This document shows positions 1 through 64,000 of a stretch of 64,000 nt of DNA, one piece after another. The first letter of the stretch is position 1, and every line of letters starts with the position of its first letter. The DNA comes from Pseudomarimonas salicorniae (GTDB lineage Bacteria > Pseudomonadota > Gammaproteobacteria > Xanthomonadales > Xanthomonadaceae). The notes under the pieces were generated by a model. It was not told the origin of the DNA and made no database searches. It was given only the letters and a program-made list of their open reading frames with translations. The DNA lies in the NCBI RefSeq assembly GCF_023156535.1, contig NZ_JALNMH010000001.1, positions 186,001 to 250,000 of the forward strand, read 5' to 3'. The position numbers and the translations under genes were made by a program.

Positions 1-447
1 GTCGCGCACCTGCGTCTGCCCGAGTTCGCCTACGCCGATGTCGACCTGTCCGTGCGCATCGACGGGCCGCGCACGCCGCTGGTCAACGGCGCGGCCGGCG
101 AGTTCCGCATCGCGGTCGGCAACGGCGGTGCACACCGTGCCCGCGATGCCGTGCTCTCGGTCGAGCTGACGACGCCGGCCGAGCGCGTGCAGCTGGTCGA
201 CGCCGCCGGGTGGTCCTGTGCCGTACAGGCCCAGGGCGCCCTGCGCAGCACCCTCGAGTGCCTGCGCAGCTCGCCCTTCGAAGCGGGTGCCAGCGAGACG
301 CTCATGCTGCGCGCCAGCATGCCGCGGGTGGCCCCGCAGACCTTCCTGGTGCTGCAGGGTCGAATCGACAGCAGCGGCAGCGAGCGCTCGCCGCAGGACA
401 ACACCGATTCGTTCTCGGTACGGGTCACCGGCAAGCCGGGCGGCTGA
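1..447 (+). CDS. C-terminal part of an exported DUF11/CARDB-like repeat protein (5' end outside window)
   Basis: An open frame enters the window at base 1 and stops at 447, giving the last 148 residues of a longer protein. The visible part is beta-sandwich-like: a segment beginning near residue 20 (PLVNGAAGEFRIAVGNGG) followed by ARDAVLSVEL and a short Cys-containing loop (GWSCAV ... LECLRSS), the pattern of DUF11/CARDB-type repeats in surface or secreted proteins. No catalytic motif is seen. It is followed by a strong hairpin terminator at 471-506, so it is the last gene of its unit. The family is suggested by pattern only, and the function is unknown. Confidence 0.55.
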   Translation, partial: VAHLRLPEFAYADVDLSVRIDGPRTPLVNGAAGEFRIAVGNGGAHRARDAVLSVELTTPAERVQLVDAAGWSCAVQAQGALRSTLECLRSSPFEAGASETLMLRASMPRVAPQTFLVLQGRIDSSGSERSPQDNTDSFSVRVTGKPGG

Positions 448-470
448 GCCCGGCGCCAAGGCTAGACCCC

Positions 471-506
471 GACAAGGGCGCGGCTTCGGTCGCGCCCTTG
501 TCGTTT
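471..506 (+). terminator. Rho-independent-like terminator after the first gene
   Basis: A perfect 12-bp stem (GACAAGGGCGCG at 471-482 pairing with CGCGCCCTTGTC at 491-502) with an 8-nt loop is followed by GTTT. It lies 23 bp after the stop of the first gene and ends that transcript before the dehydrogenase operon. Confidence 0.75.
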
Positions 507-552
507 CAGCGGCCGCGTTGGCCCCTGGTCAACGTTGTTTGCGCAGCGCGGC

Positions 553-581
553 TTGCCTTGTCCGGGGCGCACTGCTATCAC
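553..581 (+). promoter_or_regulatory. Candidate sigma70 promoter of the 2-oxo acid dehydrogenase operon
   Basis: TTGCCT (553-558) and TATCAC (576-581) are separated by 17 bp in the only gap upstream of the E1alpha gene. A start site near 588 would place the palindrome at 591-604 in the extreme 5' leader. Assigned by eye. Confidence 0.35.
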
Positions 582-590
582 ACGGCTTCG

Positions 591-604
591 GTTTCCCGGG
601 AAAC
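591..604 (+). promoter_or_regulatory. Perfect 14-bp palindrome next to the E1alpha start codon
   Basis: GTTTCCCGGGAAAC is a perfect inverted repeat that ends 4 nt before the ATG at 609. There is no separate good Shine-Dalgarno sequence, so the palindrome occupies the ribosome-binding region and the likely start of transcription. It may be a repressor operator or an accident of composition. Confidence 0.35.
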
Positions 605-608
605 AGGC

Positions 609-1682
609 ATGAGCGTCGTCGCCACCTTCTCCATCGAGTACCAGCGCTACCTCGACCCGGAAGGACGCCTCGTCGAGGACGACCTGCCGCCCTTCGCCCG
701 CGATGACGAGGCGCTGGTCGAGCTGTACCGCCACATGAGCTACACACGCAGTTTCGACAGCAAGGCGGTGGCCCTGCAGCGCACCGGCAAGCTCGGCACC
801 TATGCGTCCTGCCTGGGCCACGAGGCGACCCATGTCGGCGTCGCCTCGGCGATGCAGTACGACGACGTCATGGCGGTGTCCTACCGCGAGATCGGCGCCA
901 TGCTGCACCGCGGGGTGAAGCCGCGCGAGATCCTCATGTACTGGGGCGGCGACGAGCGCGGCAGCGACTGGTCGGGCCCCGCCCACGACTTCCCGATCTG
1001 CGTGCCGATCTCGACCCAGTGCCTTCACGCGGCGGGCTCGGCGCTGGCCTTCAAGCTGCGCGGTGAGCCGCGGGTGGCGGTGGCCTTCTGCGGTGACGGC
1101 GGCAGCTCGAAGGCCGACTTCTACGCGGCACTCAACGCCGCCGGTGCCTACCAGCTGCCGCTGGTGCTGGTGGTGGTCAACAACCAGTGGGCGATCTCGG
1201 TACCGCGCAGTGCGCAGACCGGCGCCCAGACCCTGGCCCAGAAGGGCATCGCCGGCGGCCTCGACTGCGTGCAGGTCGACGGCAACGACCTGATCGCGGT
1301 GCGCGCCGCCACCGAGTACGCCATCGCCCGCGCCCGCAACGGCCACGGCGGCAGCGTCATCGAGGCAGTCACCTACCGGCTGTCCGACCACACCACCGCC
1401 GACGACGCGCGGCGCTACCGCGACGAGGCCGAGGTCAAGGCGGCCTGGGAACAGGAGCCGATGCGCCGACTGCGCAGCTACCTCAGCGAGAAAGGCCTGT
1501 GGAGCGACAGCCAGGAGCAGGCCTGGAAGGAAACCTGCGCCAAGCGCGTCGACGAGGAGGTCAACGCCTACCTCGCCAGCGAGGCGCCGCCGCTGTCCGA
1601 CATGTTCGACTACACCTACGCCGAGCCGCCGCTGGACCTGGTCCAGCAGCGCGCCGAGCTGCTCGCCGGGAGCAAGCGCTGA
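609..1682 (+). CDS. 2-oxo acid dehydrogenase E1 component, alpha subunit (pyruvate or branched-chain type)
   Basis: This 357-residue protein is the alpha half of the thiamine-diphosphate E1 enzyme that decarboxylates a 2-oxo acid and passes the acyl group to E2-bound lipoate. The TPP-binding motif is clear: GDGGSSKADF, about 25 residues, then VVVNNQWAIS. Typical E1alpha stretches SCLGHEATHVG and YREIGAMLHRG precede it. The frame is open further upstream, but the ATG at 609 matches the family start. Its stop overlaps the E1beta start by one base (TGATG), indicating translational coupling. Whether the substrate is pyruvate or branched-chain 2-oxo acids cannot be decided from sequence alone. Confidence 0.9.
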   Translation: MSVVATFSIEYQRYLDPEGRLVEDDLPPFARDDEALVELYRHMSYTRSFDSKAVALQRTGKLGTYASCLGHEATHVGVASAMQYDDVMAVSYREIGAMLHRGVKPREILMYWGGDERGSDWSGPAHDFPICVPISTQCLHAAGSALAFKLRGEPRVAVAFCGDGGSSKADFYAALNAAGAYQLPLVLVVVNNQWAISVPRSAQTGAQTLAQKGIAGGLDCVQVDGNDLIAVRAATEYAIARARNGHGGSVIEAVTYRLSDHTTADDARRYRDEAEVKAAWEQEPMRRLRSYLSEKGLWSDSQEQAWKETCAKRVDEEVNAYLASEAPPLSDMFDYTYAEPPLDLVQQRAELLAGSKR

Positions 1683-2665
1683 TGGCCGCCATCACCCTGA
1701 TCGAGGCGGTGACCATGGCGCTGGCCCACGAGATGCGCCGCGACGAAAGCGTGGTGGTCATCGGCGAGGATGTCGGCGTCAACGGCGGCGTGTTCCGCGC
1801 CACCAACGGCCTGCAGAAGATCTTCGGCGACCAGCGGGTGATCGACACGCCGCTCGACGAGACGATGATCGCCGGCCTCACCGTGGGCCTCGCCGCGCAG
1901 GGCATGAAGCCGATTGCCGAGGCGCAGTTCGACGGTTTCGTCTACCCGATGCTGGACCAGATCATCTGTCACGCCGCGCGCTTCCGCACCCGCACCCGCG
2001 GCCGCATCACCTGCCCACTGGTGCTGCGCGTGCCCTGGGGCGGCGGCATCCGCGCACCCGAGCACCACAGCGAGGCCAACGAGGCGATGTTCACCAACGT
2101 GCCCGGCCTGCGCGTGGTCATGCCCTCCTCGCCGCATCGCGCCTACGGGCTGCTGCTGTCGGCGATCCGCGACCCCGACCCGGTGATCTATTTCGAGCCC
2201 AAGCGCATCTACCGGCAGTACAAGGAAGAGGTCGCCGATGACGGTGAGGCGCTGCCGCTGGACGTCTGCTACGTGCTGCGCGACGGCAGCGACCTGACCC
2301 TCGTGACCTGGGGCTCGCAGGTGAAGGAATGCCTCGAGGCGGCCGACAAGCTGGCCGAGGACGGCATCTCCGCCGAGGTGATCGACGTCGCCACCCTGCG
2401 GCCGCTGGACTTCGACACCATCCGCGATTCGGTGAAGAAGACCGGGCGCTGCGTCATCGTCCACGAGGCGCCGCGCAGCGGCGGTTTCGGCGCCGAGATC
2501 GCCGCGCGGCTGGCCGAGGAGTCGATGTACGACCTGCTCGCCCCGGTCGAGCGCGTCACCGGATGGGACACCCATATCCCGCTGTTCCGGATGGAAATGA
2601 ACTACCTGCCAAGCGTGGCCCGCATCCTCTCCGCCGCGCGCCGCACGCTGGCGAGGAGCGCCTGA
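1682..2665 (+). CDS. 2-oxo acid dehydrogenase E1 component, beta subunit
   Basis: This 327-residue transketolase-like subunit forms the alpha2beta2 E1 with the preceding product. Family landmarks are VIGEDVGVNGGVFRAT near residue 25, DTPLDETMIAG near 60, and the C-terminal transketolase domain beginning GSDLTLVTWGSQV. Length is normal for E1beta of the heterotetrameric type. It starts on the last base of the E1alpha stop codon and ends by sharing TGATG with the next gene, so all genes of the cluster are probably translated from one mRNA. Confidence 0.92.
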   Translation: MAAITLIEAVTMALAHEMRRDESVVVIGEDVGVNGGVFRATNGLQKIFGDQRVIDTPLDETMIAGLTVGLAAQGMKPIAEAQFDGFVYPMLDQIICHAARFRTRTRGRITCPLVLRVPWGGGIRAPEHHSEANEAMFTNVPGLRVVMPSSPHRAYGLLLSAIRDPDPVIYFEPKRIYRQYKEEVADDGEALPLDVCYVLRDGSDLTLVTWGSQVKECLEAADKLAEDGISAEVIDVATLRPLDFDTIRDSVKKTGRCVIVHEAPRSGGFGAEIAARLAEESMYDLLAPVERVTGWDTHIPLFRMEMNYLPSVARILSAARRTLARSA

Positions 2666-3039
2666 TGCTGCGCGCCATCACCGTCACCGCCAGCCGCGAT
2701 GTCGAAGTGGTCGACGCCTTGCCGCTGACCCTGCAGCCCGGCGACCAGGTCTCGCTGAGCGACCCCGACCCGGAGCGCCCCGGCTACCGCTGGGCCAGCG
2801 ACGGCGGGCTGTGCAGCGGCTGGGTGCCGGAGGCAGTGCTGACCATCCGCGACCGCCTCGGCATCGCCCGCAGCGAATACTGCAGCCAGGAGCTGGCGGT
2901 CGAGGCCGGCCAGGTGCTTCGCCTCATGTGGCGCGGCGAAGGCTTCCCGGCCAGCTGGTGCGAGAGTAGTGACGGCGAGCGCGGCTGGGTACCGGACGAC
3001 GCGCTGGCCCCTTCCGCTGACCCAGGAGTCGATGCATGA
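2665..3039 (+). CDS. Small tandem SH3-like domain protein inside the dehydrogenase operon
   Basis: This 124-residue protein has no signal peptide or membrane segment. It consists of two similar halves, each ending in a tryptophan turn: residues about 10-55 end with CSGWVPEAVL and residues about 70-118 end with ERGWVPDDAL. The GWVP signature and the short beta-rich repeats fit bacterial variant SH3 domains. The frame overlaps E1beta by one base and E2 by four (ATGA, 3036-3039), so it is locked between E1 and E2. A role in binding the complex or regulating it is inference from position; the family has no defined biochemical function that I recognise. Confidence 0.7.
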   Translation: MLRAITVTASRDVEVVDALPLTLQPGDQVSLSDPDPERPGYRWASDGGLCSGWVPEAVLTIRDRLGIARSEYCSQELAVEAGQVLRLMWRGEGFPASWCESSDGERGWVPDDALAPSADPGVDA

Positions 3040-4370
3040 GCGAGCGCTATACCTTCAAGCTGCCCGACCTCGGTGAAGGCCTGCCCGACGCCACCGTGGT
3101 CGAGTGGATGATCAAGGAAGGTGACAGCATCCGCCTCGACGAGCCGCTGGTCGCGATGGAGACGGCAAAGGCCGTGGTCGAGGTGCCTGCGCCCTGCTCG
3201 GGCAAGCTGGTCAGGACTGCCGGCGGTGCCGGCAGCGTGGTCAACACCGGCGCTGTACTGGCCGAGTTCGAACTCGATCCCTCGCAGCCACAGCGCGCCG
3301 CGGGCCACGACACCGGCCACCACCACGGCGGCGCCGAGGCCGACAAGGCGCCCGCCAGGTCGGAGGCGAATGCCGAGACCAAGGGCGAGCGCAGCGACGC
3401 GGGCACCGTGGTCGGCGCGGTCAGCGGCTCCGACCAGGTCCGCAGCGAGGCGGCGGTCAGCGTCGGCGGGGTCAGGGCGATGCCCGCGGTGCGGGCCCTG
3501 GCGCGCAAGCTCGGCGTCGATCTGACCGCGATCAGTCCGAGCGGAGCGGATGGCGTGGTGACCCTTCAGGACGTGAAACGGGCCGCCGCGGACCCTGCTC
3601 CAGCTCGCTCCGGGGCAACTCCCGCCGCGTCCTCGCCATCGCGGGCGGCAGAGCCGGCACCGCCCACCACGCGCACGGCAACCTCGGCCAGCGGGCGGCC
3701 ACTGCGCACCCGGCCGCCCGGCGAGCAAGCGTCGGGCCAGCCCGAGGCGCTCACCGGCGTGCGCCGGAACATGGCCCGGGTGATGGCCAAGGCCCAGGCC
3801 GAGGTCGTGCTGACCACGCTCAATGACGACGCCGACCTGCACGCCTGGCAGGCCGGCAACGACCTGACCGCGCGCCTGGTCCGCGCCCTGGTCACGGCCT
3901 GCCGCGCCGAGCCCGGGCTCAACGCCTGGTTCGACGGCGAGCAGCTCGTCCGCACCCTGCATCCGCAGGTCGACGTCGGCATTGCCGTGGACACGCCGGA
4001 TGGCTTGTTCGTGCCCGCCCTGCGCAATGCCGACATGCTCGATGCGCGCGGCGTGCGCGAAGGCATCAACCGCCTGCGCCAGCAGGTCGAGGCGCGCAGC
4101 GTTCCAGCCAGCGAACTCACCGGCTACACCATCAGCCTGTCCAACTTCGGCAAGTTCGCCGGGCGCTATGCGACGCCCATCGTGGTGCCGCCAACCGTGG
4201 CGATCCTCGCTGCCGGCCGCCTGCAGCACGCTCTGGTGCCGGTGATGGGCGGCGTCGAGACGCACCGGCTGCTGCCGCTCTCGCTGAGCTTCGACCACCG
4301 CTGCGTGACCGGAGGCGAAGCCGCGCGTTTCCTGCGCGCCGTGCTCGACGACCTGGCCCTGCCGGCCTGA
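3036..4370 (+). CDS. Dihydrolipoamide acyltransferase (E2) of the 2-oxo acid dehydrogenase complex
   Basis: This 444-residue protein has one lipoyl domain (residues about 4-80, lipoylated Lys45 in METAKAVVEV), a long Ala/Pro/His-rich linker with HDTGHHHGG, a peripheral-subunit-binding domain (about 147-185, beginning AMPAVRALARKLGVD), a second linker, and the acyltransferase core (about 230-444). The catalytic signature reads SFDHRCVTGG: His421 is present but the usual Asp of DHRxxDG is Thr425. E2 transfers the acyl group from lipoate to CoA. No E3 (dihydrolipoamide dehydrogenase) gene follows, so E3 must be shared or encoded elsewhere. Confidence 0.9.
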   Translation: MSERYTFKLPDLGEGLPDATVVEWMIKEGDSIRLDEPLVAMETAKAVVEVPAPCSGKLVRTAGGAGSVVNTGAVLAEFELDPSQPQRAAGHDTGHHHGGAEADKAPARSEANAETKGERSDAGTVVGAVSGSDQVRSEAAVSVGGVRAMPAVRALARKLGVDLTAISPSGADGVVTLQDVKRAAADPAPARSGATPAASSPSRAAEPAPPTTRTATSASGRPLRTRPPGEQASGQPEALTGVRRNMARVMAKAQAEVVLTTLNDDADLHAWQAGNDLTARLVRALVTACRAEPGLNAWFDGEQLVRTLHPQVDVGIAVDTPDGLFVPALRNADMLDARGVREGINRLRQQVEARSVPASELTGYTISLSNFGKFAGRYATPIVVPPTVAILAAGRLQHALVPVMGGVETHRLLPLSLSFDHRCVTGGEAARFLRAVLDDLALPA

Positions 4371-4388
4371 ACGGCCGGTTCGATTCGG

Positions 4389-5318
4389 CTAGCCGGCGAT
4401 CCCGCCGAGCACGGCCAGCGCCAGGCCGGCCATCCACAGCAGGAGAATCCGCCAGATCAGGCTGAGGCTGTCCTCGACCGCGGCCTCGACCGTCGGTACC
4501 AACTGGTCCGAGGGCGCCGAGATCGACGCCAGGACGTCGGCGCTGCCGGACTCGGCCGCCTCCTCCGCTGCCTCCTCGGCCGCTTCTTCGACCTCCTCGT
4601 GCAACTCGCAGGCCACGCTGGCCTGGGCGGCGGCGTCGAGAAAGCCCAGGTCGGAGCCGAACCAGGCTCGACCCGCGGCGGCATGCCATTCCTTCCAGGC
4701 GGCGATCACCGCGTCGAAGTGGGCGACAAGGGCCAGCGACAGGGTCATCAGTGCAGCCACCGGCCACTGGGTGAGGCGGCGCAGCCAGTCGAGCGGGGCG
4801 TCCGACCGAGGAGGTTCGCGGGTGGCAAGCTGGGTCAGCCGGAACAGCACGGCACCGGCGCCGCCGAGCAGGACGAACCAGAGCAGGGGGCCGAACCAGC
4901 GGCTGAGCGCCGCGCGGAAGCTGGCCGCCACCGCCGCGCCGCTGCCCGGTGAGGTGCCGACCAGGCCAAGCGCCTCGCGGGCGCGCTGGCGCGCACGCTC
5001 GTCCTCCGCCTCGGCCAGCGCCCTCGCATCGGCGTCAAGGTCGCGCGGCCCCCAGCACAGGAACAGCATCAGCACGCCATACGGCAACAGGAGCAGGCCC
5101 CAGTAGTGCGAGGCGAGCAGCCACTGGAGCAGCAGCAGCAAGACCACCGGGCCGAGGATCCAGACCACCGACCCGGCCCCGCTGCCGGCGCTGCCCCAGG
5201 CCGCACCGAGCGACTGCCAGCGCGCCCATAGCCGGTCGATCCGCCGCCAGCGCGCGAGCTCCGGCAACGCGTGACTGACCACCAGCACCACCACGACCGC
5301 GATCAGGGCAATCGACAT
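4389..5318 (-). CDS. AmpE/CobD-like integral membrane protein
   Basis: This 309-residue protein starts with a hydrophobic helix (ALIAVVVVLVV) and has further membrane segments near residues 50-90, 140-160, 190-205 and at the C-terminus (LLLWMAGLALAVLGG). The stretch RWFGPLLWFVLLGGAGAVLF resembles the conserved core of AmpE and the distantly related CobD/CbiB proteins. A striking acidic run, EEVEEAAEEAAEEAAE, lies near residue 245. AmpE is a poorly understood inner-membrane protein linked to beta-lactamase signalling when next to ampD; no ampD is visible here. It is convergent with E2, 18 bp away. Confidence 0.6.
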   Translation of the reverse strand: MSIALIAVVVVLVVSHALPELARWRRIDRLWARWQSLGAAWGSAGSGAGSVVWILGPVVLLLLLQWLLASHYWGLLLLPYGVLMLFLCWGPRDLDADARALAEAEDERARQRAREALGLVGTSPGSGAAVAASFRAALSRWFGPLLWFVLLGGAGAVLFRLTQLATREPPRSDAPLDWLRRLTQWPVAALMTLSLALVAHFDAVIAAWKEWHAAAGRAWFGSDLGFLDAAAQASVACELHEEVEEAAEEAAEEAAESGSADVLASISAPSDQLVPTVEAAVEDSLSLIWRILLLWMAGLALAVLGGIAG

Positions 5319-5358
5319 CGCTTCCTCCCCAGCGTTGGGGAAGAGTGTAAACCCACCC

Positions 5359-6291
5359 TCAACCGGGACCGCGCAGGCCCGGCTCGGGGGTTACCTCGAG
5401 CACCGTCTCGCGGCCCAGCTGCTCGACCAGCCAGTCAAAGATCAGCCGGTAGCTGATCGAGACGCGGAACGGCAAAAGGGTCTCCCGGCGGCGCACCTCG
5501 TCGAGGAGCTGGGCAGCGCCCACCCAGCGCGCATCGGCCAATTCCTCACCGAGCTGGATCGAGGGGTCCAGCGCGTCGGCGTGATAGCCGACCATCAGCG
5601 AGGCCGGGAAGGGCCAGGGCTGTGAGCTGTGGTAGCGGCAGACGCCGACCCGGACTCCGGACTCCTCGAACACCTCGCGGCGCAGCGCGTCCTCCAGCGA
5701 CTCGCCCGGCTCGACGAATCCGGCCAGGGTCGAATAGCGGCGCTCCGGCCAGCCCGGCGAGCGGCCGATCAGCGCGCGCTGGCCGTCGCGCACAAGGACG
5801 ATCACCGCGGCGTCGGTGCGCGGATAGTGCTCGAGCCCGCAGTCCGGATTGCGGCAGCGTCGGCAGTGTCCTGCGCGGATGCTCTCGGTGGCGCTGCCGC
5901 AGGCGCCGCAGAACGCAGCGCGGGTATGCCAGAGCAGCAGGGCCTTGGCGTAGGCGAAGAGACCGGCATCGAACGGCGTCAGCCGCGACGCCGCCTCGCG
6001 CAGACCTACCGGCTCCGGGCGATCCGGAGCGGCGTGCAGCCCGGGCAGGGCGAAGTAGGCCCGGCCCTCGGCAAGACCGAGAAAGCAGGCGCGCTCCGGA
6101 AGGCTTGCAGAGATCTCGCCACCGCTGCGAAAGCCCAGCCCGCCACGGTCATCCAGCGCGCTGCGGCCTTCGAAATCGACCTCGACCACCCGGCCCGATG
6201 GCCAGGCCTGCTCAAGCCAGTCGCGCTGCTCGCGACGCTCGGCGGCGCGGTCAAGCTCCAGCGCCTCGAACGGGTTGGGGGGCGGCGCCAT
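5359..6291 (-). CDS. nudC: NAD+ diphosphatase / mRNA NAD-cap hydrolase NudC
   Basis: This 310-residue Nudix hydrolase cleaves NAD(H) to NMN(H) and AMP and can decap NAD-RNA. A zinc-ribbon with FCGACG and CRRCRNPDC lies near residues 130-155. The Nudix box is complete (GFVEPGESLEDALRREVFEESG), and the NudC-specific SQPWPFPASLM follows. The ATG at 6291 is chosen because the longer open frame upstream runs through erpA in another frame. The gene begins 8 bp after the erpA stop, so the two are probably co-transcribed. Confidence 0.92.
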   Translation of the reverse strand: MAPPPNPFEALELDRAAERREQRDWLEQAWPSGRVVEVDFEGRSALDDRGGLGFRSGGEISASLPERACFLGLAEGRAYFALPGLHAAPDRPEPVGLREAASRLTPFDAGLFAYAKALLLWHTRAAFCGACGSATESIRAGHCRRCRNPDCGLEHYPRTDAAVIVLVRDGQRALIGRSPGWPERRYSTLAGFVEPGESLEDALRREVFEESGVRVGVCRYHSSQPWPFPASLMVGYHADALDPSIQLGEELADARWVGAAQLLDEVRRRETLLPFRVSISYRLIFDWLVEQLGRETVLEVTPEPGLRGPG

Positions 6292-6299
6292 GGCCGCGC

Positions 6300-6656
6300 T
6301 CACATCGCGAACGAGGAACCGCAGCCGCAGGTGGTCTTGGCGTTGGGGTTGCGGATGACGAACTGCGCGCCCTGAAGGCTCTCGCTGTAGTCGACCTCGG
6401 CGCCGTGCAGGTACTGCAGGCTGAGCGGGTCTACCAGCAGGACGACCCCGCTGCGCTCCACGGCGACGTCGTCCTCGGCCCGGTTCTCGTCGAACTCGAA
6501 GCCGTACTGGAAGCCCGAGCAGCCGCCGCCCTGGATGTAGACGCGCAGGTTCAGCTGGGGATTGCCCTCTTCCTCGATGAGCGCGCGCACCTTGCTCGCC
6601 GCGGCTTCGGTGAAGTGGATCGGGGCATCGATGTCCTGATAGGTCGGCAGGTTCAT
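6300..6656 (-). CDS. erpA: Iron-sulfur cluster insertion protein ErpA
   Basis: This 118-residue A-type carrier receives Fe-S clusters from the scaffold and delivers them to apoproteins such as IspG/IspH and respiratory enzymes. The three cluster cysteines are present in [11 protein letters not shown] (near residue 47) and the C-terminal TTCGCGSSF. Length and ends match the family. It lies upstream of nudC in the same direction. The 97-bp gap to the bactofilin gene leaves room for its own promoter, but none stands out. Confidence 0.95.
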
Positions 6657-6753
6657 GGCTCAATCATCGGAAGGTGCCGGTCGACATGTGGCGCCGTCCA
6701 GCCTGGGATCAAGTATCGGCAGGCTGGCTGAACCTCGCGTGGAGGTCGGCGGC

Positions 6754-7191
6754 TCAGGCCGCAGCCTCCTCCCGCGCCTTGCGTACTGCCTCGGGTTTGG
6801 GCAGCTGCTTGGCCGGCGGCAGCTCGCCGTGGACCATGCGCCCGGTGATCATCGCGCCGGCGGCCATCTCGACCACCTTGTAATACACGTTGCCCTGGAT
6901 CCGCGCGTTCGGGCCAAGCTCGATCCGCTCGGTGGCGTAGACGTCGCCGTGCAGTTCACCGTTGACCATCACCATCGGCGCACGCACCTCGCCGTGGATC
7001 GCCCCCTTCTCGGCCACCGTGAGCAGCGCGCTGCTGGCATCGGCTTCAGCGAACACGCCGCCGTGGATCGTGCCCTCGACATAGAGGCCACCACTGAAGT
7101 GGACATCGCCGCGAATGGTCACCTGGGCACCGATGAGTGTTTCGACGCCGGTTCCGCCGCGCACGGGCTTGCTCTTCTCCCCTCCGAACAT
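6754..7191 (-). CDS. Bactofilin (polymer-forming cytoskeletal protein)
   Basis: This 145-residue protein has the bactofilin core (about residues 15-125): repeated short beta-strands spaced by Gly and hydrophobic residues (TLIGAQVTIRGDVHFSGGLY, GTIHGGVFAEA, GELHGDVYATERIELGP). Such proteins polymerise without nucleotide and organise cell shape, stalks or envelope enzymes. The ATG at 7191 has an AGGAG site 7 nt upstream, whereas the longer frame would run into the preceding gene. It starts one base after the stop of the DUF6776 gene, so translation is coupled. Confidence 0.9.
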   Translation of the reverse strand: MFGGEKSKPVRGGTGVETLIGAQVTIRGDVHFSGGLYVEGTIHGGVFAEADASSALLTVAEKGAIHGEVRAPMVMVNGELHGDVYATERIELGPNARIQGNVYYKVVEMAAGAMITGRMVHGELPPAKQLPKPEAVRKAREEAAA

Positions 7192-7192
7192 G

Positions 7193-7918
7193 TCAGGCTC
7201 CTGCTTGTCTGCGGGTATCTTCCCACGGGATGGTCTGGTCCACATCGGCCCCCTCGCGGGTCAGCCGGACGCGCACCCGCTGTGGCTGGAATCCATCCGG
7301 CAGCATGATGCTCCCGGAAAGCTGCTGGAAGTAGCGGAACGAGAACGGGCGCGGGGCACCGTCGCGCTGCGGATTGAGCTCGCGCCACCCCAGCACCTTG
7401 AGCGCGCCATCGGCAACGCCCTCGACCGAAAACGTGAGGTCGCCCTCGGTCAGGCCGGAACGCTTGATGTTCTGGGTCAGGGTGATCTCGTAGCGGAGGT
7501 CCCCGGAGGCGCCCGGTTCGAACACGACGCTGTGCACGGCCAGCCCCTGCCGCTTCGCGCTGCCGCCGACCAGCCGCTCGTAGAACCCGACGTCGGCACG
7601 CAGGCTGGCGATCTCTTCCTCGCGCTCGGACAGCGAGGCCTGGAGTTGCGCCAAGGCCTCGCGGTTGACCTGCTCGGCCCGGGAAAGCACGGCGTTCTTC
7701 TGCAGCGCGGTCTCCAGCTTGACCTGAAGCGCCAGGTTCTCCTCGTTGAGCGCGTCGAGCTGGTCCATCGACTCGCCAAGCAGGGGCACCGACCAGCGGT
7801 GCACGACCAGGGCAACCAGCGCCAGGCTGGCCAGCCAGGCCAGGGTCAGCAGCGTCCAGCGCCAGCGGGCACGCGGGCGGCGCGGAACGATCATGAAGTC
7901 GGAGGCCGGCTGGGCCAT
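7193..7918 (-). CDS. DUF6776-type membrane-anchored coiled-coil protein
   Basis: This 241-residue protein has one N-terminal membrane helix (WTLLTLAWLASLALVALVV, about residues 22-42), a coiled coil to about residue 110 (QLDALNEENLALQVKLE..., SLSEREEEIASLRADV), then a periplasmic beta-rich domain (YEITLTQNIKRSGLTEGDL, FSFRYFQQLSG). This layout matches DUF6776 proteins of gammaproteobacteria. Pairing with bactofilin suggests a membrane partner for the cytoskeletal polymer; this is inference from gene order. An in-frame GTG at 7930 is an alternative start but sits directly on its purine-rich site. Confidence 0.7.
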   Translation of the reverse strand: MAQPASDFMIVPRRPRARWRWTLLTLAWLASLALVALVVHRWSVPLLGESMDQLDALNEENLALQVKLETALQKNAVLSRAEQVNREALAQLQASLSEREEEIASLRADVGFYERLVGGSAKRQGLAVHSVVFEPGASGDLRYEITLTQNIKRSGLTEGDLTFSVEGVADGALKVLGWRELNPQRDGAPRPFSFRYFQQLSGSIMLPDGFQPQRVRVRLTREGADVDQTIPWEDTRRQAGA

Positions 7919-7991
7919 GCGGCGGAACACCCTCTGCGGGTTTCAGGGGGGCTGAGTTAGCCAGCCGGGGCCGGCAGCGTCAAGGCAAACG

Positions 7992-8021
7992 CTGACAGTC
8001 CGACAAGCCCAGCGTTATAGT
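7992..8021 (+). promoter_or_regulatory. Candidate promoter of the REC-GGDEF-EAL gene
   Basis: CTGACA (7992-7997) and TATAGT (8016-8021) are 18 bp apart in the divergent gap between the DUF6776 gene and the GTG at 8055. Assigned by eye. Confidence 0.4.
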
Positions 8022-8054
8022 CCGCGCGACCCTCCTCAGGAATCGCCCTAGCTC

Positions 8055-10844
8055 GTGGCCACCCTCGCACCGGAAGACAGCCAGCAGCGCGCGGAGCTGC
8101 GCATTGCCTTCCTGCGTCACCTGCCCAAGCGCCTGCAGCAGGTCTGCCGCCGCGGGCGGCGGTTCTGCGAACAGGGCTGGGACATCAACGGGCTTTCGGT
8201 ACTGCACGACGATGTCCAGCGCATGGCCGGCGTCGCCGGTCGCTACGGCGCGGTGGATGTCAGCAAGCAGCTGCTCGCCGTGGAAGAGCTCCTCGGCCGC
8301 TTCCTCGAACAGGAGCAACTGCCGGACAGCGCAGCCAACCGGACGCTGACCGGTCTGCTCGACGGGCTCGCGCCGGAGCTGCCCGGCACGGCGCCGGTGA
8401 TCACCGCGCCGGTCGGCGATTCGGGCGCCAGGATCGAGCGCGCCGAGGCCACGCCCTCGCACTACTGGCGGCGCTGGACCGGCGATCTGGACGAGCCGCT
8501 GCCGGCGGCCGAGGACCTGCCCGACGGAACGGATGTCCACTCCCGCGCAGGATTCTCGCTGGATGCGGTCGGCACATCGCCCGGGGCGGGAGATTCGATC
8601 GAGATCGCAGCGGCTCCCCCGATTCAGCCTGCGTCCGAACGCCCTGCGCCGGCCGCGGCGCCGGCGCCACCCCGCCCTGCGCAGCGTCCGGCCGCGGCCG
8701 CGCCGCGTCCTGCGGCTACGCCGCCCAGGCCGACGGTACCCGCCGCGCGCCCCGCCGCCCCGCCGCGGGCGACGCCCCAGGCACCGCAGAGCAAGTCCTC
8801 GGCGCGCATCTACCACCTGAGCGACGCCGGCCCGGTCTCGCTCGAGCTCGACCAGCGTCTGGAGACGATGGGCTACGAGCTGGAACTGCTGGAGAGCGCC
8901 GATGAGCTGCGCGAGGTGCTGGCCGCGCTGGCCCCCGACCTGCTGATCGTCGACGCCGAGTTCGAACACGAGCTGGAATCGATCGGTCAGGTGCTGAAGA
9001 CCACCCGCGACCGCAGCAATGCCAAGCTGCCCCTGCTGGCCATCGCCAGCGAGGACAGCATGCAGATCAAGCTGGCCGCGCGCCGCGCCGGGGCCGATGC
9101 ACTGATGATCGCGCCACCTACGGCGGCCGACGTGCTGGCCCGTATCCACGAGCTGCTCGAGAGCAGCGGCGAGGAGAGCTATCGCGTGCTGATCGTCGAA
9201 GACGACCGCTCGCAGGGCCTGTTCGCCGAGTCGATCCTGCGCAATGCGGGGATGGAGGCCAAGGTTGTCTCCGACGCCTTCGAAGTGCTCGACGCCATGG
9301 ACGCCTTCAAGCCCGACATGGTGCTGATGGACCTGTACATGCCGGAGTGCGACGGCACCGAGCTGACCGCCCTGATCCGCGAACGCGACGAATACCTGCA
9401 CACGCCGATCGTTTTCCTTTCCGGCGAAAGCGACCTCGACAAGCACTACGCGGCGCTCGACGCCGGCGGCGACGACTTCCTCAGCAAGCCGATCCGGCCG
9501 AAGCATCTGATCGCCGCGGTCAGCAACCGCGTGCGCCGCGCCCGCGCCATGCTGCGACGGGTCGGCACCCAGGACCCGCGGGACGCGGTGACCGGCCTGT
9601 ACAACCGCCGTTATGCGCTGGACCGCATCACCGAGCTGCTTGGCGCCGAGGACGTCCGCTCGCGGCCCGGCGGCGTGCTGTTCTTCGATCTTGACGGCAT
9701 CGGCGCCTTGCGCGAGAAGCTGGCCCTGTCCGGCCTCGAACAGCTGCTCGGCGAGGTCGGCGCCCTGCTCGTCGGCGAACTCGACGGCCCCGACTTCGCC
9801 ACCCGCTATGGCGACGGCTGCTTCGTGGTGGTCTGCCCGGACCGGCCGGAAGGCGCGCTGGACACCCTGGCCAGCGAAACCCGGGCCAAGCTCATCGCCC
9901 ACAGCTTCAGCGTCGGTGGCCGCCCGCTCAGGCTGCGCGTCTCGGTCGGCGTCTGTGCGCTGCGACATGGCTTCGCGGACGCCGGCGGCCTGCTCAATGT
10001 CGCCGAGCGCTGCTCCCGCGAGGCACGCGGCAGCGAGCGTGGCGTGCGTCGCTATGAGCCAGAGCGGCGCACCGAGGACCCCAAGGCCAGCTCCCTGACC
10101 CTGCTGATCCGCGAGGCCATCGAGCGCGATGGCTTCGAACTGCTCTACCAGCCAATCGTCGCCGTGCAGGGTGGCGAGGAGTCCCAGTTCCAGACTCTGC
10201 TCCGGCTGCGCGACGGCGAGGGCAAGCTGCATACCGCCGCCGAGGTCCTGCCGTTGGCCGAGAAGGCCGACCTGATGGTCGATGTCGACCGCTGGGTCCT
10301 GGCCAGCGCCCTGCGCACCATCGAACAGCGCCGCAGTGCAGGCAAGCCGGTGCGGCTGTTCGTCAACCAGGCCGCGAGCAGCCTTGCCACGCCCGGCCAC
10401 GGCGACTGGATCGCCAGCCAGCTCAAGGCCCGCGGCGTCCCCGGCAGCGAGCTCGTGCTGGAACTGACCCTCGACGACATCGATGCGCATACCCGCGACA
10501 TGGTCGGCTTCTGCGAGGCCCTGATTCCGACCGGTGTCCGCTTCTGCCTGTCCCGCTACGAGCACAGCTCGATCGGCGAATCGGTGCTGGAGATGCTGCC
10601 GGTCGACTTCGTCAAGCTGGCGCCGAAGTACCTGATGGCCCTGAACCTGCCGGGTACCCGCGACGACCTCAGGCAGATCGTCGAGAATGCCCACCGCCGC
10701 AGCCTGCAGGTGATCGCACAGCGGGTCGAGGACGCCCAGTCCGCGGCTACGCTGTGGATGTCCGGCATCGACTTCATCCAGGGCAACCTGGTCCAGCAGG
10801 CGAGTGGCGAACTCAATTTCGACTTCCAGGCGGCCGTGCTCTGA
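8055..10844 (+). CDS. Response regulator with degenerate Hpt, GGDEF and EAL domains (likely c-di-GMP effector)
   Basis: This 929-residue protein starts with an Hpt-like helical domain (residues about 10-110) whose phospho-His position is Gln55 (VQRMAGVAGRYG). A Pro/Ala linker (about 195-250) follows, then a receiver-like domain without the Lys (about 255-370) and an intact receiver (about 377-495; VEDD, phospho-Asp426 in LMDLYMP, FLSGE, SKPI). The GGDEF domain reads ATRYGDGCFVV. The EAL domain reads QTLLRL instead of EALLRW and AQRVED instead of AEGVET. Neither should be catalytic, so a c-di-GMP-binding or protein-interaction role, controlled by phosphorylation, is inferred. It lies 34 bp upstream of a hybrid kinase. 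GTG start with only a weak ribosome site. Confidence 0.82.
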   Translation: MATLAPEDSQQRAELRIAFLRHLPKRLQQVCRRGRRFCEQGWDINGLSVLHDDVQRMAGVAGRYGAVDVSKQLLAVEELLGRFLEQEQLPDSAANRTLTGLLDGLAPELPGTAPVITAPVGDSGARIERAEATPSHYWRRWTGDLDEPLPAAEDLPDGTDVHSRAGFSLDAVGTSPGAGDSIEIAAAPPIQPASERPAPAAAPAPPRPAQRPAAAAPRPAATPPRPTVPAARPAAPPRATPQAPQSKSSARIYHLSDAGPVSLELDQRLETMGYELELLESADELREVLAALAPDLLIVDAEFEHELESIGQVLKTTRDRSNAKLPLLAIASEDSMQIKLAARRAGADALMIAPPTAADVLARIHELLESSGEESYRVLIVEDDRSQGLFAESILRNAGMEAKVVSDAFEVLDAMDAFKPDMVLMDLYMPECDGTELTALIRERDEYLHTPIVFLSGESDLDKHYAALDAGGDDFLSKPIRPKHLIAAVSNRVRRARAMLRRVGTQDPRDAVTGLYNRRYALDRITELLGAEDVRSRPGGVLFFDLDGIGALREKLALSGLEQLLGEVGALLVGELDGPDFATRYGDGCFVVVCPDRPEGALDTLASETRAKLIAHSFSVGGRPLRLRVSVGVCALRHGFADAGGLLNVAERCSREARGSERGVRRYEPERRTEDPKASSLTLLIREAIERDGFELLYQPIVAVQGGEESQFQTLLRLRDGEGKLHTAAEVLPLAEKADLMVDVDRWVLASALRTIEQRRSAGKPVRLFVNQAASSLATPGHGDWIASQLKARGVPGSELVLELTLDDIDAHTRDMVGFCEALIPTGVRFCLSRYEHSSIGESVLEMLPVDFVKLAPKYLMALNLPGTRDDLRQIVENAHRRSLQVIAQRVEDAQSAATLWMSGIDFIQGNLVQQASGELNFDFQAAVL

Positions 10845-10878
10845 GCCGCCGCACCGAACGCAGCGAGGCCCCGTTACG

Positions 10879-13326
10879 ATGAATCTGCCTGTTGTGTGGT
10901 CCCGGCTTGCCCTCGGCTCCGCCGCGCTGGCGACGGTCGTGCTGCTCTTGCAGTGGGCGATGCCGCATCCGGCGCTGCTCTGGCTGGCCCTGCTGCTGGC
11001 CGGCCTCAGCGCGGCAGGACAATGGCTGGCAGGCCGGTCGCCCGGGACCAACGGCGCCGCGCCCGTGCAGCGGCGCGAGCCGGTCGCCGGCGACCTCGCC
11101 GGGGGGCGTCGCGACGAGCTCCTCGAGCTGCGCTCGGAGATCGAGCGACACAAGGCACTGGAGCAGGAGTTGCTGGCCGCCAAACAGGCGGCCGAGGCGG
11201 CGACCATGGCCAAGGGCGAGTTCCTCGCCACCATGAGCCACGAGATCCGTACGCCGCTGAACGGCATCATCCCCCTGCTCGACATCCTGCTGACCTCGCC
11301 ACTCGGCCCCGATCAGCGTGACTACGTGCAGACCGCCTTCGGATCGGCCCGGCAGCTGCTGCGGATCGTCGACGACATCCTCGACTACTCCAAGCTCGAG
11401 GCCAGCAAGCTGGAACTCGAGACCGTCGGCCTGAACCTGAAGGAGGTCCTCGAGGGCGTCCAGCGGCTGATGGAGAAACCCGCCGAGGCCAAGCAGATCG
11501 GACTGAACCTCGCCATCGATCCTTCCGTGCGCCTGGCCGTTCGCGGCGACCCGGTGAGGCTGCGGCAGATCCTCACCAACCTGGTCAGCAATGCGGTCAA
11601 GTTCACCGACCGCGGCGCGGTCACCCTCAGCGTCAGCCGCCGCGGCGAGACCCGCACCCACCACGACCTGCGCTTCGAGGTTCGCGACACCGGCTGCGGC
11701 GTCGCCCCCGAGGCGGCCTCGAAGCTGTTCAAGCCCTTCTCCCAGGCCGACGCCTCCACCACCCGCACCTTCGGCGGCACCGGCCTTGGTCTGGTCATCT
11801 GCAAGCGCATCGTCGACCTGATGGGCGGCCAGATCGGCGTCGAGAGCGAGCTTGGCAAGGGCTCGGTGTTCTGGTTCCAGATCCCGATGCTGAAAGCGGT
11901 GGGTGACATGGGCAGCGCCCGCCACCATGGCCTGCAGGGCTCGCGCATCCTGGTCCTGAGCTCGGACCCCCAGCTCCTGCGGCGGCTCTCGGTGAGCATC
12001 CCGCAGTGGGGGGCGACCCCGGTGCCGGCCTCGAACACCCAGGAGGCGCTGACCAAGCTTCGAGCCGCAGCCAATCGACCGGACGCATTCAGCTTCCAGC
12101 TGCTGATGGTCGACCTCAACTCGGTGCGCACCACCGCGCTCGGGCTGCACCGCAACCTGATGCGTGAAGGGGGGCTGGAAGACCTGCGCGTGGTTTACCT
12201 GCAGGGCGAGGAGCCACCACCGGAGGAGATCGTCAACTCCGACCGCGTGCTGGTACTGCCGCGCTCCAGCAACGATGCCGAGCTTCGTCAGCTTCTCGGC
12301 CGCCACCTCGACGATCCCGGCGCATCAACCGGCGCAGCAGAACCCGACGTCCGGGTCAGCGCCCCGGCCAGGGGCGCGGCGCGCCCGCTGCCGGCGGCGC
12401 CCGCGGCCCGCCCGCGCCCCGCTGCGCCGGAACCGGCAGCCCCCGCGCCCTCCCCGCCGCCCGGCCCGAAGCTGCGCGGCCACATGCTGCTGGTCGAGGA
12501 CAACCCGGTGAACCGCCAGGTGGCGCAGCGCCTGCTCAGCCTGTCCGGGCTGACCATGGACTGCGCCGAGAACGGTCGCGAGGCGGTCGACATGTCGGCC
12601 CGAGGCCGCTACGACGCCGTGCTCATGGACTGCCAGATGCCGGTGCTGGACGGCTACGCGGCGACGAGGGAGATCCGCGAACGCGAGAAGAAGGCCGGGA
12701 TGGACCGCATCCCGATCATCGCGATGACCGCCAACGCCATGGTCGGCGACCGCGAGAAATGCCTCAACGCCGGCATGGACGACTACCTGTCCAAGCCGCT
12801 GAACCGCCATCTCCTCGAACAGACCATCCGCAAGTGGCTGATGCGCCGCGCCGAGTCCTCGCCGGTCAGCGTGATCAATGATCGCGAGCCGGAGTCCAGC
12901 CCGCCGGCGCGGTCCGCGCCGGCCCCGCAAGCCAAGCCCGCCGCCGCCCGGCCAGGGCCTCGCCCTGCGCCCCCTCCGGCCCCGCCGCGCGCCGATCCGA
13001 TCAACCGCGAGGTGGTCGACGACCTGAAGGAGATCATGGGCGCCGAGTTCGACTCCCTGGTCCGGGTCTTCCTCGAGGACGCACCGCGCTCGATCGAGCG
13101 CCTGCGCCAGGCCGCCGAGGGCAAGGAGATCGATTTGATGGTCGGTCCGGCACATACCCTGAAATCGACCAGCGCCAACCTTGGCGCGATGGAGCTCTCG
13201 GCGATCGCCAAGCAGATCGAGTACGGTGCAAGACAGAAGAACCTGGACGAGCCGCTGACCCGGGTCGCCCAGCTGGAGCAGGAGTTCTCCCGGGCCGACC
13301 AGGCGCTGCGCATGCTGCTCGGCTAG
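10879..13326 (+). CDS. Hybrid sensor histidine kinase (TM-HisKA-HATPase-REC-REC-Hpt)
   Basis: This 815-residue protein has two N-terminal membrane helices (about residues 5-50), a coiled coil, HisKA with His121 in [11 protein letters not shown], and an HATPase with [17 protein letters not shown] and [12 protein letters not shown] degenerate receiver (about 345-470) and a Pro/Ala linker precede an intact receiver (VEDNPVNRQ, Asp584 in LMDCQMP, YLSKPLN). A C-terminal Hpt carries His759 in [12 protein letters not shown]. All steps of a His-Asp-His phosphorelay are therefore in one chain; the final Asp may be on the neighbouring upstream response regulator. The periplasmic part is too short for a large sensor domain. 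Confidence 0.9.
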
Positions 13327-13501
13327 TCCGGGGGAGCGTCCGGGCCTTCGAACGACCGGCCACTCGCTGCCGCAGGCGGATGACCGGCGCGACCTCGGGA
13401 CCGGGCCTCACCGAGGTGGATTTCGGCACCCCGCCACGGCGCCGTCGGCCGGTTAAGGTCCACCGGTGCAATAATCAGCCGATCCCCGGCAGGAAATCGA
13501 C

Positions 13502-14404
13502 GTGGAACACGGGACCATCAAGGGCAAGATCCTCACCGAGGTCACCGCGCGAGTGCACTCGCCCTCGCTCACTTCCGACCTGCGCCCGTGGTGTCTGAAA
13601 CTCGTTAGCGGCGGCCAGGTCGGCCAGACCTTCCCGCTCGGCGATTCGGTGGTGGTCGGCCGCGAACACGGCGTCGACGTGCAGCTGCCCGAGGCCAGCG
13701 TCTCTCGCCGCCACTGCCACCTTTACCGCAAACGCGGCGGCTACTGGGTCACCGACCTCGGCGCCACCAACCCGACCCGGGTCAACGGCATGCAGGTCAC
13801 CGCGACGCCGATCCTCGACGGCGACCTGCTGCGCTGCGGCGACCTCGACCTGAAGCTGCTGGGGCCGCGCAACGCCGACAACCCGATCGACCAGCCCGCC
13901 TCCAATCCGCAGGCACGCGACCCGCTCACCGGGCTTGCGACGCGCCAGCAGTTCCGTGAAGCCACCGAGGCGGCCTTCGAGGACTCGCGCAAGGGCAACG
14001 CCTACTCGCTGCTGGTGCTGGATGTCGACCATTTCAAGCACATCAACGACCGCTTCGGCTTCAGCGCCGGCAACCGGGTACTGGGCGCGCTCGGCAAGCT
14101 GCTGCGCGACCAGTGCCGGGGTGAGGAGTTTGCCGGCCGCATCGGCGGCGAGGAGTTTGCCCTCCTTCTGCCGGGCACCGCCAAACAGGAAGCGATGCGC
14201 TTCTCCGAGCGCCTGCGCCAGTCGATCGCCGCCCAGGAACTGATGGAGGATGGCGAGCCGATGACCTTCACCGCCAGCTTCGGCGTGGCCGTGGTCCGCG
14301 CGACCGATGGCTCCGCGGATGTCTTCTATGGCCGCGCGGATGCCGCGCTCTACGAGGCGAAAAGGCTGGGCCGCAACCGGGTAGTGGCCTTCCCCGACGG
14401 CTGA
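13502..14404 (+). CDS. FHA-domain diguanylate cyclase
   Basis: This 300-residue cytoplasmic protein joins an FHA phosphothreonine-recognition domain (residues about 30-125; VVVGREHGVDVQLPEASVSR, DLGATNPTRVNG) to a GGDEF domain (about 135-298). The active-site loop is RIGGEEFALLL, so c-di-GMP synthesis is expected. The product-inhibition site upstream reads RGEE rather than RxxD, which may weaken feedback. The GTG start has AGGA 8 nt upstream. The 175-bp gap from the kinase gene suggests its own promoter. FHA input links c-di-GMP output to Ser/Thr kinase signalling; no such kinase is in the window. Confidence 0.9.
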   Translation: MEHGTIKGKILTEVTARVHSPSLTSDLRPWCLKLVSGGQVGQTFPLGDSVVVGREHGVDVQLPEASVSRRHCHLYRKRGGYWVTDLGATNPTRVNGMQVTATPILDGDLLRCGDLDLKLLGPRNADNPIDQPASNPQARDPLTGLATRQQFREATEAAFEDSRKGNAYSLLVLDVDHFKHINDRFGFSAGNRVLGALGKLLRDQCRGEEFAGRIGGEEFALLLPGTAKQEAMRFSERLRQSIAAQELMEDGEPMTFTASFGVAVVRATDGSADVFYGRADAALYEAKRLGRNRVVAFPDG

Positions 14405-14444
14405 TCGGGGCCCGGGGTCCAGCGCTCCGGCGAGGGGACGGTTT

Positions 14445-14576
14445 GGGCCGCGAAGCAGACGTTCCGCGAAACCCGAATGTAGGAGCCAGCTTGCTGGCGA
14501 TAGGCGCCCCGGACGGGATGATCGCCAGCAAGCTGGCTCCTACAGCGGGACCGAGGCGAATGCGCACTCTGCGCCC
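14445..14576. repeat. Composite palindromic element, copy 1 (REP core 14478-14544)
   Basis: The core is a long inverted repeat whose left arm begins TGTAGGAGCCAGCTTGCTGG and whose right arm is its complement, ending CTCCTACA at 14544. Degraded outer arms flank it (GGGCCGCGAAG at 14445, and GGCGAATGCGCACTCTGCGC ending 14576). It fills most of the 297-bp gap between the FHA-GGDEF gene and cutA. Other copies lie at 23561, 54721 and 59411. Confidence 0.85.
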
Positions 14577-14625
14577 GGATTTGGCCTTCCTCTGCCCCGG
14601 CCGGCCCGAAGGCAGACCCCGCGAT

Positions 14626-14655
14626 TTGAGCCGGCCCCGCTCGCCGGCCTAGAGT
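14626..14655 (+). promoter_or_regulatory. Candidate promoter of cutA-dsbD-tlpA
   Basis: TTGAGC (14626-14631) and TAGAGT (14650-14655), 18 bp apart, lie just after the palindromic element and 47 bp upstream of the cutA ATG. Assigned by eye. Confidence 0.35.
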
Positions 14656-14701
14656 GTCGCCATTGGGCGCCGGCCGACCCGCGCCGCCGCCGGGAGCCCC
14701 C

Positions 14702-15028
14702 ATGCGCTGTCGCCTGCTGCTGTCCTCCGCCCCGCCCGAGCGTGCCGAATCGATCGGCCGCCATCTGGTCGAACAGGGCGTCGCCGCCTGCGTCAGCCTG
14801 CTGCCGGGGGCGCGCTCGATCTATCCCTGGAAAGGCAAGGTCGAGCAGGCCGACGAGAGCCTGCTGCTGATCAAGAGCGCGGCCGAGGTCGGCGTCATCG
14901 AGTCCGCCCTGCGCGCCGTGCATCCCTACGAACTTCCGGAGCTGATCGCGGTCGACATCCAGTCAGGCCTTGCGGCCTATCTCGATTGGGTGGCCGCGCA
15001 TTCGCGTGGGGTGCCGCCCGCCGACTGA
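14702..15028 (+). CDS. cutA: CutA1 divalent-cation tolerance protein
   Basis: This 108-residue protein has the CutA1 pattern: LLSSAPPERAESIGRHLVEQ, VAACVSLLPGARSIYPWKGK, ESLLLIKS, and the conserved HPYELPELIAVDI. The trimeric, PII-like fold is very stable. The family is associated with copper tolerance, though the molecular role is uncertain. The ATG at 14702 gives the normal length. It is followed 11 bp later by dsbD, a frequent gammaproteobacterial arrangement. Confidence 0.93.
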   Translation: MRCRLLLSSAPPERAESIGRHLVEQGVAACVSLLPGARSIYPWKGKVEQADESLLLIKSAAEVGVIESALRAVHPYELPELIAVDIQSGLAAYLDWVAAHSRGVPPAD

Positions 15029-15039
15029 CGGAATACCCG

Positions 15040-17226
15040 ATGCTCAAACTGCTTTCCTGGCCGCTGCTGGCCCTCGCCCTCCTCGCGCCGGCGCAGGCCG
15101 CCGTCGATGAATCCGACCTGCTGCCGGTGGACGAGGCCTTCGTCCTGACCCACGAGGTCGAGCCCGACGGCAATATCGTGCTGCGCTGGGACATCGCCGA
15201 GGGCTATTACCTCTACCGGCACCGGTTTGCAGTGGAGGCCGAGCCCGGCTTCCGCCTCGACAGCGTGGTCTGGCCGCCGGGCACGCCGCACGAGGACGAG
15301 TTCTTCGGCAAGACCGAGACCTACCGCGGCTCGGTCACGGCTCGCCTGCTTGGCGCCCCGGAAGCACGCACCGCGCGGCTGGCGCTGCGCTACCAAGGCT
15401 GCGCCGACCTCGGCATCTGCTATCCGCCGCAGAAGCGCAGCCTCGAGGTCGCCCTGCCGGACGGCATGGCGGTCGCGCCGGCGCCGGCCCTGCCCATCGG
15501 CCTGCCGGCCGGCCCCAGCAGCCCGCTGCTGCCTGGCGCCGCGCCGCCTTCCGGCGGCGTGGTCGATGCCGAGCCGCTGCCGCCGGAGCAGGCCTTCGGC
15601 GTCGAGGCGATCGCCAACAGCGGGGGCGAGCTGCTGCTGCGCTTCACCCCGGCCCCGGGCTATTACCTCTATCGCGACAAGACCCGGCTCGCCCTGCGCG
15701 AGACCGAAGGCATCGCCCTTGGCGTGCCCGGCTGGCCCGAGGCCACCCCGCACCGCGATGAGCACTTCGGCGAGGTGATGGTCTACTTCGATCAGGTCGA
15801 GGTGCCGCTGCCGCTGCGCCGCGCGCGTGGCGAGGCCATGCGCCTGGTGCTCGACGTCGAGATCCAGGGCTGCCAGACCGACGGCATCTGCTATCCGCCG
15901 ATGCAGCGCGTGCTGGACATCGCCCTGCCGGCCGCCGACCCGGCCAGCCTGGTCGACCCCGTAGCGCTGGCTGGCGAGGAACGCGCTCCAGCAAGCGGCG
16001 GAGAGACGCTGCCGCATGCCGGCCTCGCCCTGCTGTTCGCTCTGCTCGGCGGCCTGATCCTCAATCTGATGCCCTGCGTGTTGCCGGTGCTGTCGTTCAA
16101 GCTGATCGGCCTCGCCGAATCGCGGGAGAGCGTCGCCGCGGCGCGCCGCCACGCGCTCTGGTACACGGCCGGCGTGCTGCTCAGCTTTGCCGCCATCGGG
16201 CTCGGCGTGCTCGCCCTGCGCGAGGGCGGGCAGGCACTGGGCTGGGGCTTCCAGCTCCAGCAGCCGGCTGTGGTGGCCGGCCTGGTCTACGTCATGCTGG
16301 CGGTCGGCCTGTCGCTGTCCGGCCTGTTCCAGATCGGCGCCGGGCTGGCCGGGGCCGGCCAGTCGCTGGCCCAGCGCGGCGGCCGCAGCGGTGATTTCTT
16401 CACCGGCGTGCTCGCCGTCGTCGTCGCCACGCCCTGCACCGCGCCGTTCATGGGCGGCGCCCTGGCCTTCGCCTTCGCCGCCCCGCCACTACTGGCCCTG
16501 GCGGTGTTCCTGGCCCTCGGCCTGGGCCTTGCCCTGCCCTTCCTTCTGATCGGCCTGGTCCCGGCGCTGGGCCGCCTGCTGCCGCGCCCGGGCGCCTGGA
16601 TGGAGACCCTGAAGCAGCTGCTCGCCTTCCCGATGTACCTGACCGCGGTCTGGCTGGTCTGGGTGCTGGCCAAGCAGCGCGGCGCCGACGCGGTCGGCTG
16701 GGTGCTGATCGGCGCGACCCTGCTGGGCCTCGCCGGCTGGGCGCTGGGTCAGGCCCAGCAGCGGGCCCGGCGCTGGGGCCTCGCGCTGGGCGTGGCAGCC
16801 CTGTTGGCTGCAATGTGGCCGCTGTTCGCGGTCTCCGCGCTGCCTGCCGCCCCGTCGACCACTGCACAGCGCTCGAGCGACGGCAGCGAGCCCTACTCGG
16901 CGGCGGCCCTGGCCGAGGCGCGCCGGGCCGGCCGCGTGGTCTTCGTCAACATGACCGCCGACTGGTGCGTGACCTGCAAGGCCAACGAGAAAAGCGTGCT
17001 TTCCGGCGCCGCCTTTGCCGAAGCGATGCAGGCCAGCGGCGCGGTGTACCTGAAGGGCGACTGGACCAATGTCGACCCGGCCATCACCGCGTTTCTGGAG
17101 GATCACGGGGCGGTGGGCGTGCCGCTCTACGTGGTCTTCCCCGCCGACGGCGGCGACGGCCGCCGCCTCCCGACCCTGCTGACGGACGCTATCGTGACCC
17201 AGGCCCTTGAAGATGCCCGACGCTGA
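15040..17226 (+). CDS. dsbD: Thiol:disulfide interchange protein DsbD with two N-terminal alpha domains
   Basis: DsbD moves electrons from cytoplasmic thioredoxin across the inner membrane to periplasmic proteins. This 728-residue version has a signal peptide (LLALALLAPAQA), then two nDsbD-like domains. The first has CADLGICYPPQKR near residue 125 and the second CQTDGICYPPMQR near residue 285, each with the Cys pair. Eight membrane helices follow (about 335-610; MPCVLPVLSFK and TPCTAPFMGG carry the membrane cysteines). A C-terminal thioredoxin domain has ADWCVTCKANE. The E. coli protein is 565 residues with one alpha domain. The next gene overlaps by 14 bp. Confidence 0.93.
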   Translation: MLKLLSWPLLALALLAPAQAAVDESDLLPVDEAFVLTHEVEPDGNIVLRWDIAEGYYLYRHRFAVEAEPGFRLDSVVWPPGTPHEDEFFGKTETYRGSVTARLLGAPEARTARLALRYQGCADLGICYPPQKRSLEVALPDGMAVAPAPALPIGLPAGPSSPLLPGAAPPSGGVVDAEPLPPEQAFGVEAIANSGGELLLRFTPAPGYYLYRDKTRLALRETEGIALGVPGWPEATPHRDEHFGEVMVYFDQVEVPLPLRRARGEAMRLVLDVEIQGCQTDGICYPPMQRVLDIALPAADPASLVDPVALAGEERAPASGGETLPHAGLALLFALLGGLILNLMPCVLPVLSFKLIGLAESRESVAAARRHALWYTAGVLLSFAAIGLGVLALREGGQALGWGFQLQQPAVVAGLVYVMLAVGLSLSGLFQIGAGLAGAGQSLAQRGGRSGDFFTGVLAVVVATPCTAPFMGGALAFAFAAPPLLALAVFLALGLGLALPFLLIGLVPALGRLLPRPGAWMETLKQLLAFPMYLTAVWLVWVLAKQRGADAVGWVLIGATLLGLAGWALGQAQQRARRWGLALGVAALLAAMWPLFAVSALPAAPSTTAQRSSDGSEPYSAAALAEARRAGRVVFVNMTADWCVTCKANEKSVLSGAAFAEAMQASGAVYLKGDWTNVDPAITAFLEDHGAVGVPLYVVFPADGGDGRRLPTLLTDAIVTQALEDARR

Positions 17227-17791
17227 CGCCACCCTGCCGCGCTGGGCCGGGCCCGCGATCATCCTCGGGCTGGCCCTGCTGGGCGGCCTTGCCGGCGTGC
17301 TGGCAGGGCGCGCCTTCCTGTCGCCGGCGCCGCCCGCCGACGGCCCCGGCGTGATCGCCGAGGGCGAGGCCGCTCCGGCCCTGACACTGCGCCAGCTCGA
17401 TGGCGGCAGCCAGCCTCTGGCCGGCTGGCGCGGCCAGCCCGTGCTGATCAACTACTGGGCCACCTGGTGCCCGCCCTGCGTCAAGGAGCTGCCGATGCTG
17501 GAGGCCCTGCACGCCACCCGCGAGGGCCAGGGCCTTGCGGTGATGACCATCGCCCAGGAGGACGATGCCGGCGCGGTGCGCGCCTTCCTCGACCGCCACG
17601 GCCCGGGCCTGCCGGCCTTCATCGAGCCGCCCGGTGAAACCGACAGCTCAAGGACCTTCGGCAACCTGCGCGGCGTGCTGCCGTACAGCGTCCTGCTCGA
17701 TGCAGAGGGCCGCGTGCTCAAGCGCAAGGCCGGCGCGTTCACCCAGGCCGAGCTGGACGACTGGGCCGAGCTGGCCCGCGGCGAGTCCTGA
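17213..17791 (+). CDS. TlpA/ResA-like membrane-anchored thioredoxin
   Basis: This 192-residue protein has an N-terminal membrane anchor (AIILGLALLGGLAGVLAG, about residues 15-33) and a periplasmic thioredoxin fold with INYWATWCPPCVKELPMLEAL near residue 85 and the cis-Pro region GVLPYSVLLDAEG. It is probably a thiol reductase that depends on the adjacent DsbD for electrons. The ATG at 17213 is inside the 3' end of dsbD (14-bp overlap), so the two are coupled. It ends 6 bp before the convergent transporter gene. Confidence 0.88.
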   Translation: MPDADATLPRWAGPAIILGLALLGGLAGVLAGRAFLSPAPPADGPGVIAEGEAAPALTLRQLDGGSQPLAGWRGQPVLINYWATWCPPCVKELPMLEALHATREGQGLAVMTIAQEDDAGAVRAFLDRHGPGLPAFIEPPGETDSSRTFGNLRGVLPYSVLLDAEGRVLKRKAGAFTQAELDDWAELARGES

Positions 17792-17797
17792 CCGCGA

Positions 17798-18712
17798 CTA
17801 TCGGGCCAGCCGCTGCGCCCGCTGGCGCAGCACCAGCACATTCCCAAGCAGGACCAGGACCAGGCCGCCGACCAGGAAGGGCGTGATCAGCAGGCCTTCA
17901 AGCAGGCCCGAGAGCAGCAGGGCAATGACCGGGGTCAGCACGGCGCTGTAACCGGCGCGCACCGGGCCCAGCTCGCGGACCACGTTGAGATACAGCGCGA
18001 AGGCCAGGATCGAGCCGATCACCGACAGGTACACCAGGCTCAGCGCGTAGGCCGGGGTCCAGACGATCTGCCAGCCCTCGCCGCTTAGCAGCGCGGCCAG
18101 CACGGCCAGCACGGCGCCGACCATGAAGCCCCAGAAGTTCATCGCGAACAGCGAGGCGCCGCCGCTGATCAGCCGGCTGGACAGCACGTTGCCCAGGCCT
18201 ACACAGATCGCTCCACCGAGGGCCAGGCCGACGCCGAGCAGGCGCTGCGGCGGTGCCGCGCCGGTCTGCACCGGCAGCAGGACCAGGGCCAGGCCGGCCA
18301 CGCCCAAGGCCGCCGCCAGCCACAGCCGGGGCGGCGAACGCCGGCCGAGCAGCAGCGGCTCCAGCAGCAGCGAGACCACCACGTTGAAGGCGAACACCAG
18401 GGCGACCAGGCCCGAGGCGATATAGGCGGTGGCGCTGTAGGCGAACAGGTAGTTGATGCCGCACACGCACAGGCCCTGGACGAGGATCAGCGGCCACAGA
18501 CGGCGCGGAATCCCCAGCGGCCGACGGGTGACCAGCATCCAGGCGGCCAGGGCCGCGGCGGCCAGGGCGAAGCGCAGCGCCACCGAGACGAACTTCGGCG
18601 TGCCGTTGAGCTGTTCATGGATGGCGTACCAGGTGCTGCCCCAGATCAGGGTCATGCCGGCAAACGCCCACAGGGCGAGGCCGCGCGGGGGCGGCAGGAG
18701 GGGGCTGCTCAC
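17798..18712 (-). CDS. DMT-superfamily EamA transporter
   Basis: This 304-residue inner-membrane protein has about ten helices in two EamA repeats (first half beginning LWAFAGMTLIWGSTWYAIHE, second half LLGVGLALGGAICVGLGNVL). Proteins of this family export amino acids, purines or other metabolites; the substrate here cannot be read from sequence. The GTG at 18712 is chosen because a GAGAG site lies 7 nt upstream and the first helix begins shortly after. It is divergent from aroQ. Confidence 0.85.
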   Translation of the reverse strand: MSSPLLPPPRGLALWAFAGMTLIWGSTWYAIHEQLNGTPKFVSVALRFALAAAALAAWMLVTRRPLGIPRRLWPLILVQGLCVCGINYLFAYSATAYIASGLVALVFAFNVVVSLLLEPLLLGRRSPPRLWLAAALGVAGLALVLLPVQTGAAPPQRLLGVGLALGGAICVGLGNVLSSRLISGGASLFAMNFWGFMVGAVLAVLAALLSGEGWQIVWTPAYALSLVYLSVIGSILAFALYLNVVRELGPVRAGYSAVLTPVIALLLSGLLEGLLITPFLVGGLVLVLLGNVLVLRQRAQRLAR

Positions 18713-18863
18713 GGGATCTCTCTTCGGGCGGAAGGATCCCGCCGAGGCTGTGGAAGCTTGACAGCCTTCACGGATGCTTGCCAGCAAATTCCGGCGAACA
18801 TCGGCCAACTGGACAGGAACGCACGCTTGTCCGACACTGGCGCGCCTTCCGGGAGGGGAAGCG

Positions 18864-19313
18864 ATGTCACGGATACTGGTCCTGCACGGGCCCAATCTCA
18901 ATCTGCTTGGTGAGCGTGAGCCCGAGGTCTACGGGCGAGCCACGCTGGCCGATATCGATGCCGGCCTCGTCGAGGCCGCGAAGGCGGCTGGCCACGCGCT
19001 GGAGTCGCTGCAGAGCAATGCCGAGCACGTGCTGGTCGAGCGCATCCACGCCGCCCGCGCGGACGGCACCGGGTTCATCCTGATCAACCCCGGCGCTTTC
19101 ACCCACACCAGCATCGCCCTGCGCGACGCGCTGGCCGGCGTCCGCATCCCCTTCATCGAGCTGCACCTGTCCAACGTCCACGCCCGCGAGCCGTTCCGCC
19201 GCCACTCGTATCTCTCCGACCTCGCGGTCGGGGTGATCTGCGGCCTGGGCGTCGACAGCTACCGGCTGGCGCTGGCTGCGGCGATCAGCCGGCTGGACGC
19301 GGCGGCCGCCTGA
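18864..19313 (+). CDS. aroQ: Type II 3-dehydroquinate dehydratase AroQ
   Basis: This 149-residue enzyme converts 3-dehydroquinate to 3-dehydroshikimate in the shikimate pathway. Motifs are complete: [17 protein letters not shown] with the catalytic Tyr, [17 protein letters not shown], and [20 protein letters not shown] with the catalytic His. GGGAGGGGAA lies 4 nt before the ATG. The aroQ-accB-accC order is the classical gammaproteobacterial arrangement. Confidence 0.97.
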
Positions 19314-19365
19314 CCCTTTCCACCCATCCCACCGGGACCCCACCGGATCTGCCCACGAGATGCCC

Positions 19366-19851
19366 ATGGACCTTCGCAAGATCAAGAAGCTCATCGACCT
19401 GCTGGAAGACTCGAACCTGACCGAGATTGAAATCCGCGAGGGCGAGGAATCGGTTCGCCTTTCCCGGGCCATGGCCCAAGCCCCGGTGACCCACTACGTC
19501 GCCGCTCCGCCAGCCGCTGCGCACCACGAGGCGCCGCGCCCGGCCCAGGGCATGACCTCGCCCACCGAAGCCGCCACCGGCGGCCGCGCGCCGAGCGCGG
19601 GCAGCGGCCTGCCCGAGGGCCACGTCGTCCGCTCGCCGATGGTCGGCACCTACTACGCCTCGCCCAATCCCGAGTCCCCCGCCTTCGTGAAGGTCGGCCA
19701 GAGCGTCAAGGCCGGCGAGACCCTCGGCATCATCGAGGCGATGAAGATGTTCAATCCGATCGAAGCCGACGTATCCGGCACCGTCGTCGCCATCCTGGTC
19801 GAGAACGGCCAGCCGGTGGAGTTCGACGAGCCGATGTTTGTGATCGGCTGA
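19366..19851 (+). CDS. accB: Biotin carboxyl carrier protein of acetyl-CoA carboxylase
   Basis: This 161-residue protein carries the biotin that shuttles carboxyl groups in the first step of fatty acid synthesis. The start [14 protein letters not shown] is the family start; an ATG two codons earlier is less likely. A Pro/Ala linker (about residues 40-85) leads to the biotinyl domain (about 87-161) with Lys127 in [11 protein letters not shown] as the biotinylation site. The BirA that would modify it is encoded at 45268-46011. The 91-bp gap to accC holds a strong stem-loop. Confidence 0.97.
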
Positions 19852-19870
19852 TGCCGAGGGCTCAGGTGCC

Positions 19871-19924
19871 AGGGCTCAGGGCTCAGAAGAGCTCGCGCTC
19901 CGGCTTTTCTGAGCCCTGAGCCCT
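19871..19924 (+). other. Perfect 18-bp stem-loop between accB and accC
   Basis: AGGGCTCAGGGCTCAGAA (19871-19888) pairs perfectly with its complement at 19907-19924 around an 18-nt loop. Each arm contains an internal GGGCTCA duplication, and a partial extra copy (GGGCTCAGGTGCC) precedes it. No T-run follows, so it is not a standard terminator. It may adjust the accB:accC ratio through mRNA processing or partial termination, or it may be a mobile repeat. Confidence 0.75.
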
Positions 19925-19942
19925 GACTACTAGGCCCTTGCA

Positions 19943-21310
19943 ATGCTAGACAAAGTCGTCATCGCCAACCGCGGCGAAATCGCCCTGCGCATCCTGCGCG
20001 CCTGCCATGCGCTGGGCATCAAGACCGTGGCCGTGCACAGCACGGTCGACCGCAACCTCAAGCACGTGGCCATGGCCGATGAATCGGTGTGTATCGGTCC
20101 ACCGCCTTCGGCGCAGAGCTACCTCGACATCCCGGCGATCATCGCCGCAGCCGAGGTGACCGATGCGCAGGCTATCCATCCCGGTTACGGCTTTCTCTCC
20201 GAGAACGCCGACTTCGCCGAACGGGTGGAGAAGTCCGGCTTCATCTTCATCGGCCCCAAGGCCGACACCATCCGTCTGATGGGCGACAAGGTCGAGGCGA
20301 TCAAGGCGATGAAGGCCGCGGGCGTGCCCTGCGTGCCGGGCTCGGGAGGACCGCTCGGCGAGGACGCCGCGGAGAACCTGCGCATCGCCCGCGAGATCGG
20401 CTATCCGGTGATCATCAAGGCCGCCGGCGGCGGCGGCGGCCGCGGCATGCGCGTGGTCCGCACCGAGGGCCACCTGCACAGCGCGATCACCACGACGCAG
20501 AGCGAGGCCAAGGCCGCGTTCGGCAATGCCATGGTCTACATGGAGAAGTTCCTCGAGAACCCGCGCCACGTCGAGATCCAGGTGCTGGCCGATGGCCAGG
20601 GCAATGCGATCCACCTCGGCGAGCGCGACTGCTCGATGCAGCGCCGGCACCAGAAGGTGGTCGAGGAGTCCCCGGCCCCCGGCCTGACCGCCGAGCAGCG
20701 CGCCGAGATCGGCAAGGTCTGCGTCGAGGCCTGCCTTCGCATCGGCTACCGCGGCGCCGGCACCTTCGAGTTCCTCTACGAGGACGGCCGCTTCTACTTC
20801 ATCGAGATGAACACGCGCATCCAGGTCGAGCACCCGGTCACCGAGCTGGTCACCGGCATCGATCTGGTCCGTGAGCAGCTGCTGATCGCCGCCGGCAACA
20901 AGCTGTCGATCAAACAGAGCGACGTGGTCCTGCGCGGCCACGCCATCGAATGCCGCATCAATGCCGAGGACCCGGACAGCTTCATGCCCTGCCCCGGCCT
21001 GATCAAGCACTTCCACGCCGCCGGCGGCCCGGGCGTGCGGGTCGACTCGCATATCTACGAAGGCTATCGCGTCCCGGCCAACTACGACTCGATGATCGGC
21101 AAGCTGATCGTCCACGGCGCCGACCGCGCCCAGGCCATCGCCCGCATGCGCGTTGCGCTCTCCGAGATGGTCGTCGACGGGATCAAGACCAATATTCCGC
21201 TGCAGCAGCGGATCATGGCCGACGTCGGCTTCCAGCAGGGCGGGATGAACATCCACTACCTCGAGAAGCGGCTGAAGGAGCAGAAGGAGCGCGGTATCGA
21301 TCTTGGGTGA
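19943..21310 (+). CDS. accC: Biotin carboxylase subunit of acetyl-CoA carboxylase
   Basis: This 455-residue ATP-grasp enzyme carboxylates the biotin on AccB. Visible motifs are [15 protein letters not shown] at the start, [15 protein letters not shown], the glycine-rich loop [13 protein letters not shown], the biotin-carboxylase signature [19 protein letters not shown], and [18 protein letters not shown]. Length is normal. The stop codon lies inside a long hairpin (21307-21357). Confidence 0.98.
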
Positions 21311-21357
21311 ATCGAGACGCTTGCGAGCTGCCGGTGGCAGCTCGCGTCTCGATTCAC
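21307..21357 (+). terminator. Long hairpin spanning the accC stop codon
   Basis: GTGAATCGAGAC (21307-21318) pairs with GTCTCGATTCAC (21346-21357), and inside it GCGAGCTGCC (21323-21332) pairs with GGCAGCTCGC (21336-21345). Only a 4-nt bulge breaks the stem. The accC stop TGA is within the left arm. There is no T-tract, so termination, mRNA stabilisation or a repeat origin are all possible. Confidence 0.55.
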
Positions 21358-21514
21358 GGGCGAAGCAGGATGCGCAGCCCCGGAGCCGACTTGGTGAGGC
21401 CTGGATGGCCGAACCTAGTCGGCTTGCCGCAACCGCCCCCGCGGTCTCTTTCAGAATCCTGTCGATCGACCGGTCTTGGCAACCAATGCCCACCTCCCCG
21501 AGCAACCTGTAACC

Positions 21515-22414
21515 ATGCCCCACCTCGAACTGACCCTGCGCTGCCGCGAGGCCGAGCAGCACCGCTACGAGCACGCACTGGAGGACGTCGGCGCGCTGGC
21601 CGTCACCCTGCTCGACGCTGACGCCGAGACGCCGAACGAGCGCGCCATCCTCGAACCCGGCGTCGGCGAGACGCCTCTCTGGGCCGAGATCACCCTTAAC
21701 GCCCTGTTCGACCACCAGTGCGACCGCGAAGCCATTCTGTTGGCGCTGGAAGCCTTCGATGCCGACCTCGACCTGTCCTCGGCCTGCTGGCGCGAGGTCG
21801 CCGACCAGGACTGGGAGCGGGCCTGGCTCGACCAGTACCAGCCGATGCAGTTCGGTGAGCGGCTTTGGATCTACCCCTGGAACATCGAACCGGAAGGGCT
21901 GGCCGCGGGAGCCGTGGTGCTGCGTCTCGACCCGGGGCTCGCCTTCGGCAGCGGCACCCATCCGACCACCGCGCTGTGCCTGCAATGGCTGCAGGAGCAG
22001 GCGCTCGCCGATACGCATGTACTCGACTTCGGCTGTGGCTCGGGGGTCCTTGCCATCGCGGCGCTGAAGCTGGGCGCGGCGCGTGCCGACGGCATCGACA
22101 ACGATCCGCAGGCCCTGGCGGCCAGCCAGGACAATGCGGATCGCAACGGCGTCGCCGATCGACTGGCGCTGTTCGATCCGGAGTCGGCGCCCGACCGCAG
22201 CTACCCGGTCGTGGTGGCGAACATCCTCGCCGGCACCCTCGATACCCTGGCCGAGGTGATTGCCGCACGCTGCGAGGCAGGCGGACGACTGGCGATGTCG
22301 GGCATCCTCCACGGCCAGCACGAGGCGCTTCTCGAGCGCTTTGCGCCATGGTTCGAGGACTTCGCGGTTGCCCGCCAGGAAGACTGGGTGCGGATCAGCG
22401 CCCGCCGTCGCTGA
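21515..22414 (+). CDS. prmA: Ribosomal protein L11 methyltransferase PrmA
   Basis: This 299-residue enzyme trimethylates ribosomal protein L11 with S-adenosylmethionine. An N-terminal substrate-recognition domain (about residues 1-60) is linked to a Rossmann methyltransferase with VLDFGCGSGVLAIAALKLGA, the acidic GIDNDPQALAAS, and the NPPF-type motif here reading VVANILAGTL. GLAFGSGTHPTTALCLQWL is a PrmA hallmark. The ATG at 21515 gives the family start. It lies 204 bp after accC. Confidence 0.95.
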   Translation: MPHLELTLRCREAEQHRYEHALEDVGALAVTLLDADAETPNERAILEPGVGETPLWAEITLNALFDHQCDREAILLALEAFDADLDLSSACWREVADQDWERAWLDQYQPMQFGERLWIYPWNIEPEGLAAGAVVLRLDPGLAFGSGTHPTTALCLQWLQEQALADTHVLDFGCGSGVLAIAALKLGAARADGIDNDPQALAASQDNADRNGVADRLALFDPESAPDRSYPVVVANILAGTLDTLAEVIAARCEAGGRLAMSGILHGQHEALLERFAPWFEDFAVARQEDWVRISARRR

Positions 22415-22423
22415 GCCGGCCGC

Positions 22424-22429
22424 TACACT
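22424..22429 (+). promoter_or_regulatory. Possible -10 box of the DUF3426 gene (leaderless)
   Basis: TACACT ends 7 nt before the ATG at 22437, so transcription would start at or next to the start codon. No convincing -35 box is seen. Confidence 0.25.
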
Positions 22430-22436
22430 TGCCGCC

Positions 22437-23159
22437 ATGCTGACCCAGTGCCCGCACTGCGCCACGGTCTATCCGGTCGAGGCCGAACAGTTCCTGCCTT
22501 CCGGCGGGCGGGTGCGCTGCGGAGTCTGCTCGCGCGAGTTCGATGCGCTCGAGCGCCTGCGCCACGGACCGCCCGAGGCCGAAGCGCCGATCCTCGATCC
22601 TGAGCTCGCCGAACGCCAGGGCGAGCTGTTCGCCGCGGCCGCCGCCGATGGTGAGGATGCGAGCGTACCCCGCTTCGCCCAGCGCTTTGGGCCGCGGCTC
22701 GGCACTGCCGGACTGTGGTGGATCGGGGCGACGGTGTTGGCGGTGGTCCTGGTCCTGCAGATCCTTCTTGCCGAGCGACACCGGCTGGCCACCGACCCCG
22801 AATGGCGGGCGGCCTACGAGACCCTCTGCGGCGCGCTGGGCTGCTCGCTGCCGCCGTGGAAGGACAGCGCCGCGCTGCAGCTGCTGAGCCGCGAGGTGGG
22901 CCCGCATCCAAGCGAGGAGGGCGGTCTGCTGGTGACCGCGAGCCTGCGCAACAACGCACGCTGGGCGCAGCCGCTGCCGATGGTCGAACTGACCCTGGCC
23001 GACATCGACGGCCAGGTGGTCGCAATGCGCCGATTCCAGCCCTCGGAGTACCATGTCGGCGACACCCGGCAGCTGGCGCCGGGACAGACCACGAGCCTGC
23101 GGCTGGAAATTGCCGACCCCGGCAGCCAGGCCCTGGCCTTCGAGTTCGCCTTCCACTGA
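22437..23159 (+). CDS. Zinc-ribbon, DUF3426 membrane protein (MJ0042-type N-terminus)
   Basis: This 240-residue protein begins with a zinc finger ([11 protein letters not shown] ... [16 protein letters not shown], residues about 4-38). An acidic linker follows, then one membrane helix ([19 protein letters not shown], about 92-112) and a periplasmic DUF3426 domain ([18 protein letters not shown] ... [18 protein letters not shown]). The arrangement prmA - this gene - fis is conserved in many gammaproteobacteria. The molecular role is not established. Confidence 0.85.
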
Positions 23160-23275
23160 TCCGATCGCCCGCCGCGCATCGGGAATCCCCTGATTTGCAC
23201 TCGCCAATGAGACGTGGCGGGTCTACACTGCCCCTCCGCCAGTGCGCGGTGGCTCACCGAACACAAAGCTTCCCG

Positions 23276-23533
23276 ATGCGACCCAGAAATTCCTCTTCCG
23301 CGGCATCCTCGCCGCTGCGCGAGCATGTTGCCCACGCTGTCCAACGCTACCTGTCCGACCTCGGGGAAACCGTGGACGGTGACCTGCGCGCGTTCGTGCT
23401 GAGGGAAGTCGAGGAGCCGCTGTTCCGCGAGGTCATGAACCACTACGAAGGCAACCAGACCCGCGCCGCTGCTGCCCTCGGCATCAACCGCGCCACCCTG
23501 CGCAAGCGACTGCGCGACCTCGGACTCGACTGA
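23276..23533 (+). CDS. fis: Nucleoid-associated DNA-bending protein Fis
   Basis: This 85-residue protein has the Fis layout: a variable N-terminus, dimer helices ([17 protein letters not shown]), and the C-terminal helix-turn-helix [28 protein letters not shown]. Fis bends DNA and controls rRNA operons, replication and recombination. It is shorter than the E. coli protein (98 residues) at the N-terminus. Composite palindromic copy 2 follows. Confidence 0.95.
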
Positions 23534-23560
23534 CGCCCCCCGCGCATCGGGGTGCGGAAT

Positions 23561-23692
23561 GGGCGCGAAGTTCGCATTCGCCCCGGTCCCGCTGTAGGAG
23601 CCAGCTTGCTGGCGATAGTCGCCCCGGATGGGACGATCGCCAGCAAGCTGGCTCCTACATTCGGGTGTTGTGGAAGGTCTTCTTCGCGCCCG
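23561..23692. repeat. Composite palindromic element, copy 2 (REP core 23593-23659)
   Basis: The element starts with GCGCGAAGTTCGCATTCGCC (23563-23582), contains the TGTAGGAG...CTCCTACA inverted repeat, and ends in GGAAGGTCTTCTTCGCGCCC. It is almost identical over its full 132 bp to the copy at 59411-59541. It fills most of the fis-purH gap. Confidence 0.88.
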
Positions 23693-23731
23693 AACCGGAC
23701 CATGGTGTACGGCCGACTTTGGCATGGCCGC

Positions 23732-23737
23732 TATAAT
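23732..23737 (+). promoter_or_regulatory. Candidate -10 box of purH
   Basis: A perfect TATAAT lies 29 bp upstream of the purH ATG, after the palindromic element. No good -35 hexamer is found at standard spacing. An operator for PurR is not recognisable by eye. Confidence 0.35.
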
Positions 23738-23766
23738 CCGCGGCCCCGCTGCCAAGGACTCCCGCC

Positions 23767-25338
23767 ATGACCGCCGACCGCCAGCCCATCCGCCGCGCCC
23801 TGCTCTCGGTCTCGGACAAGGACGGGCTGCTTCCGCTGGCCACGGCGCTGCGCGCGGCAGGGGTGGAGCTGCTCTCCACCGGTGGCACGGCGCGGGCGCT
23901 GCGCGAGGCGGGGCTGACGGTGCGCGACGTAAGCGAGCTGACCGGATTTCCCGAGATCATGGACGGCCGGGTCAAGACTCTGCACCCGAAGGTGCACGGC
24001 GGCCTGCTCGGTCGCGAGGCACTGGATGCCGAGGTCATGGCCGAGCACGGCATCGCCCCCATCGACCTGCTTGTCGTGAACCTCTACCCCTTCTCCGCAA
24101 CGGTCGCGAAGCCGGACTGCAGCTACGCGGACGGCGTCGAAAACATCGATATCGGCGGCCCGGCGATGCTGCGGGCGGCGGCCAAGAACCATGAGCGGGT
24201 GACCGTGGTGGTCGACCCGGCCGACTACGTCGAACTGGGCGAGGCCCTGGTCGCAGGCGGCACCAGCGCGGCCCAGCGCCGGCGCTTTGCGGCCAAGGCC
24301 TACGCCCACACCGCGCAGTACGACGGCCAGATCGCGATGTGGCTGTCGGCGCGTGCCGAGGACGCCGGGCAGCCTGCCGTCTGGCCGCAAAGCTTCCACG
24401 CCAGCTTCAGCCTGCGCTCGGCGCTGCGCTACGGCGAGAATCCGCACCAGCGCGGCGCGCTGTTCGTGGAGGCCGGCGACCTCAGCGGCACCGTCGCCGG
24501 CGCCCGCTTCCTTCAGGGCAAGGAGCTGTCCTACAACAACCTCGCCGACGCCGACGCCGCGCTGTCCTGCGTGCGCCAGTTCGATCGGCCGGCCTGCGTC
24601 ATCGTCAAGCATGCCAACCCTTGCGGCGTTGCCGTGGATGCCGACATCGGCCGCGCCTACCAGCGCGCCTACGCCACCGATCCGACCTCGGCCTTCGGCG
24701 GCATCATCGCCTTCAACCGCACGCTGGACGCGGCAACCGCGAAGGCGATCATCGACCAGCAGTTCGTCGAGGTGGTGCTGGCGCCGGCGATCGATGCCGA
24801 GGCCCTGCCGGTGTTCGCGCGCAAGCCCAACGTCCGGGTGCTGGAGTGCGGCGGGCTGGAGACGCAGCGCGCGGGCCTGCACCTGCAGCGCATCGATGGC
24901 GGCCTGCTGGTGCAGGACCGCGATATCGACCGTCTCGGGCTGCCCGAGCTCAAGGTGGTCAGCGCCAAGGCGCCCAGCGAGGCCCAGCTGGCCGATCTGC
25001 TGTTCGCCTGGAAGGTCGCCATGCAGGTGAAGTCGAACGCGATCGTCTACGCCCGCGATGCACAGACCGTCGGCATCGGCGCCGGCCAGATGAGCCGCGT
25101 GGTCAGCGCCAGGATCGCCGCCCTAAAGGCCGAGGAGGCCGGGCTTGAGGTCGCCGGGGCAGTGCTGGCCTCGGATGCCTTCTTTCCCTTCCGTGACGGG
25201 ATCGATGCGGCGGCGCAGGCGGGGATCAGCGCGGTGATCCAGCCGGGTGGCTCGATGCGCGATGCCGAGGTGATCGCCGCGGCCGACGAGCACGGCATGG
25301 CGATGGTGTTTACCGGGGTCCGCCACTTCCGGCACTGA
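23767..25338 (+). CDS. purH: Bifunctional AICAR transformylase / IMP cyclohydrolase
   Basis: This 523-residue enzyme performs the last two steps of IMP synthesis. The IMP cyclohydrolase domain (about residues 1-195) has [26 protein letters not shown] and [12 protein letters not shown]. The transformylase domain (about 200-523) has [39 protein letters not shown] and the C-terminal [21 protein letters not shown]. The last 29 bp overlap the convergent GGDEF gene. Confidence 0.97.
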
Positions 25339-27076
25339 GCGCCGGGCCCTGCGCAAGCAGGGCCTCGAGCGGTTCGGGGATGTGCAGGTGGTGGCCCTGC
25401 AGCCAGCGCACGCCGGCGGCGGCCAGCCAGTCGGCATCGGCTGGGCTCTCGATGCCGCAGGCCACGCTGTCGGCGCCCAGCGCCTCGGCCAGCCTCACGG
25501 CGGACTCCACCATCGCCCGATCGATCAGGTCGGCTGCGCCGGCGCGGACCATCCGTGCGTCAAGCTTGAGCTGGCTCAGTGGCAGTCGGCGCAGCCCTTC
25601 GATCGCCGCCACACCGCCGCGAAAGCGATCGACGCCGATTCGCGCGCCGCTCCGGTGGATCTGTCGTGCAAACTCGAAGCTGTGAGGATAGCCGCCGACC
25701 AGCACGTCCTCCCCGATCTCGAACAGCAGTCGAGCGGCGCGGGTCGGATCGGACTCCAGCCGCGCCAGAAGCGCCTGTGAATAGTCGGAGGAACGCAGCG
25801 TCTGCTCGCCCAGATTGAGCTGCAGGCGCAGCCCCGGGTGCCTATCCAGCAGGGCCCATGCGCGGTCGAGCACCCAGCTGTCGATCCGCGGCACGAGGCG
25901 CAACTGGGCCGCCATGCCGAGCACCTGCGCGGCACGCAGACGCTGCCCGCCGTCCTGTCCGCAGGGGAGACGAAGCAGCAGCTCGAGCGGCCCGGCCTCG
26001 TTGCCCCGCGAGGGCAGCAGACGTTGGGCGTCCAACGCGAGCGCGCCGGAGGCGGTCGCGGCCTGCAGCAGGTCGCGCAGCTCGTCGAGCCCGGCATGGA
26101 CGGCCGCATCGGCAGCCGCCGCGCTGACTGTCGAGACCCGGTTGCGCCCGCCGCGCTTGGCCGCGTAGCAGGCGGCATCGACCTCGGCGAGCAGCTGCTC
26201 GGCGTCCATCTCGTCGCTGAAGAAGTCCAGGGCGCCGACGCTGGCAGTGACCCGGTAGGACTGCCCCTGCCAATGGAAATCCAGCGCGTCGACGGTCTGC
26301 CGCAGCGATTCGGCGATGCGCTCGGCCACCTCCATGCCACATTCCGGCAGCAGCAGCACGAACTCGTCGCCACCGAAGCGGACCAGCAGGTCGCCGCGGC
26401 GCACCAGCGGGCGCAGTCGCGCGGACAGCTCCCTCAGCAGCTCATCGCCGGCGGCGTGCCCAGCGTGATCGTTGACCGCCTTGAAGTGGTCGAGATCGAC
26501 GAACAGGACCGCATGCGGCCCGGCGGTATCGCCGGCCATCAGATCGCGCAACCGACGCAGCAGGGCCCGGCGGTTGGCCAGGCCGGTCAACGCATCGTGC
26601 TCGGCCTCGTGCTGCAACTGGCGGCTGGCGCGCTGCGCCTCGCTGACATCGCGGATGACCAGCAGGCTGGCGTGCAGATGGCCACCGTCCCTGAGCGGCA
26701 GCAGGGTGAGCGAAATGTCGCGCAACCGCCCATCGGGGCAGCGCAGGCGTGGCGCGCCGGAGGTGGCGGGGGGATCCGAGCGGTACGGGAGGGTCGGGTC
26801 CAGGCGCAGCGGCGCGCCCTCGGCATCCACCAGATTCAGGACCTTGTCCAGTGTCTGGCCAAGCGCCTGTCGGGCCCCGTCGCCGAGCAGCTTCTCGGCG
26901 GCCGGGTTGAGCCGCTGCACCCGACCGTCGGCGCTGCACAGGATGACCGCATCGGAGATCTCGCCGAGCAGCGCCGCGTGGACGTCGTGCAGGTGGCGCA
27001 GGCCCGACAGGGCGGCGGCCTCGCCCGAGGCCTCCGCTGGTCGCTCGCGTTCCCTGATCGGCGCCTGGTCCTGCAT
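25310..27076 (-). CDS. PAS-GGDEF-(degenerate EAL) diguanylate cyclase
   Basis: This 588-residue cytoplasmic protein has a PAS domain (about residues 25-145; [20 protein letters not shown]), a GGDEF domain (about 155-320) with intact [12 protein letters not shown], and an EAL-derived domain (about 335-570). That last domain lacks the EAL motif (LELLLRL) and reads VDRFRGG where DDFGTG is expected and ACGIES for AEGVET, so it should not hydrolyse c-di-GMP. Cyclase activity is likely. The ATG at 27076 has GGAGGGC upstream. Its C-terminal codons overlap the end of purH on the opposite strand. Confidence 0.85.
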
Positions 27077-27238
27077 GCCTGCCCTCCGGGCCCGGGTGGG
27101 CCGGGGCGGAAGGCCCCGGAGTCCCGAGCGCGGAGCATGCCACAGTTCAAGCGGACGGGGGAGGCAAAAAGCCCGGCCGCCCGGCGCAAACGTCTGGCAT
27201 GTCAGGCGCTTATCGGCTCGACAGGTCAAACCTCGCCC

Positions 27239-27252
27239 GCCGGTTAACCGGC
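27239..27252. other. Perfect palindrome between trpS and the GGDEF gene
   Basis: GCCGGTTAACCGGC is a perfect 14-bp inverted repeat in the 202-bp gap between the trpS stop and the start of the GGDEF gene. It may be an operator; nothing else in the gap is recognisable. Confidence 0.3.
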
Positions 27253-27278
27253 GCCGTGCAGTGCCCGGCGGTGCCGGC

Positions 27279-28568
27279 TCAGCCTGCGAGCTGGCGCAGC
27301 GCGGCGCGGAGCGCGGCCTCGTCGATGCCCTCGCCAAGCCTCAGCCCGTCGGGCAGCCTGGCCTCCGGGTCGGCCTTGAGCGCGGCGACGGCCTGACCGG
27401 CCTCGCGCGGCTGCGGGTAGGCATCGCTCTGCGCCAGCAGGCGGCCCTCGGCGTCCAGCAGCTTGAAGTAGAAGCGACCATCCTGCTCGCGGTACTGCTT
27501 GAACTGCGGCAGGGCCGCCTTGCCGGTCGCCGCCGGCGCCGCGCTGCGGGCAGCGCTGCCAAGACGACCCAGACCGACCGCCTCGCGCAGCCTGGCCATG
27601 AAAGGCGTGGCCACCGTCCGCGCCCTGCGGGCACCGGCCTGCAGGATGTCCTCGATGTCATCCGGGCGGGCGATCAGCTCGGCATAGCGCTCGCGCATCG
27701 GGGCAAGATCGTCCTCGATGCGCGCCGCGAGACGCTGCTTGGCCTCGCCCCAGCCAAGACCCTCGCGCAGGGCCGTGGCAAAGCCGGCGGCCTCGGCTGG
27801 GCTGGCGAAGGCCTCGAAGATCAGTTGCAGGGCGGTGCCCTCCGGCTGCTTGGGCTCCCCCGGGGCGCGCGAATCGGTGACGATGCGCTTGATGGCCTCA
27901 AGGGTCGCCTTCGCACCGCCGGCAAACAGCGGCACGGTGTTGTCGTAGCTCTTCGACATCTTGCGCCCGTCGAGCCCGGGCAGGGTCGCGACCTGCTCCT
28001 CGATCACCGCCTCGGGCAGCTCGAACAGGGCCTCGCCGCGACCGAACAGGTGGTTGAAGCGCTGGGCGAAGTCGCGGGCCATCTCGATGTGCTGCACCTG
28101 GTCGCGGCCGACCGGCACCTTGTGCGCGTTGAAGATCAGGATGTCGGCGGCCATCAGCACCGGGTAGCCGTACAGGCCCATGCTGATGCCGGCGTCCGGG
28201 TCCTCGGCGGCGGCAACATTGGCGTCGACGGCGGCCTTGTAGGCGTGGGCACGGTTGAGCAGTCCCTTGGCCGACACGCAGGACAGCAGCCAGGCCAGTT
28301 CGGGAATCTCGGGAATATCGGACTGCCGGTAGAACACCGCGCGCTGCGGGTCGAGCCCCGCGGCGAGCCAGGTGGCGGCGATCTCCAGCCGCGAGCGGGC
28401 AACGCGCGCAGGGTCATCGCACTTGACCAGGGCGTGGTAGTCGGCAAGGAACAGGAAGCTGTCGACCTGCGGCTGCCGGCTGGCCTGGATCGCCGGGCGG
28501 ATCGCGCCGACGTAGTTGCCGAGATGCGGGGTGCCGGTAGTGGTGATGCCGGTGAGTACGCGCTGCAT
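27279..28568 (-). CDS. trpS: Tryptophanyl-tRNA synthetase with C-terminal YegP-like extension
   Basis: This 429-residue class I enzyme charges tRNA-Trp. The HIGH-type motif is TPHLGNYVGA near residue 13 and KMSKSYDNTVPLF is near residue 208. Compared with the 334-residue E. coli enzyme, there is an extra C-terminal part (about 355-429) with FKQYREQDGRFYFKLLDAEG and LLAQSDAYPQPREAGQAVAA, which resembles a single DUF1508/YegP repeat. An entericidin-like gene lies just upstream on the same strand. Confidence 0.95.
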   Translation of the reverse strand: MQRVLTGITTTGTPHLGNYVGAIRPAIQASRQPQVDSFLFLADYHALVKCDDPARVARSRLEIAATWLAAGLDPQRAVFYRQSDIPEIPELAWLLSCVSAKGLLNRAHAYKAAVDANVAAAEDPDAGISMGLYGYPVLMAADILIFNAHKVPVGRDQVQHIEMARDFAQRFNHLFGRGEALFELPEAVIEEQVATLPGLDGRKMSKSYDNTVPLFAGGAKATLEAIKRIVTDSRAPGEPKQPEGTALQLIFEAFASPAEAAGFATALREGLGWGEAKQRLAARIEDDLAPMRERYAELIARPDDIEDILQAGARRARTVATPFMARLREAVGLGRLGSAARSAAPAATGKAALPQFKQYREQDGRFYFKLLDAEGRLLAQSDAYPQPREAGQAVAALKADPEARLPDGLRLGEGIDEAALRAALRQLAG

Positions 28569-28604
28569 GGATGCTTCCTTGCCCGGTCCGGGACGGACGA
28601 CGGT

Positions 28605-28745
28605 CTACTTCTTGTTGCCCTTGGCGGCGCGCTCGATGGCCTCGCCCGCCTTCTGGATATCCTTGCCCGCGCCCTGCAGGGTGTTGCAGCCGGCAAGCGC
28701 CAGGATGACGAGGACCAGCAGCGCGCTGCCGAGGACGCGTTTCAT
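28605..28745 (-). CDS. Entericidin A/B-family small lipoprotein
   Basis: This 46-residue protein begins MKRVLGSALLVLVILALAGC with a lipobox cleaved before Cys20, then has a short amphipathic region (GAGKDIQKAGEAIERAAKG). This is the entericidin EcnA/EcnB pattern of small outer-membrane lipoproteins linked in E. coli to stationary-phase lysis. GGAG lies 9 nt before the ATG. It stands alone between arginase and trpS, without the antidote/toxin pair seen in enterobacteria. Confidence 0.85.
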   Translation of the reverse strand: MKRVLGSALLVLVILALAGCNTLQGAGKDIQKAGEAIERAAKGNKK

Positions 28746-28774
28746 GATGGAACTCCGTGTTCCCTGGCGCCGGC

Positions 28775-29689
28775 TCAGGCGCGCATCAGGGTGGACTTGC
28801 CGAACAGGCTCTCGACCAGGTCGACGGCCAGCCTCGCGGTCTGGTTGCGCTTGTCGAAGGCCGGGTTCAGCTCGACGATGTCCAGCGAGGCCATGCGTCC
28901 GGTGTCGGCGATCATTTCCATCACCAGCTGCGCCTCGCGATAGGTCGGCCCGCCCTTGACCGTGGTGCCGACGCCCGGGGCGATCGACGGGTCGAGGAAG
29001 TCGACGTCGAAGCTGACGTGCAGGTGGGTATCGGCGTCGACGCCTTCCAGCGCCTCCTCCATGACCCGGCGCATGCCGACCTCGTCGATGTAGCGCATGT
29101 CGTAGATGTCGAGCCCGACGTCATGGACCAGCCGGCGCTCGCCCTCGTCCACCGAGCGGATGCCGATCTGCCGCACCACCGAGGGATCGATCACCGGCTT
29201 GCGGTCGCCGATCTCGACCAGCGGCGCCGGGCCGATGCCGCACAGGCAGGACACCGGCATGCCGTGCACGTTCCCGGTGGGCGTGATGGCGCTGGTGTTG
29301 AAGTCGGCGTGCGCATCGAGCCAGATGATGCGCAGCTTTCGGCCGGTCTTTCGCGTGTGCGCGGCCACCGCGGTGATCGACCCGATGGCCAGGCAGTGGT
29401 CGCCACCCAGCACGATGGGCAGCCGGCCGCCCTCGAGTTCAGCGGCCACGGCGTCGCGCAGGGCGACGTTCCAGGCGACCACCTCGTTCAGGTGCCGGTA
29501 GCCCTCGGTCGGGGGCAGCCAGGGGTTGTAGGGGCCGGCGAGGTTGCCGCGATCGAGGACGTCGACGCCGCGCGCCTTCAATGCCTCCCCCAGCCCCGCG
29601 ACACGCAGCGCTTCCGGACCCATCGAGGCACCGCGGTGCCCGGCACCGATGTCGGTGGGCACGCCGATCAGAGAGACGGCTTTGGACAT
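28775..29689 (-). CDS. rocF: Arginase
   Basis: This 304-residue binuclear-manganese hydrolase converts arginine to ornithine and urea. Metal-binding motifs are all present: VLGGDHCLAIGS, IWLDAHADFNTS, GNVHGMPVS, and VSFDVDFLDPSIAPGVGT. Length matches bacterial arginases rather than the shorter agmatinases. It is followed on the same strand by the lipoprotein gene after 29 bp. Regulation is not visible. Confidence 0.93.
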   Translation of the reverse strand: MSKAVSLIGVPTDIGAGHRGASMGPEALRVAGLGEALKARGVDVLDRGNLAGPYNPWLPPTEGYRHLNEVVAWNVALRDAVAAELEGGRLPIVLGGDHCLAIGSITAVAAHTRKTGRKLRIIWLDAHADFNTSAITPTGNVHGMPVSCLCGIGPAPLVEIGDRKPVIDPSVVRQIGIRSVDEGERRLVHDVGLDIYDMRYIDEVGMRRVMEEALEGVDADTHLHVSFDVDFLDPSIAPGVGTTVKGGPTYREAQLVMEMIADTGRMASLDIVELNPAFDKRNQTARLAVDLVESLFGKSTLMRA

Positions 29690-29741
29690 GGAGGGGCTCC
29701 TTGCTGCAGGGCGCGCACGGGCAGGACCCGCGCGGCCGGAA

Positions 29742-29817
29742 TGGTGCCGACAGTCCGATTCGAACGGACGACCTACCGCTTACAAGGCGGTTGCTCTACC
29801 AGCTGAGCTATGCCGGC
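29742..29817 (-). tRNA. tRNA-Thr (anticodon TGT)
   Basis: Read on the minus strand, the sequence folds into a standard cloverleaf: acceptor GCCGGCA pairing with TGTCGGC, D arm GCTCAGCTGGTAGAGC, anticodon stem ACCGC/GCGGT with loop CTTGTAA (anticodon TGT), and T arm GTCCG-TTCGAAT-CGGAC. CCA is encoded (29742-29744). The 5' base is 29817. Confidence 0.97.
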
Positions 29818-29881
29818 GTGGCCGGCCATTGTAGGGGCTGGCGCGTCCCGCTTCACCCACGAGCCCGATCGTCGCGACGCC

Positions 29882-30571
29882 TCAGTCGGCCACGGCCGCC
29901 TCGCCCAGCTCGCAGGCGATCTCGCGGGTGCCGATGTCGCCCTGGCGGCCAAGCAGGGCGCGCCAGTCGACGCCACGGTCGACATCGATGTCGACCCAGT
30001 ACTGCGGCAGTTCGTCGTTGCGCGGCTCGAGCTGGGCGTCGAAACCCTGGGCGCGGACCTGGCGGAGGCGGGCGTTGGCGTTGTTCTGGTCGCGGAACAG
30101 ACCGAGCGAGACGCTGTTCTGGTCGTCACCGGCAGTTACCACGTAGTAGTCCGACAGGCCTCGGGCGGAAAGCTCCCGGGCAATCGCGAGCGCCTGCTCG
30201 CGGCTGCCCGGCGAGGCCAGGAACACCCGATAACCACGGCGGATGACCTCGCGGGTCTCGCGAAACTGGATCCGGTTGACCGCGGGGGTCAGCACGTTCA
30301 TCGCCCGGCGCACGTCGACCTGGGTAACCCAGGGCCCGAGCTCAAGGCAGTCGCGGGCCTCCGGCTCGGCCAGAGGCTGGGGAGGTCCCACCGGCTCGGC
30401 CTCGGCAGGCACCGCGCTGGCCACGACCTGCTCACTGAGCAGCTGCAGGGCCGGCACACCGGGTTCGCTGGCCGCGACCACCGGCTCGGCGGGCTGCGGA
30501 CGCAGCCACCACCACAGGCCGACGCCCAGGTTCATCACCAGCAGGACCAGGACGACGATCCGCGCGAACAT
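29882..30571 (-). CDS. SPOR-domain membrane protein
   Basis: This 229-residue protein has one N-terminal membrane helix (IVVLVLLVMNLGVGLWWWL, about residues 5-23), a Pro/Glu-rich periplasmic linker, and a C-terminal SPOR domain (about 108-185; GYRVFLASPGSREQALAIAR, SVSLGLFRDQNNANARLRQV). SPOR domains bind denuded peptidoglycan at division sites. It lies just downstream of coaX in the same direction, an order common in gammaproteobacteria, where birA often precedes coaX; here birA is elsewhere. Confidence 0.88.
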   Translation of the reverse strand: MFARIVVLVLLVMNLGVGLWWWLRPQPAEPVVAASEPGVPALQLLSEQVVASAVPAEAEPVGPPQPLAEPEARDCLELGPWVTQVDVRRAMNVLTPAVNRIQFRETREVIRRGYRVFLASPGSREQALAIARELSARGLSDYYVVTAGDDQNSVSLGLFRDQNNANARLRQVRAQGFDAQLEPRNDELPQYWVDIDVDRGVDWRALLGRQGDIGTREIACELGEAAVAD

Positions 30572-30633
30572 CCGCCACTACCTCGAAGGGGCCTGCAGTG
30601 TAGCGACCCGGCGCGGGCGCCGCAGCCAGATGT

Positions 30634-31401
30634 TCAGGCGGGTCCGGGCAGGAGCTGCCCCGCGGCCCAGTCGGCCAACCCCTCCAGCACGGCATGCTCG
30701 CGAAGGCTCGCCCGCGCCTGCAGGCCTGGCAGCAGGGCCGCCGCGCCTCCGCCCGCAAGGACCAGGCGCAGCGGCGCGCCAAGCTCGGTCTCGGCGGCGT
30801 GCAGCACGTGCTCGATCAGGCCCTGGGCAGCGAGCAGGGCCCCCGAGCGAAGCGCGCTGCCGGTATCGATCGCGAACGGGGTCACCGGGCCGTCGGGCTC
30901 GGGCAGATGACGGGCGCGACGGCGCAGGGCCTCCAGCGCTCGCTCCGGCGCCGGGGCAATCACCCCGCCGAGGTGGCGACCGCTTGCCGATACGGTATCC
31001 ACGGTCAGCGCCGAGCCGCAGCAGGCCAGCACGAAACCTCCGTCCAGCCGCCGGCGCAGTGCCCGCAGGGCCAGCCAGCGATCGACGCCCATCCGCTCGG
31101 GCTTCGGATAGGCCAGCTGCAGCAGGTCGTCGCTGGCGGGCGGACCGGCTTCGTGCACGGCCAGCCCGCGCTGTCGCAGCAGGCCGCGCAGTCGGGTCCG
31201 GCGGGCCGGGCGGGTGACGCAGGCAAGGCGGGCCGCAGCGGCCCGCCCGGCGTGTGCATCCAGCCAGTCTCCGACCCGCTCCCAGCAGTCGGCGTCGGCG
31301 AACGCGAAGGCAGCCTGGCCCTGCAGCCGGTCGCCAACGCCCAGCGCCGCCTTGATGCGGGTATTGCCGAGATCGAAAAGCAGGGCGCTGGCAGGGCTCA
31401 T
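30634..31401 (-). CDS. coaX: Type III pantothenate kinase
   Basis: This 255-residue acetate-kinase-fold enzyme phosphorylates pantothenate in the first step of CoA synthesis. It needs a monovalent cation and resists CoA feedback. Motifs: LLFDLGNTRIKAAL at the start, GVDRWLALRAL, ACCGSALTVDTVSASGRHLGG with the catalytic Asp region, and VLAGGGAAALLPGL near the C-terminus. Confidence 0.93.
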   Translation of the reverse strand: MSPASALLFDLGNTRIKAALGVGDRLQGQAAFAFADADCWERVGDWLDAHAGRAAAARLACVTRPARRTRLRGLLRQRGLAVHEAGPPASDDLLQLAYPKPERMGVDRWLALRALRRRLDGGFVLACCGSALTVDTVSASGRHLGGVIAPAPERALEALRRRARHLPEPDGPVTPFAIDTGSALRSGALLAAQGLIEHVLHAAETELGAPLRLVLAGGGAAALLPGLQARASLREHAVLEGLADWAAGQLLPGPA

Positions 31402-31468
31402 CTGGGGTCGGGCGTGGGAACCGGCCGCAGTGTAGGCGCCGCCGCGGCGCGCCCCAAGTCGCCGCGGC

Positions 31469-31828
31469 TCACAGGTCCTCGCGGTCGCCGCGGGTGGCCG
31501 GCGCCGAGATCACAAGAAAGCGCACCGGCAGGTCGCCGGGATTGTGGAAGCGATGGGCGATGCCGGGAGGCACCTCCAGGGACTGGCCGGCCACCAGCTC
31601 GACGGCGCCGTCGTCGAACTCGATCAGCGCGCAGCCGCTGAGCACGTAGAAGCACTGGCGGGCCCGGGCATGAAGATGGCGACGCTCGCCGGCGCCCGGC
31701 GGGACGGCTTCCTCGATCACCGAGAGGTCCTCGCCGTCGAGCAGCCGCCAGCCCTCGCAGACCCCACCCCAGCGGTAGTGCGGCGCGCCGCCGTCGGCGG
31801 CGGAGCGCGCGGCCGGCAGGCCGCTCAA
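31469..31828 (-). CDS. Small cupin-domain protein coupled to the antiporter gene
   Basis: This 119-residue single-cupin protein has a first motif AGERRHLHARARQCFYVLSG (His-x-His present, the usual Glu replaced by Gln) and a second motif VPPGIAHRFHNPGD with its His. A metal-binding cupin is likely; substrate unknown. A TTG start at 31828 overlaps the antiporter stop (TTGA), with an AGG 6 nt upstream inside that gene. The frame is open further upstream, but that part reads through the antiporter in another frame. Confidence 0.65.
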   Translation of the reverse strand: MSGLPAARSAADGGAPHYRWGGVCEGWRLLDGEDLSVIEEAVPPGAGERRHLHARARQCFYVLSGCALIEFDDGAVELVAGQSLEVPPGIAHRFHNPGDLPVRFLVISAPATRGDREDL

Positions 31829-33702
31829 GCGCTGCCTGGAGAGGGGGTCGGCCCGTCGGCGTCGGGCAGCGGCGCCGGCTCGCCGTAGTCTCCCGGAGCT
31901 GCGCTGGGCTCGGCCACCGGGGCGGCCTTCGGAATCAGGGTGATCACCGTCCAGCCAGCCTTGGGCTGCCACTCGCGGGTCTCGTGGGCCGGCCGCAGGA
32001 AGCCGCGCTCATCGATGGCGAACAGCAGCATCGCGGCTTGGCCGTGCTTCTCGCGGTAGTCCTTCCAGCCGAAGTTCTCGCTGAGCTTGGTGCTCTTGAT
32101 TGCGGCACCGTTGTCGAGCATCTCCTCAACCATGCGCTGGGTCACGCCCTCGCCGAACAGCGGGCGCCCGCGCAGGGCGCCGGAGATCGATTGCTTGGGT
32201 GCCTCCCCGGGGGCCAGGATGCGCAGCCGGAAAATGTGCTCCTTGCCGAACTCCGGCTCGAAGCGCACGCAGGCCAGGGTATTGATCTCGCGGCGTGCGG
32301 AAATGGCGATCAGGGTACCGATGCCGGTCAGGTCCAGATGCACATCCGCATGTTCGGACACCGGATTGCCGAAGTAGGTCCGAAGGCCGTCCATGCGCGC
32401 CGCGCGGATGGCCATCCAGTCATCGTCCGCGACCAGCACCTCGAACTTGTGCTGATGCAGCGCGCGCGCCAGGGCACGGGAGACACGGCCGGCGCCCACG
32501 ATCAGCACGCCGCGGCTGTCCGGCTCGGAGACACCGAGCATCGCCGCCAGCTTGCGCGAGGTGGCGCTTTGCAGCACCACCGTGCCGATGATCAGCATGA
32601 AGGTCAGCGGGACGATCTGCTCGGCGCCGGGTACGCCGGCATCTTCCAGCTTCAGCGCGAACAGCGCGGAGACCGCGGCGGCGACGATGCCGCGCGGAGC
32701 GATCCAGCCGATCAGCGCGCGCTCGCGCCAGTTGAGGCTGCTGCCCAGGGTCGAAAACATCACCGACAGCGGACGCGCCACCAGCACGGCGACGCCGAGC
32801 AGGGTCAGGCCGCCCAGCGCCAGTTCGAGCGAGGGCCACTCAAGCCGTGCCGCCAGGACTATGAACAACAGGGAGATCAGCAGGGTCGACAGGTGCTCCT
32901 TGAAATCGAGGATGTCGTCCATGTGCAGGTCGGCGCGGTTGCCAAGCCACATGCCCATGATCGTGACCGCCAGCAGGCCGGACTCGTGCGAGACCATGTT
33001 CGACAGCGAGAACACCGAAAGCACCATGACCAGGGCGGCGTAGTTCTGCAGGTACTCGGGAATCCACTGCCGGCGCAGCAGGCCGCCGAGCAGGATCGCC
33101 CCGATCACGCCGAAGCCGGTGCCGACGGCCGTGGTCCAGCCGAAGGCGGCCAGCGCGCTGCCGAAGGTGTCGGCCTCGAGCCCGAGCGAGATCCAGGCGA
33201 AGACCAGCACCGCGAACAGGGCGCCGATCGGGTCGATGACGATGCCCTCCCAGCGCAGCACATTGGCAATCCGCGCGTTCGGCCTGACCGCGCGCAGCAT
33301 CGGCGAGACCACGGTCGGCCCGGTGACGCAGGTCAGGGCGCCGAACAGCAGGGCCAACTCCCAGGACAGCCCGACCAGGTAGTGAGCGGCGGCGGCCAGC
33401 ACACCGACACTGATCAGTGCGCCGAAGGACACCAGATTGAACACCGCGGGGGCGACGCCGCGCAGTTCCGACCAGCGCAGGCCGAGGCTGCCCTCGAACA
33501 GGATCACCGCAACGCCCAGCGAGACCAGCGGGAACAGCAGGTCGCCGAACAGGGCGTCCGGGTCGAAAAGACCGGTGGCCGGACCGAGCACGATGCCGGT
33601 CAGCAGCAGGAACAGGATCGCCGGCAGGCGCACGCGCCAGGCCATCCACTGGCAAAGGAAGCCCAGGACCAGCAGGGCCAAGGGCAACAGCGGTTCACTC
33701 AC
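31825..33702 (-). CDS. CPA-family cation/proton antiporter with cytoplasmic TrkA-N (RCK) domain
   Basis: This 625-residue protein has about twelve membrane helices in the first 400 residues (LPAILFLLLTGIVLGPATGL, TGPTVVSPMLRAVRP, LRWEGIVIDPIGALFAV, LIGWIAPRGIVAAAVSALFA), typical of NhaP-type Na+/H+ or K+/H+ exchangers. Its key pair reads Ile-Asp (VIDP) rather than Asn-Asp. A Rossmann TrkA-N domain follows (about 403-520; VLIVGAGRVSRALARALHQH), so nucleotide or redox gating is likely. The C-terminal tail is Pro/Ala-rich. Confidence 0.88.
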   Translation of the reverse strand: MSEPLLPLALLVLGFLCQWMAWRVRLPAILFLLLTGIVLGPATGLFDPDALFGDLLFPLVSLGVAVILFEGSLGLRWSELRGVAPAVFNLVSFGALISVGVLAAAAHYLVGLSWELALLFGALTCVTGPTVVSPMLRAVRPNARIANVLRWEGIVIDPIGALFAVLVFAWISLGLEADTFGSALAAFGWTTAVGTGFGVIGAILLGGLLRRQWIPEYLQNYAALVMVLSVFSLSNMVSHESGLLAVTIMGMWLGNRADLHMDDILDFKEHLSTLLISLLFIVLAARLEWPSLELALGGLTLLGVAVLVARPLSVMFSTLGSSLNWRERALIGWIAPRGIVAAAVSALFALKLEDAGVPGAEQIVPLTFMLIIGTVVLQSATSRKLAAMLGVSEPDSRGVLIVGAGRVSRALARALHQHKFEVLVADDDWMAIRAARMDGLRTYFGNPVSEHADVHLDLTGIGTLIAISARREINTLACVRFEPEFGKEHIFRLRILAPGEAPKQSISGALRGRPLFGEGVTQRMVEEMLDNGAAIKSTKLSENFGWKDYREKHGQAAMLLFAIDERGFLRPAHETREWQPKAGWTVITLIPKAAPVAEPSAAPGDYGEPAPLPDADGPTPSPGSA

Positions 33703-33772
33703 GCCAGATCTCCTGCAAGGGCACGCGCGGCAGCATGGACAGCCCCGCGCAGGGGGTCAAGGCGGGTGGGGT

Positions 33773-33985
33773 TCAGCCGAGGCGACGGCGGCGGACGACC
33801 AGGGCGGCGATCAGGCCGGCCAACAGCATGCCGGTGAGCAGCGCAGCGACCAGCGCCAGGAACAGCGGCAGTTCGAGCGACATCCAGAGCACCGCGAGCA
33901 CGACCGGATCGCTGTTCTGTGCCAGCACGATCAGGGCGAGGACGACCAGAACACCGAGGGTGATCCATTTGATGCGTCGAGCCAT
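33773..33985 (-). CDS. LapA-domain (DUF1049) small inner-membrane protein
   Basis: This 70-residue protein has two membrane helices (WITLGVLVVLALIVLAQNSD and LFLALVAALLTGMLLAGLIA) with a short loop and a basic C-terminus VVRRRRLG. This is the lipopolysaccharide-assembly protein A (LapA) pattern, a partner of LapB in control of LpxC and LPS synthesis. It is not next to lapB or ihfB here, so the specific role is uncertain. AGGAG lies 8 nt upstream of the ATG. Confidence 0.75.
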   Translation of the reverse strand: MARRIKWITLGVLVVLALIVLAQNSDPVVLAVLWMSLELPLFLALVAALLTGMLLAGLIAALVVRRRRLG

Positions 33986-34123
33986 GGGAGTCTCCTTGTG
34001 CAAGGGGCCGGTGGCCGCAGCGCGGCCGGGCACGTCAGCCCCAGCTTACCCTCCCCCGCGGTGCAGCCCGGCGCCCGCGCCGATCGCAAGGCGCCCTTCC
34101 TGAGGGAACGGCGGGTAATGAAC

Positions 34124-34410
34124 GGGCGCGAAGAAGCCTTTCATAGGGTGCGGCTGGCCGCACCGGGCGTACCGTCCGAACGCCCGTATCGGTGCGCTCA
34201 AGGCACACCCTATGGAGCTTCGCTGACGCCCAACGAAGCCCGACCGTAGAAGCGTCCTTGGGCGCGACCGCAGAGCTACGGATTCACCACAGACCGTGGC
34301 CAGAGCGGATCTCCGCGGTCGCGCCCAAGGGCACTCCCACAGAGTCAAGGGCACTCCCACAGAGTAAAGAGCCCATTCGGTGGACCAGGGCGAATGCGAA
34401 CTTCGCGCCC
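34124..34410. repeat. Composite palindromic element with two different palindromic cores (copy 3)
   Basis: The 470-bp gap 33986-34455 is almost wholly repeat. GGGCGCGAAG (34124-34133) opens it and CGAATGCGAACTTCGCGCCC (34391-34410) closes it, the same ends as the other copies. Inside are a palindrome with arms CATAGGGTG / CACCCTATG (34142-34214) and the core built on GGGCGCGACCGC / GCGGTCGCGCCC (34260-34326). Then comes a tandem duplication of AAGGGCACTCCCACAGAGT (34327-34365). No gene is seen in the gap. Confidence 0.75.
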
Positions 34411-34455
34411 TCTGATCGCCATCGACCTCAGGCCTGGGATCGCCGGCGACGCGGG

Positions 34456-35475
34456 TCAGGCGGGACCGGGCAGGTCGCGGGCGTAGCGGCGCAGCGGCTT
34501 CTCGGATCCGGGCGGCCGGATCGCGCCGGCATCGACGAAGCCGAGCCGTCGCAGCAGGCTGATCGAAGGCGCATTGTCGGCATTGACGATCGCCAGTACC
34601 CGGCGCATGCCGTGCTTCTCGTGGGCCAGCTTCAGGCAGAGCCGCGCGGCCTCGCCGGCGTAGCCCCGCCCTTCGTGCTCGGGCAGCAGGGCGTAGCCGA
34701 GATCGACGGTCTCGAGGAAGTCGCGCTTGAGCAGGCCGGCGATGCCGAGCGGCGCATCATCGCCGCGGCGGCCGATCCGCCACAGCCCGAATCCCTGTTC
34801 GGCGTAGCTGCGCTGCGGCCCCTGGCGCAGGTAGTCCAACGCCTGCTCCAGCGTGCGAACGCCGCGATCAGCGATATGGACGAGGAACCCGGGCGTGTTG
34901 AGCAGCGCGACCAGGAATGCCGCGTCGCGCGCCGTCAGGGGCTGCAGGACCAGACGCTCGCTCATCGCCACGTAATACGGCAGCGGCTGCTCGTCGGAAG
35001 CGCCCCATTCCAGCTTGTTTCCCTCGAAGCCGTCGAACAGGACCCGATGCTCGGCCAGGGACCAGGGAGCGGGGCGCCGGTAGTAGTCGGAGATCCAGGC
35101 CCGGAGCATGTCGAGATTGGCCTGCTGGGCGGCCGGGTCGGCGTACTTGTGCGGCTCCCAGGGGCGGGCAGCGGCGTGGGCCAGGCAGGCCGCCTCGCCC
35201 GGGTTGAGGAACTGCAGGCTGCTGCAGTGCGGGGCGAGATGGGCGATGCAGTCGCTGTAGCAACCCTCGACTACCCAGCGCGGGTGAGCCGCCCGGAAGG
35301 CGTCGAGGTCGGCCGCCACCTTGGCGAACGGCCGCGGACAGGGGCCATCGGCAGGTTGGGGCTGCTGCCAGTAGAGGCTGTCGAGGTCGAGGTGCTCAAG
35401 GTCGTGGGCCGCGGCCAGCTGGCGCGCCCAGGTCGACTTGCCGGAGCCGGAATTGCCGAAGATCAGCGCGCGCAT
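34456..35475 (-). CDS. Fusion of P-loop small-molecule kinase-like domain and GNAT acetyltransferase
   Basis: This 339-residue protein begins with an adenylate/shikimate-kinase-like domain: Walker A GNSGSGKST at residues 7-15, HLDLDSLYWQQP, RWVVEGCYSDCI, and RPWEPHKYADPAAQQANL. Proteins of this type are normally about 165 residues and separate. From residue 171 (MSERLVLQPLTARDAAFLVA) a RimJ/RimL-type GNAT domain follows, with LGYALLPEHEGRGYAGEAAR (acetyl-CoA loop) and NAPSISLLRRLGF. The frame is continuous, so this is a true fusion. Substrates of both domains are unknown. No strong ribosome site precedes the ATG. Confidence 0.8.
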   Translation of the reverse strand: MRALIFGNSGSGKSTWARQLAAAHDLEHLDLDSLYWQQPQPADGPCPRPFAKVAADLDAFRAAHPRWVVEGCYSDCIAHLAPHCSSLQFLNPGEAACLAHAAARPWEPHKYADPAAQQANLDMLRAWISDYYRRPAPWSLAEHRVLFDGFEGNKLEWGASDEQPLPYYVAMSERLVLQPLTARDAAFLVALLNTPGFLVHIADRGVRTLEQALDYLRQGPQRSYAEQGFGLWRIGRRGDDAPLGIAGLLKRDFLETVDLGYALLPEHEGRGYAGEAARLCLKLAHEKHGMRRVLAIVNADNAPSISLLRRLGFVDAGAIRPPGSEKPLRRYARDLPGPA

Positions 35476-35509
35476 GGACCGGGGGCGTGCGCGGGCGGGG
35501 AGCCCTGGA

Positions 35510-35911
35510 TCAATGCCCGGGCAGCCGATAGTGAAGCGTGTAGTGGTGGACGCCCTCGCGGATGTCCAGCTCGAAGCTGCCGGTGATCCCGGCCAGTTCA
35601 CCGGTCCCGGAGTCGGGCACGATGCGGATGGAAAGTGAGCGGGCGCCCCGGTCCATGGTGCCCCGGTGCTGCAGGACGAATCCACCGCGATGTCCATGCA
35701 GGCTGCCCGTGAGCCGCTCGATGGCGACGTAGCCGGCCGAACCGTCCTCGGCGGTCATCGCGGTCAGCATCTGGCCCTTGCCGGTCCCGGAAAAATCGCC
35801 GCTGAACTGCTTGGACAGGGCCATCCGCCCGAGGGTCACCCCGTCGACCACATCGGCATCGGGTTGCGGAGTCATCTCGACGGTGAAGGTGCCGGTAGCG
35901 GTCTGGGTCAT
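35510..35911 (-). CDS. DUF3224 family protein
   Basis: This 133-residue protein matches the DUF3224 (allene-oxide-cyclase-like barrel) pattern: ATGTFTVEMTPQPDADVVDG, ALSKQFSGDFSGTGKGQML, YVAIERLTGSLHGHRGGFVL, and GELAGITGSFELDI. No signal peptide when started at the ATG at 35911. Enzymatic function is unknown for the family. It precedes the kinase-GNAT gene on the same strand. Confidence 0.8.
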   Translation of the reverse strand: MTQTATGTFTVEMTPQPDADVVDGVTLGRMALSKQFSGDFSGTGKGQMLTAMTAEDGSAGYVAIERLTGSLHGHRGGFVLQHRGTMDRGARSLSIRIVPDSGTGELAGITGSFELDIREGVHHYTLHYRLPGH

Positions 35912-35994
35912 GTCTGGATTCTCGGCGGAACTTTCGGTGAAGGGGGCGCCTAGCAATAGCAGCGGGAGGCTGAAGCCTGGCCGGCCGACCTGAT

Positions 35995-37320
35995 TCAGGC
36001 CGCCTGCTTCCGACCCTCGGCGATCAGCGCCTCGATGGCTTCGGGGTCCTTGGGTACGCCTTGGGTCAACACCTCGCAGCCCGTAGTGGTGACCACGACA
36101 TCATCCTCGATGCGCACGCCGATTCCTCGCCATCGGGCGGCAACGCCCTTGCTGTCCGGGGCGATGTAGCAGCCTGGTTCGACGGTCAGCACCATGCCCG
36201 GCTCCAGCAGCCTGGGCTCGCCGTCGATGCGGTAGTCACCCACGTCGTGAACGTCGAGGCCGATCCAGTGGCCGGTGCGATGCATGTAGAAGCGCTTGTA
36301 GGCGCCGCTCTCGAGCACCTTCTCCAGCGCGCCCTTGAGCAGGCCCAGACGAAGCATGCCCTCGGCCAGCACCTCGACGGCGGCTTCGTGCGGCGCATCC
36401 CAATGGTTGCCCGGCCGCACCGCGGCGATCGCCGCCTCCTGGGCCTGCAGCACGAGCTCGTAGACGGCGCGCTGCGCCGGCGTGTAGCGGCCGTCGACCG
36501 GGAAGGTGCGGGTGATGTCCGAGGCATAGCCCTGCAGCTCGGCGCCGGCATCAACCAGGAGCAGGTCGCCCTCGCACAGCGGTGCGGCGTTCTCCCGGTA
36601 GTGCAGGACACAGGCATTGGCGCCGGCGCCGACGATGCTTTCGTAGGCCGGCACCGCGCCGTGGCGGCGGAAGTGGTAGAGCAGCTCGGCCTCGATGGTG
36701 TACTCGTGCAGGCCGGGCCGCACGGCACGCATGGCCGCGCAATGGGCTTCGGCGGCGATGGTCGCCGAGCGGCGCATCAGCTTGAGCTCCTCGCGGCTCT
36801 TGAACAGGCGCAACTCGTGGAGCAGGTGGCCAAGCTGGAGGAACTCGTGCGGCGGGTGGGCGCCAAGGCGGACCTGCTCGCGCACCCGGTTCACCCAGGC
36901 AAGGATCCTGAGGTCGAACTCCTGGTCGCGGCCGAACTGGTAGTAGACCCGGTTGCGGCCCTCGATCAGGCCGGGAAGGATGTCGTCGATGTCGGCGACA
37001 TCGTAGGCATCATCAAGGCCCAGGGCCTCGACCGCGGCCTCCGGCCCCAGGCGCCGACCGTCCCAGGCTTCGCGCTCGGCGTCGCGCTCGCGGCAGAACA
37101 ACAGGACCTCGCCAGCGCGTCGCCCCGGCACCAGCACGAGCACCGCCTCGGGCTCCGCAAAGCCGCTGAGGTACAGCAGGTCGCTGCTCTGCCGGTAGGG
37201 GTGGTGGCTGTCGTTGCTACGAATCCGCTCGGGGGCGGCGGGCACGATGAGGATGCTGTCATCGCCGGCCAGACGCATCAGCTGGCGGCGGCGGCGGGCG
37301 TACTCGGAAGGCTTGAACAT
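35995..37320 (-). CDS. pepP: Xaa-Pro aminopeptidase II (PepP)
   Basis: This 441-residue metallopeptidase removes N-terminal residues preceding proline. An N-terminal creatinase-like domain (YARRRRQLMRLAGDDSILI) precedes the pita-bread domain with metal ligands in LLVDAGAELQGYASDITRTF, MHRTGHWIGLDVHD, MVLTVEPGCYI and GIGVRIEDDVVVT. The ygfB-pepP order is the conserved gammaproteobacterial one; the usual ubiH/ubiI genes do not follow. Confidence 0.96.
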   Translation of the reverse strand: MFKPSEYARRRRQLMRLAGDDSILIVPAAPERIRSNDSHHPYRQSSDLLYLSGFAEPEAVLVLVPGRRAGEVLLFCRERDAEREAWDGRRLGPEAAVEALGLDDAYDVADIDDILPGLIEGRNRVYYQFGRDQEFDLRILAWVNRVREQVRLGAHPPHEFLQLGHLLHELRLFKSREELKLMRRSATIAAEAHCAAMRAVRPGLHEYTIEAELLYHFRRHGAVPAYESIVGAGANACVLHYRENAAPLCEGDLLLVDAGAELQGYASDITRTFPVDGRYTPAQRAVYELVLQAQEAAIAAVRPGNHWDAPHEAAVEVLAEGMLRLGLLKGALEKVLESGAYKRFYMHRTGHWIGLDVHDVGDYRIDGEPRLLEPGMVLTVEPGCYIAPDSKGVAARWRGIGVRIEDDVVVTTTGCEVLTQGVPKDPEAIEALIAEGRKQAA

Positions 37321-37339
37321 CGCAACGAAACTGTCCGGA

Positions 37340-37882
37340 TCAGTGCAGGCGGGAGGGATGGGGCGGCGGCTGCCGCTCGCCCTGCAGCAGCAGGGCGGCG
37401 ACGCGGATGAACTCGGAGATCTCCATCAGCGACTCCTCGTCACTGTCCGGATCCTCGTAGCTCAGCTCGGCACCGGCGATCGATGACAGGTCCTGGAGTG
37501 CCTCGGCGGCCTCCTCGGAGAGGGTGGCCTGGCTGCCGCCGGCCAGCCCGAATCCGCCGAGGAAGCCGCGGGCCCAGGCGATCAGCGCATCGGCGCGCTC
37601 GCCGAGCGCCGCGCCTTCTTCGGGAAGCAGCAGCTGCAGGCTCATCTGCGGATCGGCCAGCTGGGCGCAGCTCGCATCGAAGAGTGCGGACAGCTGCGCC
37701 TCGGCGTCCTCCGCGGGCGCATCGATGGCGAGCTGGCGCAACCAGTCGCGCGGTGTGGCGGCGCCGCCGCCGCAAAGGAAGCCGCACAGTGAGCCATGCA
37801 GCTCCGAGGGGTCGACGCTCAGATTGAGGCGTTGCACCGTCTGCGCCACGTCGGCGTAGCGCGGCAGGTCGATATCGGTCAC
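37340..37882 (-). CDS. ygfB: UPF0149 family protein YgfB
   Basis: This 180-residue protein has the UPF0149 pattern: LSVDPSELHGSLCGFLCGGG, a central RADALIAWARGFLGGFGL, and the C-terminal DEESLMEISEFIRVAALLL. GTG start with GGAG 7 nt upstream. In Pseudomonas aeruginosa YgfB affects AlpA-dependent antibiotic responses; elsewhere the role is unclear. In most relatives zapB-zapA lies divergently next to ygfB, while here a 4.6-kb sensor gene intervenes. Confidence 0.9.
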   Translation of the reverse strand: MTDIDLPRYADVAQTVQRLNLSVDPSELHGSLCGFLCGGGAATPRDWLRQLAIDAPAEDAEAQLSALFDASCAQLADPQMSLQLLLPEEGAALGERADALIAWARGFLGGFGLAGGSQATLSEEAAEALQDLSSIAGAELSYEDPDSDEESLMEISEFIRVAALLLQGERQPPPHPSRLH

Positions 37883-38041
37883 AGGAGACTCCGGCTGGCA
37901 GCGGCCATGGTACCGCGGGAGCCACGCCGGCTGGTTGACGCTTGCTGGCTCCCCTACACTGCCGGCAAGCGGGATGCCTGGCCAGAGGCCGTGGCCGACC
38001 CGGGTCGCGGGCGGAGGAGTCCTTTGCCAGGAGCAGAGTCA

Positions 38042-41000
38042 GTGCCAGTGGGCCATTCCTCGTCGCGCCACGCCGTGCTCCGGATCTGCCAGATGGCCGG
38101 CCTGGCCTGCCTGCTGCTGGCGCTGGCCGCCGGCGCCGCCCGGCGCGATCAGGTGTTCCGCTCGATCAGCAGCAACGAAGGGCTGGCCCAGAACACCATC
38201 CACGCTGTCGTCCAGGACCCGTCCGGCTTCATCTGGGTTGCCACCCAGGGTGGACTGCACCGCTTCGACGGCTACCAGTTCGAGCTGTTCCAGCACGAGC
38301 CCAACGACCCCAGCACCCTGCCGGAGAGCTTCATCACCGCATTGGCCGTCGGCGGCGAGGGCGAACTCTGGATCGGTACCAACAGCAGCTTTCTCGCCAG
38401 ACTCGATCTTGCCACGCGGCGCATCGACCGCTTCGAGTCGTTGACTGCCGTCGACGACGCCCGGCGCAACACGATCTCCGCCATCCGCATCGCCGGCGAT
38501 GGTGGACTCTGGCTGGGCACCGGCGCCGGCATCGAGCATTTCGACCCGGGCACGGGCGAGCGCCGCGAAGTGCTGCGGCTGAGCGATGCCCCCCGGATCA
38601 ACCGCGCCGGCATGCCGCGCTCCATCGACTTCCAGTTCGACGCGGGCGGCATGCTCTGGGCGGCCACCGACGGTGGCCTGTTCCGCATTGATCCACGCAG
38701 TCGTACCTACCAGCGCGTCGGCGCGGACACCCCGGCCTACGGCACGTTCCGCGACGCCGCCGGCCAGCTGTGGATCGGCCGGCTCGACGGTCTGTGGCGC
38801 ATCGGTGACGGCGGCCGCATCGAGCAGGTTCATGACAGCGCCGGCATGCCGGTGGATGCCACCTGGCGAATCGCCGGCGACCCGCAGGGTCGTCTCTGGC
38901 TTGCCCTGCTCGACGGGGGCCTGCTGCGCTACGACCCGCACAGCGGGACCACCCTGCGCATCGACTACCGGCCTGAACTGCCGAGCGGCCTGCAGGAGCG
39001 GGTCCTGTCCACCCTGATGGTCGATGAAAGCGGCCTGCTCTGGGTCGGCGGCATGTCCAACGGCCTTGCCACCTCACCGACCGACGAGCCCCGGTTCATC
39101 TACTACACCGACAGCGCCCCGGCGCCGGATCCGATCGGCAGCAACAATGTGCGCGCGATCTACCAGGAGGACAGCCGGACCCTCTGGCTGGGCGCCGAGA
39201 ACCGCGGGTTCCACCGGGTCGATCTCGGTACAGGCGAGTTCCAGAACCATTTCGATGCCCTGCAGCGGGCCCTGCCAGCGGCGATCCGGGGTCGCGGCAT
39301 GCGCGTGCTGGGCCTTGCCGCAGGCGAGGCCGGGCGGATCTGGGTCAGCACCGACCAGGGCGCCTTCGAGTTCGATCCGGACACCCTCAACGCGGTGCGC
39401 GCCTACCCGACGGGGAACGCGCTGGGCACCGACGCCACGAACCTCCGTCACGCCATGCGCGGCCGCGACGGCAGCGTCTGGTTCGGCACCTATGGCAATG
39501 GCGTGCTGAGGCGGCGGCCGGACGGCAGCTGGCAGACCTTCGAGCACCATCCGGATGATCCGACCAGCATCTCGCACACCCTGGTCAACCACGTCTACGA
39601 GGACAGCCAGGGGCTGATCTGGGTCTCCACCCTCAATGGGGTCACCCTGCTCGATCCGGAGACCGGCGTCGGGCGGCGCATCGTCGCCGAAAGCGGCGAC
39701 CCGCAAGGCCTGGCCGGCAACCTCGTACGCGGCGTACTGGAAGCCCGCGACGGCCGGATCTGGATCGCCACCCACAGCGGGATCAGCGCCAGCCTCGGCG
39801 ATCCGCGGGTCGAGCGGCCGCGATTCCAGCATTTCGGTACCGCCGACGGGCTACCGGCCAACACCGTCTACGGGCTGCTGGAGGACGCGGCGGGCCACCT
39901 GTGGGGCAGCACCAACCGCGGCCTGATCCGGCTGGAGCCCAAGCCCGGGCGCATCCGCCTGTTCACCCTCAGCGACGGCCTGCAGGACCTCGAGTTCAAC
40001 GGCGCCTCCCTGCTGCGACTGAGCGACGGACGACTGGCCTTCGGCGGCATCCGCGGGATCAACGTGTTCGACCCGCAACAGATCCGCCAGAGCGACTACT
40101 CGCCGCCGGTGGTCCTGGTCGGCCTGCGCGTCGGCGGCGCGGCCGAGAACCAGGCTCCGCTGCTGTCCACCGGCGCTCTTGCCCTGGACCAGACCGAGCG
40201 CGTCTACCGCTTCCGTTTCGCCGCTCTCGACTACACAGCGCCGCGACGCAACCGATTCGAGTATCGGCTCGAGGGTTTCGACCGCGGCTGGAACGACGCC
40301 GGCACGGTGCCGGATGCAACCTACACCAACCTCGACCCCGGCCTGTACCGGCTGCGCGTGCGCGCCACCAACCATGACGGCGTCTGGAGCGAGCGCGAGC
40401 TGGACCTTCCGATCGAGATCGTCCCGCCATGGTGGAACAGCCAGGTGGCCCGTCTGGGCTACCTCCTTCTGGCGGTGCTGGCCCTCGCCCTGTTCGCGCA
40501 CAGCCGGCATCGCCGACGTCAGCAGGAGCTGAACCTGCTGGCCGAGGTGAAGGAGCGCGAGGAACGCCTCAAGCTCGCCCTCTGGGGCTCGGGTGACGAG
40601 TTCTGGGACTGGGACATCAAGCGCAACACGGTGTTCAGGATGGGCGCAGACCAGCTGCTCGGCGCCGACAATTCGCATCAGGAGCTGTCCACCGACAGCT
40701 GGCGCAGCGACGCGGTGCACCCGGACGATCTGGCCCGTGTGCAGGAACTGCTCCAGGCCCACATCACCGGACGCAGCCCCTCGTTCGAGTCCGAGCACCG
40801 CATCCGCAACGCCCGCGGCGAGTGGATCTGGGTGCGCTCGCGCGGCAAGGTCGTCGGTCGCGACGCCGAAGGCCGCCCGGTGCGCATCGCCGGCACCGCG
40901 CGCGACATCACCGCCAGCCGGGCCGCCGAAGGCGAACGACGGATTGCCGGCGAGGTCCTGCGCAGCATGGGCGAGGCGGTGGCGGTGGTCGACCTGCAGT

Positions 41001-42607
41001 TCTGCTTCGTCTCGGTCAACCCGGCCTTCGCCAGGATCACCGGTTACGCCGAGGAAGAGGTCCAGGGCGTGTCGGCCGGCCTGCTCGACTCCTCGCAGCA
41101 GCCGCCGGAGTTCTACCGCCGGCTGCGCGAAGGGGTGGAGCGCAGCGGACACTGGACCGGAGAGATCTGGCAGCGGCGCAAGAACGGCGAGGAGTTCCTG
41201 TCCTGGCTGGAGATCAGCGAGGTCAGCGATGCCCAGGGCCTGCGCACCCACTTCGTCGCCGTGCTCTCCGACATCACCGACAAGAAGCGGGCCGAGCAGG
41301 AGCTGCGCTATCTCGCGAACTACGACACCCTGACCGGCCTGCCCAACCGCACCCTGCTCGCCGAGCGCCTGGCCCGCGCCGTGGTCCGGGCCAAGCGCAA
41401 CGAGACGCGCATCGCGGTTCTCTTCCTTGATCTGGACCGCTTCAAGGACATCAACGATTCACTCGGCCATTCGGCCGGCGACCGCATCCTGAAGTCGGCT
41501 GCGGCCCGCCTGCTCGGCACGGTGCGCGAGAGCGACACCGTCGCCCGACTGGGCGGGGACGAGTTCACGGTGGTGCTGGAGGACATCAACGAGGCGGCCG
41601 CCGCCGAACAGATGGCGATGCGCATCCTCGAGTCGTTCAGCGCGCCCCTCGACCTCGATGGACGCAGCGAGGTCGCCATCTCGCCCTCGATCGGCATCGC
41701 CCTGTTTCCGGACCATGCCCAGATCCCGGCCGACCTGCTGAAGTGCGCCGACACCGCGATGTACGCGGCCAAGGACCGCGGCCGCAATACCTGGCAGCTG
41801 TACAGCGAACTGATGGATTCGGAGACCCGCCGGCGCACGGCCATGCTGAGCGCGCTGCGCCGGGCCCTTGAGCGCAACGAGTTCCATCTGGTGTTCCAGC
41901 CGCGGATGTCGATCGGCGATCGCCGCATCACCGGTTTCGAGGCGCTGCTGCGCTGGGAGAGTCCAGAACTGGGCCCGGTGCCGCCGATCCACTTCATCCC
42001 GCTGGCCGAAGAGACCGGCCTGATCCTGCCGATCGGCGAATGGGTCATGCGCGAGGCCCTGCATACCCTGCAGCGCTGGCGCGACCAGGGTCACGGCGAC
42101 CTGATGATGTCGGTCAACGTCTCGATGCTGCAGTTCCTGCGTGGACGGCTGGACAGCAGCCTGAGCGAGGCGCTGGCGGCGTCCGGCGCTCCCGCTGCCC
42201 AGCTGGAACTCGAGGTCACCGAAAGCATGGTCATGGCCAATGCCGAGCAGGCGATCCGGGCCCTGCGCGAGCTGAAGTCGTTCGGCGTGTCGATCGCCAT
42301 CGACGACTTCGGCACCGGTTACTCCTCCCTGGTGTATCTCAAGCGGCTGCCGATCGATACGCTGAAGATCGACAAGGAGTTCGTCGGCGACCTGACCTCG
42401 GACCCGGACGACGAGGCAATCACCGCGACCATCATCAGCATGGCCCGCTCGCTCGGACTGAAGGTGGTGGCCGAGGGCGTGGAGACGATCGAGCAACTCG
42501 ACTACCTGCGCGACCACCGCTGCGACGAGATCCAGGGCTACTGGCTGTCCCGGCCGATGCGCGAGGCCGAATGCCTGGCCTTCCTCGCTCGTCAACAGGT
42601 TTCTTGA
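38042..42607 (+). CDS. Propeller (Reg_prop/Y_Y_Y)-PAS-PAS-GGDEF-EAL membrane sensor
   Basis: This 1521-residue protein has a signal sequence (AGLACLLLALAAGA), then about 14 two-component-regulator propeller repeats (residues about 40-690; recurring patterns such as GFIWVATQGGLHRFDG). A Y_Y_Y domain (about 700-795), a membrane helix (about 803-822), a PAS_3 domain (DEFWDWDIKRN), and a second PAS (GEAVAVVDLQFCFVSVNPAF) follow. An intact GGDEF (RLGGDEFTVV, near 1171) and an intact EAL (FEALLRW, Glu1300; LEVTES, DDFGTG, KIDKEF, AEGVET) end it. Both c-di-GMP activities are possible, controlled by a periplasmic ligand. The GTG start has CAGGAG 8-9 nt upstream. Confidence 0.9.
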   Translation: MPVGHSSSRHAVLRICQMAGLACLLLALAAGAARRDQVFRSISSNEGLAQNTIHAVVQDPSGFIWVATQGGLHRFDGYQFELFQHEPNDPSTLPESFITALAVGGEGELWIGTNSSFLARLDLATRRIDRFESLTAVDDARRNTISAIRIAGDGGLWLGTGAGIEHFDPGTGERREVLRLSDAPRINRAGMPRSIDFQFDAGGMLWAATDGGLFRIDPRSRTYQRVGADTPAYGTFRDAAGQLWIGRLDGLWRIGDGGRIEQVHDSAGMPVDATWRIAGDPQGRLWLALLDGGLLRYDPHSGTTLRIDYRPELPSGLQERVLSTLMVDESGLLWVGGMSNGLATSPTDEPRFIYYTDSAPAPDPIGSNNVRAIYQEDSRTLWLGAENRGFHRVDLGTGEFQNHFDALQRALPAAIRGRGMRVLGLAAGEAGRIWVSTDQGAFEFDPDTLNAVRAYPTGNALGTDATNLRHAMRGRDGSVWFGTYGNGVLRRRPDGSWQTFEHHPDDPTSISHTLVNHVYEDSQGLIWVSTLNGVTLLDPETGVGRRIVAESGDPQGLAGNLVRGVLEARDGRIWIATHSGISASLGDPRVERPRFQHFGTADGLPANTVYGLLEDAAGHLWGSTNRGLIRLEPKPGRIRLFTLSDGLQDLEFNGASLLRLSDGRLAFGGIRGINVFDPQQIRQSDYSPPVVLVGLRVGGAAENQAPLLSTGALALDQTERVYRFRFAALDYTAPRRNRFEYRLEGFDRGWNDAGTVPDATYTNLDPGLYRLRVRATNHDGVWSERELDLPIEIVPPWWNSQVARLGYLLLAVLALALFAHSRHRRRQQELNLLAEVKEREERLKLALWGSGDEFWDWDIKRNTVFRMGADQLLGADNSHQELSTDSWRSDAVHPDDLARVQELLQAHITGRSPSFESEHRIRNARGEWIWVRSRGKVVGRDAEGRPVRIAGTARDITASRAAEGERRIAGEVLRSMGEAVAVVDLQFCFVSVNPAFARITGYAEEEVQGVSAGLLDSSQQPPEFYRRLREGVERSGHWTGEIWQRRKNGEEFLSWLEISEVSDAQGLRTHFVAVLSDITDKKRAEQELRYLANYDTLTGLPNRTLLAERLARAVVRAKRNETRIAVLFLDLDRFKDINDSLGHSAGDRILKSAAARLLGTVRESDTVARLGGDEFTVVLEDINEAAAAEQMAMRILESFSAPLDLDGRSEVAISPSIGIALFPDHAQIPADLLKCADTAMYAAKDRGRNTWQLYSELMDSETRRRTAMLSALRRALERNEFHLVFQPRMSIGDRRITGFEALLRWESPELGPVPPIHFIPLAEETGLILPIGEWVMREALHTLQRWRDQGHGDLMMSVNVSMLQFLRGRLDSSLSEALAASGAPAAQLELEVTESMVMANAEQAIRALRELKSFGVSIAIDDFGTGYSSLVYLKRLPIDTLKIDKEFVGDLTSDPDDEAITATIISMARSLGLKVVAEGVETIEQLDYLRDHRCDEIQGYWLSRPMREAECLAFLARQQVS

Positions 42608-42632
42608 CCCGGTCACCGGCCGGTCCTATCGT
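42604..42632 (+). promoter_or_regulatory. Candidate promoter of zapB-zapA (leaderless geometry)
   Basis: TTGACC (42604-42609) and TATCGT (42627-42632) are 17 bp apart, and the ATG at 42639 is 6 nt after the -10 box. The -35 box overlaps the stop codon of the sensor gene. Confidence 0.45.
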
Positions 42633-42638
42633 CCGCGG

Positions 42639-42857
42639 ATGGAACCCGCCTCCGACACCTCCGCCGAGCAGCTGCGCCAGCGCATCGACCTGCTGCTGGA
42701 TGCCGCGCAACGCCTGGCCGACGAGAATCGCCAGCTGCGCGCCGCTCAGGAGCAGTGGGTCAGCGAGCGGGCCGCCCTGATCGCCAAGAACGAGCAGGCG
42801 CGCTCGCGGGTCGAGGCCATGATCCAGCGCCTGAAGTCCCTGGAGCAGAACGCGTGA
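42639..42857 (+). CDS. ZapB-like coiled-coil protein (TIGR02449 type)
   Basis: This 72-residue protein is almost entirely coiled coil (EQLRQRIDLLLDAAQRLADE, ALIAKNEQARSRVEAMIQRL). The start and the partner gene zapA match the TIGR02449 family, ZapB-like proteins that accompany ZapA. Its stop overlaps the zapA start (GTGA). A role in Z-ring organisation is inferred from this pairing. Confidence 0.85.
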   Translation: MEPASDTSAEQLRQRIDLLLDAAQRLADENRQLRAAQEQWVSERAALIAKNEQARSRVEAMIQRLKSLEQNA

Positions 42858-43153
42858 GCGAACCGGTCGAGGTCCGACTGCTGGACAAGAGCTACCTGGT
42901 CGCCTGCGCCGAGGACGAGCGAGAGGGACTGCTGCGCGCTGCGCGCCTGCTGGATGAGCGCCTGAGGCAGATGAAGTCGCGCGACAAGAGCGCCACGCTT
43001 GAGCGCATCGCCGTCCTGGCGGCGCTCAATTTCGCCCACGAGAAGCTGCAGTCCGACGCCCAGGCCAGCCAGGGTCATCGCGAGCTGCACCGGCTGCTCG
43101 GAGAACTGGCGCCGCGCATCGACCGGGTGCTGGCCGCCGTCACCCCGCGCTGA
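42854..43153 (+). CDS. zapA: Cell division protein ZapA
   Basis: This 99-residue FtsZ-ring-associated protein has the ZapA pattern: VEVRLLDKSYLVACAEDERE, LLRAARLLDERLRQMK, ERIAVLAALNFAHEKL, and a C-terminal coiled coil. It bundles FtsZ filaments at midcell. GTG start overlapping the zapB-like stop, so the two are coupled. 6S RNA commonly follows zapA in this class, but I could not recognise it in the 170-bp gap. Confidence 0.92.
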   Translation: MSEPVEVRLLDKSYLVACAEDEREGLLRAARLLDERLRQMKSRDKSATLERIAVLAALNFAHEKLQSDAQASQGHRELHRLLGELAPRIDRVLAAVTPR

Positions 43154-43270
43154 GGGCCGCGCGACCGGCGCGCTGCGAACGCGCCCGTCACAGAGTCGGG
43201 CTGCCTCCGTCCCCATGTCTTCCAGCACCGCTGCCGGACGCCGCGATACCGCCTTCAGGCGGGCATCCGG

Positions 43271-43299
43271 TTCACCCGGCGCGCGCGGCGCGGCACAAT
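43271..43299 (+). promoter_or_regulatory. Candidate promoter of the S9 peptidase gene
   Basis: TTCACC (43271-43276) and CACAAT (43294-43299) are 17 bp apart, 25 bp upstream of the ATG at 43324. Confidence 0.35.
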
Positions 43300-43323
43300 T
43301 CACGTTTCGTTGATGGGGGACAC

Positions 43324-45261
43324 ATGATGCGCGCACTGTTTCTATCCGCCTGCCTGCTCGGGCTGCCATCGCTGGCAGCGGCGGTTCCGCCGATCGGGGA
43401 CTTCTTCCGCTACGTCGAGTTCCGCGACATCCGGATCTCGCCCGATGGCAAGCACCTGGCCGCCACGGTGCCCGACGAGGACACCCAGGCGCTGGTGGTC
43501 TTCACCCGCGAGAACCGCAAGGTCACCGGCGTCGCCCGCTTCGAGGACGATCGCGAGGTAGCCAGCTTCGAGTGGGCTTCAAGCAAGCGTCTGGCGTTCA
43601 CCATGAACGACCGCCTCGGCAGCCTGGTGCGTCCGATGACCCGCGGCGAGCTGCTGTTCATGGACGTCAACGGCAAGGACCGCGCCGCCTACGCCGGCGG
43701 CAACCGGGCCAGCCAGCTGACCCACCCGCTGCCCGAGGACCAGGACCATGTCGTGGTCACCGACTACCTGCCGAGCACGCGCCGCGAGGAAGCCGACGTC
43801 GTCCTCTACAAGGTCAACGCCAAGACCGCGCAGGGTCGGGTGCTGGCCTATTCGCCGGTGCCCAATGCGTTCTTCCTGGTCGACAACGAGGGCAACCCCC
43901 GGGTCGCCTCTGGCGTCCGCGGCTACAACCAGGGCGAGGTCCACTACTACAACGCCGAGAGCAAGGAGTGGAAGCTCATCCATGAGCAGGCCAAGTCCGA
44001 GCAGGACATGTACCCGGTGCGCATGCACCCGGACGGCGTGCGCTTCTACGCGATGATCACCCACGCGAGCGGCACCAACGGCGCCTACCTGGTCAGCCCC
44101 AGCGGCGAGACCCAGCTGATCGCCCGCGACGAGGTCTCCGACCCGACCACGCCGGTCTACTCCACCGACGGCAACGAGCTGATCGCCATCGACTTCCTCG
44201 CCGCCGAACCGCGGCGGGTCTACGTCGACCCCACCCATCCCGACTCCAAGCTGCTGGCCGGCCTCGAAAAGGCCTTTCCCGGCCAGTGGGTCAACCTGAC
44301 CAGCAGCACGCTGGACGGCAGCCTGGTGGTGTTCCTGGTCCGCAGCGACCGCAACCCGGGCGAGTTCTACCTGTTCAACCGCAAGACCGGCCAGGCCACC
44401 TACCTCGCCGCCCGCTCGCAGTGGATCAAGCCCGAGCAGATGGGCGTGATGAAGGCGATCAGCTACACCGCGCGCGACGGCGTCAGGATCCACGGCTGGC
44501 TGACCCTGCCGCCGGGGGTGAAGGAGGCCAAGGGCCTGCCGCTGATCGTCAATCCGCACGGCGGCCCCTACGGCCCCTACGACGCCTGGGGCTTCCAGCG
44601 CGACGTGCAGCTGCTGGCCAGCCGCGGCTACGCGGTGCTGCAGCCGAACTTCCGCGGCTCGGGCGGCTTCGGTCGGCCCTTCGAGCGCATGGGCTACCGG
44701 CAGTGGGGCGGCACCATGCAGGACGACGTCACCGACGCCACCCTCTGGGCGATCGAGCAGGGCATCGCCGACAAGGACCGCATCTGCCTCTACGGCGGCA
44801 GCTACGGCGCCTATGCCTCGCTGATGGGCGTGGCCAAGGAGCCGGACCTGTACCAGTGCGCGATGGGCTTCGTCGGCGTCTACGACCTCGACATGATGTA
44901 CCGCCGCGGCGACATCCGTGAGCGCGACTCCGGCGTGGACTATCTGGAGGAGGTGCTGGGCCGCTCGAAGGAGGACCTGACCAAGGGCTCACCTGCCCAG
45001 CAGGTGGCCAGCATCAAGGTGCCGCTGATGATCGTCGCCGGCGCCAAGGACCGCCGCACCCCGCCCGCGCAGAGCGAACTGCTGGTGAAGAACCTGAAGG
45101 AAGCCGGCAAGGGCAACCTGGTCGAGGAGTTCTACGTCGAGAAGGGCGAGGGCCACGGCTTCTACAAGGTCGAGAACAACGTCAAGCTCTACAGCAAGAT
45201 GCTGGCCTTCTTCGACCGCCATATCGGCTCTGGCAAGGCCAAGGCCGACCCGGCACCGTGA
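43324..45261 (+). CDS. Secreted S9 (prolyl oligopeptidase) family serine peptidase
   Basis: This 645-residue protein has a signal peptide (LFLSACLLGLPSLAAA), an N-terminal beta-propeller (about 25-370; FRDIRISPDGKHLAATV, SPSGETQLI), and an alpha/beta-hydrolase domain (about 380-640). Catalytic residues lie in YGGSYGAYASLMG (Ser), GAKDRRTPPAQ (Asp) and GEGHGFYKVEN (His). The TSSTLDGSLVVFLVRSDRN stretch is typical of dipeptidyl/acylaminoacyl peptidases of Lysobacterales. GGGGGA precedes the ATG. It ends 6 bp from the convergent birA. Confidence 0.92.
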   Translation: MMRALFLSACLLGLPSLAAAVPPIGDFFRYVEFRDIRISPDGKHLAATVPDEDTQALVVFTRENRKVTGVARFEDDREVASFEWASSKRLAFTMNDRLGSLVRPMTRGELLFMDVNGKDRAAYAGGNRASQLTHPLPEDQDHVVVTDYLPSTRREEADVVLYKVNAKTAQGRVLAYSPVPNAFFLVDNEGNPRVASGVRGYNQGEVHYYNAESKEWKLIHEQAKSEQDMYPVRMHPDGVRFYAMITHASGTNGAYLVSPSGETQLIARDEVSDPTTPVYSTDGNELIAIDFLAAEPRRVYVDPTHPDSKLLAGLEKAFPGQWVNLTSSTLDGSLVVFLVRSDRNPGEFYLFNRKTGQATYLAARSQWIKPEQMGVMKAISYTARDGVRIHGWLTLPPGVKEAKGLPLIVNPHGGPYGPYDAWGFQRDVQLLASRGYAVLQPNFRGSGGFGRPFERMGYRQWGGTMQDDVTDATLWAIEQGIADKDRICLYGGSYGAYASLMGVAKEPDLYQCAMGFVGVYDLDMMYRRGDIRERDSGVDYLEEVLGRSKEDLTKGSPAQQVASIKVPLMIVAGAKDRRTPPAQSELLVKNLKEAGKGNLVEEFYVEKGEGHGFYKVENNVKLYSKMLAFFDRHIGSGKAKADPAP

Positions 45262-45267
45262 GCCGCT

Positions 45268-46011
45268 TCAGCCTGCGTCCGCCGGGCGCAGGCTGACCTC
45301 TCCGGCGGCGCAGCAGAACTCGCCGCCGGCATCGGCAAGGCGCAGCCGGCCATCGTCGGCCACGCCCAGCACGCGCGCCTCACAGCGCGCTCCGGCTGAC
45401 AGCCTGACCACGCGCCCGAGCAGCGCATCGAGGGCCTCCCAGCGTGGCCTGAGCGGGGCGAATCCGGACACGCAGAATGCGTCGATCACCTTGCCCAACG
45501 CCGGTAGCAGCCGCTCGAGCAGTGCCTCGCGCGCCAGCGCATGACCGAGTGTGGCCATGTCGATGGCCGGCTGCCCCACATCCAGCTCCGCCGGCAGGCG
45601 CAGGTTGAGGCCAAGGCCCATCACCACCTCGCTACGGGCGTCGCGGCCGGGCGCGATTTCGATCAGGATGCCGCCCAGCTTGCGCCCGCGTGCCAGCAGG
45701 TCATTCGGCCACTTCAGCCCGACCTCTTCCGCACCCAGCCCGCGCAGGGTCTCGGCGACGCCGATGCCGACGGCCAGGCTGAGCCCGCCGAGCGCACGGG
45801 CCGGCAACGGCAGCCTGGCAAACAGGGAAAGATAGAGGTTGGCACCCGGCGGCGAATGCCAGCTGCGGCCCTGCCGACCGCGTCCGGCGGTCTGCGCGTC
45901 GACCACCAGGGCGTAGCGGTCCGGGAGCCGCTCTGAGCGGCGCAGCAGCTCGCTGTTGCTGGAGTCGCACACGGCCTGCCATTCCAGCGGCCAGCCACCG
46001 ACCTGCTTCAT
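45268..46011 (-). CDS. birA: Biotin-protein ligase, class I (no DNA-binding domain)
   Basis: This 247-residue enzyme makes biotinyl-AMP and attaches biotin to AccB. Motifs: SSNSELLRR, DAQTAGRGRQGRSWHSPPGA (biotin/ATP loop), GLKWPNDLLARGRKLGGILIE, and GLGLNLRLP. A small C-terminal SH3-like domain follows (LLGRVVRLSAG). The N-terminal helix-turn-helix of E. coli BirA is absent, so it cannot repress biotin genes. It lies 3 bp after plsY. Confidence 0.95.
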   Translation of the reverse strand: MKQVGGWPLEWQAVCDSSNSELLRRSERLPDRYALVVDAQTAGRGRQGRSWHSPPGANLYLSLFARLPLPARALGGLSLAVGIGVAETLRGLGAEEVGLKWPNDLLARGRKLGGILIEIAPGRDARSEVVMGLGLNLRLPAELDVGQPAIDMATLGHALAREALLERLLPALGKVIDAFCVSGFAPLRPRWEALDALLGRVVRLSAGARCEARVLGVADDGRLRLADAGGEFCCAAGEVSLRPADAG

Positions 46012-46014
46012 CGC

Positions 46015-46644
46015 TCAGCGCCGCCGCAGCCGGCCGATCAGGCGGGCCTTCTCGAAACGATGCTCGGTGCCGGCGCGCAGCCGGGCCAGGTTGCTGCGAT
46101 GGGTGTAGAGGATGAACAGCGCCGCCGCCACGGCGAAGCCCAGGCGCAACCCGGGCGAGGGGCCGGGATCGAACCAGGCCCAGGGAACCAGGGCGACCGC
46201 GGCAAGAATCGTCGACAGGCCGACATAGCCGGTGGCCAGCAGGCAGAGCACCCAGACGCCGAGCAGCACGGGCACCGACATCGGCCACATCACCAGCAGG
46301 CCGCCGATCAGGGTGGCCGCCCCCTTGCCGCCGCGCAAGCCGTAGAACACCGGCCAGACATGTCCCGCCACCGCCAACAGGACGCAGCCTGCCACGGCCT
46401 GTTCCAGCGGCAGCGGCGCACTGCCCAGCCAGACCGGCAGGCAGGCCGCGAGGGCGCCCTTGCCGATGTCGATCAGCACCACGCCCAGCGCGAAGCGCCA
46501 GCCGCGGGTTCGAAAGGCGTTGGTGCCGCCAGCGTTGCCGCTGCCCTGGGTGCGGATGTCGAAGCCCTGCAGACGTCCCAGCAGCAGGGATCCGGACAGC
46601 GAGCCGAGCAGGTAGGCGGCCAGAAGGCAGAGGGCGAGGATCAC
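46015..46644 (-). CDS. plsY: Acyl-phosphate:glycerol-3-phosphate acyltransferase PlsY
   Basis: This 209-residue membrane enzyme transfers an acyl group from acyl-phosphate to glycerol-3-phosphate. Motifs: AAYLLGSLSGSLLLGRLQGF, the Ser-Gly-Asn region TQGSGNAGGTNAFRT, AGHVWPVFYGLRGGKGAATL, and five to seven membrane helices. GTG start. Its direct upstream neighbour is a fatty-acid-kinase-like fusion that could supply the acyl-phosphate. Confidence 0.96.
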   Translation of the reverse strand: MILALCLLAAYLLGSLSGSLLLGRLQGFDIRTQGSGNAGGTNAFRTRGWRFALGVVLIDIGKGALAACLPVWLGSAPLPLEQAVAGCVLLAVAGHVWPVFYGLRGGKGAATLIGGLLVMWPMSVPVLLGVWVLCLLATGYVGLSTILAAVALVPWAWFDPGPSPGLRLGFAVAAALFILYTHRSNLARLRAGTEHRFEKARLIGRLRRR

Positions 46645-46704
46645 GACTGCAGTGTCGTCATGGGTGAATCGACCTGTTGAGCATGGAGGCGCTGGCGACG
46701 CAGC

Positions 46705-48525
46705 TCAGCGAGCAACTTCGGTTTCGACCTGGGCCGAGACCACCAGGGTGCCGGGCCCGGCGTGGGCGCCGATGGCGGGACCGGTCTCGACCAGCCAGTC
46801 GCGGCTGATCGGCAGCCGCTGGCGCAGGGCGGCCAGCAGGGCCTCGGCCTCGGCCGGCGCATCACAGTGGCCGACCATCACCCGCCACTGCGGCGCCCGC
46901 GGCAGGCGACGCTCGACATAGCGGGCGAAGCGTTCGGGCACCCGGGCGCCGCCGAACAGGGCACCGGCCACGGAGAGCTTGCCGCTGGGCTTCATCCGGG
47001 CGATCGCGGTCAGCCCGAAGCGGCTGGCCAGCGGCAGGACCCAGCCCGGTACCCGGCCGCCGCGCACGGCGTGGCTGATGTCGCGGGCCGCGGCGAAGGT
47101 GAAGGTCTTCGGGCCCAGCGCGTCCAGCCTGGCGCGGATGTCGGCCACCCCGGCCCCGCGCCGGGCCAGCTCGGCCGCGGCCATGACCAGCAGGGCCTGG
47201 CCGCAGGAGGCCTGGACGCTGTCGATCACCGTGACGCGCGTCCCCCCGCAGCGCTCGGCCGCCGCCTCGCCCGACTGCAGGGTGCCGCTCAGCTGCCGGG
47301 AAAGGCCGATGTAGACCACCTCCTCGGCGTGGGAAAGGAGCAGCTCGAACTGGCGGCGGAAATCCCCGGGCGGCGGCTGCGAGGTCTGCGGCAGGACGCC
47401 GCCACCGCGCAGCCGGGCATAGAACTCGGCGTTGCTCAGCGAGACCCGGTCGAGGAAATCCTCGGCGCCGAAACTGACCCGCACCGGGACCACGTCGATG
47501 GGCAGCTGCTCGGTGATCCCGGCGGGCAGGTCGGCGGCCGAATCGGTGACGATGGCGACCTGGCCCTGCCGCTGGGTGGCGCGGAACTGGGCGCGCATGT
47601 CCTCGGCCTTGCGCGCGCTGACCGCGCCGAAGTCGCCGGCGATCTCGAACATCCGGCCCGGATCGGCCACGTGGGCATGCAGGCGGACCCGCCGCGCCGT
47701 CCCCGCCACCACCACGCTGGCCGCACCGCTCTGCTGCAGCATGCGCTGCAGGGCCTGACGGTCGATCGCCTCGGCCTCGATCAGGCACTCGCTGCACCAC
47801 GGCCGGCTGGCGTCGGCCTCGTCGTGCCAGTGGTCGCCGGCAAATTCTTGGGTGTTGCCGAGATCCGGCGGCGCCGGTCGCAGTTCGCGGCGGGCGATGA
47901 AGCCGTGGATGCCCTCGATGAGATCGACGAAGCCCTGGGCTCCGGCGTCGACCACGCCGGCCTGGCGCAGCACGGCCAACTGCCTGGGCGTTTCCGCCAG
48001 CGCCTCGCGGGCCTTGTCCACGGCGTGGCCGAACCAGGCATTGAGGTCGCGTCGCGGCGCCTCCAGGGCCTCGGCAAAGGCCCGGATCACGCTGAGGATG
48101 GTCCCCTCGCGCGGCTGTGCCAGCGCCCCGCGCGCCTGCTCCGATCCGGCGCGCACCGCCCGCGCAATCCGCGCCGAGCTGAGCTGGGCGGCATCGCCCA
48201 CCGCCTCACTGGCGCCGCACAGGAACTGCGCGAGGATCGCGCCCGAATTGCCCCGCGCCCCGTCGATGGCGTCATCCGCCACCGCCCGCAGCAGGGCCCC
48301 CGCCGAGCGGCTGCGGCGGCTGAGGCTGCCGCTGAGCACGGCATTGAGGGTGAAGGCGAGGTTGCTCCCGGTATCACCGTCCGGCACCGGGAAGACATTG
48401 ATCCGGTTGAGCAGCTCGCGCCTCTCGATGACCCGGCGCATGCCGGCAATAAGCGCCCGCCGCAGTCCGATCGCGGAGACCCGCGGGCCTTGTTCGAAGG
48501 GGATGTCGTGGGAAATGGCAGCCAT
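46705..48525 (-). CDS. DhaL(DAK2)-DegV fusion resembling fatty acid kinase FakA joined to FakB
   Basis: This 606-residue protein combines two parts. Residues about 15-215 are a DhaL-type kinase domain (NRINVFPVPDGDTGSNL with Asp49/Asp51, and RGNSGAILAQF at 91-101), followed by a FakA-like middle domain (about 240-315; WCSECLIEAEA and VRLHAHVADPGRMFE with His283/His285). Residues about 323-600 are a DegV domain, the lipid-binding FakB fold (VAIVTDSAADLPAGI, YIGLSRQLSGTLQSGE, DSVQASCGQALLVMAAAEL). In Firmicutes FakA phosphorylates a fatty acid held by FakB; here both are one chain. plsY follows 60 bp downstream. The enzymatic function is inferred. Confidence 0.85.
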   Translation of the reverse strand: MAAISHDIPFEQGPRVSAIGLRRALIAGMRRVIERRELLNRINVFPVPDGDTGSNLAFTLNAVLSGSLSRRSRSAGALLRAVADDAIDGARGNSGAILAQFLCGASEAVGDAAQLSSARIARAVRAGSEQARGALAQPREGTILSVIRAFAEALEAPRRDLNAWFGHAVDKAREALAETPRQLAVLRQAGVVDAGAQGFVDLIEGIHGFIARRELRPAPPDLGNTQEFAGDHWHDEADASRPWCSECLIEAEAIDRQALQRMLQQSGAASVVVAGTARRVRLHAHVADPGRMFEIAGDFGAVSARKAEDMRAQFRATQRQGQVAIVTDSAADLPAGITEQLPIDVVPVRVSFGAEDFLDRVSLSNAEFYARLRGGGVLPQTSQPPPGDFRRQFELLLSHAEEVVYIGLSRQLSGTLQSGEAAAERCGGTRVTVIDSVQASCGQALLVMAAAELARRGAGVADIRARLDALGPKTFTFAAARDISHAVRGGRVPGWVLPLASRFGLTAIARMKPSGKLSVAGALFGGARVPERFARYVERRLPRAPQWRVMVGHCDAPAEAEALLAALRQRLPISRDWLVETGPAIGAHAGPGTLVVSAQVETEVAR

Positions 48526-48737
48526 CCCCCGAGTCTGCCAGAGCCCCGCGGATTGGGAATGCTGCGGTGCAGCGGGTGAAGCCGCGCTGGGTCTAGAACG
48601 CGTCATGACAGTTTGCCCAGGGCCAATCCCATGACCCGTCCGACGCGTGCACGCTGACCGCCAGTTCAATCAATGCTGCCGATTGGGGCTTGCCCGGCTC
48701 AAGCGGCGCGATTGAAGCGGCGCACAGCGCCGCAAGC

Positions 48738-48912
48738 GACCGACCGAGCGAAACGTAGTGCAGCGAAGGCGCAGGGCGCGTAGCGCCCGTAGTCTTGGCA
48801 GGCGCAACGCGCCCGCCAAGACCGACCGAGCGAAACGTAGTGCAGCGAAGACGCAGGGCGCGTAGCGCCCGTAGTTGCGGCAGGCGCAGAGCGCCTGCCG
48901 CGACCGACCGAG
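48738..48912. repeat. 82-bp tandem repeat with variable hairpins
   Basis: A 55-bp conserved block (starting GACCGACCGAGCGAAACGTA, ending GGCGCGTAGCGCCCGTAGT) begins at 48738 and again at 48820; a third start (GACCGACCGAG) is at 48902. The period is exactly 82 bp. Between blocks lie different palindromes with GGCAGGCGC...GCGCC arms. The block itself contains the hairpin GGGCGC-GTA-GCGCCC. The rest of the 526-bp gap 48526-49051 shows no convincing gene. Confidence 0.85.
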
Positions 48913-49051
48913 CCCCGCCCGCGTCCGGCCGACACCACGCCTCGTCGCGGCGGAGCTACGATTGATCCCGTAGCCTGGCGATTGGATGCAACCTTTTTCA
49001 CGCTTCCTGCATCTGACCGTGCAGACGCCGAGCCACAACGGACCTGCCGCC

Positions 49052-49315
49052 ATGTCACGAAGCCTTCGCCACCTCATCCTGCTTGCCTGCCTGACCTCCC
49101 TGCCCGCGCTCGCCTCCCAGGGTCTGGACACGGCCACCGGCTGCCCCGGCCGCGTGGTCGAGGAGAAAACAGCGCCGACGGACCACGACGTGCGACCGGC
49201 TCCGGCGCCGGCGTCAGACAGCAAGGTCCGCGGCGGCGGCGGCGGCAGCGATTCCGATACCGTGCAGCGCAGTCGCCCGCGCTGGCAGAGCTTCCTGCCC
49301 GGCATGATTCGCTGA
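49052..49315 (+). CDS. Small exported glycine-rich hypothetical protein
   Basis: This 87-residue protein has a signal peptide (HLILLACLTSLPALA, cleavage after about residue 22), a disordered Pro/Ala stretch, a Gly-rich run (KVRGGGGGSDSD) and a C-terminal basic/aromatic end RPRWQSFLPGMIR. A longer in-frame ATG at 48986 is less likely because the signal peptide starts at 49052. No known domain. The RWQSFLPGM end may be an envelope-interaction motif, but this is speculative. Confidence 0.6.
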   Translation: MSRSLRHLILLACLTSLPALASQGLDTATGCPGRVVEEKTAPTDHDVRPAPAPASDSKVRGGGGGSDSDTVQRSRPRWQSFLPGMIR

Positions 49316-49429
49316 ACCGGGGCCTGCCGGAGTCACGTCCCGGGGGAACCGATCCCGTGGACCGGGGTCACAGACTCTGACAGGGCCCGCCGGCAAGGGC
49401 GCGCCGCGCCTCACTCCCGCAGCGCGTCC

Positions 49430-49458
49430 TTGTCCGGCTTTGGTGGCGACCGCATAGT
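49430..49458 (+). promoter_or_regulatory. Candidate promoter of mtfA (leaderless geometry)
   Basis: TTGTCC (49430-49435) and CATAGT (49453-49458) are 17 bp apart. The mtfA ATG at 49465 is 6 nt after the -10 box, and no Shine-Dalgarno sequence can fit. Confidence 0.4.
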
Positions 49459-49464
49459 CAGCCC

Positions 49465-50235
49465 ATGATCCTGCGCTGGCTGGGCTTGGCCCCTCCCCCC
49501 TCTGAACCCATTGCTGACCCGCTCTGGCGGCGTGCGGTGCGCCGCGCCTGGCTGATCCGCTGGTTGGCGCCCGCCGACCAGGCCATCCTGCGTCAGCGCT
49601 GCGAACGGTTTCTCGCCTGCAAGGCCATCACGCCGGCGGGCGGGTTCGAGATGAGCCCGCTGCGCCGGGTCCTGGTCGCGGCCCTGTGCTGTCGCTCGAC
49701 CCTGCGCCTGCCCGAGGACTGCCTGGATGGCTGGCACGAGGTGATCGTCTATCCGGGGCAGTTCCGGGTCCGCCGCCACGAGACCGGCGAGCATGACGGT
49801 GTGGTCCACGAATGGGATGACGATCTGGCCGGCGAGGCCTGGGAACGCGGTCCGATCGTCCTGTCCTGGGCCGATGTCCTGGCCGACCTGCGCCAGCCGG
49901 AGCCCGGCTTCAACGTGATCATCCACGAGATCGCGCACAAGCTCGACGCGCTGGACGGCCCGATGAACGGGACGCCGCCACTGCGCGACGCGGCCACCCG
50001 GCGCAGCTGGGTGAGCGCCTTCCAGGCGGCCTTCGACGACCTCAATGCGCGTCTGGACCGCGACGAGGAAACGCCGATCGACCCCTATGCCGCCGAGTCA
50101 CCGGACGAGTTCTTCGCCGTGGCCAGCGAATACCACTTCACCGCCGACCGGCAGCTGGCCGCCTGCTATCCGGAGGTGGCAGCCCTGCTGGAGGCTTTCT
50201 ACGGGCCGGCGCCGCGGCGCCCCGCACCCGGCTGA
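49465..50235 (+). CDS. mtfA: MtfA-family zinc-dependent peptidase
   Basis: This 256-residue protein matches MtfA (Mlc titration factor A), a gluzincin-type aminopeptidase that in E. coli binds the glucose repressor Mlc. The zinc site is NVIIHEIAHKLDALDGPMNG, followed by the third ligand region ESPDEFFAVASEYHF. Other marks: LRLPEDCLDGWHEVIVYPGQF and GPIVLSWADV. No Mlc is in the window. The last 37 bp overlap the convergent ctpA gene. Confidence 0.92.
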   Translation: MILRWLGLAPPPSEPIADPLWRRAVRRAWLIRWLAPADQAILRQRCERFLACKAITPAGGFEMSPLRRVLVAALCCRSTLRLPEDCLDGWHEVIVYPGQFRVRRHETGEHDGVVHEWDDDLAGEAWERGPIVLSWADVLADLRQPEPGFNVIIHEIAHKLDALDGPMNGTPPLRDAATRRSWVSAFQAAFDDLNARLDRDEETPIDPYAAESPDEFFAVASEYHFTADRQLAACYPEVAALLEAFYGPAPRRPAPG

Positions 50236-51560
50236 GCGCGGAAGACGACCAGGCCCTTGAGCAGGTTGACCGCCTCCTGCAGGGCGTAGTCGTCCTCTTC
50301 CGCGGCCGACTCGGCAGCCGGCGCCGATGACTGTTCGCCAGCCAGATGCCCCGGCAGGTCCCGCTCGCGCAGGGCGCGATCGCGGGCGCCGCCACTGAGC
50401 CGCGCACCGACCGGCAGGCTGACGTCCGGGCGGATACCCGAGGCCTGGATCGAGCCACCCTTGGGCATGTAGTAGCGCGAGGTGGTGAGCTTCAGCGCAT
50501 CGCCGTTGTCGATCGGCAGGACGGTCTGGACCGAGCCCTTGCCGAAGCTGTCCTGACCCATGATCAGCGCCCGACGGTGGTCGCGCAGGGCTCCCGCAAC
50601 CACCTCGGCCGCCGAGGCCGTCCCGGCATCGATCAGGACCACGATCGGGGCGCCGTCGAGTACGTCGCCGCGACGCGCGCGGTATTCGCTGGTGGCATGG
50701 CCAAGGCGACCGCGGGTGCTGACGATCAGGCCGCTGTCGAGGAACAGGTCGGCGCTGGCCACGGCCGAGGTCAGCAGACCGCCGGGATTGCTGCGCAGGT
50801 CGAGCACCATGCCGTCGATGCGCCGCTTGCCGGCCATCGCCTCAAGCTGGCGGCGCATCTCCTCGGCGGTGTCGTTGTGGAAGATCGCCACCCGCACGTA
50901 GGCCAGGCCATCGTCGATCCTCCGCGAGCGCACGCTGGCGATGCGGATGGTCTCGCGGGTCAGGGTCATCTCGATCGGCTCGGCGACCTGGTCGCGCATG
51001 ACGGTCAGACGGATCTCCGTCCCGGGCTCGCCGCGCATCGAGTCCACCGCGGCATCGACGTTGTCGGCGCGGATAACCTCGCCGTCGATCTTGATGATGG
51101 TGTCGCCCGGGCGGATCCCGGCGCGCGCCGCGGGCGTGTCGTCGATCGGCGCGATGACGGTCAGGCTGCGGTCGGGATTCTGGAACACCTCCAGGCCGAG
51201 GCCGTTGTAGGCGCCCTCGGCCGCCTCGTCGAGGCTGCGGGTCTGCGCCGCATCGAGGTAGGTGCTGTGCGGATCGAGGTCGGCGAGCAGGCCGCGGATC
51301 GCAGCCCGCATCAGGGTGGCGTCGTCGACCGGCTCGACATAGGCCTGCTTGACCGCGCGGAACACCGAGACGAAGCGCCGGATCTCCTCGACGCTGACCC
51401 GGCCATCCTCGACCGCAAGGGCGCGCTGATCGGGCGCCGGGCGGTCCTCGGCCGGGGTGGCCTCGGGCAGGGCCTCCGGGGCTTCCACGGCCTCGGTTTC
51501 GACGCGCTGGGCCGCGGCCAGGGCCGGGAGCAGGCAGAACATCAGCAGGATGTGTCGCAT
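50199..51560 (-). CDS. Carboxyl-terminal processing serine protease (S41, CtpA)
   Basis: This 453-residue periplasmic protease has a signal peptide (MFCLLPALAAA), an N-terminal helical segment, a PDZ domain (about 125-195; GLGLEVFQNPDRSLTVIAPI, GIRPGDTIIKIDGE), and the S41 catalytic domain with DAGTASAAEVVAGALRDH (Ser) and GQDSFGKGSVQTVLP (Lys dyad). The C-terminus YALQEAVNLLKGL is usual. Such proteases trim envelope proteins and murein hydrolases. In many relatives ctp follows gpmI-envC; here it is about 10 kb away. Confidence 0.93.
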   Translation of the reverse strand: MRHILLMFCLLPALAAAQRVETEAVEAPEALPEATPAEDRPAPDQRALAVEDGRVSVEEIRRFVSVFRAVKQAYVEPVDDATLMRAAIRGLLADLDPHSTYLDAAQTRSLDEAAEGAYNGLGLEVFQNPDRSLTVIAPIDDTPAARAGIRPGDTIIKIDGEVIRADNVDAAVDSMRGEPGTEIRLTVMRDQVAEPIEMTLTRETIRIASVRSRRIDDGLAYVRVAIFHNDTAEEMRRQLEAMAGKRRIDGMVLDLRSNPGGLLTSAVASADLFLDSGLIVSTRGRLGHATSEYRARRGDVLDGAPIVVLIDAGTASAAEVVAGALRDHRRALIMGQDSFGKGSVQTVLPIDNGDALKLTTSRYYMPKGGSIQASGIRPDVSLPVGARLSGGARDRALRERDLPGHLAGEQSSAPAAESAAEEDDYALQEAVNLLKGLVVFRAQPGAGRRGAGP

Positions 51561-51646
51561 GACTCCATTATGCAGCGGCTGTGCCGCGGCGCGCTGAACG
51601 CCGTCGGTGGATCAGCGCGCCCGCAGCGGCCCCCGCGGGAGGCGAC

Positions 51647-52291
51647 TCAGCCGTCGCCGGCCCTGGACAGCGCCGGATTCAGGCTGTACTGGCCGAAGAT
51701 CGCCGCTTCGCCGAGCACGTGTCCCTGCATCGCCCGCTGCAACGCACCGGCGTCGAAGCCCTCTTCGAGACCGAGACGCTCGACATCCAGCGCGTAGATG
51801 CGGAAGAAGTAGCGGTGCGGCAGGCTGTCGTTGAATGGCGGGCAGGGTCCGTCGTAGCCGAGGTAGGTGCCGGCCATGGCCTCGTCGCCGGCGAACCAGC
51901 CTGTGTAGTCGTTGCGCCCGTGTACGCTGCCTGCCGGGCCGGGCGGCGAGGTCTTGCCACGCGCCGTCACGCCATCGCTGCAGGCACCGGCGGCCAGCTC
52001 GCGGGTGGCAGCCGGCATGTCGGCGATCAACCAATGGGTGAAGTCGATCCGGGGCAGCTCGGCCGGCACCGTGCGTCCGGCCTGGTTGACGTCGTCGCCG
52101 CGCGAAGGCACGTCGGGGTCGACGCACCACAGGGCGAAGCTGCGCGTACCCTCGGGCACCTCGTCCCAGGCCAGATGCGGGCTGCGATTGGCGGCCAGCA
52201 CGCAGGGCTCGCCGGCGTCCCCGGGTCGTCCGAAGGCGAACTCGGCGGGAATCCGCTTGCCCTGCCGGAAGCTGTCACTGCGGAGTTTCAT
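51647..52291 (-). CDS. YbhB/YbcL-type phosphatidylethanolamine-binding protein
   Basis: This 214-residue protein has the PEBP fold signatures LRSDSFRQGKRIPAEFAFG, SPHLAWDEVPEGTRSFALWC, DPDVP, FTHWLIADMPAATRELAAG, NDYTGWFAGDEAMAGTYLGY with GPCPPFND, and HRYFFRIYALD. No signal peptide is seen. Bacterial members bind small anions or phospholipid headgroups; the ligand is unknown. It stands alone upstream of ctpA. Confidence 0.9.
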   Translation of the reverse strand: MKLRSDSFRQGKRIPAEFAFGRPGDAGEPCVLAANRSPHLAWDEVPEGTRSFALWCVDPDVPSRGDDVNQAGRTVPAELPRIDFTHWLIADMPAATRELAAGACSDGVTARGKTSPPGPAGSVHGRNDYTGWFAGDEAMAGTYLGYDGPCPPFNDSLPHRYFFRIYALDVERLGLEEGFDAGALQRAMQGHVLGEAAIFGQYSLNPALSRAGDG

Positions 52292-52383
52292 CGATCTGCT
52301 CCTTGCCCCGGGGCTCCCGGGGGCCTTGGCTGGAAGGCCCCCGAGGCTACCACTGCCCACCGCTTGCGCGACGTCAGTGTGGC

Positions 52384-54417
52384 TCAGGCCTCAAAGCCCA
52401 GGCGCTCGGCCAGCGGCGCCAGCGGCGCGAAGTGCTGATCGAAAGCCTTCGCGTAGCGCCGCCAATGGCCGGGCGGGAAGCAGGCCGGGAAGTCCGAGAC
52501 GCCGCGGCGGCTGGTCTCGATGCCTTCGCTGGGCGGTGTCTGCTGCAGGTCGAAGAAGCGCTCGACACGCTGGGCCACGCTGTCCGGCCCGTCGACCAGC
52601 TGGGCGCTGTCGACGATCAGCCGGCGCGACTCGGGCAGGTCGACCAGCGGGCCGAGCGCGGCCTGCAGCCAATCGACCAGGGCCTCGGGCGTCGGCTGCG
52701 GCCAGGGCTGCGGGCCGCCGAAGACCAGCGCGTTCAGCAGCAGGTCGCGCGGATCGGCCAGCACCGCGCACAGCCGCGATTCCGGCAGCGCGGTGTCGAT
52801 GCTGATGTCCCAGTGCGGCAGCCAGTCGATGATCTGCGCAGGCGGGATCTCGCGCATTTCCAGCTCGGCGTACCAGCGTGCGCCCGGGGTGGCGCGGCCA
52901 TCGGCCAGCCACGGGCCGAAACCATCCTGGCGCGGGCCGGGCCCGAAGCGATCGTCCAGCACGTGCAGATCGGGCACGCCGCGCAGCATGCCGACCAGTT
53001 CGGCGACCCGGCTGCCCGGCGGGCCCCATAGCAGCCGCGCCTGGGGCTTGCCCGAGGGCGCCGGCTCGGCGCGCTGGGTGCGGATGGGCGGCAGGGCCTG
53101 CGCCTGGCCCGCCGACTCGGCCAGCTCCAGCCAGATCGCGCCGGCTTCGTCGTGGCGCTCGACCCGGTCCAGGGCAAAGCCCTGCCAGGTCCGGGTCAGG
53201 CGCTTGGCCTGCGGGCTCCCGGCACGGGCGTGGAACTGCTCGGCCATCTGCAGCGCGGCCTGGGGATCACGGCGCAGCAGCAGGCGGAACTTGATCCCGG
53301 CGGCGTTGCTGGAGCCCGGCTGGGCAGCCAGCACCTTGTCGACCCCGGCTTCGGCGGCCTCGGCGCGGCCGCAGGCCTCGTCATACTCGGCGCGCACGAG
53401 GATCTGCCCAAGGCTGTCGGGCAGGGCGGCCTGCCAGCGGTCCAGCACGCTGCCGGCGGCCTCGAGGTCGCCCTGGACAAGCATCACGCGCCGCTGCCAC
53501 AGGGCATCGGCGTCGCTGTTGCGCTCGAGCTGCTCGTCCATCAGCAGCACCGCCTGCGCATGCAGGCCGGACTGGCTGAGCGTACGCATCACGCCGTCGA
53601 GGGCCACCTCGCGCAGCGGGCGTTGGCCGATCAGCTGGCGGTAGGCGGCGAGTGCGGCGTCGACCTCACCCATGCGCAGGCGGCAGTCGCCAAGCAGGGC
53701 CAGCGCGCGCGGGTCATCGGGCTGCTGGGCCAGGATCCGCTCCAGCTCGGCAGGCAGATCCTGGAGGTGGCCCTGGCGGCGCTTGGCCTCGACCAGGGCC
53801 CAGCGCAGGCGCAGCGCATTGGGCTGCCCGTCCAGCGCCCGGCGCAGCGACTGCTCGGCAAAGGCCAGATGACCGGCGTCGAGGTAGGCAAGGCCGAGCG
53901 AGGCAAGCACCAGCGGCTCCTCGGGCATGCGCTCCGCTGCCGAGGAGAGCAGCTTGATCGCCTTCTCGTGCTCGCCGCGGAGCTGGGCAAGATTGCCTTC
54001 GATGGCGATCACCACCGGATGGTCGGGGGCCACCCGCTGAGCCAGCTTCAGCTGGCGCTCGGCATCGTCGGCATCTCCGCGCGAGATCGCGAGATGCGCA
54101 GCGAGCACATAGGCATTCAGCTGGTTCGGGTCGGCAGCCAACGCGGCGCGGATCTCGCTGTCGGCGCGCTCCGCATCGCGCTGGCCGAGGGCCAGGGCGG
54201 CCCGGGCAACGTGATAGCGGGAGGTGTGCGGGGCAAGCGCAATGGCGCGATCGAAGGCTTCGGCCGCCGCCGCGTGGTCACCCGAGAGCTGCAGGGAAAG
54301 ACCCAGGGCGTGCTGTGCCTCGGCGTCCTCCGGATTGGCCGCCACCGCATCGCGGGCCAGGCGCAGGGCGGTTTCCGCATCCTTGCGGCCGATCGCCTCC
54401 AGAATCTCTTGCTGCAT
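52384..54417 (-). CDS. TPR protein with C-terminal sulfotransferase-like domain
   Basis: This 677-residue protein has at least ten TPR units (about residues 5-460; repeated patterns such as AHALGLSLQLSGDHAAAAEA and ASLGLAYLDAGHLAFAEQSL). It ends in a domain (about 475-677) that resembles the tail of sulfotransferases (CAVLADPRDLLLNALVFG, FPPGHWRRYAKAF, LAPLAERLGFEA). The PAPS-binding loop is not recognisable, because the expected P-loop is replaced by LLWGPPGSRVAELV. It may be inactive or bind another ligand. The ATG at 54417 is preferred (AGGA 8 nt upstream); 54423 is possible. Confidence 0.78.
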   Translation of the reverse strand: MQQEILEAIGRKDAETALRLARDAVAANPEDAEAQHALGLSLQLSGDHAAAAEAFDRAIALAPHTSRYHVARAALALGQRDAERADSEIRAALAADPNQLNAYVLAAHLAISRGDADDAERQLKLAQRVAPDHPVVIAIEGNLAQLRGEHEKAIKLLSSAAERMPEEPLVLASLGLAYLDAGHLAFAEQSLRRALDGQPNALRLRWALVEAKRRQGHLQDLPAELERILAQQPDDPRALALLGDCRLRMGEVDAALAAYRQLIGQRPLREVALDGVMRTLSQSGLHAQAVLLMDEQLERNSDADALWQRRVMLVQGDLEAAGSVLDRWQAALPDSLGQILVRAEYDEACGRAEAAEAGVDKVLAAQPGSSNAAGIKFRLLLRRDPQAALQMAEQFHARAGSPQAKRLTRTWQGFALDRVERHDEAGAIWLELAESAGQAQALPPIRTQRAEPAPSGKPQARLLWGPPGSRVAELVGMLRGVPDLHVLDDRFGPGPRQDGFGPWLADGRATPGARWYAELEMREIPPAQIIDWLPHWDISIDTALPESRLCAVLADPRDLLLNALVFGGPQPWPQPTPEALVDWLQAALGPLVDLPESRRLIVDSAQLVDGPDSVAQRVERFFDLQQTPPSEGIETSRRGVSDFPACFPPGHWRRYAKAFDQHFAPLAPLAERLGFEA

Positions 54418-54517
54418 GGTCATTGTCCTATGCGGCCCGCGGGCCGGGGAAACCCGCGAGTTTAACCCCTGCAGCGATTCCCGGCCCGCGGCCGGAGTCG
54501 GCGCGGGGGGCGGATTG

Positions 54518-54819
54518 GGGCGCGAAGTTCGCATTCGCCACGGTTCATCAAATGGGCCGATATTCTGTGGGAGTGCCCTTGGGCGCGACCGCGGAGTTCC
54601 GCTCTGGCCGCGGTCTGTGGTGAATCCGTAGCGCTGCGGTCGCGCCCGAGGGCACTCCCACAATTTGACTGCGGCAAGGCCTGCTTTGCAGCGCAAACCG
54701 GACCTGGCAGCGACGTTGCGTGTAGGAGCCAGCTTGCTGGCGATCGTTCCGTCCGGGGCGCCTATCGCCAGCAAGCTGGCTCCTACAGCGGGGCCGGGGC
54801 GAATGCGAACTTCGCGCCC
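54518..54819. repeat. Composite palindromic block carrying two core types (copy 4)
   Basis: GCGCGAAGTTCGCATTCGCC at 54520-54539 and its complement at 54798-54817 bound a 302-bp block. Inside are a palindrome with arms TGTGGGAGTGCCC / GGGCACTCCCACA (54566-54662) and the TGTAGGAG REP core (54721-54787). It fills the 413-bp gap between the TPR gene and the YheT gene; nothing else is seen there. Confidence 0.85.
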
Positions 54820-54830
54820 GAATCAGACCC

Positions 54831-55862
54831 TCAGCCCGCCCCTGCCTCGCCGCCGCGCTGGTCCTGGGCGGCGGCGGCGAGCAGTTCGTCGGCAATGAAA
54901 TCCTCGGCATAGCTGCGCCCGCGCAGGCCCGAGAGGAATCCGCAATGACCGCCATGAGGGGCGATCTCGAGGCGCGAATGTGCCGGTAGGGAAAGCGCGC
55001 GGAAGTCGGCGACCGGAATGATCGGATCGTCCTCCGCGGTCAGGATGCGCACCGGCACCTGCAGAGCGGCCAGGCGGTCACCGGCGATCGAGTAGCCGTC
55101 GAGATAGCGCTCCAGCGTGCCGTACTCGGTGTAGCGCTCGACCAGCAGGCGGGTCAGCTCGCGCAGGCCCTGGGCCGGCTGCCAGTCAGCGAAGTCGAAC
55201 ACGCTGGGAAAATGCCGCGCCTTGGTTTCCAGCGAGCGCCGCCACTTGCGCAGGAAATAGGCCTGGTAGAACCACGGCGCGGTCTCGATCGCGGCAAGGC
55301 CAGCGGCCGGGCTGATCACCGGGCAGACCGCCACCGCGCGGCTGAGCTCGATGCCCGCGCCCGGCGCGCGCAGCGCCACGCGCAGGGCGAAGTTGCCGCC
55401 GAGCGAATAGCCGGCGACGAACAGCGGGCCTTCGGCAAACCGCTGACCGACTTCGCGCACCGCACCGACCACTTCGTCGATGCGGCAGGAGTGGAACAGC
55501 TCGGGATTCAGGTGGTGGGTATCGCCGTGGTCGCGCAGGTTGAGGCGGAAGACATCGAAGCCCTCATCGAGCAGCCTGGCGCCGGTGTGGATCAGGTAGG
55601 TCGACTGCACGCTTCCTTCCCAGCCATGCAGCAGCACCGCGAGGCCGCGCGGCTCGGGCCGCACGGTCTGCCGCGAGTGGAACCCGAGCAGTCGGACGCC
55701 GTCGCCGCAGTCGAGGATGTGCGGCTGGGCATTGCCCTCCAGCCGCGCCCGCCTGCGGCTGGCCAGCGCCCGGCGCACGCCGCTGCTGGCCAGGACCGAC
55801 TGCAGGTGCGGATTGCGCAGCAGCGGGTGCGGCCGGAATGGATGCAGGGGAAGAATGCTCAT
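54831..55862 (-). CDS. YheT-family alpha/beta hydrolase
   Basis: This 343-residue protein has the YheT/EMB8 pattern: HPLLRNPHLQSVLAS at the start, LLHGWEGSVQSTYLIHTG, RLNLRDHGDTHHLN, nucleophile elbow VAGYSLGGNFALR (Ser), EDDPIIPVADF (Asp) and PHGGHCGFL (His). Members are carboxylesterases of unknown physiological substrate. It ends the run that starts with the acyltransferase gene 11 bp upstream. Confidence 0.92.
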   Translation of the reverse strand: MSILPLHPFRPHPLLRNPHLQSVLASSGVRRALASRRRARLEGNAQPHILDCGDGVRLLGFHSRQTVRPEPRGLAVLLHGWEGSVQSTYLIHTGARLLDEGFDVFRLNLRDHGDTHHLNPELFHSCRIDEVVGAVREVGQRFAEGPLFVAGYSLGGNFALRVALRAPGAGIELSRAVAVCPVISPAAGLAAIETAPWFYQAYFLRKWRRSLETKARHFPSVFDFADWQPAQGLRELTRLLVERYTEYGTLERYLDGYSIAGDRLAALQVPVRILTAEDDPIIPVADFRALSLPAHSRLEIAPHGGHCGFLSGLRGRSYAEDFIADELLAAAAQDQRGGEAGAG

Positions 55863-55873
55863 GCCGGCGCCGC

Positions 55874-56659
55874 TCAGCGCTGCATCGCCGCCACGATCTG
55901 CGAGCGGCAGGCCTCGGCCAGGCGGCGCCTGCCATCCTCGCTGGGCTGCACCGGGCGCAGGAAGTGGACCTCGGCGTCGCGACCGGGCTCGCCGAGCAGG
56001 CGCAGGAAGTTGCCGAGGAAGCTCTCGCCCGGGGCAAACGCGACCACCGTCTGGGCGTCGCCGCCTCGGCCATAGCGCAGCGCCACCGGCTGCACCGGCA
56101 CCTCGGCGAGGACCGCCGGCTGGAAGATCCGCGCGTGGAAGGTGGCGATCGCGGTGCCGTCGGTGGTGCGGCCCTCGGGGAACACGCCCACCGCTTCGCC
56201 GCGGCCAAGCCGGTCGAGCATCTGGTGCATCACCCCGTGCAGCGATTCATTGTTGCCGCGGTGGTGGTAGATGGTGCCGGCGCGCGAGGCCAGCCAGCCG
56301 ATCAGCGGCCAGCGGCTGATCTCGGCCTTGGCGACGAAGCCGAGCATGCGCTGGCTGTGCATCAGCTCGATGTCGATCCAGCTGACGTGGTTGGCGACGA
56401 AGAAGACCGCGCCCGGCAGCGGCTCGCCGAAGCGACGCAGGCGGAAGCCGAAGATGCGCATCAGGGTACCCGACCACCAGCGGATCACCCGGTGGTCGGC
56501 GCGCTCGCCCGAGGCCAGCCGCCAGCGCGCGGTCAGCGGGTTGATCAGGACCAGGGTCAGCGGCAGGGAGACGAACAGGTGCAGCAGCAGCAGCGGCAGC
56601 CGCAGCAGGAAGCGCGCAGGGCGGAGTGGATCGCTGGAAACGGCCACGGTCTCGGTCAT
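55874..56659 (-). CDS. PlsC-type lysophospholipid acyltransferase
   Basis: This 261-residue protein has an N-terminal membrane helix (FLLRLPLLLLHLFVSLPLTL) and the PlsC motifs: NHVSWIDIELM (catalytic His-x4-Asp), FPEGRTTDGTAI, and VPVQPVALRYG. It probably acylates lysophosphatidate or another lysolipid. An upstream ATG at 56689 is also possible; the one at 56659 is directly preceded by GGGGAGG with almost no spacing. Its adjacency to YheT esterase and a thioesterase suggests lipid turnover. Confidence 0.88.
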   Translation of the reverse strand: MTETVAVSSDPLRPARFLLRLPLLLLHLFVSLPLTLVLINPLTARWRLASGERADHRVIRWWSGTLMRIFGFRLRRFGEPLPGAVFFVANHVSWIDIELMHSQRMLGFVAKAEISRWPLIGWLASRAGTIYHHRGNNESLHGVMHQMLDRLGRGEAVGVFPEGRTTDGTAIATFHARIFQPAVLAEVPVQPVALRYGRGGDAQTVVAFAPGESFLGNFLRLLGEPGRDAEVHFLRPVQPSEDGRRRLAEACRSQIVAAMQR

Positions 56660-56729
56660 CCTCCCCACGATAGCCGCTCTTGCCACCATGCGGAAACGTA
56701 TCGTTTGGAACGGCCCGCCATGCTCGGCG

Positions 56730-57149
56730 CTACTGCTTCGGAATCACCGCCAGGGTCAGCCGCGAGATGCAGCTCATGCGGCCGTCGTCGTCCTCGATGC
56801 GGATGTCCCAGACCTGGGTCTGCTTGCCGACATGGATGGCCCGGGCCGTGCCGTGCACGCTGCCGCGGGTGACCGGACGCAGGTGGTTGGCGCTGATCTC
56901 GAGGCCGACGGCCAGGAAACGTTCGTTGTCGAGGCAGAGGTTGCCGGCCATCGAGCCCAGGGTCTCGGCCAGCGCCACCGAGGCGCCGCCGTGCAACAGG
57001 CCGAACGGCTGCCGGGTGCGCTCATCGCAGGGCATGCTGCCGCGGATGAAGTCATCGCCCAGCGCGGTGATCTGGATGCCGAGCGCATCAACGAGGGTTC
57101 CCTGACGCTGGGCATTGAGCTGCTCTAGGGTGGGGCGGCGCTTGAACAT
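56730..57149 (-). CDS. Hotdog-fold acyl-CoA thioesterase (YdiI/PaaI type)
   Basis: This 139-residue protein has the hotdog core: IQITALGDDFIRGSMPCDER, the active-site helix LLHGGASVALAETLGSMAGN with the conserved Gly-Gly and acidic residue, and AVGLEISANHLRPV. Members hydrolyse menaquinone-pathway or phenylacetyl-CoA thioesters; the actual substrate here is unknown. Confidence 0.9.
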   Translation of the reverse strand: MFKRRPTLEQLNAQRQGTLVDALGIQITALGDDFIRGSMPCDERTRQPFGLLHGGASVALAETLGSMAGNLCLDNERFLAVGLEISANHLRPVTRGSVHGTARAIHVGKQTQVWDIRIEDDDGRMSCISRLTLAVIPKQ

Positions 57150-57168
57150 GTGGATTCCCCGAAACGAA

Positions 57169-57190
57169 GGCGCGCCCCGTGGGGCGCGCC
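57169..57190 (-). terminator. Terminator hairpin after the DUF1232 gene
   Basis: GGCGCGCCCC (57169-57178) and GGGGCGCGCC (57181-57190) form a perfect 10-bp stem. On the minus strand it is followed by TTCGTTTCG, and it lies 22 bp beyond the DUF1232 stop. It also separates that gene from the thioesterase gene. Confidence 0.7.
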
Positions 57191-57212
57191 TGGATCAAGC
57201 CGGTGCTGCGCT

Positions 57213-57842
57213 TCAGCGGGTGCGGAAACGGCCCGGACGCCAGCTGCTGGACGAGATGTAGGACTTGCCGGAGGCCCAGCCGCTGGAACTGCCGTAGCCA
57301 TGGCCGAATCCGCCGCCCTGCTCACGGTTGCGTCGGGAATGCATGCGATCGATCAGCTCGGCGCGCCGGCTGTCGAGGAAGTCCGCGCGGCCGATGGTCG
57401 CCGGGTCCAACCCGCGCGAATCCGCCTCCCGCTGCCGGTAGTCGCAGAAATCCTCGTAGGCCTCGATCTCGTGCTTCAGCTCGCGGGTGCACAGCTCGAT
57501 CATGATGGCGTCGTCGAGGAATCCGAGCACCGGGACGCTGTCCGGGATGATGTCCTTGGGATCGGCGAAGTAGACCAGGGCCGAGAGCACCCGCTTGCGG
57601 TCTTCCTCGGGCAGGGCGAAGCCTTCGTCGTTGAGCATCGCGATCATGTCGTCCAGCTTGGCCAGCCGCTCGCCGATGAAGTCGGGGACGGTGATCTTGG
57701 TCGCTTCGACAAGCAGCGCGCTGGCCGCATTGATGATCTCTTGGTCGCTCTTCTTGGCGGCGGCGTCGACCGCCTGCTTCTGCGCGGCCTGGAAGTGTTC
57801 GAGGTCGCGGTCGGAAAGGTCGATATTGATCGAGAAGCTCAT
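57213..57842 (-). CDS. YkvA (DUF1232) family protein
   Basis: This 209-residue protein contains the DUF1232 signature in LVYFADPKDIIPDSVPVLGF followed by LDDAIMIELCTRELKHEIEA (about residues 85-130). The C-terminus is Ser/Gly-rich (GGGFGHGYGSSSGWASGKSY) and probably flexible. DUF1232 proteins are membrane-associated and of unknown function. The hydrophobicity here is low, so a soluble protein is more likely. A terminator follows directly. Confidence 0.85.
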   Translation of the reverse strand: MSFSINIDLSDRDLEHFQAAQKQAVDAAAKKSDQEIINAASALLVEATKITVPDFIGERLAKLDDMIAMLNDEGFALPEEDRKRVLSALVYFADPKDIIPDSVPVLGFLDDAIMIELCTRELKHEIEAYEDFCDYRQREADSRGLDPATIGRADFLDSRRAELIDRMHSRRNREQGGGFGHGYGSSSGWASGKSYISSSSWRPGRFRTR

Positions 57843-57909
57843 GGAGGCAGGTTCCGCGGCAGTCGGGGATCAGGCCGTCCAGCCTAGGGCCGGGGCCGGC
57901 CAGCGTCAA

Positions 57910-58716
57910 TCAAGCAGGTGGCTGTGGCAGGCCGAAGAAGGCCCGGGCGGTGGCCGTGGTCGCCGCCGCGGTCTGCACCGGATCCTCGCCGCGGTCGCGC
58001 GCCAGTTCGGCGCAGATGTGGCCGAGGAACATCGGCTCGTTGCGCCGGTGGCTGGGCTTGGGCCTCAGGGTCCGCGGCATCAGGTAGGGGGCGTCGGTCT
58101 CGATCATCAGCCGGTCGGCGGGAATCCCGGTCACGATCTCGCGCAGGTGGGCACCGCGGCGCTCGTCGCAGAGCCAGCCGGTGATGCCGATGTGCCAGCC
58201 GCGCTCAAGGTAGGCCTCCAGCTCGTGGCGCTCCCCGGTGAAACAGTGCACCACCCGCGGGCCGAGCCGGCCCTCGAACTCGGCGAGGATGGCGAGAAAG
58301 TCCTCGTGGGCATCACGCTGGTGCAGGAACAGGGGCTTGCCGGTGTCCGCGGCGATCTCCAGCTGGAGCGAGAAGGCCCGCCGCTGTGCCGGCCGTGGCG
58401 AGAAGTCACGGTGGTAGTCGAGGCCACATTCACCGACGGCGACCACCTCGGGCTGGCGGTGCAGCTCGCGCAGCTCCGCATCGGCCTCGGCGGTGTATTC
58501 GCTGGCATGGTGGGGATGCACGCCGGCGGTGGCGAACAGCACCCCGGGCCCCTGTCGGGCGATCTCCAGCGCCCTCGGCGAGCCGGCCCGGCTGGCGCCG
58601 GTCAGCACCATCTGGGCCACGCCGTGCGCCCGGGCGCGGTCGATCACCGCGTCGAGGTCGTGATCAAAGCTTTCGTGGCCGAGGTTGGCGCCGATGTCGA
58701 TGAGGTCGTGGAGCAT
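57910..58716 (-). CDS. TatD-family metal-dependent DNase
   Basis: This 268-residue amidohydrolase-fold enzyme has LIDIGANLGHESF, AGVHPHHASEY, VGECGLDYHRDFSPRPAQRR, LFLHQRDAHEDF, VVHCFTG, and IETDAPYLMPRTLRPKP with the metal-binding His, Glu and Asp residues in place. TatD proteins act as 3'-5' exonucleases on damaged DNA or RNA. The IGANL start (instead of DTHCHL) matches the E. coli TatD subgroup. Confidence 0.93.
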   Translation of the reverse strand: MLHDLIDIGANLGHESFDHDLDAVIDRARAHGVAQMVLTGASRAGSPRALEIARQGPGVLFATAGVHPHHASEYTAEADAELRELHRQPEVVAVGECGLDYHRDFSPRPAQRRAFSLQLEIAADTGKPLFLHQRDAHEDFLAILAEFEGRLGPRVVHCFTGERHELEAYLERGWHIGITGWLCDERRGAHLREIVTGIPADRLMIETDAPYLMPRTLRPKPSHRRNEPMFLGHICAELARDRGEDPVQTAAATTATARAFFGLPQPPA

Positions 58717-58783
58717 GGCCGGGTCGCACTCGAGGGACCGCCAAGTCTAGTCGTCACCGTGGCGCGGAGCAGCCCCGCGGGGT

Positions 58784-59263
58784 TCAACCGGCGCGCAGCC
58801 GGCCCAGCACCGACCCCGCTGCGGCCTGCCCCGGCCGCTCGGCCGGAACCTGTGTGCGGCGCGCGGCCAGCTCCTCGACCATCGCGCAGGCCGAGGCGCC
58901 GCTCATCCGGGTCGGGCTGAACAGCTCGCGTTCGGAGAAGTCGAGGATGGCCTGGCGGGAGAGCCAATCATGCGCGATCTGGTGCATGGCCCAACCGCCG
59001 AACTGGCGGCGGGCCACCTCGCGGTAGTCGAGGATGACCGCCGCCTCGTGCCGCGGGTCGCCGAGGATCCGGGCGTAGGTGGCGTTTACCGCCTCGCGGC
59101 CGCCCTCAAGGCACTGCAGGAACTCGCGCGAGGAAAACAGCAGCATGCCGCTGACGTGGACCCGCTGGTTGTTCCGCTGCGAGGCCTCGAGGATCTGGCC
59201 GAGGTCATCTGGCTTCATCTGCTCGCTGGCGCGCGAGGCGTAGATCAGGCGATACAGGGACAT
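58784..59263 (-). CDS. Single-domain BLUF blue-light photoreceptor
   Basis: This 159-residue protein has a complete BLUF domain (residues 1-95): Tyr8 in YRLIYAS, Asn31/Asn32 in ASQRNNQRVHVSG, Gln50 in SREFLQCLEGG, and Trp91/Met93 in FGGWAMH. These are the flavin-contacting and photoswitch residues. A short helical C-terminus (about 96-159) follows with no enzymatic output domain, as in PixD/BlrB-type proteins, so it should signal through a partner. The upstream open frame is longer, but MSLYRLIYAS is the family start. Confidence 0.92.
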   Translation of the reverse strand: MSLYRLIYASRASEQMKPDDLGQILEASQRNNQRVHVSGMLLFSSREFLQCLEGGREAVNATYARILGDPRHEAAVILDYREVARRQFGGWAMHQIAHDWLSRQAILDFSERELFSPTRMSGASACAMVEELAARRTQVPAERPGQAAAGSVLGRLRAG

Positions 59264-59410
59264 GGGTGCGAACTCTGCGCAGGGGACGTAGAGCCTGCAC
59301 GCCGCTGCGTGGTGCGGATGTGTCGATGCTGTCAATCCGGCGTATGCGTGCTGCAGGCCAGGACTGCGGCGCCGGCATGGCATCGATGCGCGTGGCCTGA
59401 GGGCAGCTTC

Positions 59411-59541
59411 GGGCGCGAAGTTCGCATTCGCCCCGGTCCCGCTGTAGGAGCCAGCTTGCTGGCGATAGGCGCCCCGGATGGGACGATCGCCAGCAAGCTG
59501 GCTCCTACATTCGGGTGTTGTGGAAGGTCTTCTTTGCGCCC
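59411..59541. repeat. Composite palindromic element, copy 5 (REP core 59443-59509)
   Basis: Almost identical to 23561-23692, including the GCGCGAAGTTCGCATTCGCC start and the GGAAGGTCTTCTTTGCGCCC end. It lies in the 325-bp gap between the BLUF gene and the exported-protein gene. The rest of the gap shows no feature. Confidence 0.88.
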
Positions 59542-59588
59542 GGTAAGGACCTTCGCCGCCGGATCACCCGGCGGCGTGGCCCCACGCC

Positions 59589-60365
59589 TCAGGGATCGGG
59601 CACGAAGCCGAGCGGGAACGGATCGGCGCGGCGCGGATCGCGGGGCAGGTAGCGGGCCGGCAGGATGCCGGCGGCGACCAGGTTGTCCCGCGAGTCGTAG
59701 TAGAGCCGGTCGCTTTCCACCGGGTGACGGCTGGCCCGGCGGAAGCCGACCTGGCGCGCCGGATCCCAGCGCCGCGAGCCGTGCGCGGTGCCCAGCGCCT
59801 CGGCCTCGCCGGCGTCGGCCAGGGACTTGCTGGCCTCGGCCGCCGGCGCGGCGCGCTGCCGTGAGTCGCGGCGGCCCTCGCCGATCTGCGGCAGCGGGGC
59901 CGGCGGCGGGCGGAGCTCGCGCTCCTCGAATACCGCGACGCCAACCACCCCGACGTTGTCCGGGCGCCCGGTGCGCGCGGCATAGCTGTAAGGCAGTGCG
60001 GCGAAACGGAACTCGGCGACCTCGTCGAGGCTCTTGCGCCAGCCGCGGACCACGGTCTGCTGGTAGGGGCCGAGCACGTAGCCGCGCTGGTCGGGGGCGG
60101 CGGTTTCGCCGGTGACCGCATTGATGCCGTCGACCGAGAGCACCACCAGCAGCCGGCGCGGCGTGGTGTTGGCCAGGCGGATCGCATAGGCCTGCCCGTG
60201 CTCGCCGGCGACGAAGCGGTCTCCCGCGTAGTGCGCCGTCGGCAGGCTGTGCCCGCGGTGCAGGTCCTCCAGACTCATCCGCACCCGCGGCTCGTGGCGG
60301 GCCTCGGCCGCGGGCAGGGCGAACAGGGCGGCCAGCAGGCCGAGGGCAGTCAGCAGTCGTTTCAT
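59589..60365 (-). CDS. Exported protein of unknown function
   Basis: This 258-residue protein has a signal peptide (LLTALGLLAALFALPAAEA), then a beta-rich domain (about 25-155; QAYAIRLANTTPRRLLVVLS, VDGINAVTGE, EFRFAALPYSYAARTGRPDN). A variable C-terminal half follows, with LGTAHGSRRWDPARQVGFRR. The C-terminal segment recalls short motifs of periplasmic or surface proteins, but I recognise no family. It is divergent from the frameshifted membrane-protein gene, 124 bp away. Confidence 0.7.
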   Translation of the reverse strand: MKRLLTALGLLAALFALPAAEARHEPRVRMSLEDLHRGHSLPTAHYAGDRFVAGEHGQAYAIRLANTTPRRLLVVLSVDGINAVTGETAAPDQRGYVLGPYQQTVVRGWRKSLDEVAEFRFAALPYSYAARTGRPDNVGVVGVAVFEERELRPPPAPLPQIGEGRRDSRQRAAPAAEASKSLADAGEAEALGTAHGSRRWDPARQVGFRRASRHPVESDRLYYDSRDNLVAAGILPARYLPRDPRRADPFPLGFVPDP

Positions 60366-60489
60366 GGCGGATCCTCCGCGGTGGACTCGCCTGATTGAAC
60401 GCGGCAGCCTGCACAGCGGGGTTGAGGGCCACACGCATCCGTCCGGCGACCCGGTGCGGAACGGCGGAAAGCCACGGGGGAGGCGGTCG

Positions 60490-61589
60490 ATGAGCAAGGC
60501 CAAGGTCGAACTGGTCCGCGAGGGCGACTTCTTGCGGGCGATGCTGCTGGTCAACGATGCCTCCCTGATCGGCCATGACGCCCGGCTACGCCTGCGGCTC
60601 AAGGCGCGGGTCAAGGACTCACGCCCGGTACACGGCCTGCGTACGCTCTGGGAGCACGCCTTCCGAATCGAGGCCGAACATATGAGCTGCCCGTGCCCGA
60701 GTCCTGCCTCGACGGCTGCTATGTGTATGCCGGCGACAAGCTCGAGGTGGTGCTGGTCTCGGAGCTGAAGGTCGACGACGCCCTGCTCTTCGATACCGAG
60801 ATCGACAGCGACCACTCTGCCCTGCTCGGTCCGCAACCCCGCGCCTGCACCGGCGACATCAAGCAGCTCGACCCCGCCGATGCCTTCTCGCTGGGCGCCA
60901 ACCTCGCTTCGATTCCTCTGCGCAATCGGCTGATCGCGATCGCCCTGATCGTGTTCGGCGGCCTGCTGGTGCTGGGGAACATGGTGCTCGGCCTGCATGA
61001 CGAGTTCACCCCCGAAGCGCAGACCCTGTTCTACGACCATAGCGGCAGCGACGGCAGTGAGTCGCCGCTGATGAAGGCGCTGATGGGCAGCGGCGCCCTG
61101 GGCGCCGGGGTCTGGTTCGCCCTGCGCGCCCAGCTGCGCCGCTACATGCGCTTTGTGCTGCGCGAGCATCCGCCGCTGCGCCGCGGCCTGCGCCTGAAGC
61201 TCGGCCAGCTGGTCGAGGCGCAGTCGCGGGTGCCCCTCAAGGGCGCCTGCATCCGGGTCGTCGCCGGTAATTGCGAGAAGGGTCAATACCGGCGCAAGAA
61301 CAAGGACAAGGAGGAGACCCGCAGCTTCACCACGCCGGTCAGCGCGGTGGTGGTCTACGAGCGGACCTTCAACCTGCTGCCGGCCAACGTGCCGCTCGGC
61401 GGCTACTTCAGCGACGAGATCGACTTCGACCGGCTGTTCGACGCGCTGCTGCCGCCGCTGGAGATCGGCAGCCGGCACGGCATCGACGTGGTCTGGGAAG
61501 TCCAGCTGCTGCATCCGCAGCTGGTCGACCAGGAGCTGGCAGGCGGCACCGAAGGCCTGCGCTACGAGGACTTCCTCGAGCCCTGCTGA
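60490..61589 (+). pseudogene. Frameshifted two-helix membrane protein
   Basis: A first frame starts at ATG 60490 (GGGAGG upstream) and encodes about 64 residues (MSKAKVELVREGDFLRAMLL ... RIEAEH). It then loses sense. From about 60684 a second frame continues without gap (ELPVPESCLDGCYVYAGDKL) to 61589. Joining them by one inserted base near 60680-60683 gives one protein of about 366 residues. It would have an N-terminal beta domain, two membrane helices (AIALIVFGGLLVLGNMVLGL and LMGSGALGAGVWFAL) and a cytoplasmic C-terminal part. No known function. It may be a real mutation or a one-base assembly error. Confidence 0.75.
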
Positions 61590-61596
61590 GCCGCGC

Positions 61597-62748
61597 TCAG
61601 CGCCTCAGCCAGGCCGCCGGATCGAGGGCCTGGCCGCCGCGGCGAAGCTCGAAGTACAGGCCGCTCGCGGCAAAGCCGCCGGAGCTGCCGGCGCTGGCCA
61701 CCGGCTGCCCGGCCTCGATCCAGTCGCCGGGCTCGGCGAGCAGGGCATCACCGCCGGCATACAGGCTCATGAAGCCCTCGCCGTGGTCGAGGATCAGCAG
61801 CAGGCCATAGCCGCGCATCCAGTCGGCGAAGGCGACCCGGCCATGGGCGATGGCGGTGACCCGCGTGCCGGCCTCGGCCTCGATCCACCAGCCCTTGCTG
61901 GCCCGTCCGTCGGGCAGGGTGCCGGCATAGGCGCTGCGCAACGGGCCGGACAACGGGCGCGGCAGCCGACCCTTCAGCCCGGAAATGGCCAGGGTCTTGC
62001 CGAGGTCGTCGGGAATGTCGGCAAAGACGTCCTTCAGCGAATCGAGCAGGCTGGCCAGCTGGCTCTCGTCGCGGCCGAGCACGCGCTGCCGCTCGCGGGC
62101 ATCGCGAAAGCGCCGATCGATCCCGGCAATCAGCCGCTCGCGCTCGGCGCGCTGCGTCTGCAGGGCCTCGAGCGCGGCCTGCTGGTCGGCCTCGGTGCGG
62201 GCGGCGATGGCGCGCTGCTGCTCCAGCGCGGCCTCGGCGTCGGCGAGCACCTTCAGGGTGCCGATCAGGGCCTCGGCGCGGGCCCGGCGATCCTGCTGCA
62301 GGTAACGCTGGTAGACCATCGCCCGCGACACCGCGTCCACGCTGTCCTGGGCCAGCAGCTGCTTGAGCGGCTCCTCGCGGCCGGCGGCGTGCAGGGCGCG
62401 GACCAGGGCAGCCAGGGCCTGACGCTCGCGCTCCAGCCGCGAGGCCGCCTCATCGCGCTCGGTCTGGAGGGCGTCCAGTGCGGCCTGCTGCCGCGCCAGA
62501 TCGGCCTGAGCCGCGTCCAGCGTGCGCCGGCGCTCGCCGATCTCGCGGTCGGCCGCCCGCAGCGCCTCGACCTCGGCGGCGCGCTGGCCCTCCAGCTGGC
62601 GCTGCGATTCGGCCAGCTGCTTCAGCTCGGCGCGGACCCGGGCCAGCTTCTCGCTGACCTCGGCCTCGCGCTCGCCCGCGGCCGGCGCCAGCATCGGCAG
62701 CGCCAGCAGCAGCCAGGCCAGATGACGCGGCGCGCGCGACCGCTGCAT
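61597..62748 (-). CDS. envC: Murein hydrolase activator EnvC
   Basis: This 383-residue periplasmic protein has a signal peptide (LLLALPMLAPAAG), a long coiled coil (about 28-250; ELKQLAESQRQLEGQRAAEV), and a C-terminal LytM domain (about 275-383) in which metal ligands are lost (GLYFELRRGG instead of HxHFE), as expected for EnvC. It activates amidases at division sites. It begins 8 bp after the gpmI stop, so the two are co-transcribed. The stop is 7 bp from the convergent frameshifted gene. Confidence 0.93.
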   Translation of the reverse strand: MQRSRAPRHLAWLLLALPMLAPAAGEREAEVSEKLARVRAELKQLAESQRQLEGQRAAEVEALRAADREIGERRRTLDAAQADLARQQAALDALQTERDEAASRLERERQALAALVRALHAAGREEPLKQLLAQDSVDAVSRAMVYQRYLQQDRRARAEALIGTLKVLADAEAALEQQRAIAARTEADQQAALEALQTQRAERERLIAGIDRRFRDARERQRVLGRDESQLASLLDSLKDVFADIPDDLGKTLAISGLKGRLPRPLSGPLRSAYAGTLPDGRASKGWWIEAEAGTRVTAIAHGRVAFADWMRGYGLLLILDHGEGFMSLYAGGDALLAEPGDWIEAGQPVASAGSSGGFAASGLYFELRRGGQALDPAAWLRR

Positions 62749-62756
62749 CGCGGTGT

Positions 62757-64000
62757 TCAGGCCGCCAGCAGCGAGCGCCCGCTCATCGCCGCCGGCACCG
62801 GCAGGCCGAGCAGGTCGAGCAGGGTCGGGGCGATGTCGCAGAGCGCGCCGCCCCCGCGCAGGCTCGCCTCGCGCGGGCCGACGTAGACCAGCGGCACCGG
62901 CCCGGTGGTGTGCTGGGTATGCGGCTGGCCGGTCTCGGGGTCGCGCATCATCTCGAGGTTGCCGTGGTCGGCGGTGATCAGCAGGGCGCCGCCGACCGCC
63001 TCGATCGCCTCACGCACCCGGCCGAGCGCCATGTCGACCGCCTCGGCGGCGGCGATGGCCGCCTCCAGCACGCCGGTGTGGCCGACCATATCCGGGTTGG
63101 CGATGTTGCAGACGATCAGGTCAAAGCGCTTCGAGCGTATCGCCTCGACCAGCCTGTCGGTCACCTCGGGGCAGCTCATCTCCGGCTGCAGGTCGTAGGT
63201 GGCCACCTTCGGCGAGGGCACCAGGATGCGCTCCTCGCCCGGGTAGACCTGCTCGACGCCGCCGGAGAAGAAGAAGGTCACGTGGGCGTACTTCTCGGTC
63301 TCGGCGATGCGCAGCTGGGTCAGGCCGGCCCTGGCCACCACTTCGGGCAGGGTGTCGTCGAGGGTGCTCGGCGGGTAGGCGACCTCGACCGGCAGGTCCG
63401 CCGCGTACTCGGTCAGCGTCACCAGCTTCGACAGCCGCGGCCGGTGACCGCGGTCGAAGCCGTCGAAGCCGTCCTGCGACAGGCAGGCGGTCAGCTGGCG
63501 GGCGCGGTCGGCGCGGAAGTTCATGAACACGACGGCGTCGCCGTCCTCGATCGGCACACCGCCGCCGATCACGGTCGGTGCGACGAACTCGTCGTTCTCG
63601 CCGCGCGCATAGGCCGCGTCCAGCGCGGCCAGCGCGCTGTCGGCGCGCAGATCGGAGCCGCCGTGGACGATCGCCGACCAGGCCCGCTGCACGCGGTCCC
63701 AGCGCTTGTCGCGGTCCATCCCGTAGTAGCGGCCGCCGACGCTGGCCACCTGCAGCTGCGGGTGCCGGTCGCAGAGCGCCTGCAGCGCCTCGATGCTCGG
63801 CCGCGCCGAGCGCGGCGGCATGTCGCGGCCATCCAGCAGGGCGTGCACCGCGACCCGCTCGACGCCGCGCTCCACGGCCATACGCAGCAGAGCATGGATG
63901 TGCGCCTCGTGGCTATGCACGCCGCCCGGGGAGAGCAGGCCCAGCACATGCAGCACCCGACCGCCGTCGCGCGCCGCGTCGCAGGCGCCGACCAGGGCCG
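62757..64000 (-). CDS. gpmI: 2,3-bisphosphoglycerate-independent phosphoglycerate mutase, C-terminal part
   Basis: The frame continues past the window edge at 64000, so the N-terminus (with the first metal site) is missing; about 414 residues are visible. Motifs: HVLGLLSPGGVHSHEAHIHA, HALLDGRDMPPRSA, SVGGRYYGMDRDKRWDR, FMNFRADRARQL, EKYAHVTFFFSGG and ITADHGNLEMM. It interconverts 3- and 2-phosphoglycerate in glycolysis. The gpmI-envC order is conserved in gammaproteobacteria. Confidence 0.96.
   Translation of the reverse strand, partial: ALVGACDAARDGGRVLHVLGLLSPGGVHSHEAHIHALLRMAVERGVERVAVHALLDGRDMPPRSARPSIEALQALCDRHPQLQVASVGGRYYGMDRDKRWDRVQRAWSAIVHGGSDLRADSALAALDAAYARGENDEFVAPTVIGGGVPIEDGDAVVFMNFRADRARQLTACLSQDGFDGFDRGHRPRLSKLVTLTEYAADLPVEVAYPPSTLDDTLPEVVARAGLTQLRIAETEKYAHVTFFFSGGVEQVYPGEERILVPSPKVATYDLQPEMSCPEVTDRLVEAIRSKRFDLIVCNIANPDMVGHTGVLEAAIAAAEAVDMALGRVREAIEAVGGALLITADHGNLEMMRDPETGQPHTQHTTGPVPLVYVGPREASLRGGGALCDIAPTLLDLLGLPVPAAMSGRSLLAA

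Follow-up and report, generated by a model that had tools for sequence, protein, structure and literature searches.

The fatty acid kinase of Firmicutes consists of two proteins, as in Staphylococcus aureus, in which FakA works with the exchangeable FakB1 and FakB2, and in Streptococcus suis, from which a FakA-FakB2 complex (7w7h) is available. The S. aureus FakA_N and FakA_L domains were described, in portions of PMC9136124, to be active without FakA_C, which serves FakB binding: the Km for FakB1 was 0.09 μM with FakA_C versus 0.99 μM without it. With this division of roles, tethering of FakB could make FakA_C dispensable. Purified Bacillus subtilis FakA/FakB were reported, in sections of PMC13400652, to feed PlsY of both B. 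subtilis and Escherichia coli in vitro. Two other known systems are close to the locus. In the PlsX/PlsY pathway, the acyl-phosphate that is the presumed donor for PlsY is formed from acyl-ACP, and in salvage of the E. coli type, which relies on FadD and PlsB, acyl-CoA is produced. We know of no use of acyl-CoA by PlsY.

A predicted single-chain kinase gene upstream of plsY

We analyzed a window of 64,000 nucleotides from Pseudomarimonas salicorniae. On its minus strand, an uninterrupted frame from ATG at 48525 to a stop at 46705 (46705..48525) encodes a 606-aa single-chain FakA(N+middle)-FakB fusion; the frame could also begin further upstream, with TTG at 48669. Pfam recognized a Dak2/DhaL ATP-binding kinase domain in residues 46-206 (47908..48390, minus strand; E 2.6e-37), a FakA-like middle domain (FakA-like_M) in residues 243-315 (47581..47799, minus strand; E 5.2e-12), and a DegV domain, predicted to be of the FakB fatty-acid-binding type, in residues 323-598 (46732..47559, minus strand; E 5.3e-56). 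The motifs PVPDGDTG, GARGNSGAILAQF, and VRLHAHVADPG are present in the translation. DegV occupies the place of FakA_C: the FakA-like_C score was 13.7 bits, below the cut-off of 23, and the domain reached 190 bits against Pfam DegV, with the chain passing TIGR00762 (DegV) at 220 bits (cut-off 99.7). Curated whole-protein models for FakA (NF038248, 144.4 bits against a cut-off of 975), FakB1 (NF038249, 82.9 against 350), and YloV (TIGR03599, 252 against 396.1) did not reach their thresholds, each spanning only about half of the fusion chain. In a genome-wide search, the fusion was the sole DegV and the sole Dak2 match, and neither a separate FakB nor a second DegV protein was found besides it. 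A frameshift or an assembly artefact was ruled out, as the fused chain recurs across many unrelated assemblies.

The gene for the acyl-phosphate:glycerol-3-phosphate acyltransferase PlsY (46015..46644, minus strand; PF02660, 2.7e-43) starts with GTG at 46644, 60 bp past the fusion stop, and its product passes the PlsY equivalog TIGR00023 with 141.4 bits (cut-off 137.2). A birA-type biotin-protein ligase gene (45268..46011, minus strand; TIGR00121, 156.5 bits, cut-off 83.1) sits 3 bp beyond plsY and is perhaps co-transcribed with the pair; to our knowledge, it has no role in the mechanism proposed below. A promoter scan at the locus found none. The initial annotation had described a 606-residue frame uniting DhaL, FakA-middle, and DegV domains, with plsY 60 bp downstream and then birA, and both descriptions were borne out by the open frame, the domain and family models, and the coordinates. 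Its interval of 46015-48525 covers the fusion together with plsY, the fusion alone being 46705-48525.

Conserved residues and predicted structure

The Mg-site of S. aureus FakA is formed by Asn32, Asp38, and Asp40, according to portions of PMC9136124. The corresponding N43, D49, and D51, of which N43 lies just ahead of the Pfam Dak2 boundary, were identical in all 69 fusions compared, a set that omits two broken or cut copies (L005 and L038) and own-genome copies. Equally invariant in this set were middle-domain C244, H283, and H285, which align to 7w7h_A and match Cys240-His282-His284 of S. aureus FakA (role described in parts of PMC9136124 and PMC11617999), as well as T381, S413, R491, and H588 of the DegV domain; R491 is, by its position, the probable counterpart of FakB1 Arg173. 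In a larger alignment, the Asp pair, the Cys-His-His set, and the DegV Arg were intact in 108 of 109 rows, the exception being a stray 135-aa fragment (L068), which was dropped. The Mg-binding Asp residues, whose conservation had been proposed as a check, were thus retained in both alignments. Because the Asp pair, the Cys-His-His set, and the Arg are required in S. aureus Fak, their retention was counted in favor of Fak-type activity.

The predicted model of the fusion matched the FakA N-domain 8vip with a TM of 0.92 (by target length) and an rmsd of 1.1, and Foldseek ranked FakA and fatty-acid-binding DegV structures at the top. Solved relatives of the DegV domain include 2dt8 and S. aureus FakB1 with palmitate (5uto). 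The AlphaFold domains were good, with an unsure mutual arrangement (pTM 0.58). The best PDB sequence match was 7ed6, followed by S. suis FakA (7w7h), DegV 2dt8, and S. aureus FakA. In comparison with Firmicutes FakA/FakB, the fusion has in common the Mg-site Asp pair of DhaL, the Cys-His-His set of the middle domain, and conserved DegV/FakB residues, but it is one chain instead of two proteins, lacks FakA_C, carries one fixed FakB part where Firmicutes FakA has exchangeable ones, and belongs to a Gram-negative host that has PlsB but no PlsX match.

Proposed acyl-phosphate supply to PlsY

No PlsX match (PF02504) was obtained in this genome, which is rated 100% complete; the same profile matched 8 of 14 control genomes. 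In E. coli, plsX lies between rpmF and fabH; here these two genes are neighbors with no plsX between them, and a PlsX-supplied PlsY was ruled out for this genome on the grounds of both the profile search and this gene order. PlsB was detected, as were two FadD homologues, which are 59% and 53% identical to the E. coli protein. The latter set resembles FadD-PlsB salvage, which yields acyl-CoA, unlike the kinase route proposed here. With the PlsX/PlsY pathway, the locus shares PlsY and its presumed donor, but free fatty acid and ATP would be the starting materials of the acyl-phosphate here.

We propose, with a probability of roughly 0.8, that the fusion is a fatty acid kinase in one chain, which takes the place of PlsX by turning free fatty acids into the acyl-phosphate that PlsY uses, and that PlsB uses acyl-ACP. 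The DegV domain would draw a free fatty acid out of the membrane in a FakB-like manner, and the tethered DhaL and middle domains, which equal FakA minus its FakB-docking FakA_C, would use ATP to phosphorylate the carboxylate of the bound acid. The acyl-phosphate would then pass to PlsY, the product of the next gene, which would use it to acylate glycerol-3-phosphate. What we infer here is the substrate, the catalysis, the delivery of acyl-phosphate to PlsY, and the sharing of work with PlsB. As the genome has no PlsX match, the fusion is its only recognizable acyl-phosphate source, and hence PlsY would serve free fatty acids, either imported or recycled, and PlsB would serve acyl-ACP/acyl-CoA. 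The absence of PlsX and the position of the fusion beside plsY suggest that, in this bacterium, free fatty acids supply PlsY.

The initial annotation already contained the core idea of a single-chain kinase supplying PlsY, and this idea is well supported by the intact residues of the catalytic sites and the pocket, the sole copy, the gene order, and the co-occurrence with PlsY described below. Its expectation that such a bacterium would use only acyl-CoA/PlsX routes was mistaken with regard to PlsX, for which neither a gene nor a visible route was found in the genome; the case for the kinase is stronger and more interesting as a result.

Distribution in the order and beyond

We surveyed 299 genomes of the order, which, judging from the named relatives, is Xanthomonadales/Lysobacterales. 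The fusion occurred in 128 genomes, PlsY in 130, and both in 124; one partner alone was found in 10 (4 with the fusion only, 6 with PlsY only), and 127 had none of fusion, PlsY, and PlsX. The 128, among them cases with broken or contig-edge pieces, were counted from 140 matching genomes after exclusion of 12 with only weak DegV-like matches, of which 4 were inspected and 3 scanned. In 119 of the 124 two-gene genomes, plsY lay directly downstream of the fusion, a repetition that argues against a chance arrangement; G012 and G291 have retained both genes, although on separate contigs.

PlsX varied freely among these 124 genomes, with 59 having it and 65 lacking a detected copy; the 65 include incomplete genomes, and 49 of them are at least 95% complete. 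Throughout the 299 genomes, PlsY without PlsX occurred only alongside the fusion, except in the incomplete G006 and G073, where PlsY was found with neither. PlsY without a detected fusion was seen in five genomes that are 83-94% complete and in G019, which is 100% complete, carries PlsX in broken pieces, and has no PlsB. PlsB was searched in 69 chosen genomes, mostly highly complete, and a tree was made from 60 of them (omitting G013, G040, G243, G262, G034, G244, G271, G291, and the PlsB-less G019), with G006 as the single representative of the six PlsY-only genomes. The tree contained five well-supported independent pairs differing in PlsY; among 200 pairings, nearly all showed the same difference in the fusion and almost none in PlsX, five pairs giving a p of 0.0625 at best. 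Joint loss of the fusion and PlsY can reflect deletion of one locus.

Single chains with Dak2, middle, and DegV domains were also found in Listeria, Enterococcus raffinosus, Acetoanaerobium, and Gemmatimonadota, at about 29-39% identity to the fusion of the window, and we therefore rejected the notion of an unprecedented architecture. The Listeria copy is annotated as 'DegV family protein', its DegV domain is without the conserved His, and no plsY lies beside its gene. A profile grown from the window's own PlsY found no plsY in the available flanks of any of the 37 Gemmatimonadota-type loci, and on the single-contig chromosomes L030, L037, L039, and L042, the PF02660 positions were far from the fusion. 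The linkage to plsY, which was to be checked in relatives, thus holds within the order and not at these 37 loci. Since 34 of the 37 genomes also have PlsX, the fusion need not replace PlsX there. In open-licence PubMed Central, no literature on the fusion by name was found, and searches joining Fak terms to Xanthomonad, Lysobacter, or Gemmatimonad names gave, among the matches listed, papers on soil, plants, insects, and gut communities, none titled on such a fusion.

Alternative explanations

The DegV domain may instead only stand in structurally for FakA_C, with a separate FakB docking onto it, and the protein would then be a FakA catalytic subunit of the ordinary kind. A structural relationship between FakA_C and FakB is described in parts of PMC9136124, and related Firmicutes chains exceed the DegV and FakA-like_C cut-offs alike. 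The domain of the fusion, however, misses the FakA-like_C cut-off by the scores given above, and DegV-family residues are kept in all 69 fusions. An ordinary FakA was rejected because the genome yielded no second DegV protein that could be docked, and we regard this explanation as very unlikely. About equally improbable is a kinase for another substrate, such as some other carboxylate or a ligand resembling dihydroxyacetone, the adjacency to PlsY and the co-loss then being a matter of operon inheritance. DhaL domains are also found in dihydroxyacetone kinases, the best PDB match is named only 'Probable kinase', and the gene neighbors at Gemmatimonadota-type loci differ from those at the fusion-plsY locus. 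Against this stand the PDB matches that follow 7ed6 and the Foldseek ranking, both of FakA and DegV type, and the near-restriction of PlsX-less PlsY to genomes with the fusion. A dihydroxyacetone kinase proper was rejected, as TIGR02365 (29.4 bits, cut-off 138.3) and TIGR02361 (27.7 bits, cut-off 574.95) were far from being reached.

Acyl-phosphate could also be formed mainly as a short-lived signal, or to dispose of free fatty acids that are toxic, and PlsY would then remove it rather than build phospholipid. The presence of PlsB means that PlsY need not carry bulk synthesis, and acyl-phosphate was proposed, in portions of PMC13060810, to inhibit LpxC in E. coli. We consider such a predominant role improbable, though less so than the two explanations above, and it is not exclusive of a single-chain kinase that supplies PlsY.

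Implications

Xanthomonadales are said, in passages of PMC11633183 and PMC13400652, to have only PlsB and PlsC, without PlsY, and one of the two calls them the exception to universal PlsY. Our survey contrasts with these statements, with PlsY in 130 of 299 genomes and 65 genomes having the fusion without detected PlsX, although the surveyed order may be wider than the Xanthomonadales of those papers. Two questions are left open in sections of PMC13060810, namely the reason for which PlsY is retained in bacteria that have PlsB, and a possible control of lipopolysaccharide synthesis by acyl-phosphate; if our proposal is true, the fusion-bearing bacteria would be natural cells for both. For in vitro studies, a kinase in one chain would also offer an easy way to obtain acyl-phosphate.

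On balance, we think it probable, with less confidence than for the kinase itself, that a large part of the order has a PlsX-independent PlsY pathway, in which PlsY was kept after PlsX loss because the single-chain kinase supplies its acyl-phosphate. The first acylation would then follow two routes according to the origin of the chain, with PlsB taking acyl-ACP that is newly made and the kinase and PlsY together taking free fatty acids, and acyl-phosphate would report free fatty acid instead of acyl-ACP. If true, PlsY would be separated from PlsX, and a fatty acid kinase would enter Gram-negative phospholipid synthesis.

Locus and domain composition of the fusion protein

The source genome is a 4.54-Mb assembly of 32 contigs with completeness rated 100%. 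On the minus strand, the gene at 48525-46705 encodes a 606-aa fusion of Dak2 (residues 46-206), FakA-like_M (residues 243-315) and DegV (residues 323-598) domains, and FakA-like_C stayed below the cut-off in the domain profile scan. plsY (46644-46015, minus) starts 60 bp past the fusion stop codon and birA (46011-45268, minus) 3 bp past plsY, which bears out the single-frame kinase followed by plsY and birA proposed in the initial annotation. A whole-genome search found no DegV or Dak2 match besides the fusion. An 82-bp tandem repeat (48719-48913; two complete copies plus a partial third) occupies the gap ahead of the fusion gene. A peptidase-like gene (43324-45261, plus strand) scored well under the cut-offs of the two models it weakly matched, dipeptidyl-peptidase Dpp5 and lasso-peptide isopeptidase.

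Among 69 fusion sequences, the window's included, N43, D49 and D51 of the Mg site, C244, H283 and H285, and T381, S413, R491 and H588 of the DegV domain were invariant; the Mg-binding Asp residues, whose loss the initial annotation had named as a concern, are therefore kept. When 40 loci were added, 108 of 109 rows retained these residues, the odd row being a 135-aa fragment wrongly chosen by our script. We take T381, S413 and H588 to be the counterparts of the FakB carboxylate ligands, and R491 would correspond by position to FakB Arg173. This Arg173, as well as the corresponding Asp pair and Cys240-His282-His284 of Staphylococcus aureus FakA, was reported to be required (PMC9136124, PMC11617999).

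S. aureus FakA_N plus FakA_L was reported to be active, with FakA_C raising FakB affinity about tenfold (FakB1 Km 0.09 vs 0.99 uM) (PMC9136124). Compared with S. aureus FakA, the window protein has the composition of FakA_NL plus a tethered FakB-type domain, and in such a joined chain tethering would stand in for FakA_C docking. The predicted model was good per domain (mean pLDDT 85.3), with a poorly fixed domain arrangement (pTM 0.58). Its top Foldseek match was Streptococcus suis FakA, at a low global TM of 0.32, and the next were structures of FakB and the DegV family, with TM values by target of 0.82-0.89 among the matches listed; FakB1 with palmitate gave 0.86-0.87 by target, and the FakA N-domain 8vip gave TM 0.92 and rmsd 1.1.

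Absence of PlsX

The initial annotation had presumed a PlsX route in this bacterium, a premise that is now reversed. A profile search of the genome yielded zero PF02504 matches, the same profile matching 8 of 14 control genomes, E. coli among them. The E. coli gene order is yceD-rpmF-plsX-fabH; in this genome fabH, whose product is 63% identical to E. coli FabH, starts about 145 bp after an rpmF-like 64-aa frame (locus L083, 1146-1340) with a yceD-like frame ahead, both named by eye and not by model, and this gap is too small for plsX. Because PlsX was not found in the genome, the fusion is, as read from sequence, the sole recognisable acyl-phosphate source for PlsY. PlsB and two homologues of E. 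coli FadD (59% and 53% identity) were also found.

Distribution within the order

Across 299 genomes of the order, the fusion was found in 128, a count that takes in broken and contig-edge pieces, and PlsY in 130, with both in 124 (Fisher p 9e-71, kinship not corrected for). The four genomes with the fusion and without PlsY (G076, G114, G134, G171) have partial matches only and completeness of 67-97%; the six with PlsY and without the fusion are G019 (100% complete) and G006, G070, G073, G161 and G200 (83-94%). The proposed linkage holds in relatives: plsY lies downstream on the same strand in 119/124, with 30-403 nt between match ends. One fusion (G146:C9:47041-48749) matched as two overlapping pieces, which is a frameshift or sequencing error.

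PlsX presence (103/299) does not track PlsY. All three proteins occur in 59 genomes and the fusion-PlsY pair without PlsX in 65, 49 of them at least 95% complete; in the window's own family (f1) all 21 genomes that have the pair show the latter pattern, and all are at least 95% complete. The fusion occurs with PlsX and without PlsY in two genomes and without either in two; PlsY with PlsX and without the fusion occurs in four, PlsY alone in two (G006, G073), PlsX alone in 38, and none of the three genes in 127. PlsX without PlsY would yield acyl-phosphate having no known user. Family f8 accounts for 31 of the 38 PlsX-only genomes, and at one f8 locus (L136, genome G036) a fabH-like frame directly follows plsX (381-1367). 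The search for PlsB covered 69 chosen genomes and found it in 68, all but G019. No fusion was found in G019 either, yet, unlike its supposed relatives, it has a PlsY (37% identity to the window's), and its PlsX (G019:C1:2288920-2289889) matched in three pieces. A stand-alone divergent DegV protein of ~315 aa, a possible orphan lipid binder, occurs in four genomes without fusion and PlsY (G155, G175, G101, G278; L130, L131, L132, L133); the three scanned gave Pfam values of 3.7e-64 to 2.5e-54, and by eye this protein is without the TSQP and HxGPG motifs.

Shared ancestry and joint loss

A quick tree built on PlsB from 60 selected genomes stood in for the species tree; several of its long branches meet, and it leaves out five of the six PlsY-only genomes, G019 for want of PlsB. 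On this tree the fusion changed 7 times, PlsY 6 and PlsX 3. Five well-supported independent pairs differed in PlsY (6 on all branches), and the fusion changed the same way in 5/5 in nearly all of 200 pairings and in 4/5 in a few; the sign test p of 0.0625 is the minimum reachable with 5 pairs. PlsX almost never differed in these pairs, and a 108-row tree of the fusion called for at least 5 changes in PlsX presence within the order, a count that takes in absences from incomplete genomes. Because the fusion and plsY are adjacent, joint loss by a single deletion is possible. The two are on different contigs in 5/124 genomes (G010, G012, G027, G158, G291); in G012 and G291 each match is some 20 kb or more into its contig and the 1.5-kb fusion flanks yielded no plsY, an unlinked co-occurrence that speaks for a functional tie.

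Relatives and implications

Relatives in the contig collection include a Xanthomonadaceae MAG, 74% identical over the best segment, and Pseudomarimonas arenosa of the order Lysobacterales (67%). A class-wide draw matched the fusion in 17/369 genomes at E <= 1e-30, some partly, two of them (G000 and G012 of that draw) from the window's order. In the contig collection 41 loci encode relatives: L002-L005 (67-75% identity; L005 broken in frame) have plsY adjoining in each, and most of the other 37 (31-39%) come from Gemmatimonadota, a few from MAGs that carry the label Nitrospinota, Gammaproteobacteria or bacterium. The linkage did not extend to these Gemmatimonadota-type loci outside the order, plsY being found at 0/37 in flanks that reached at most 6 kb and in several cases stopped short at the end of the contig. 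PlsY occurs somewhere in 41/41 of the genomes and PlsX in 34/41, none being found in L002-L005, L019, L029 and L037. Single DAK2-middle-DegV chains also occur in Listeria, Acetoanaerobium and Enterococcus raffinosus records (L137-L139); the Listeria chain (L137, 3480-5246), annotated only 'DegV family protein', is followed by a DUF1295 gene.

Xanthomonadales are said to have only PlsB and PlsC (PMC11633183, PMC13400652; the source cited is a 2008 review). Xanthomonas-like genomes, expected to be without PlsY and the fusion, are probably the basis of this statement, and we infer that the genera of the order negative for both are Xanthomonas and kin. Bacillus subtilis FakA/FakB were reported to supply PlsY in vitro in the absence of PlsX (PMC13400652), acyl-phosphate has been proposed as an LpxC inhibitor in a report that leaves open why PlsB-bearing bacteria retain PlsXY (PMC13060810), and a general remark holds that DegV can form one domain within multidomain proteins (PMC12288450); the open-licence literature matches listed held no description of the fusion or its PlsY link. 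Since the three-domain architecture is found in Gemmatimonadota-type loci and in these Firmicutes, it is widespread, and the plsY link and missing PlsX are the special features here, where the protein is likely to be a single-chain fatty acid kinase supplying PlsY.
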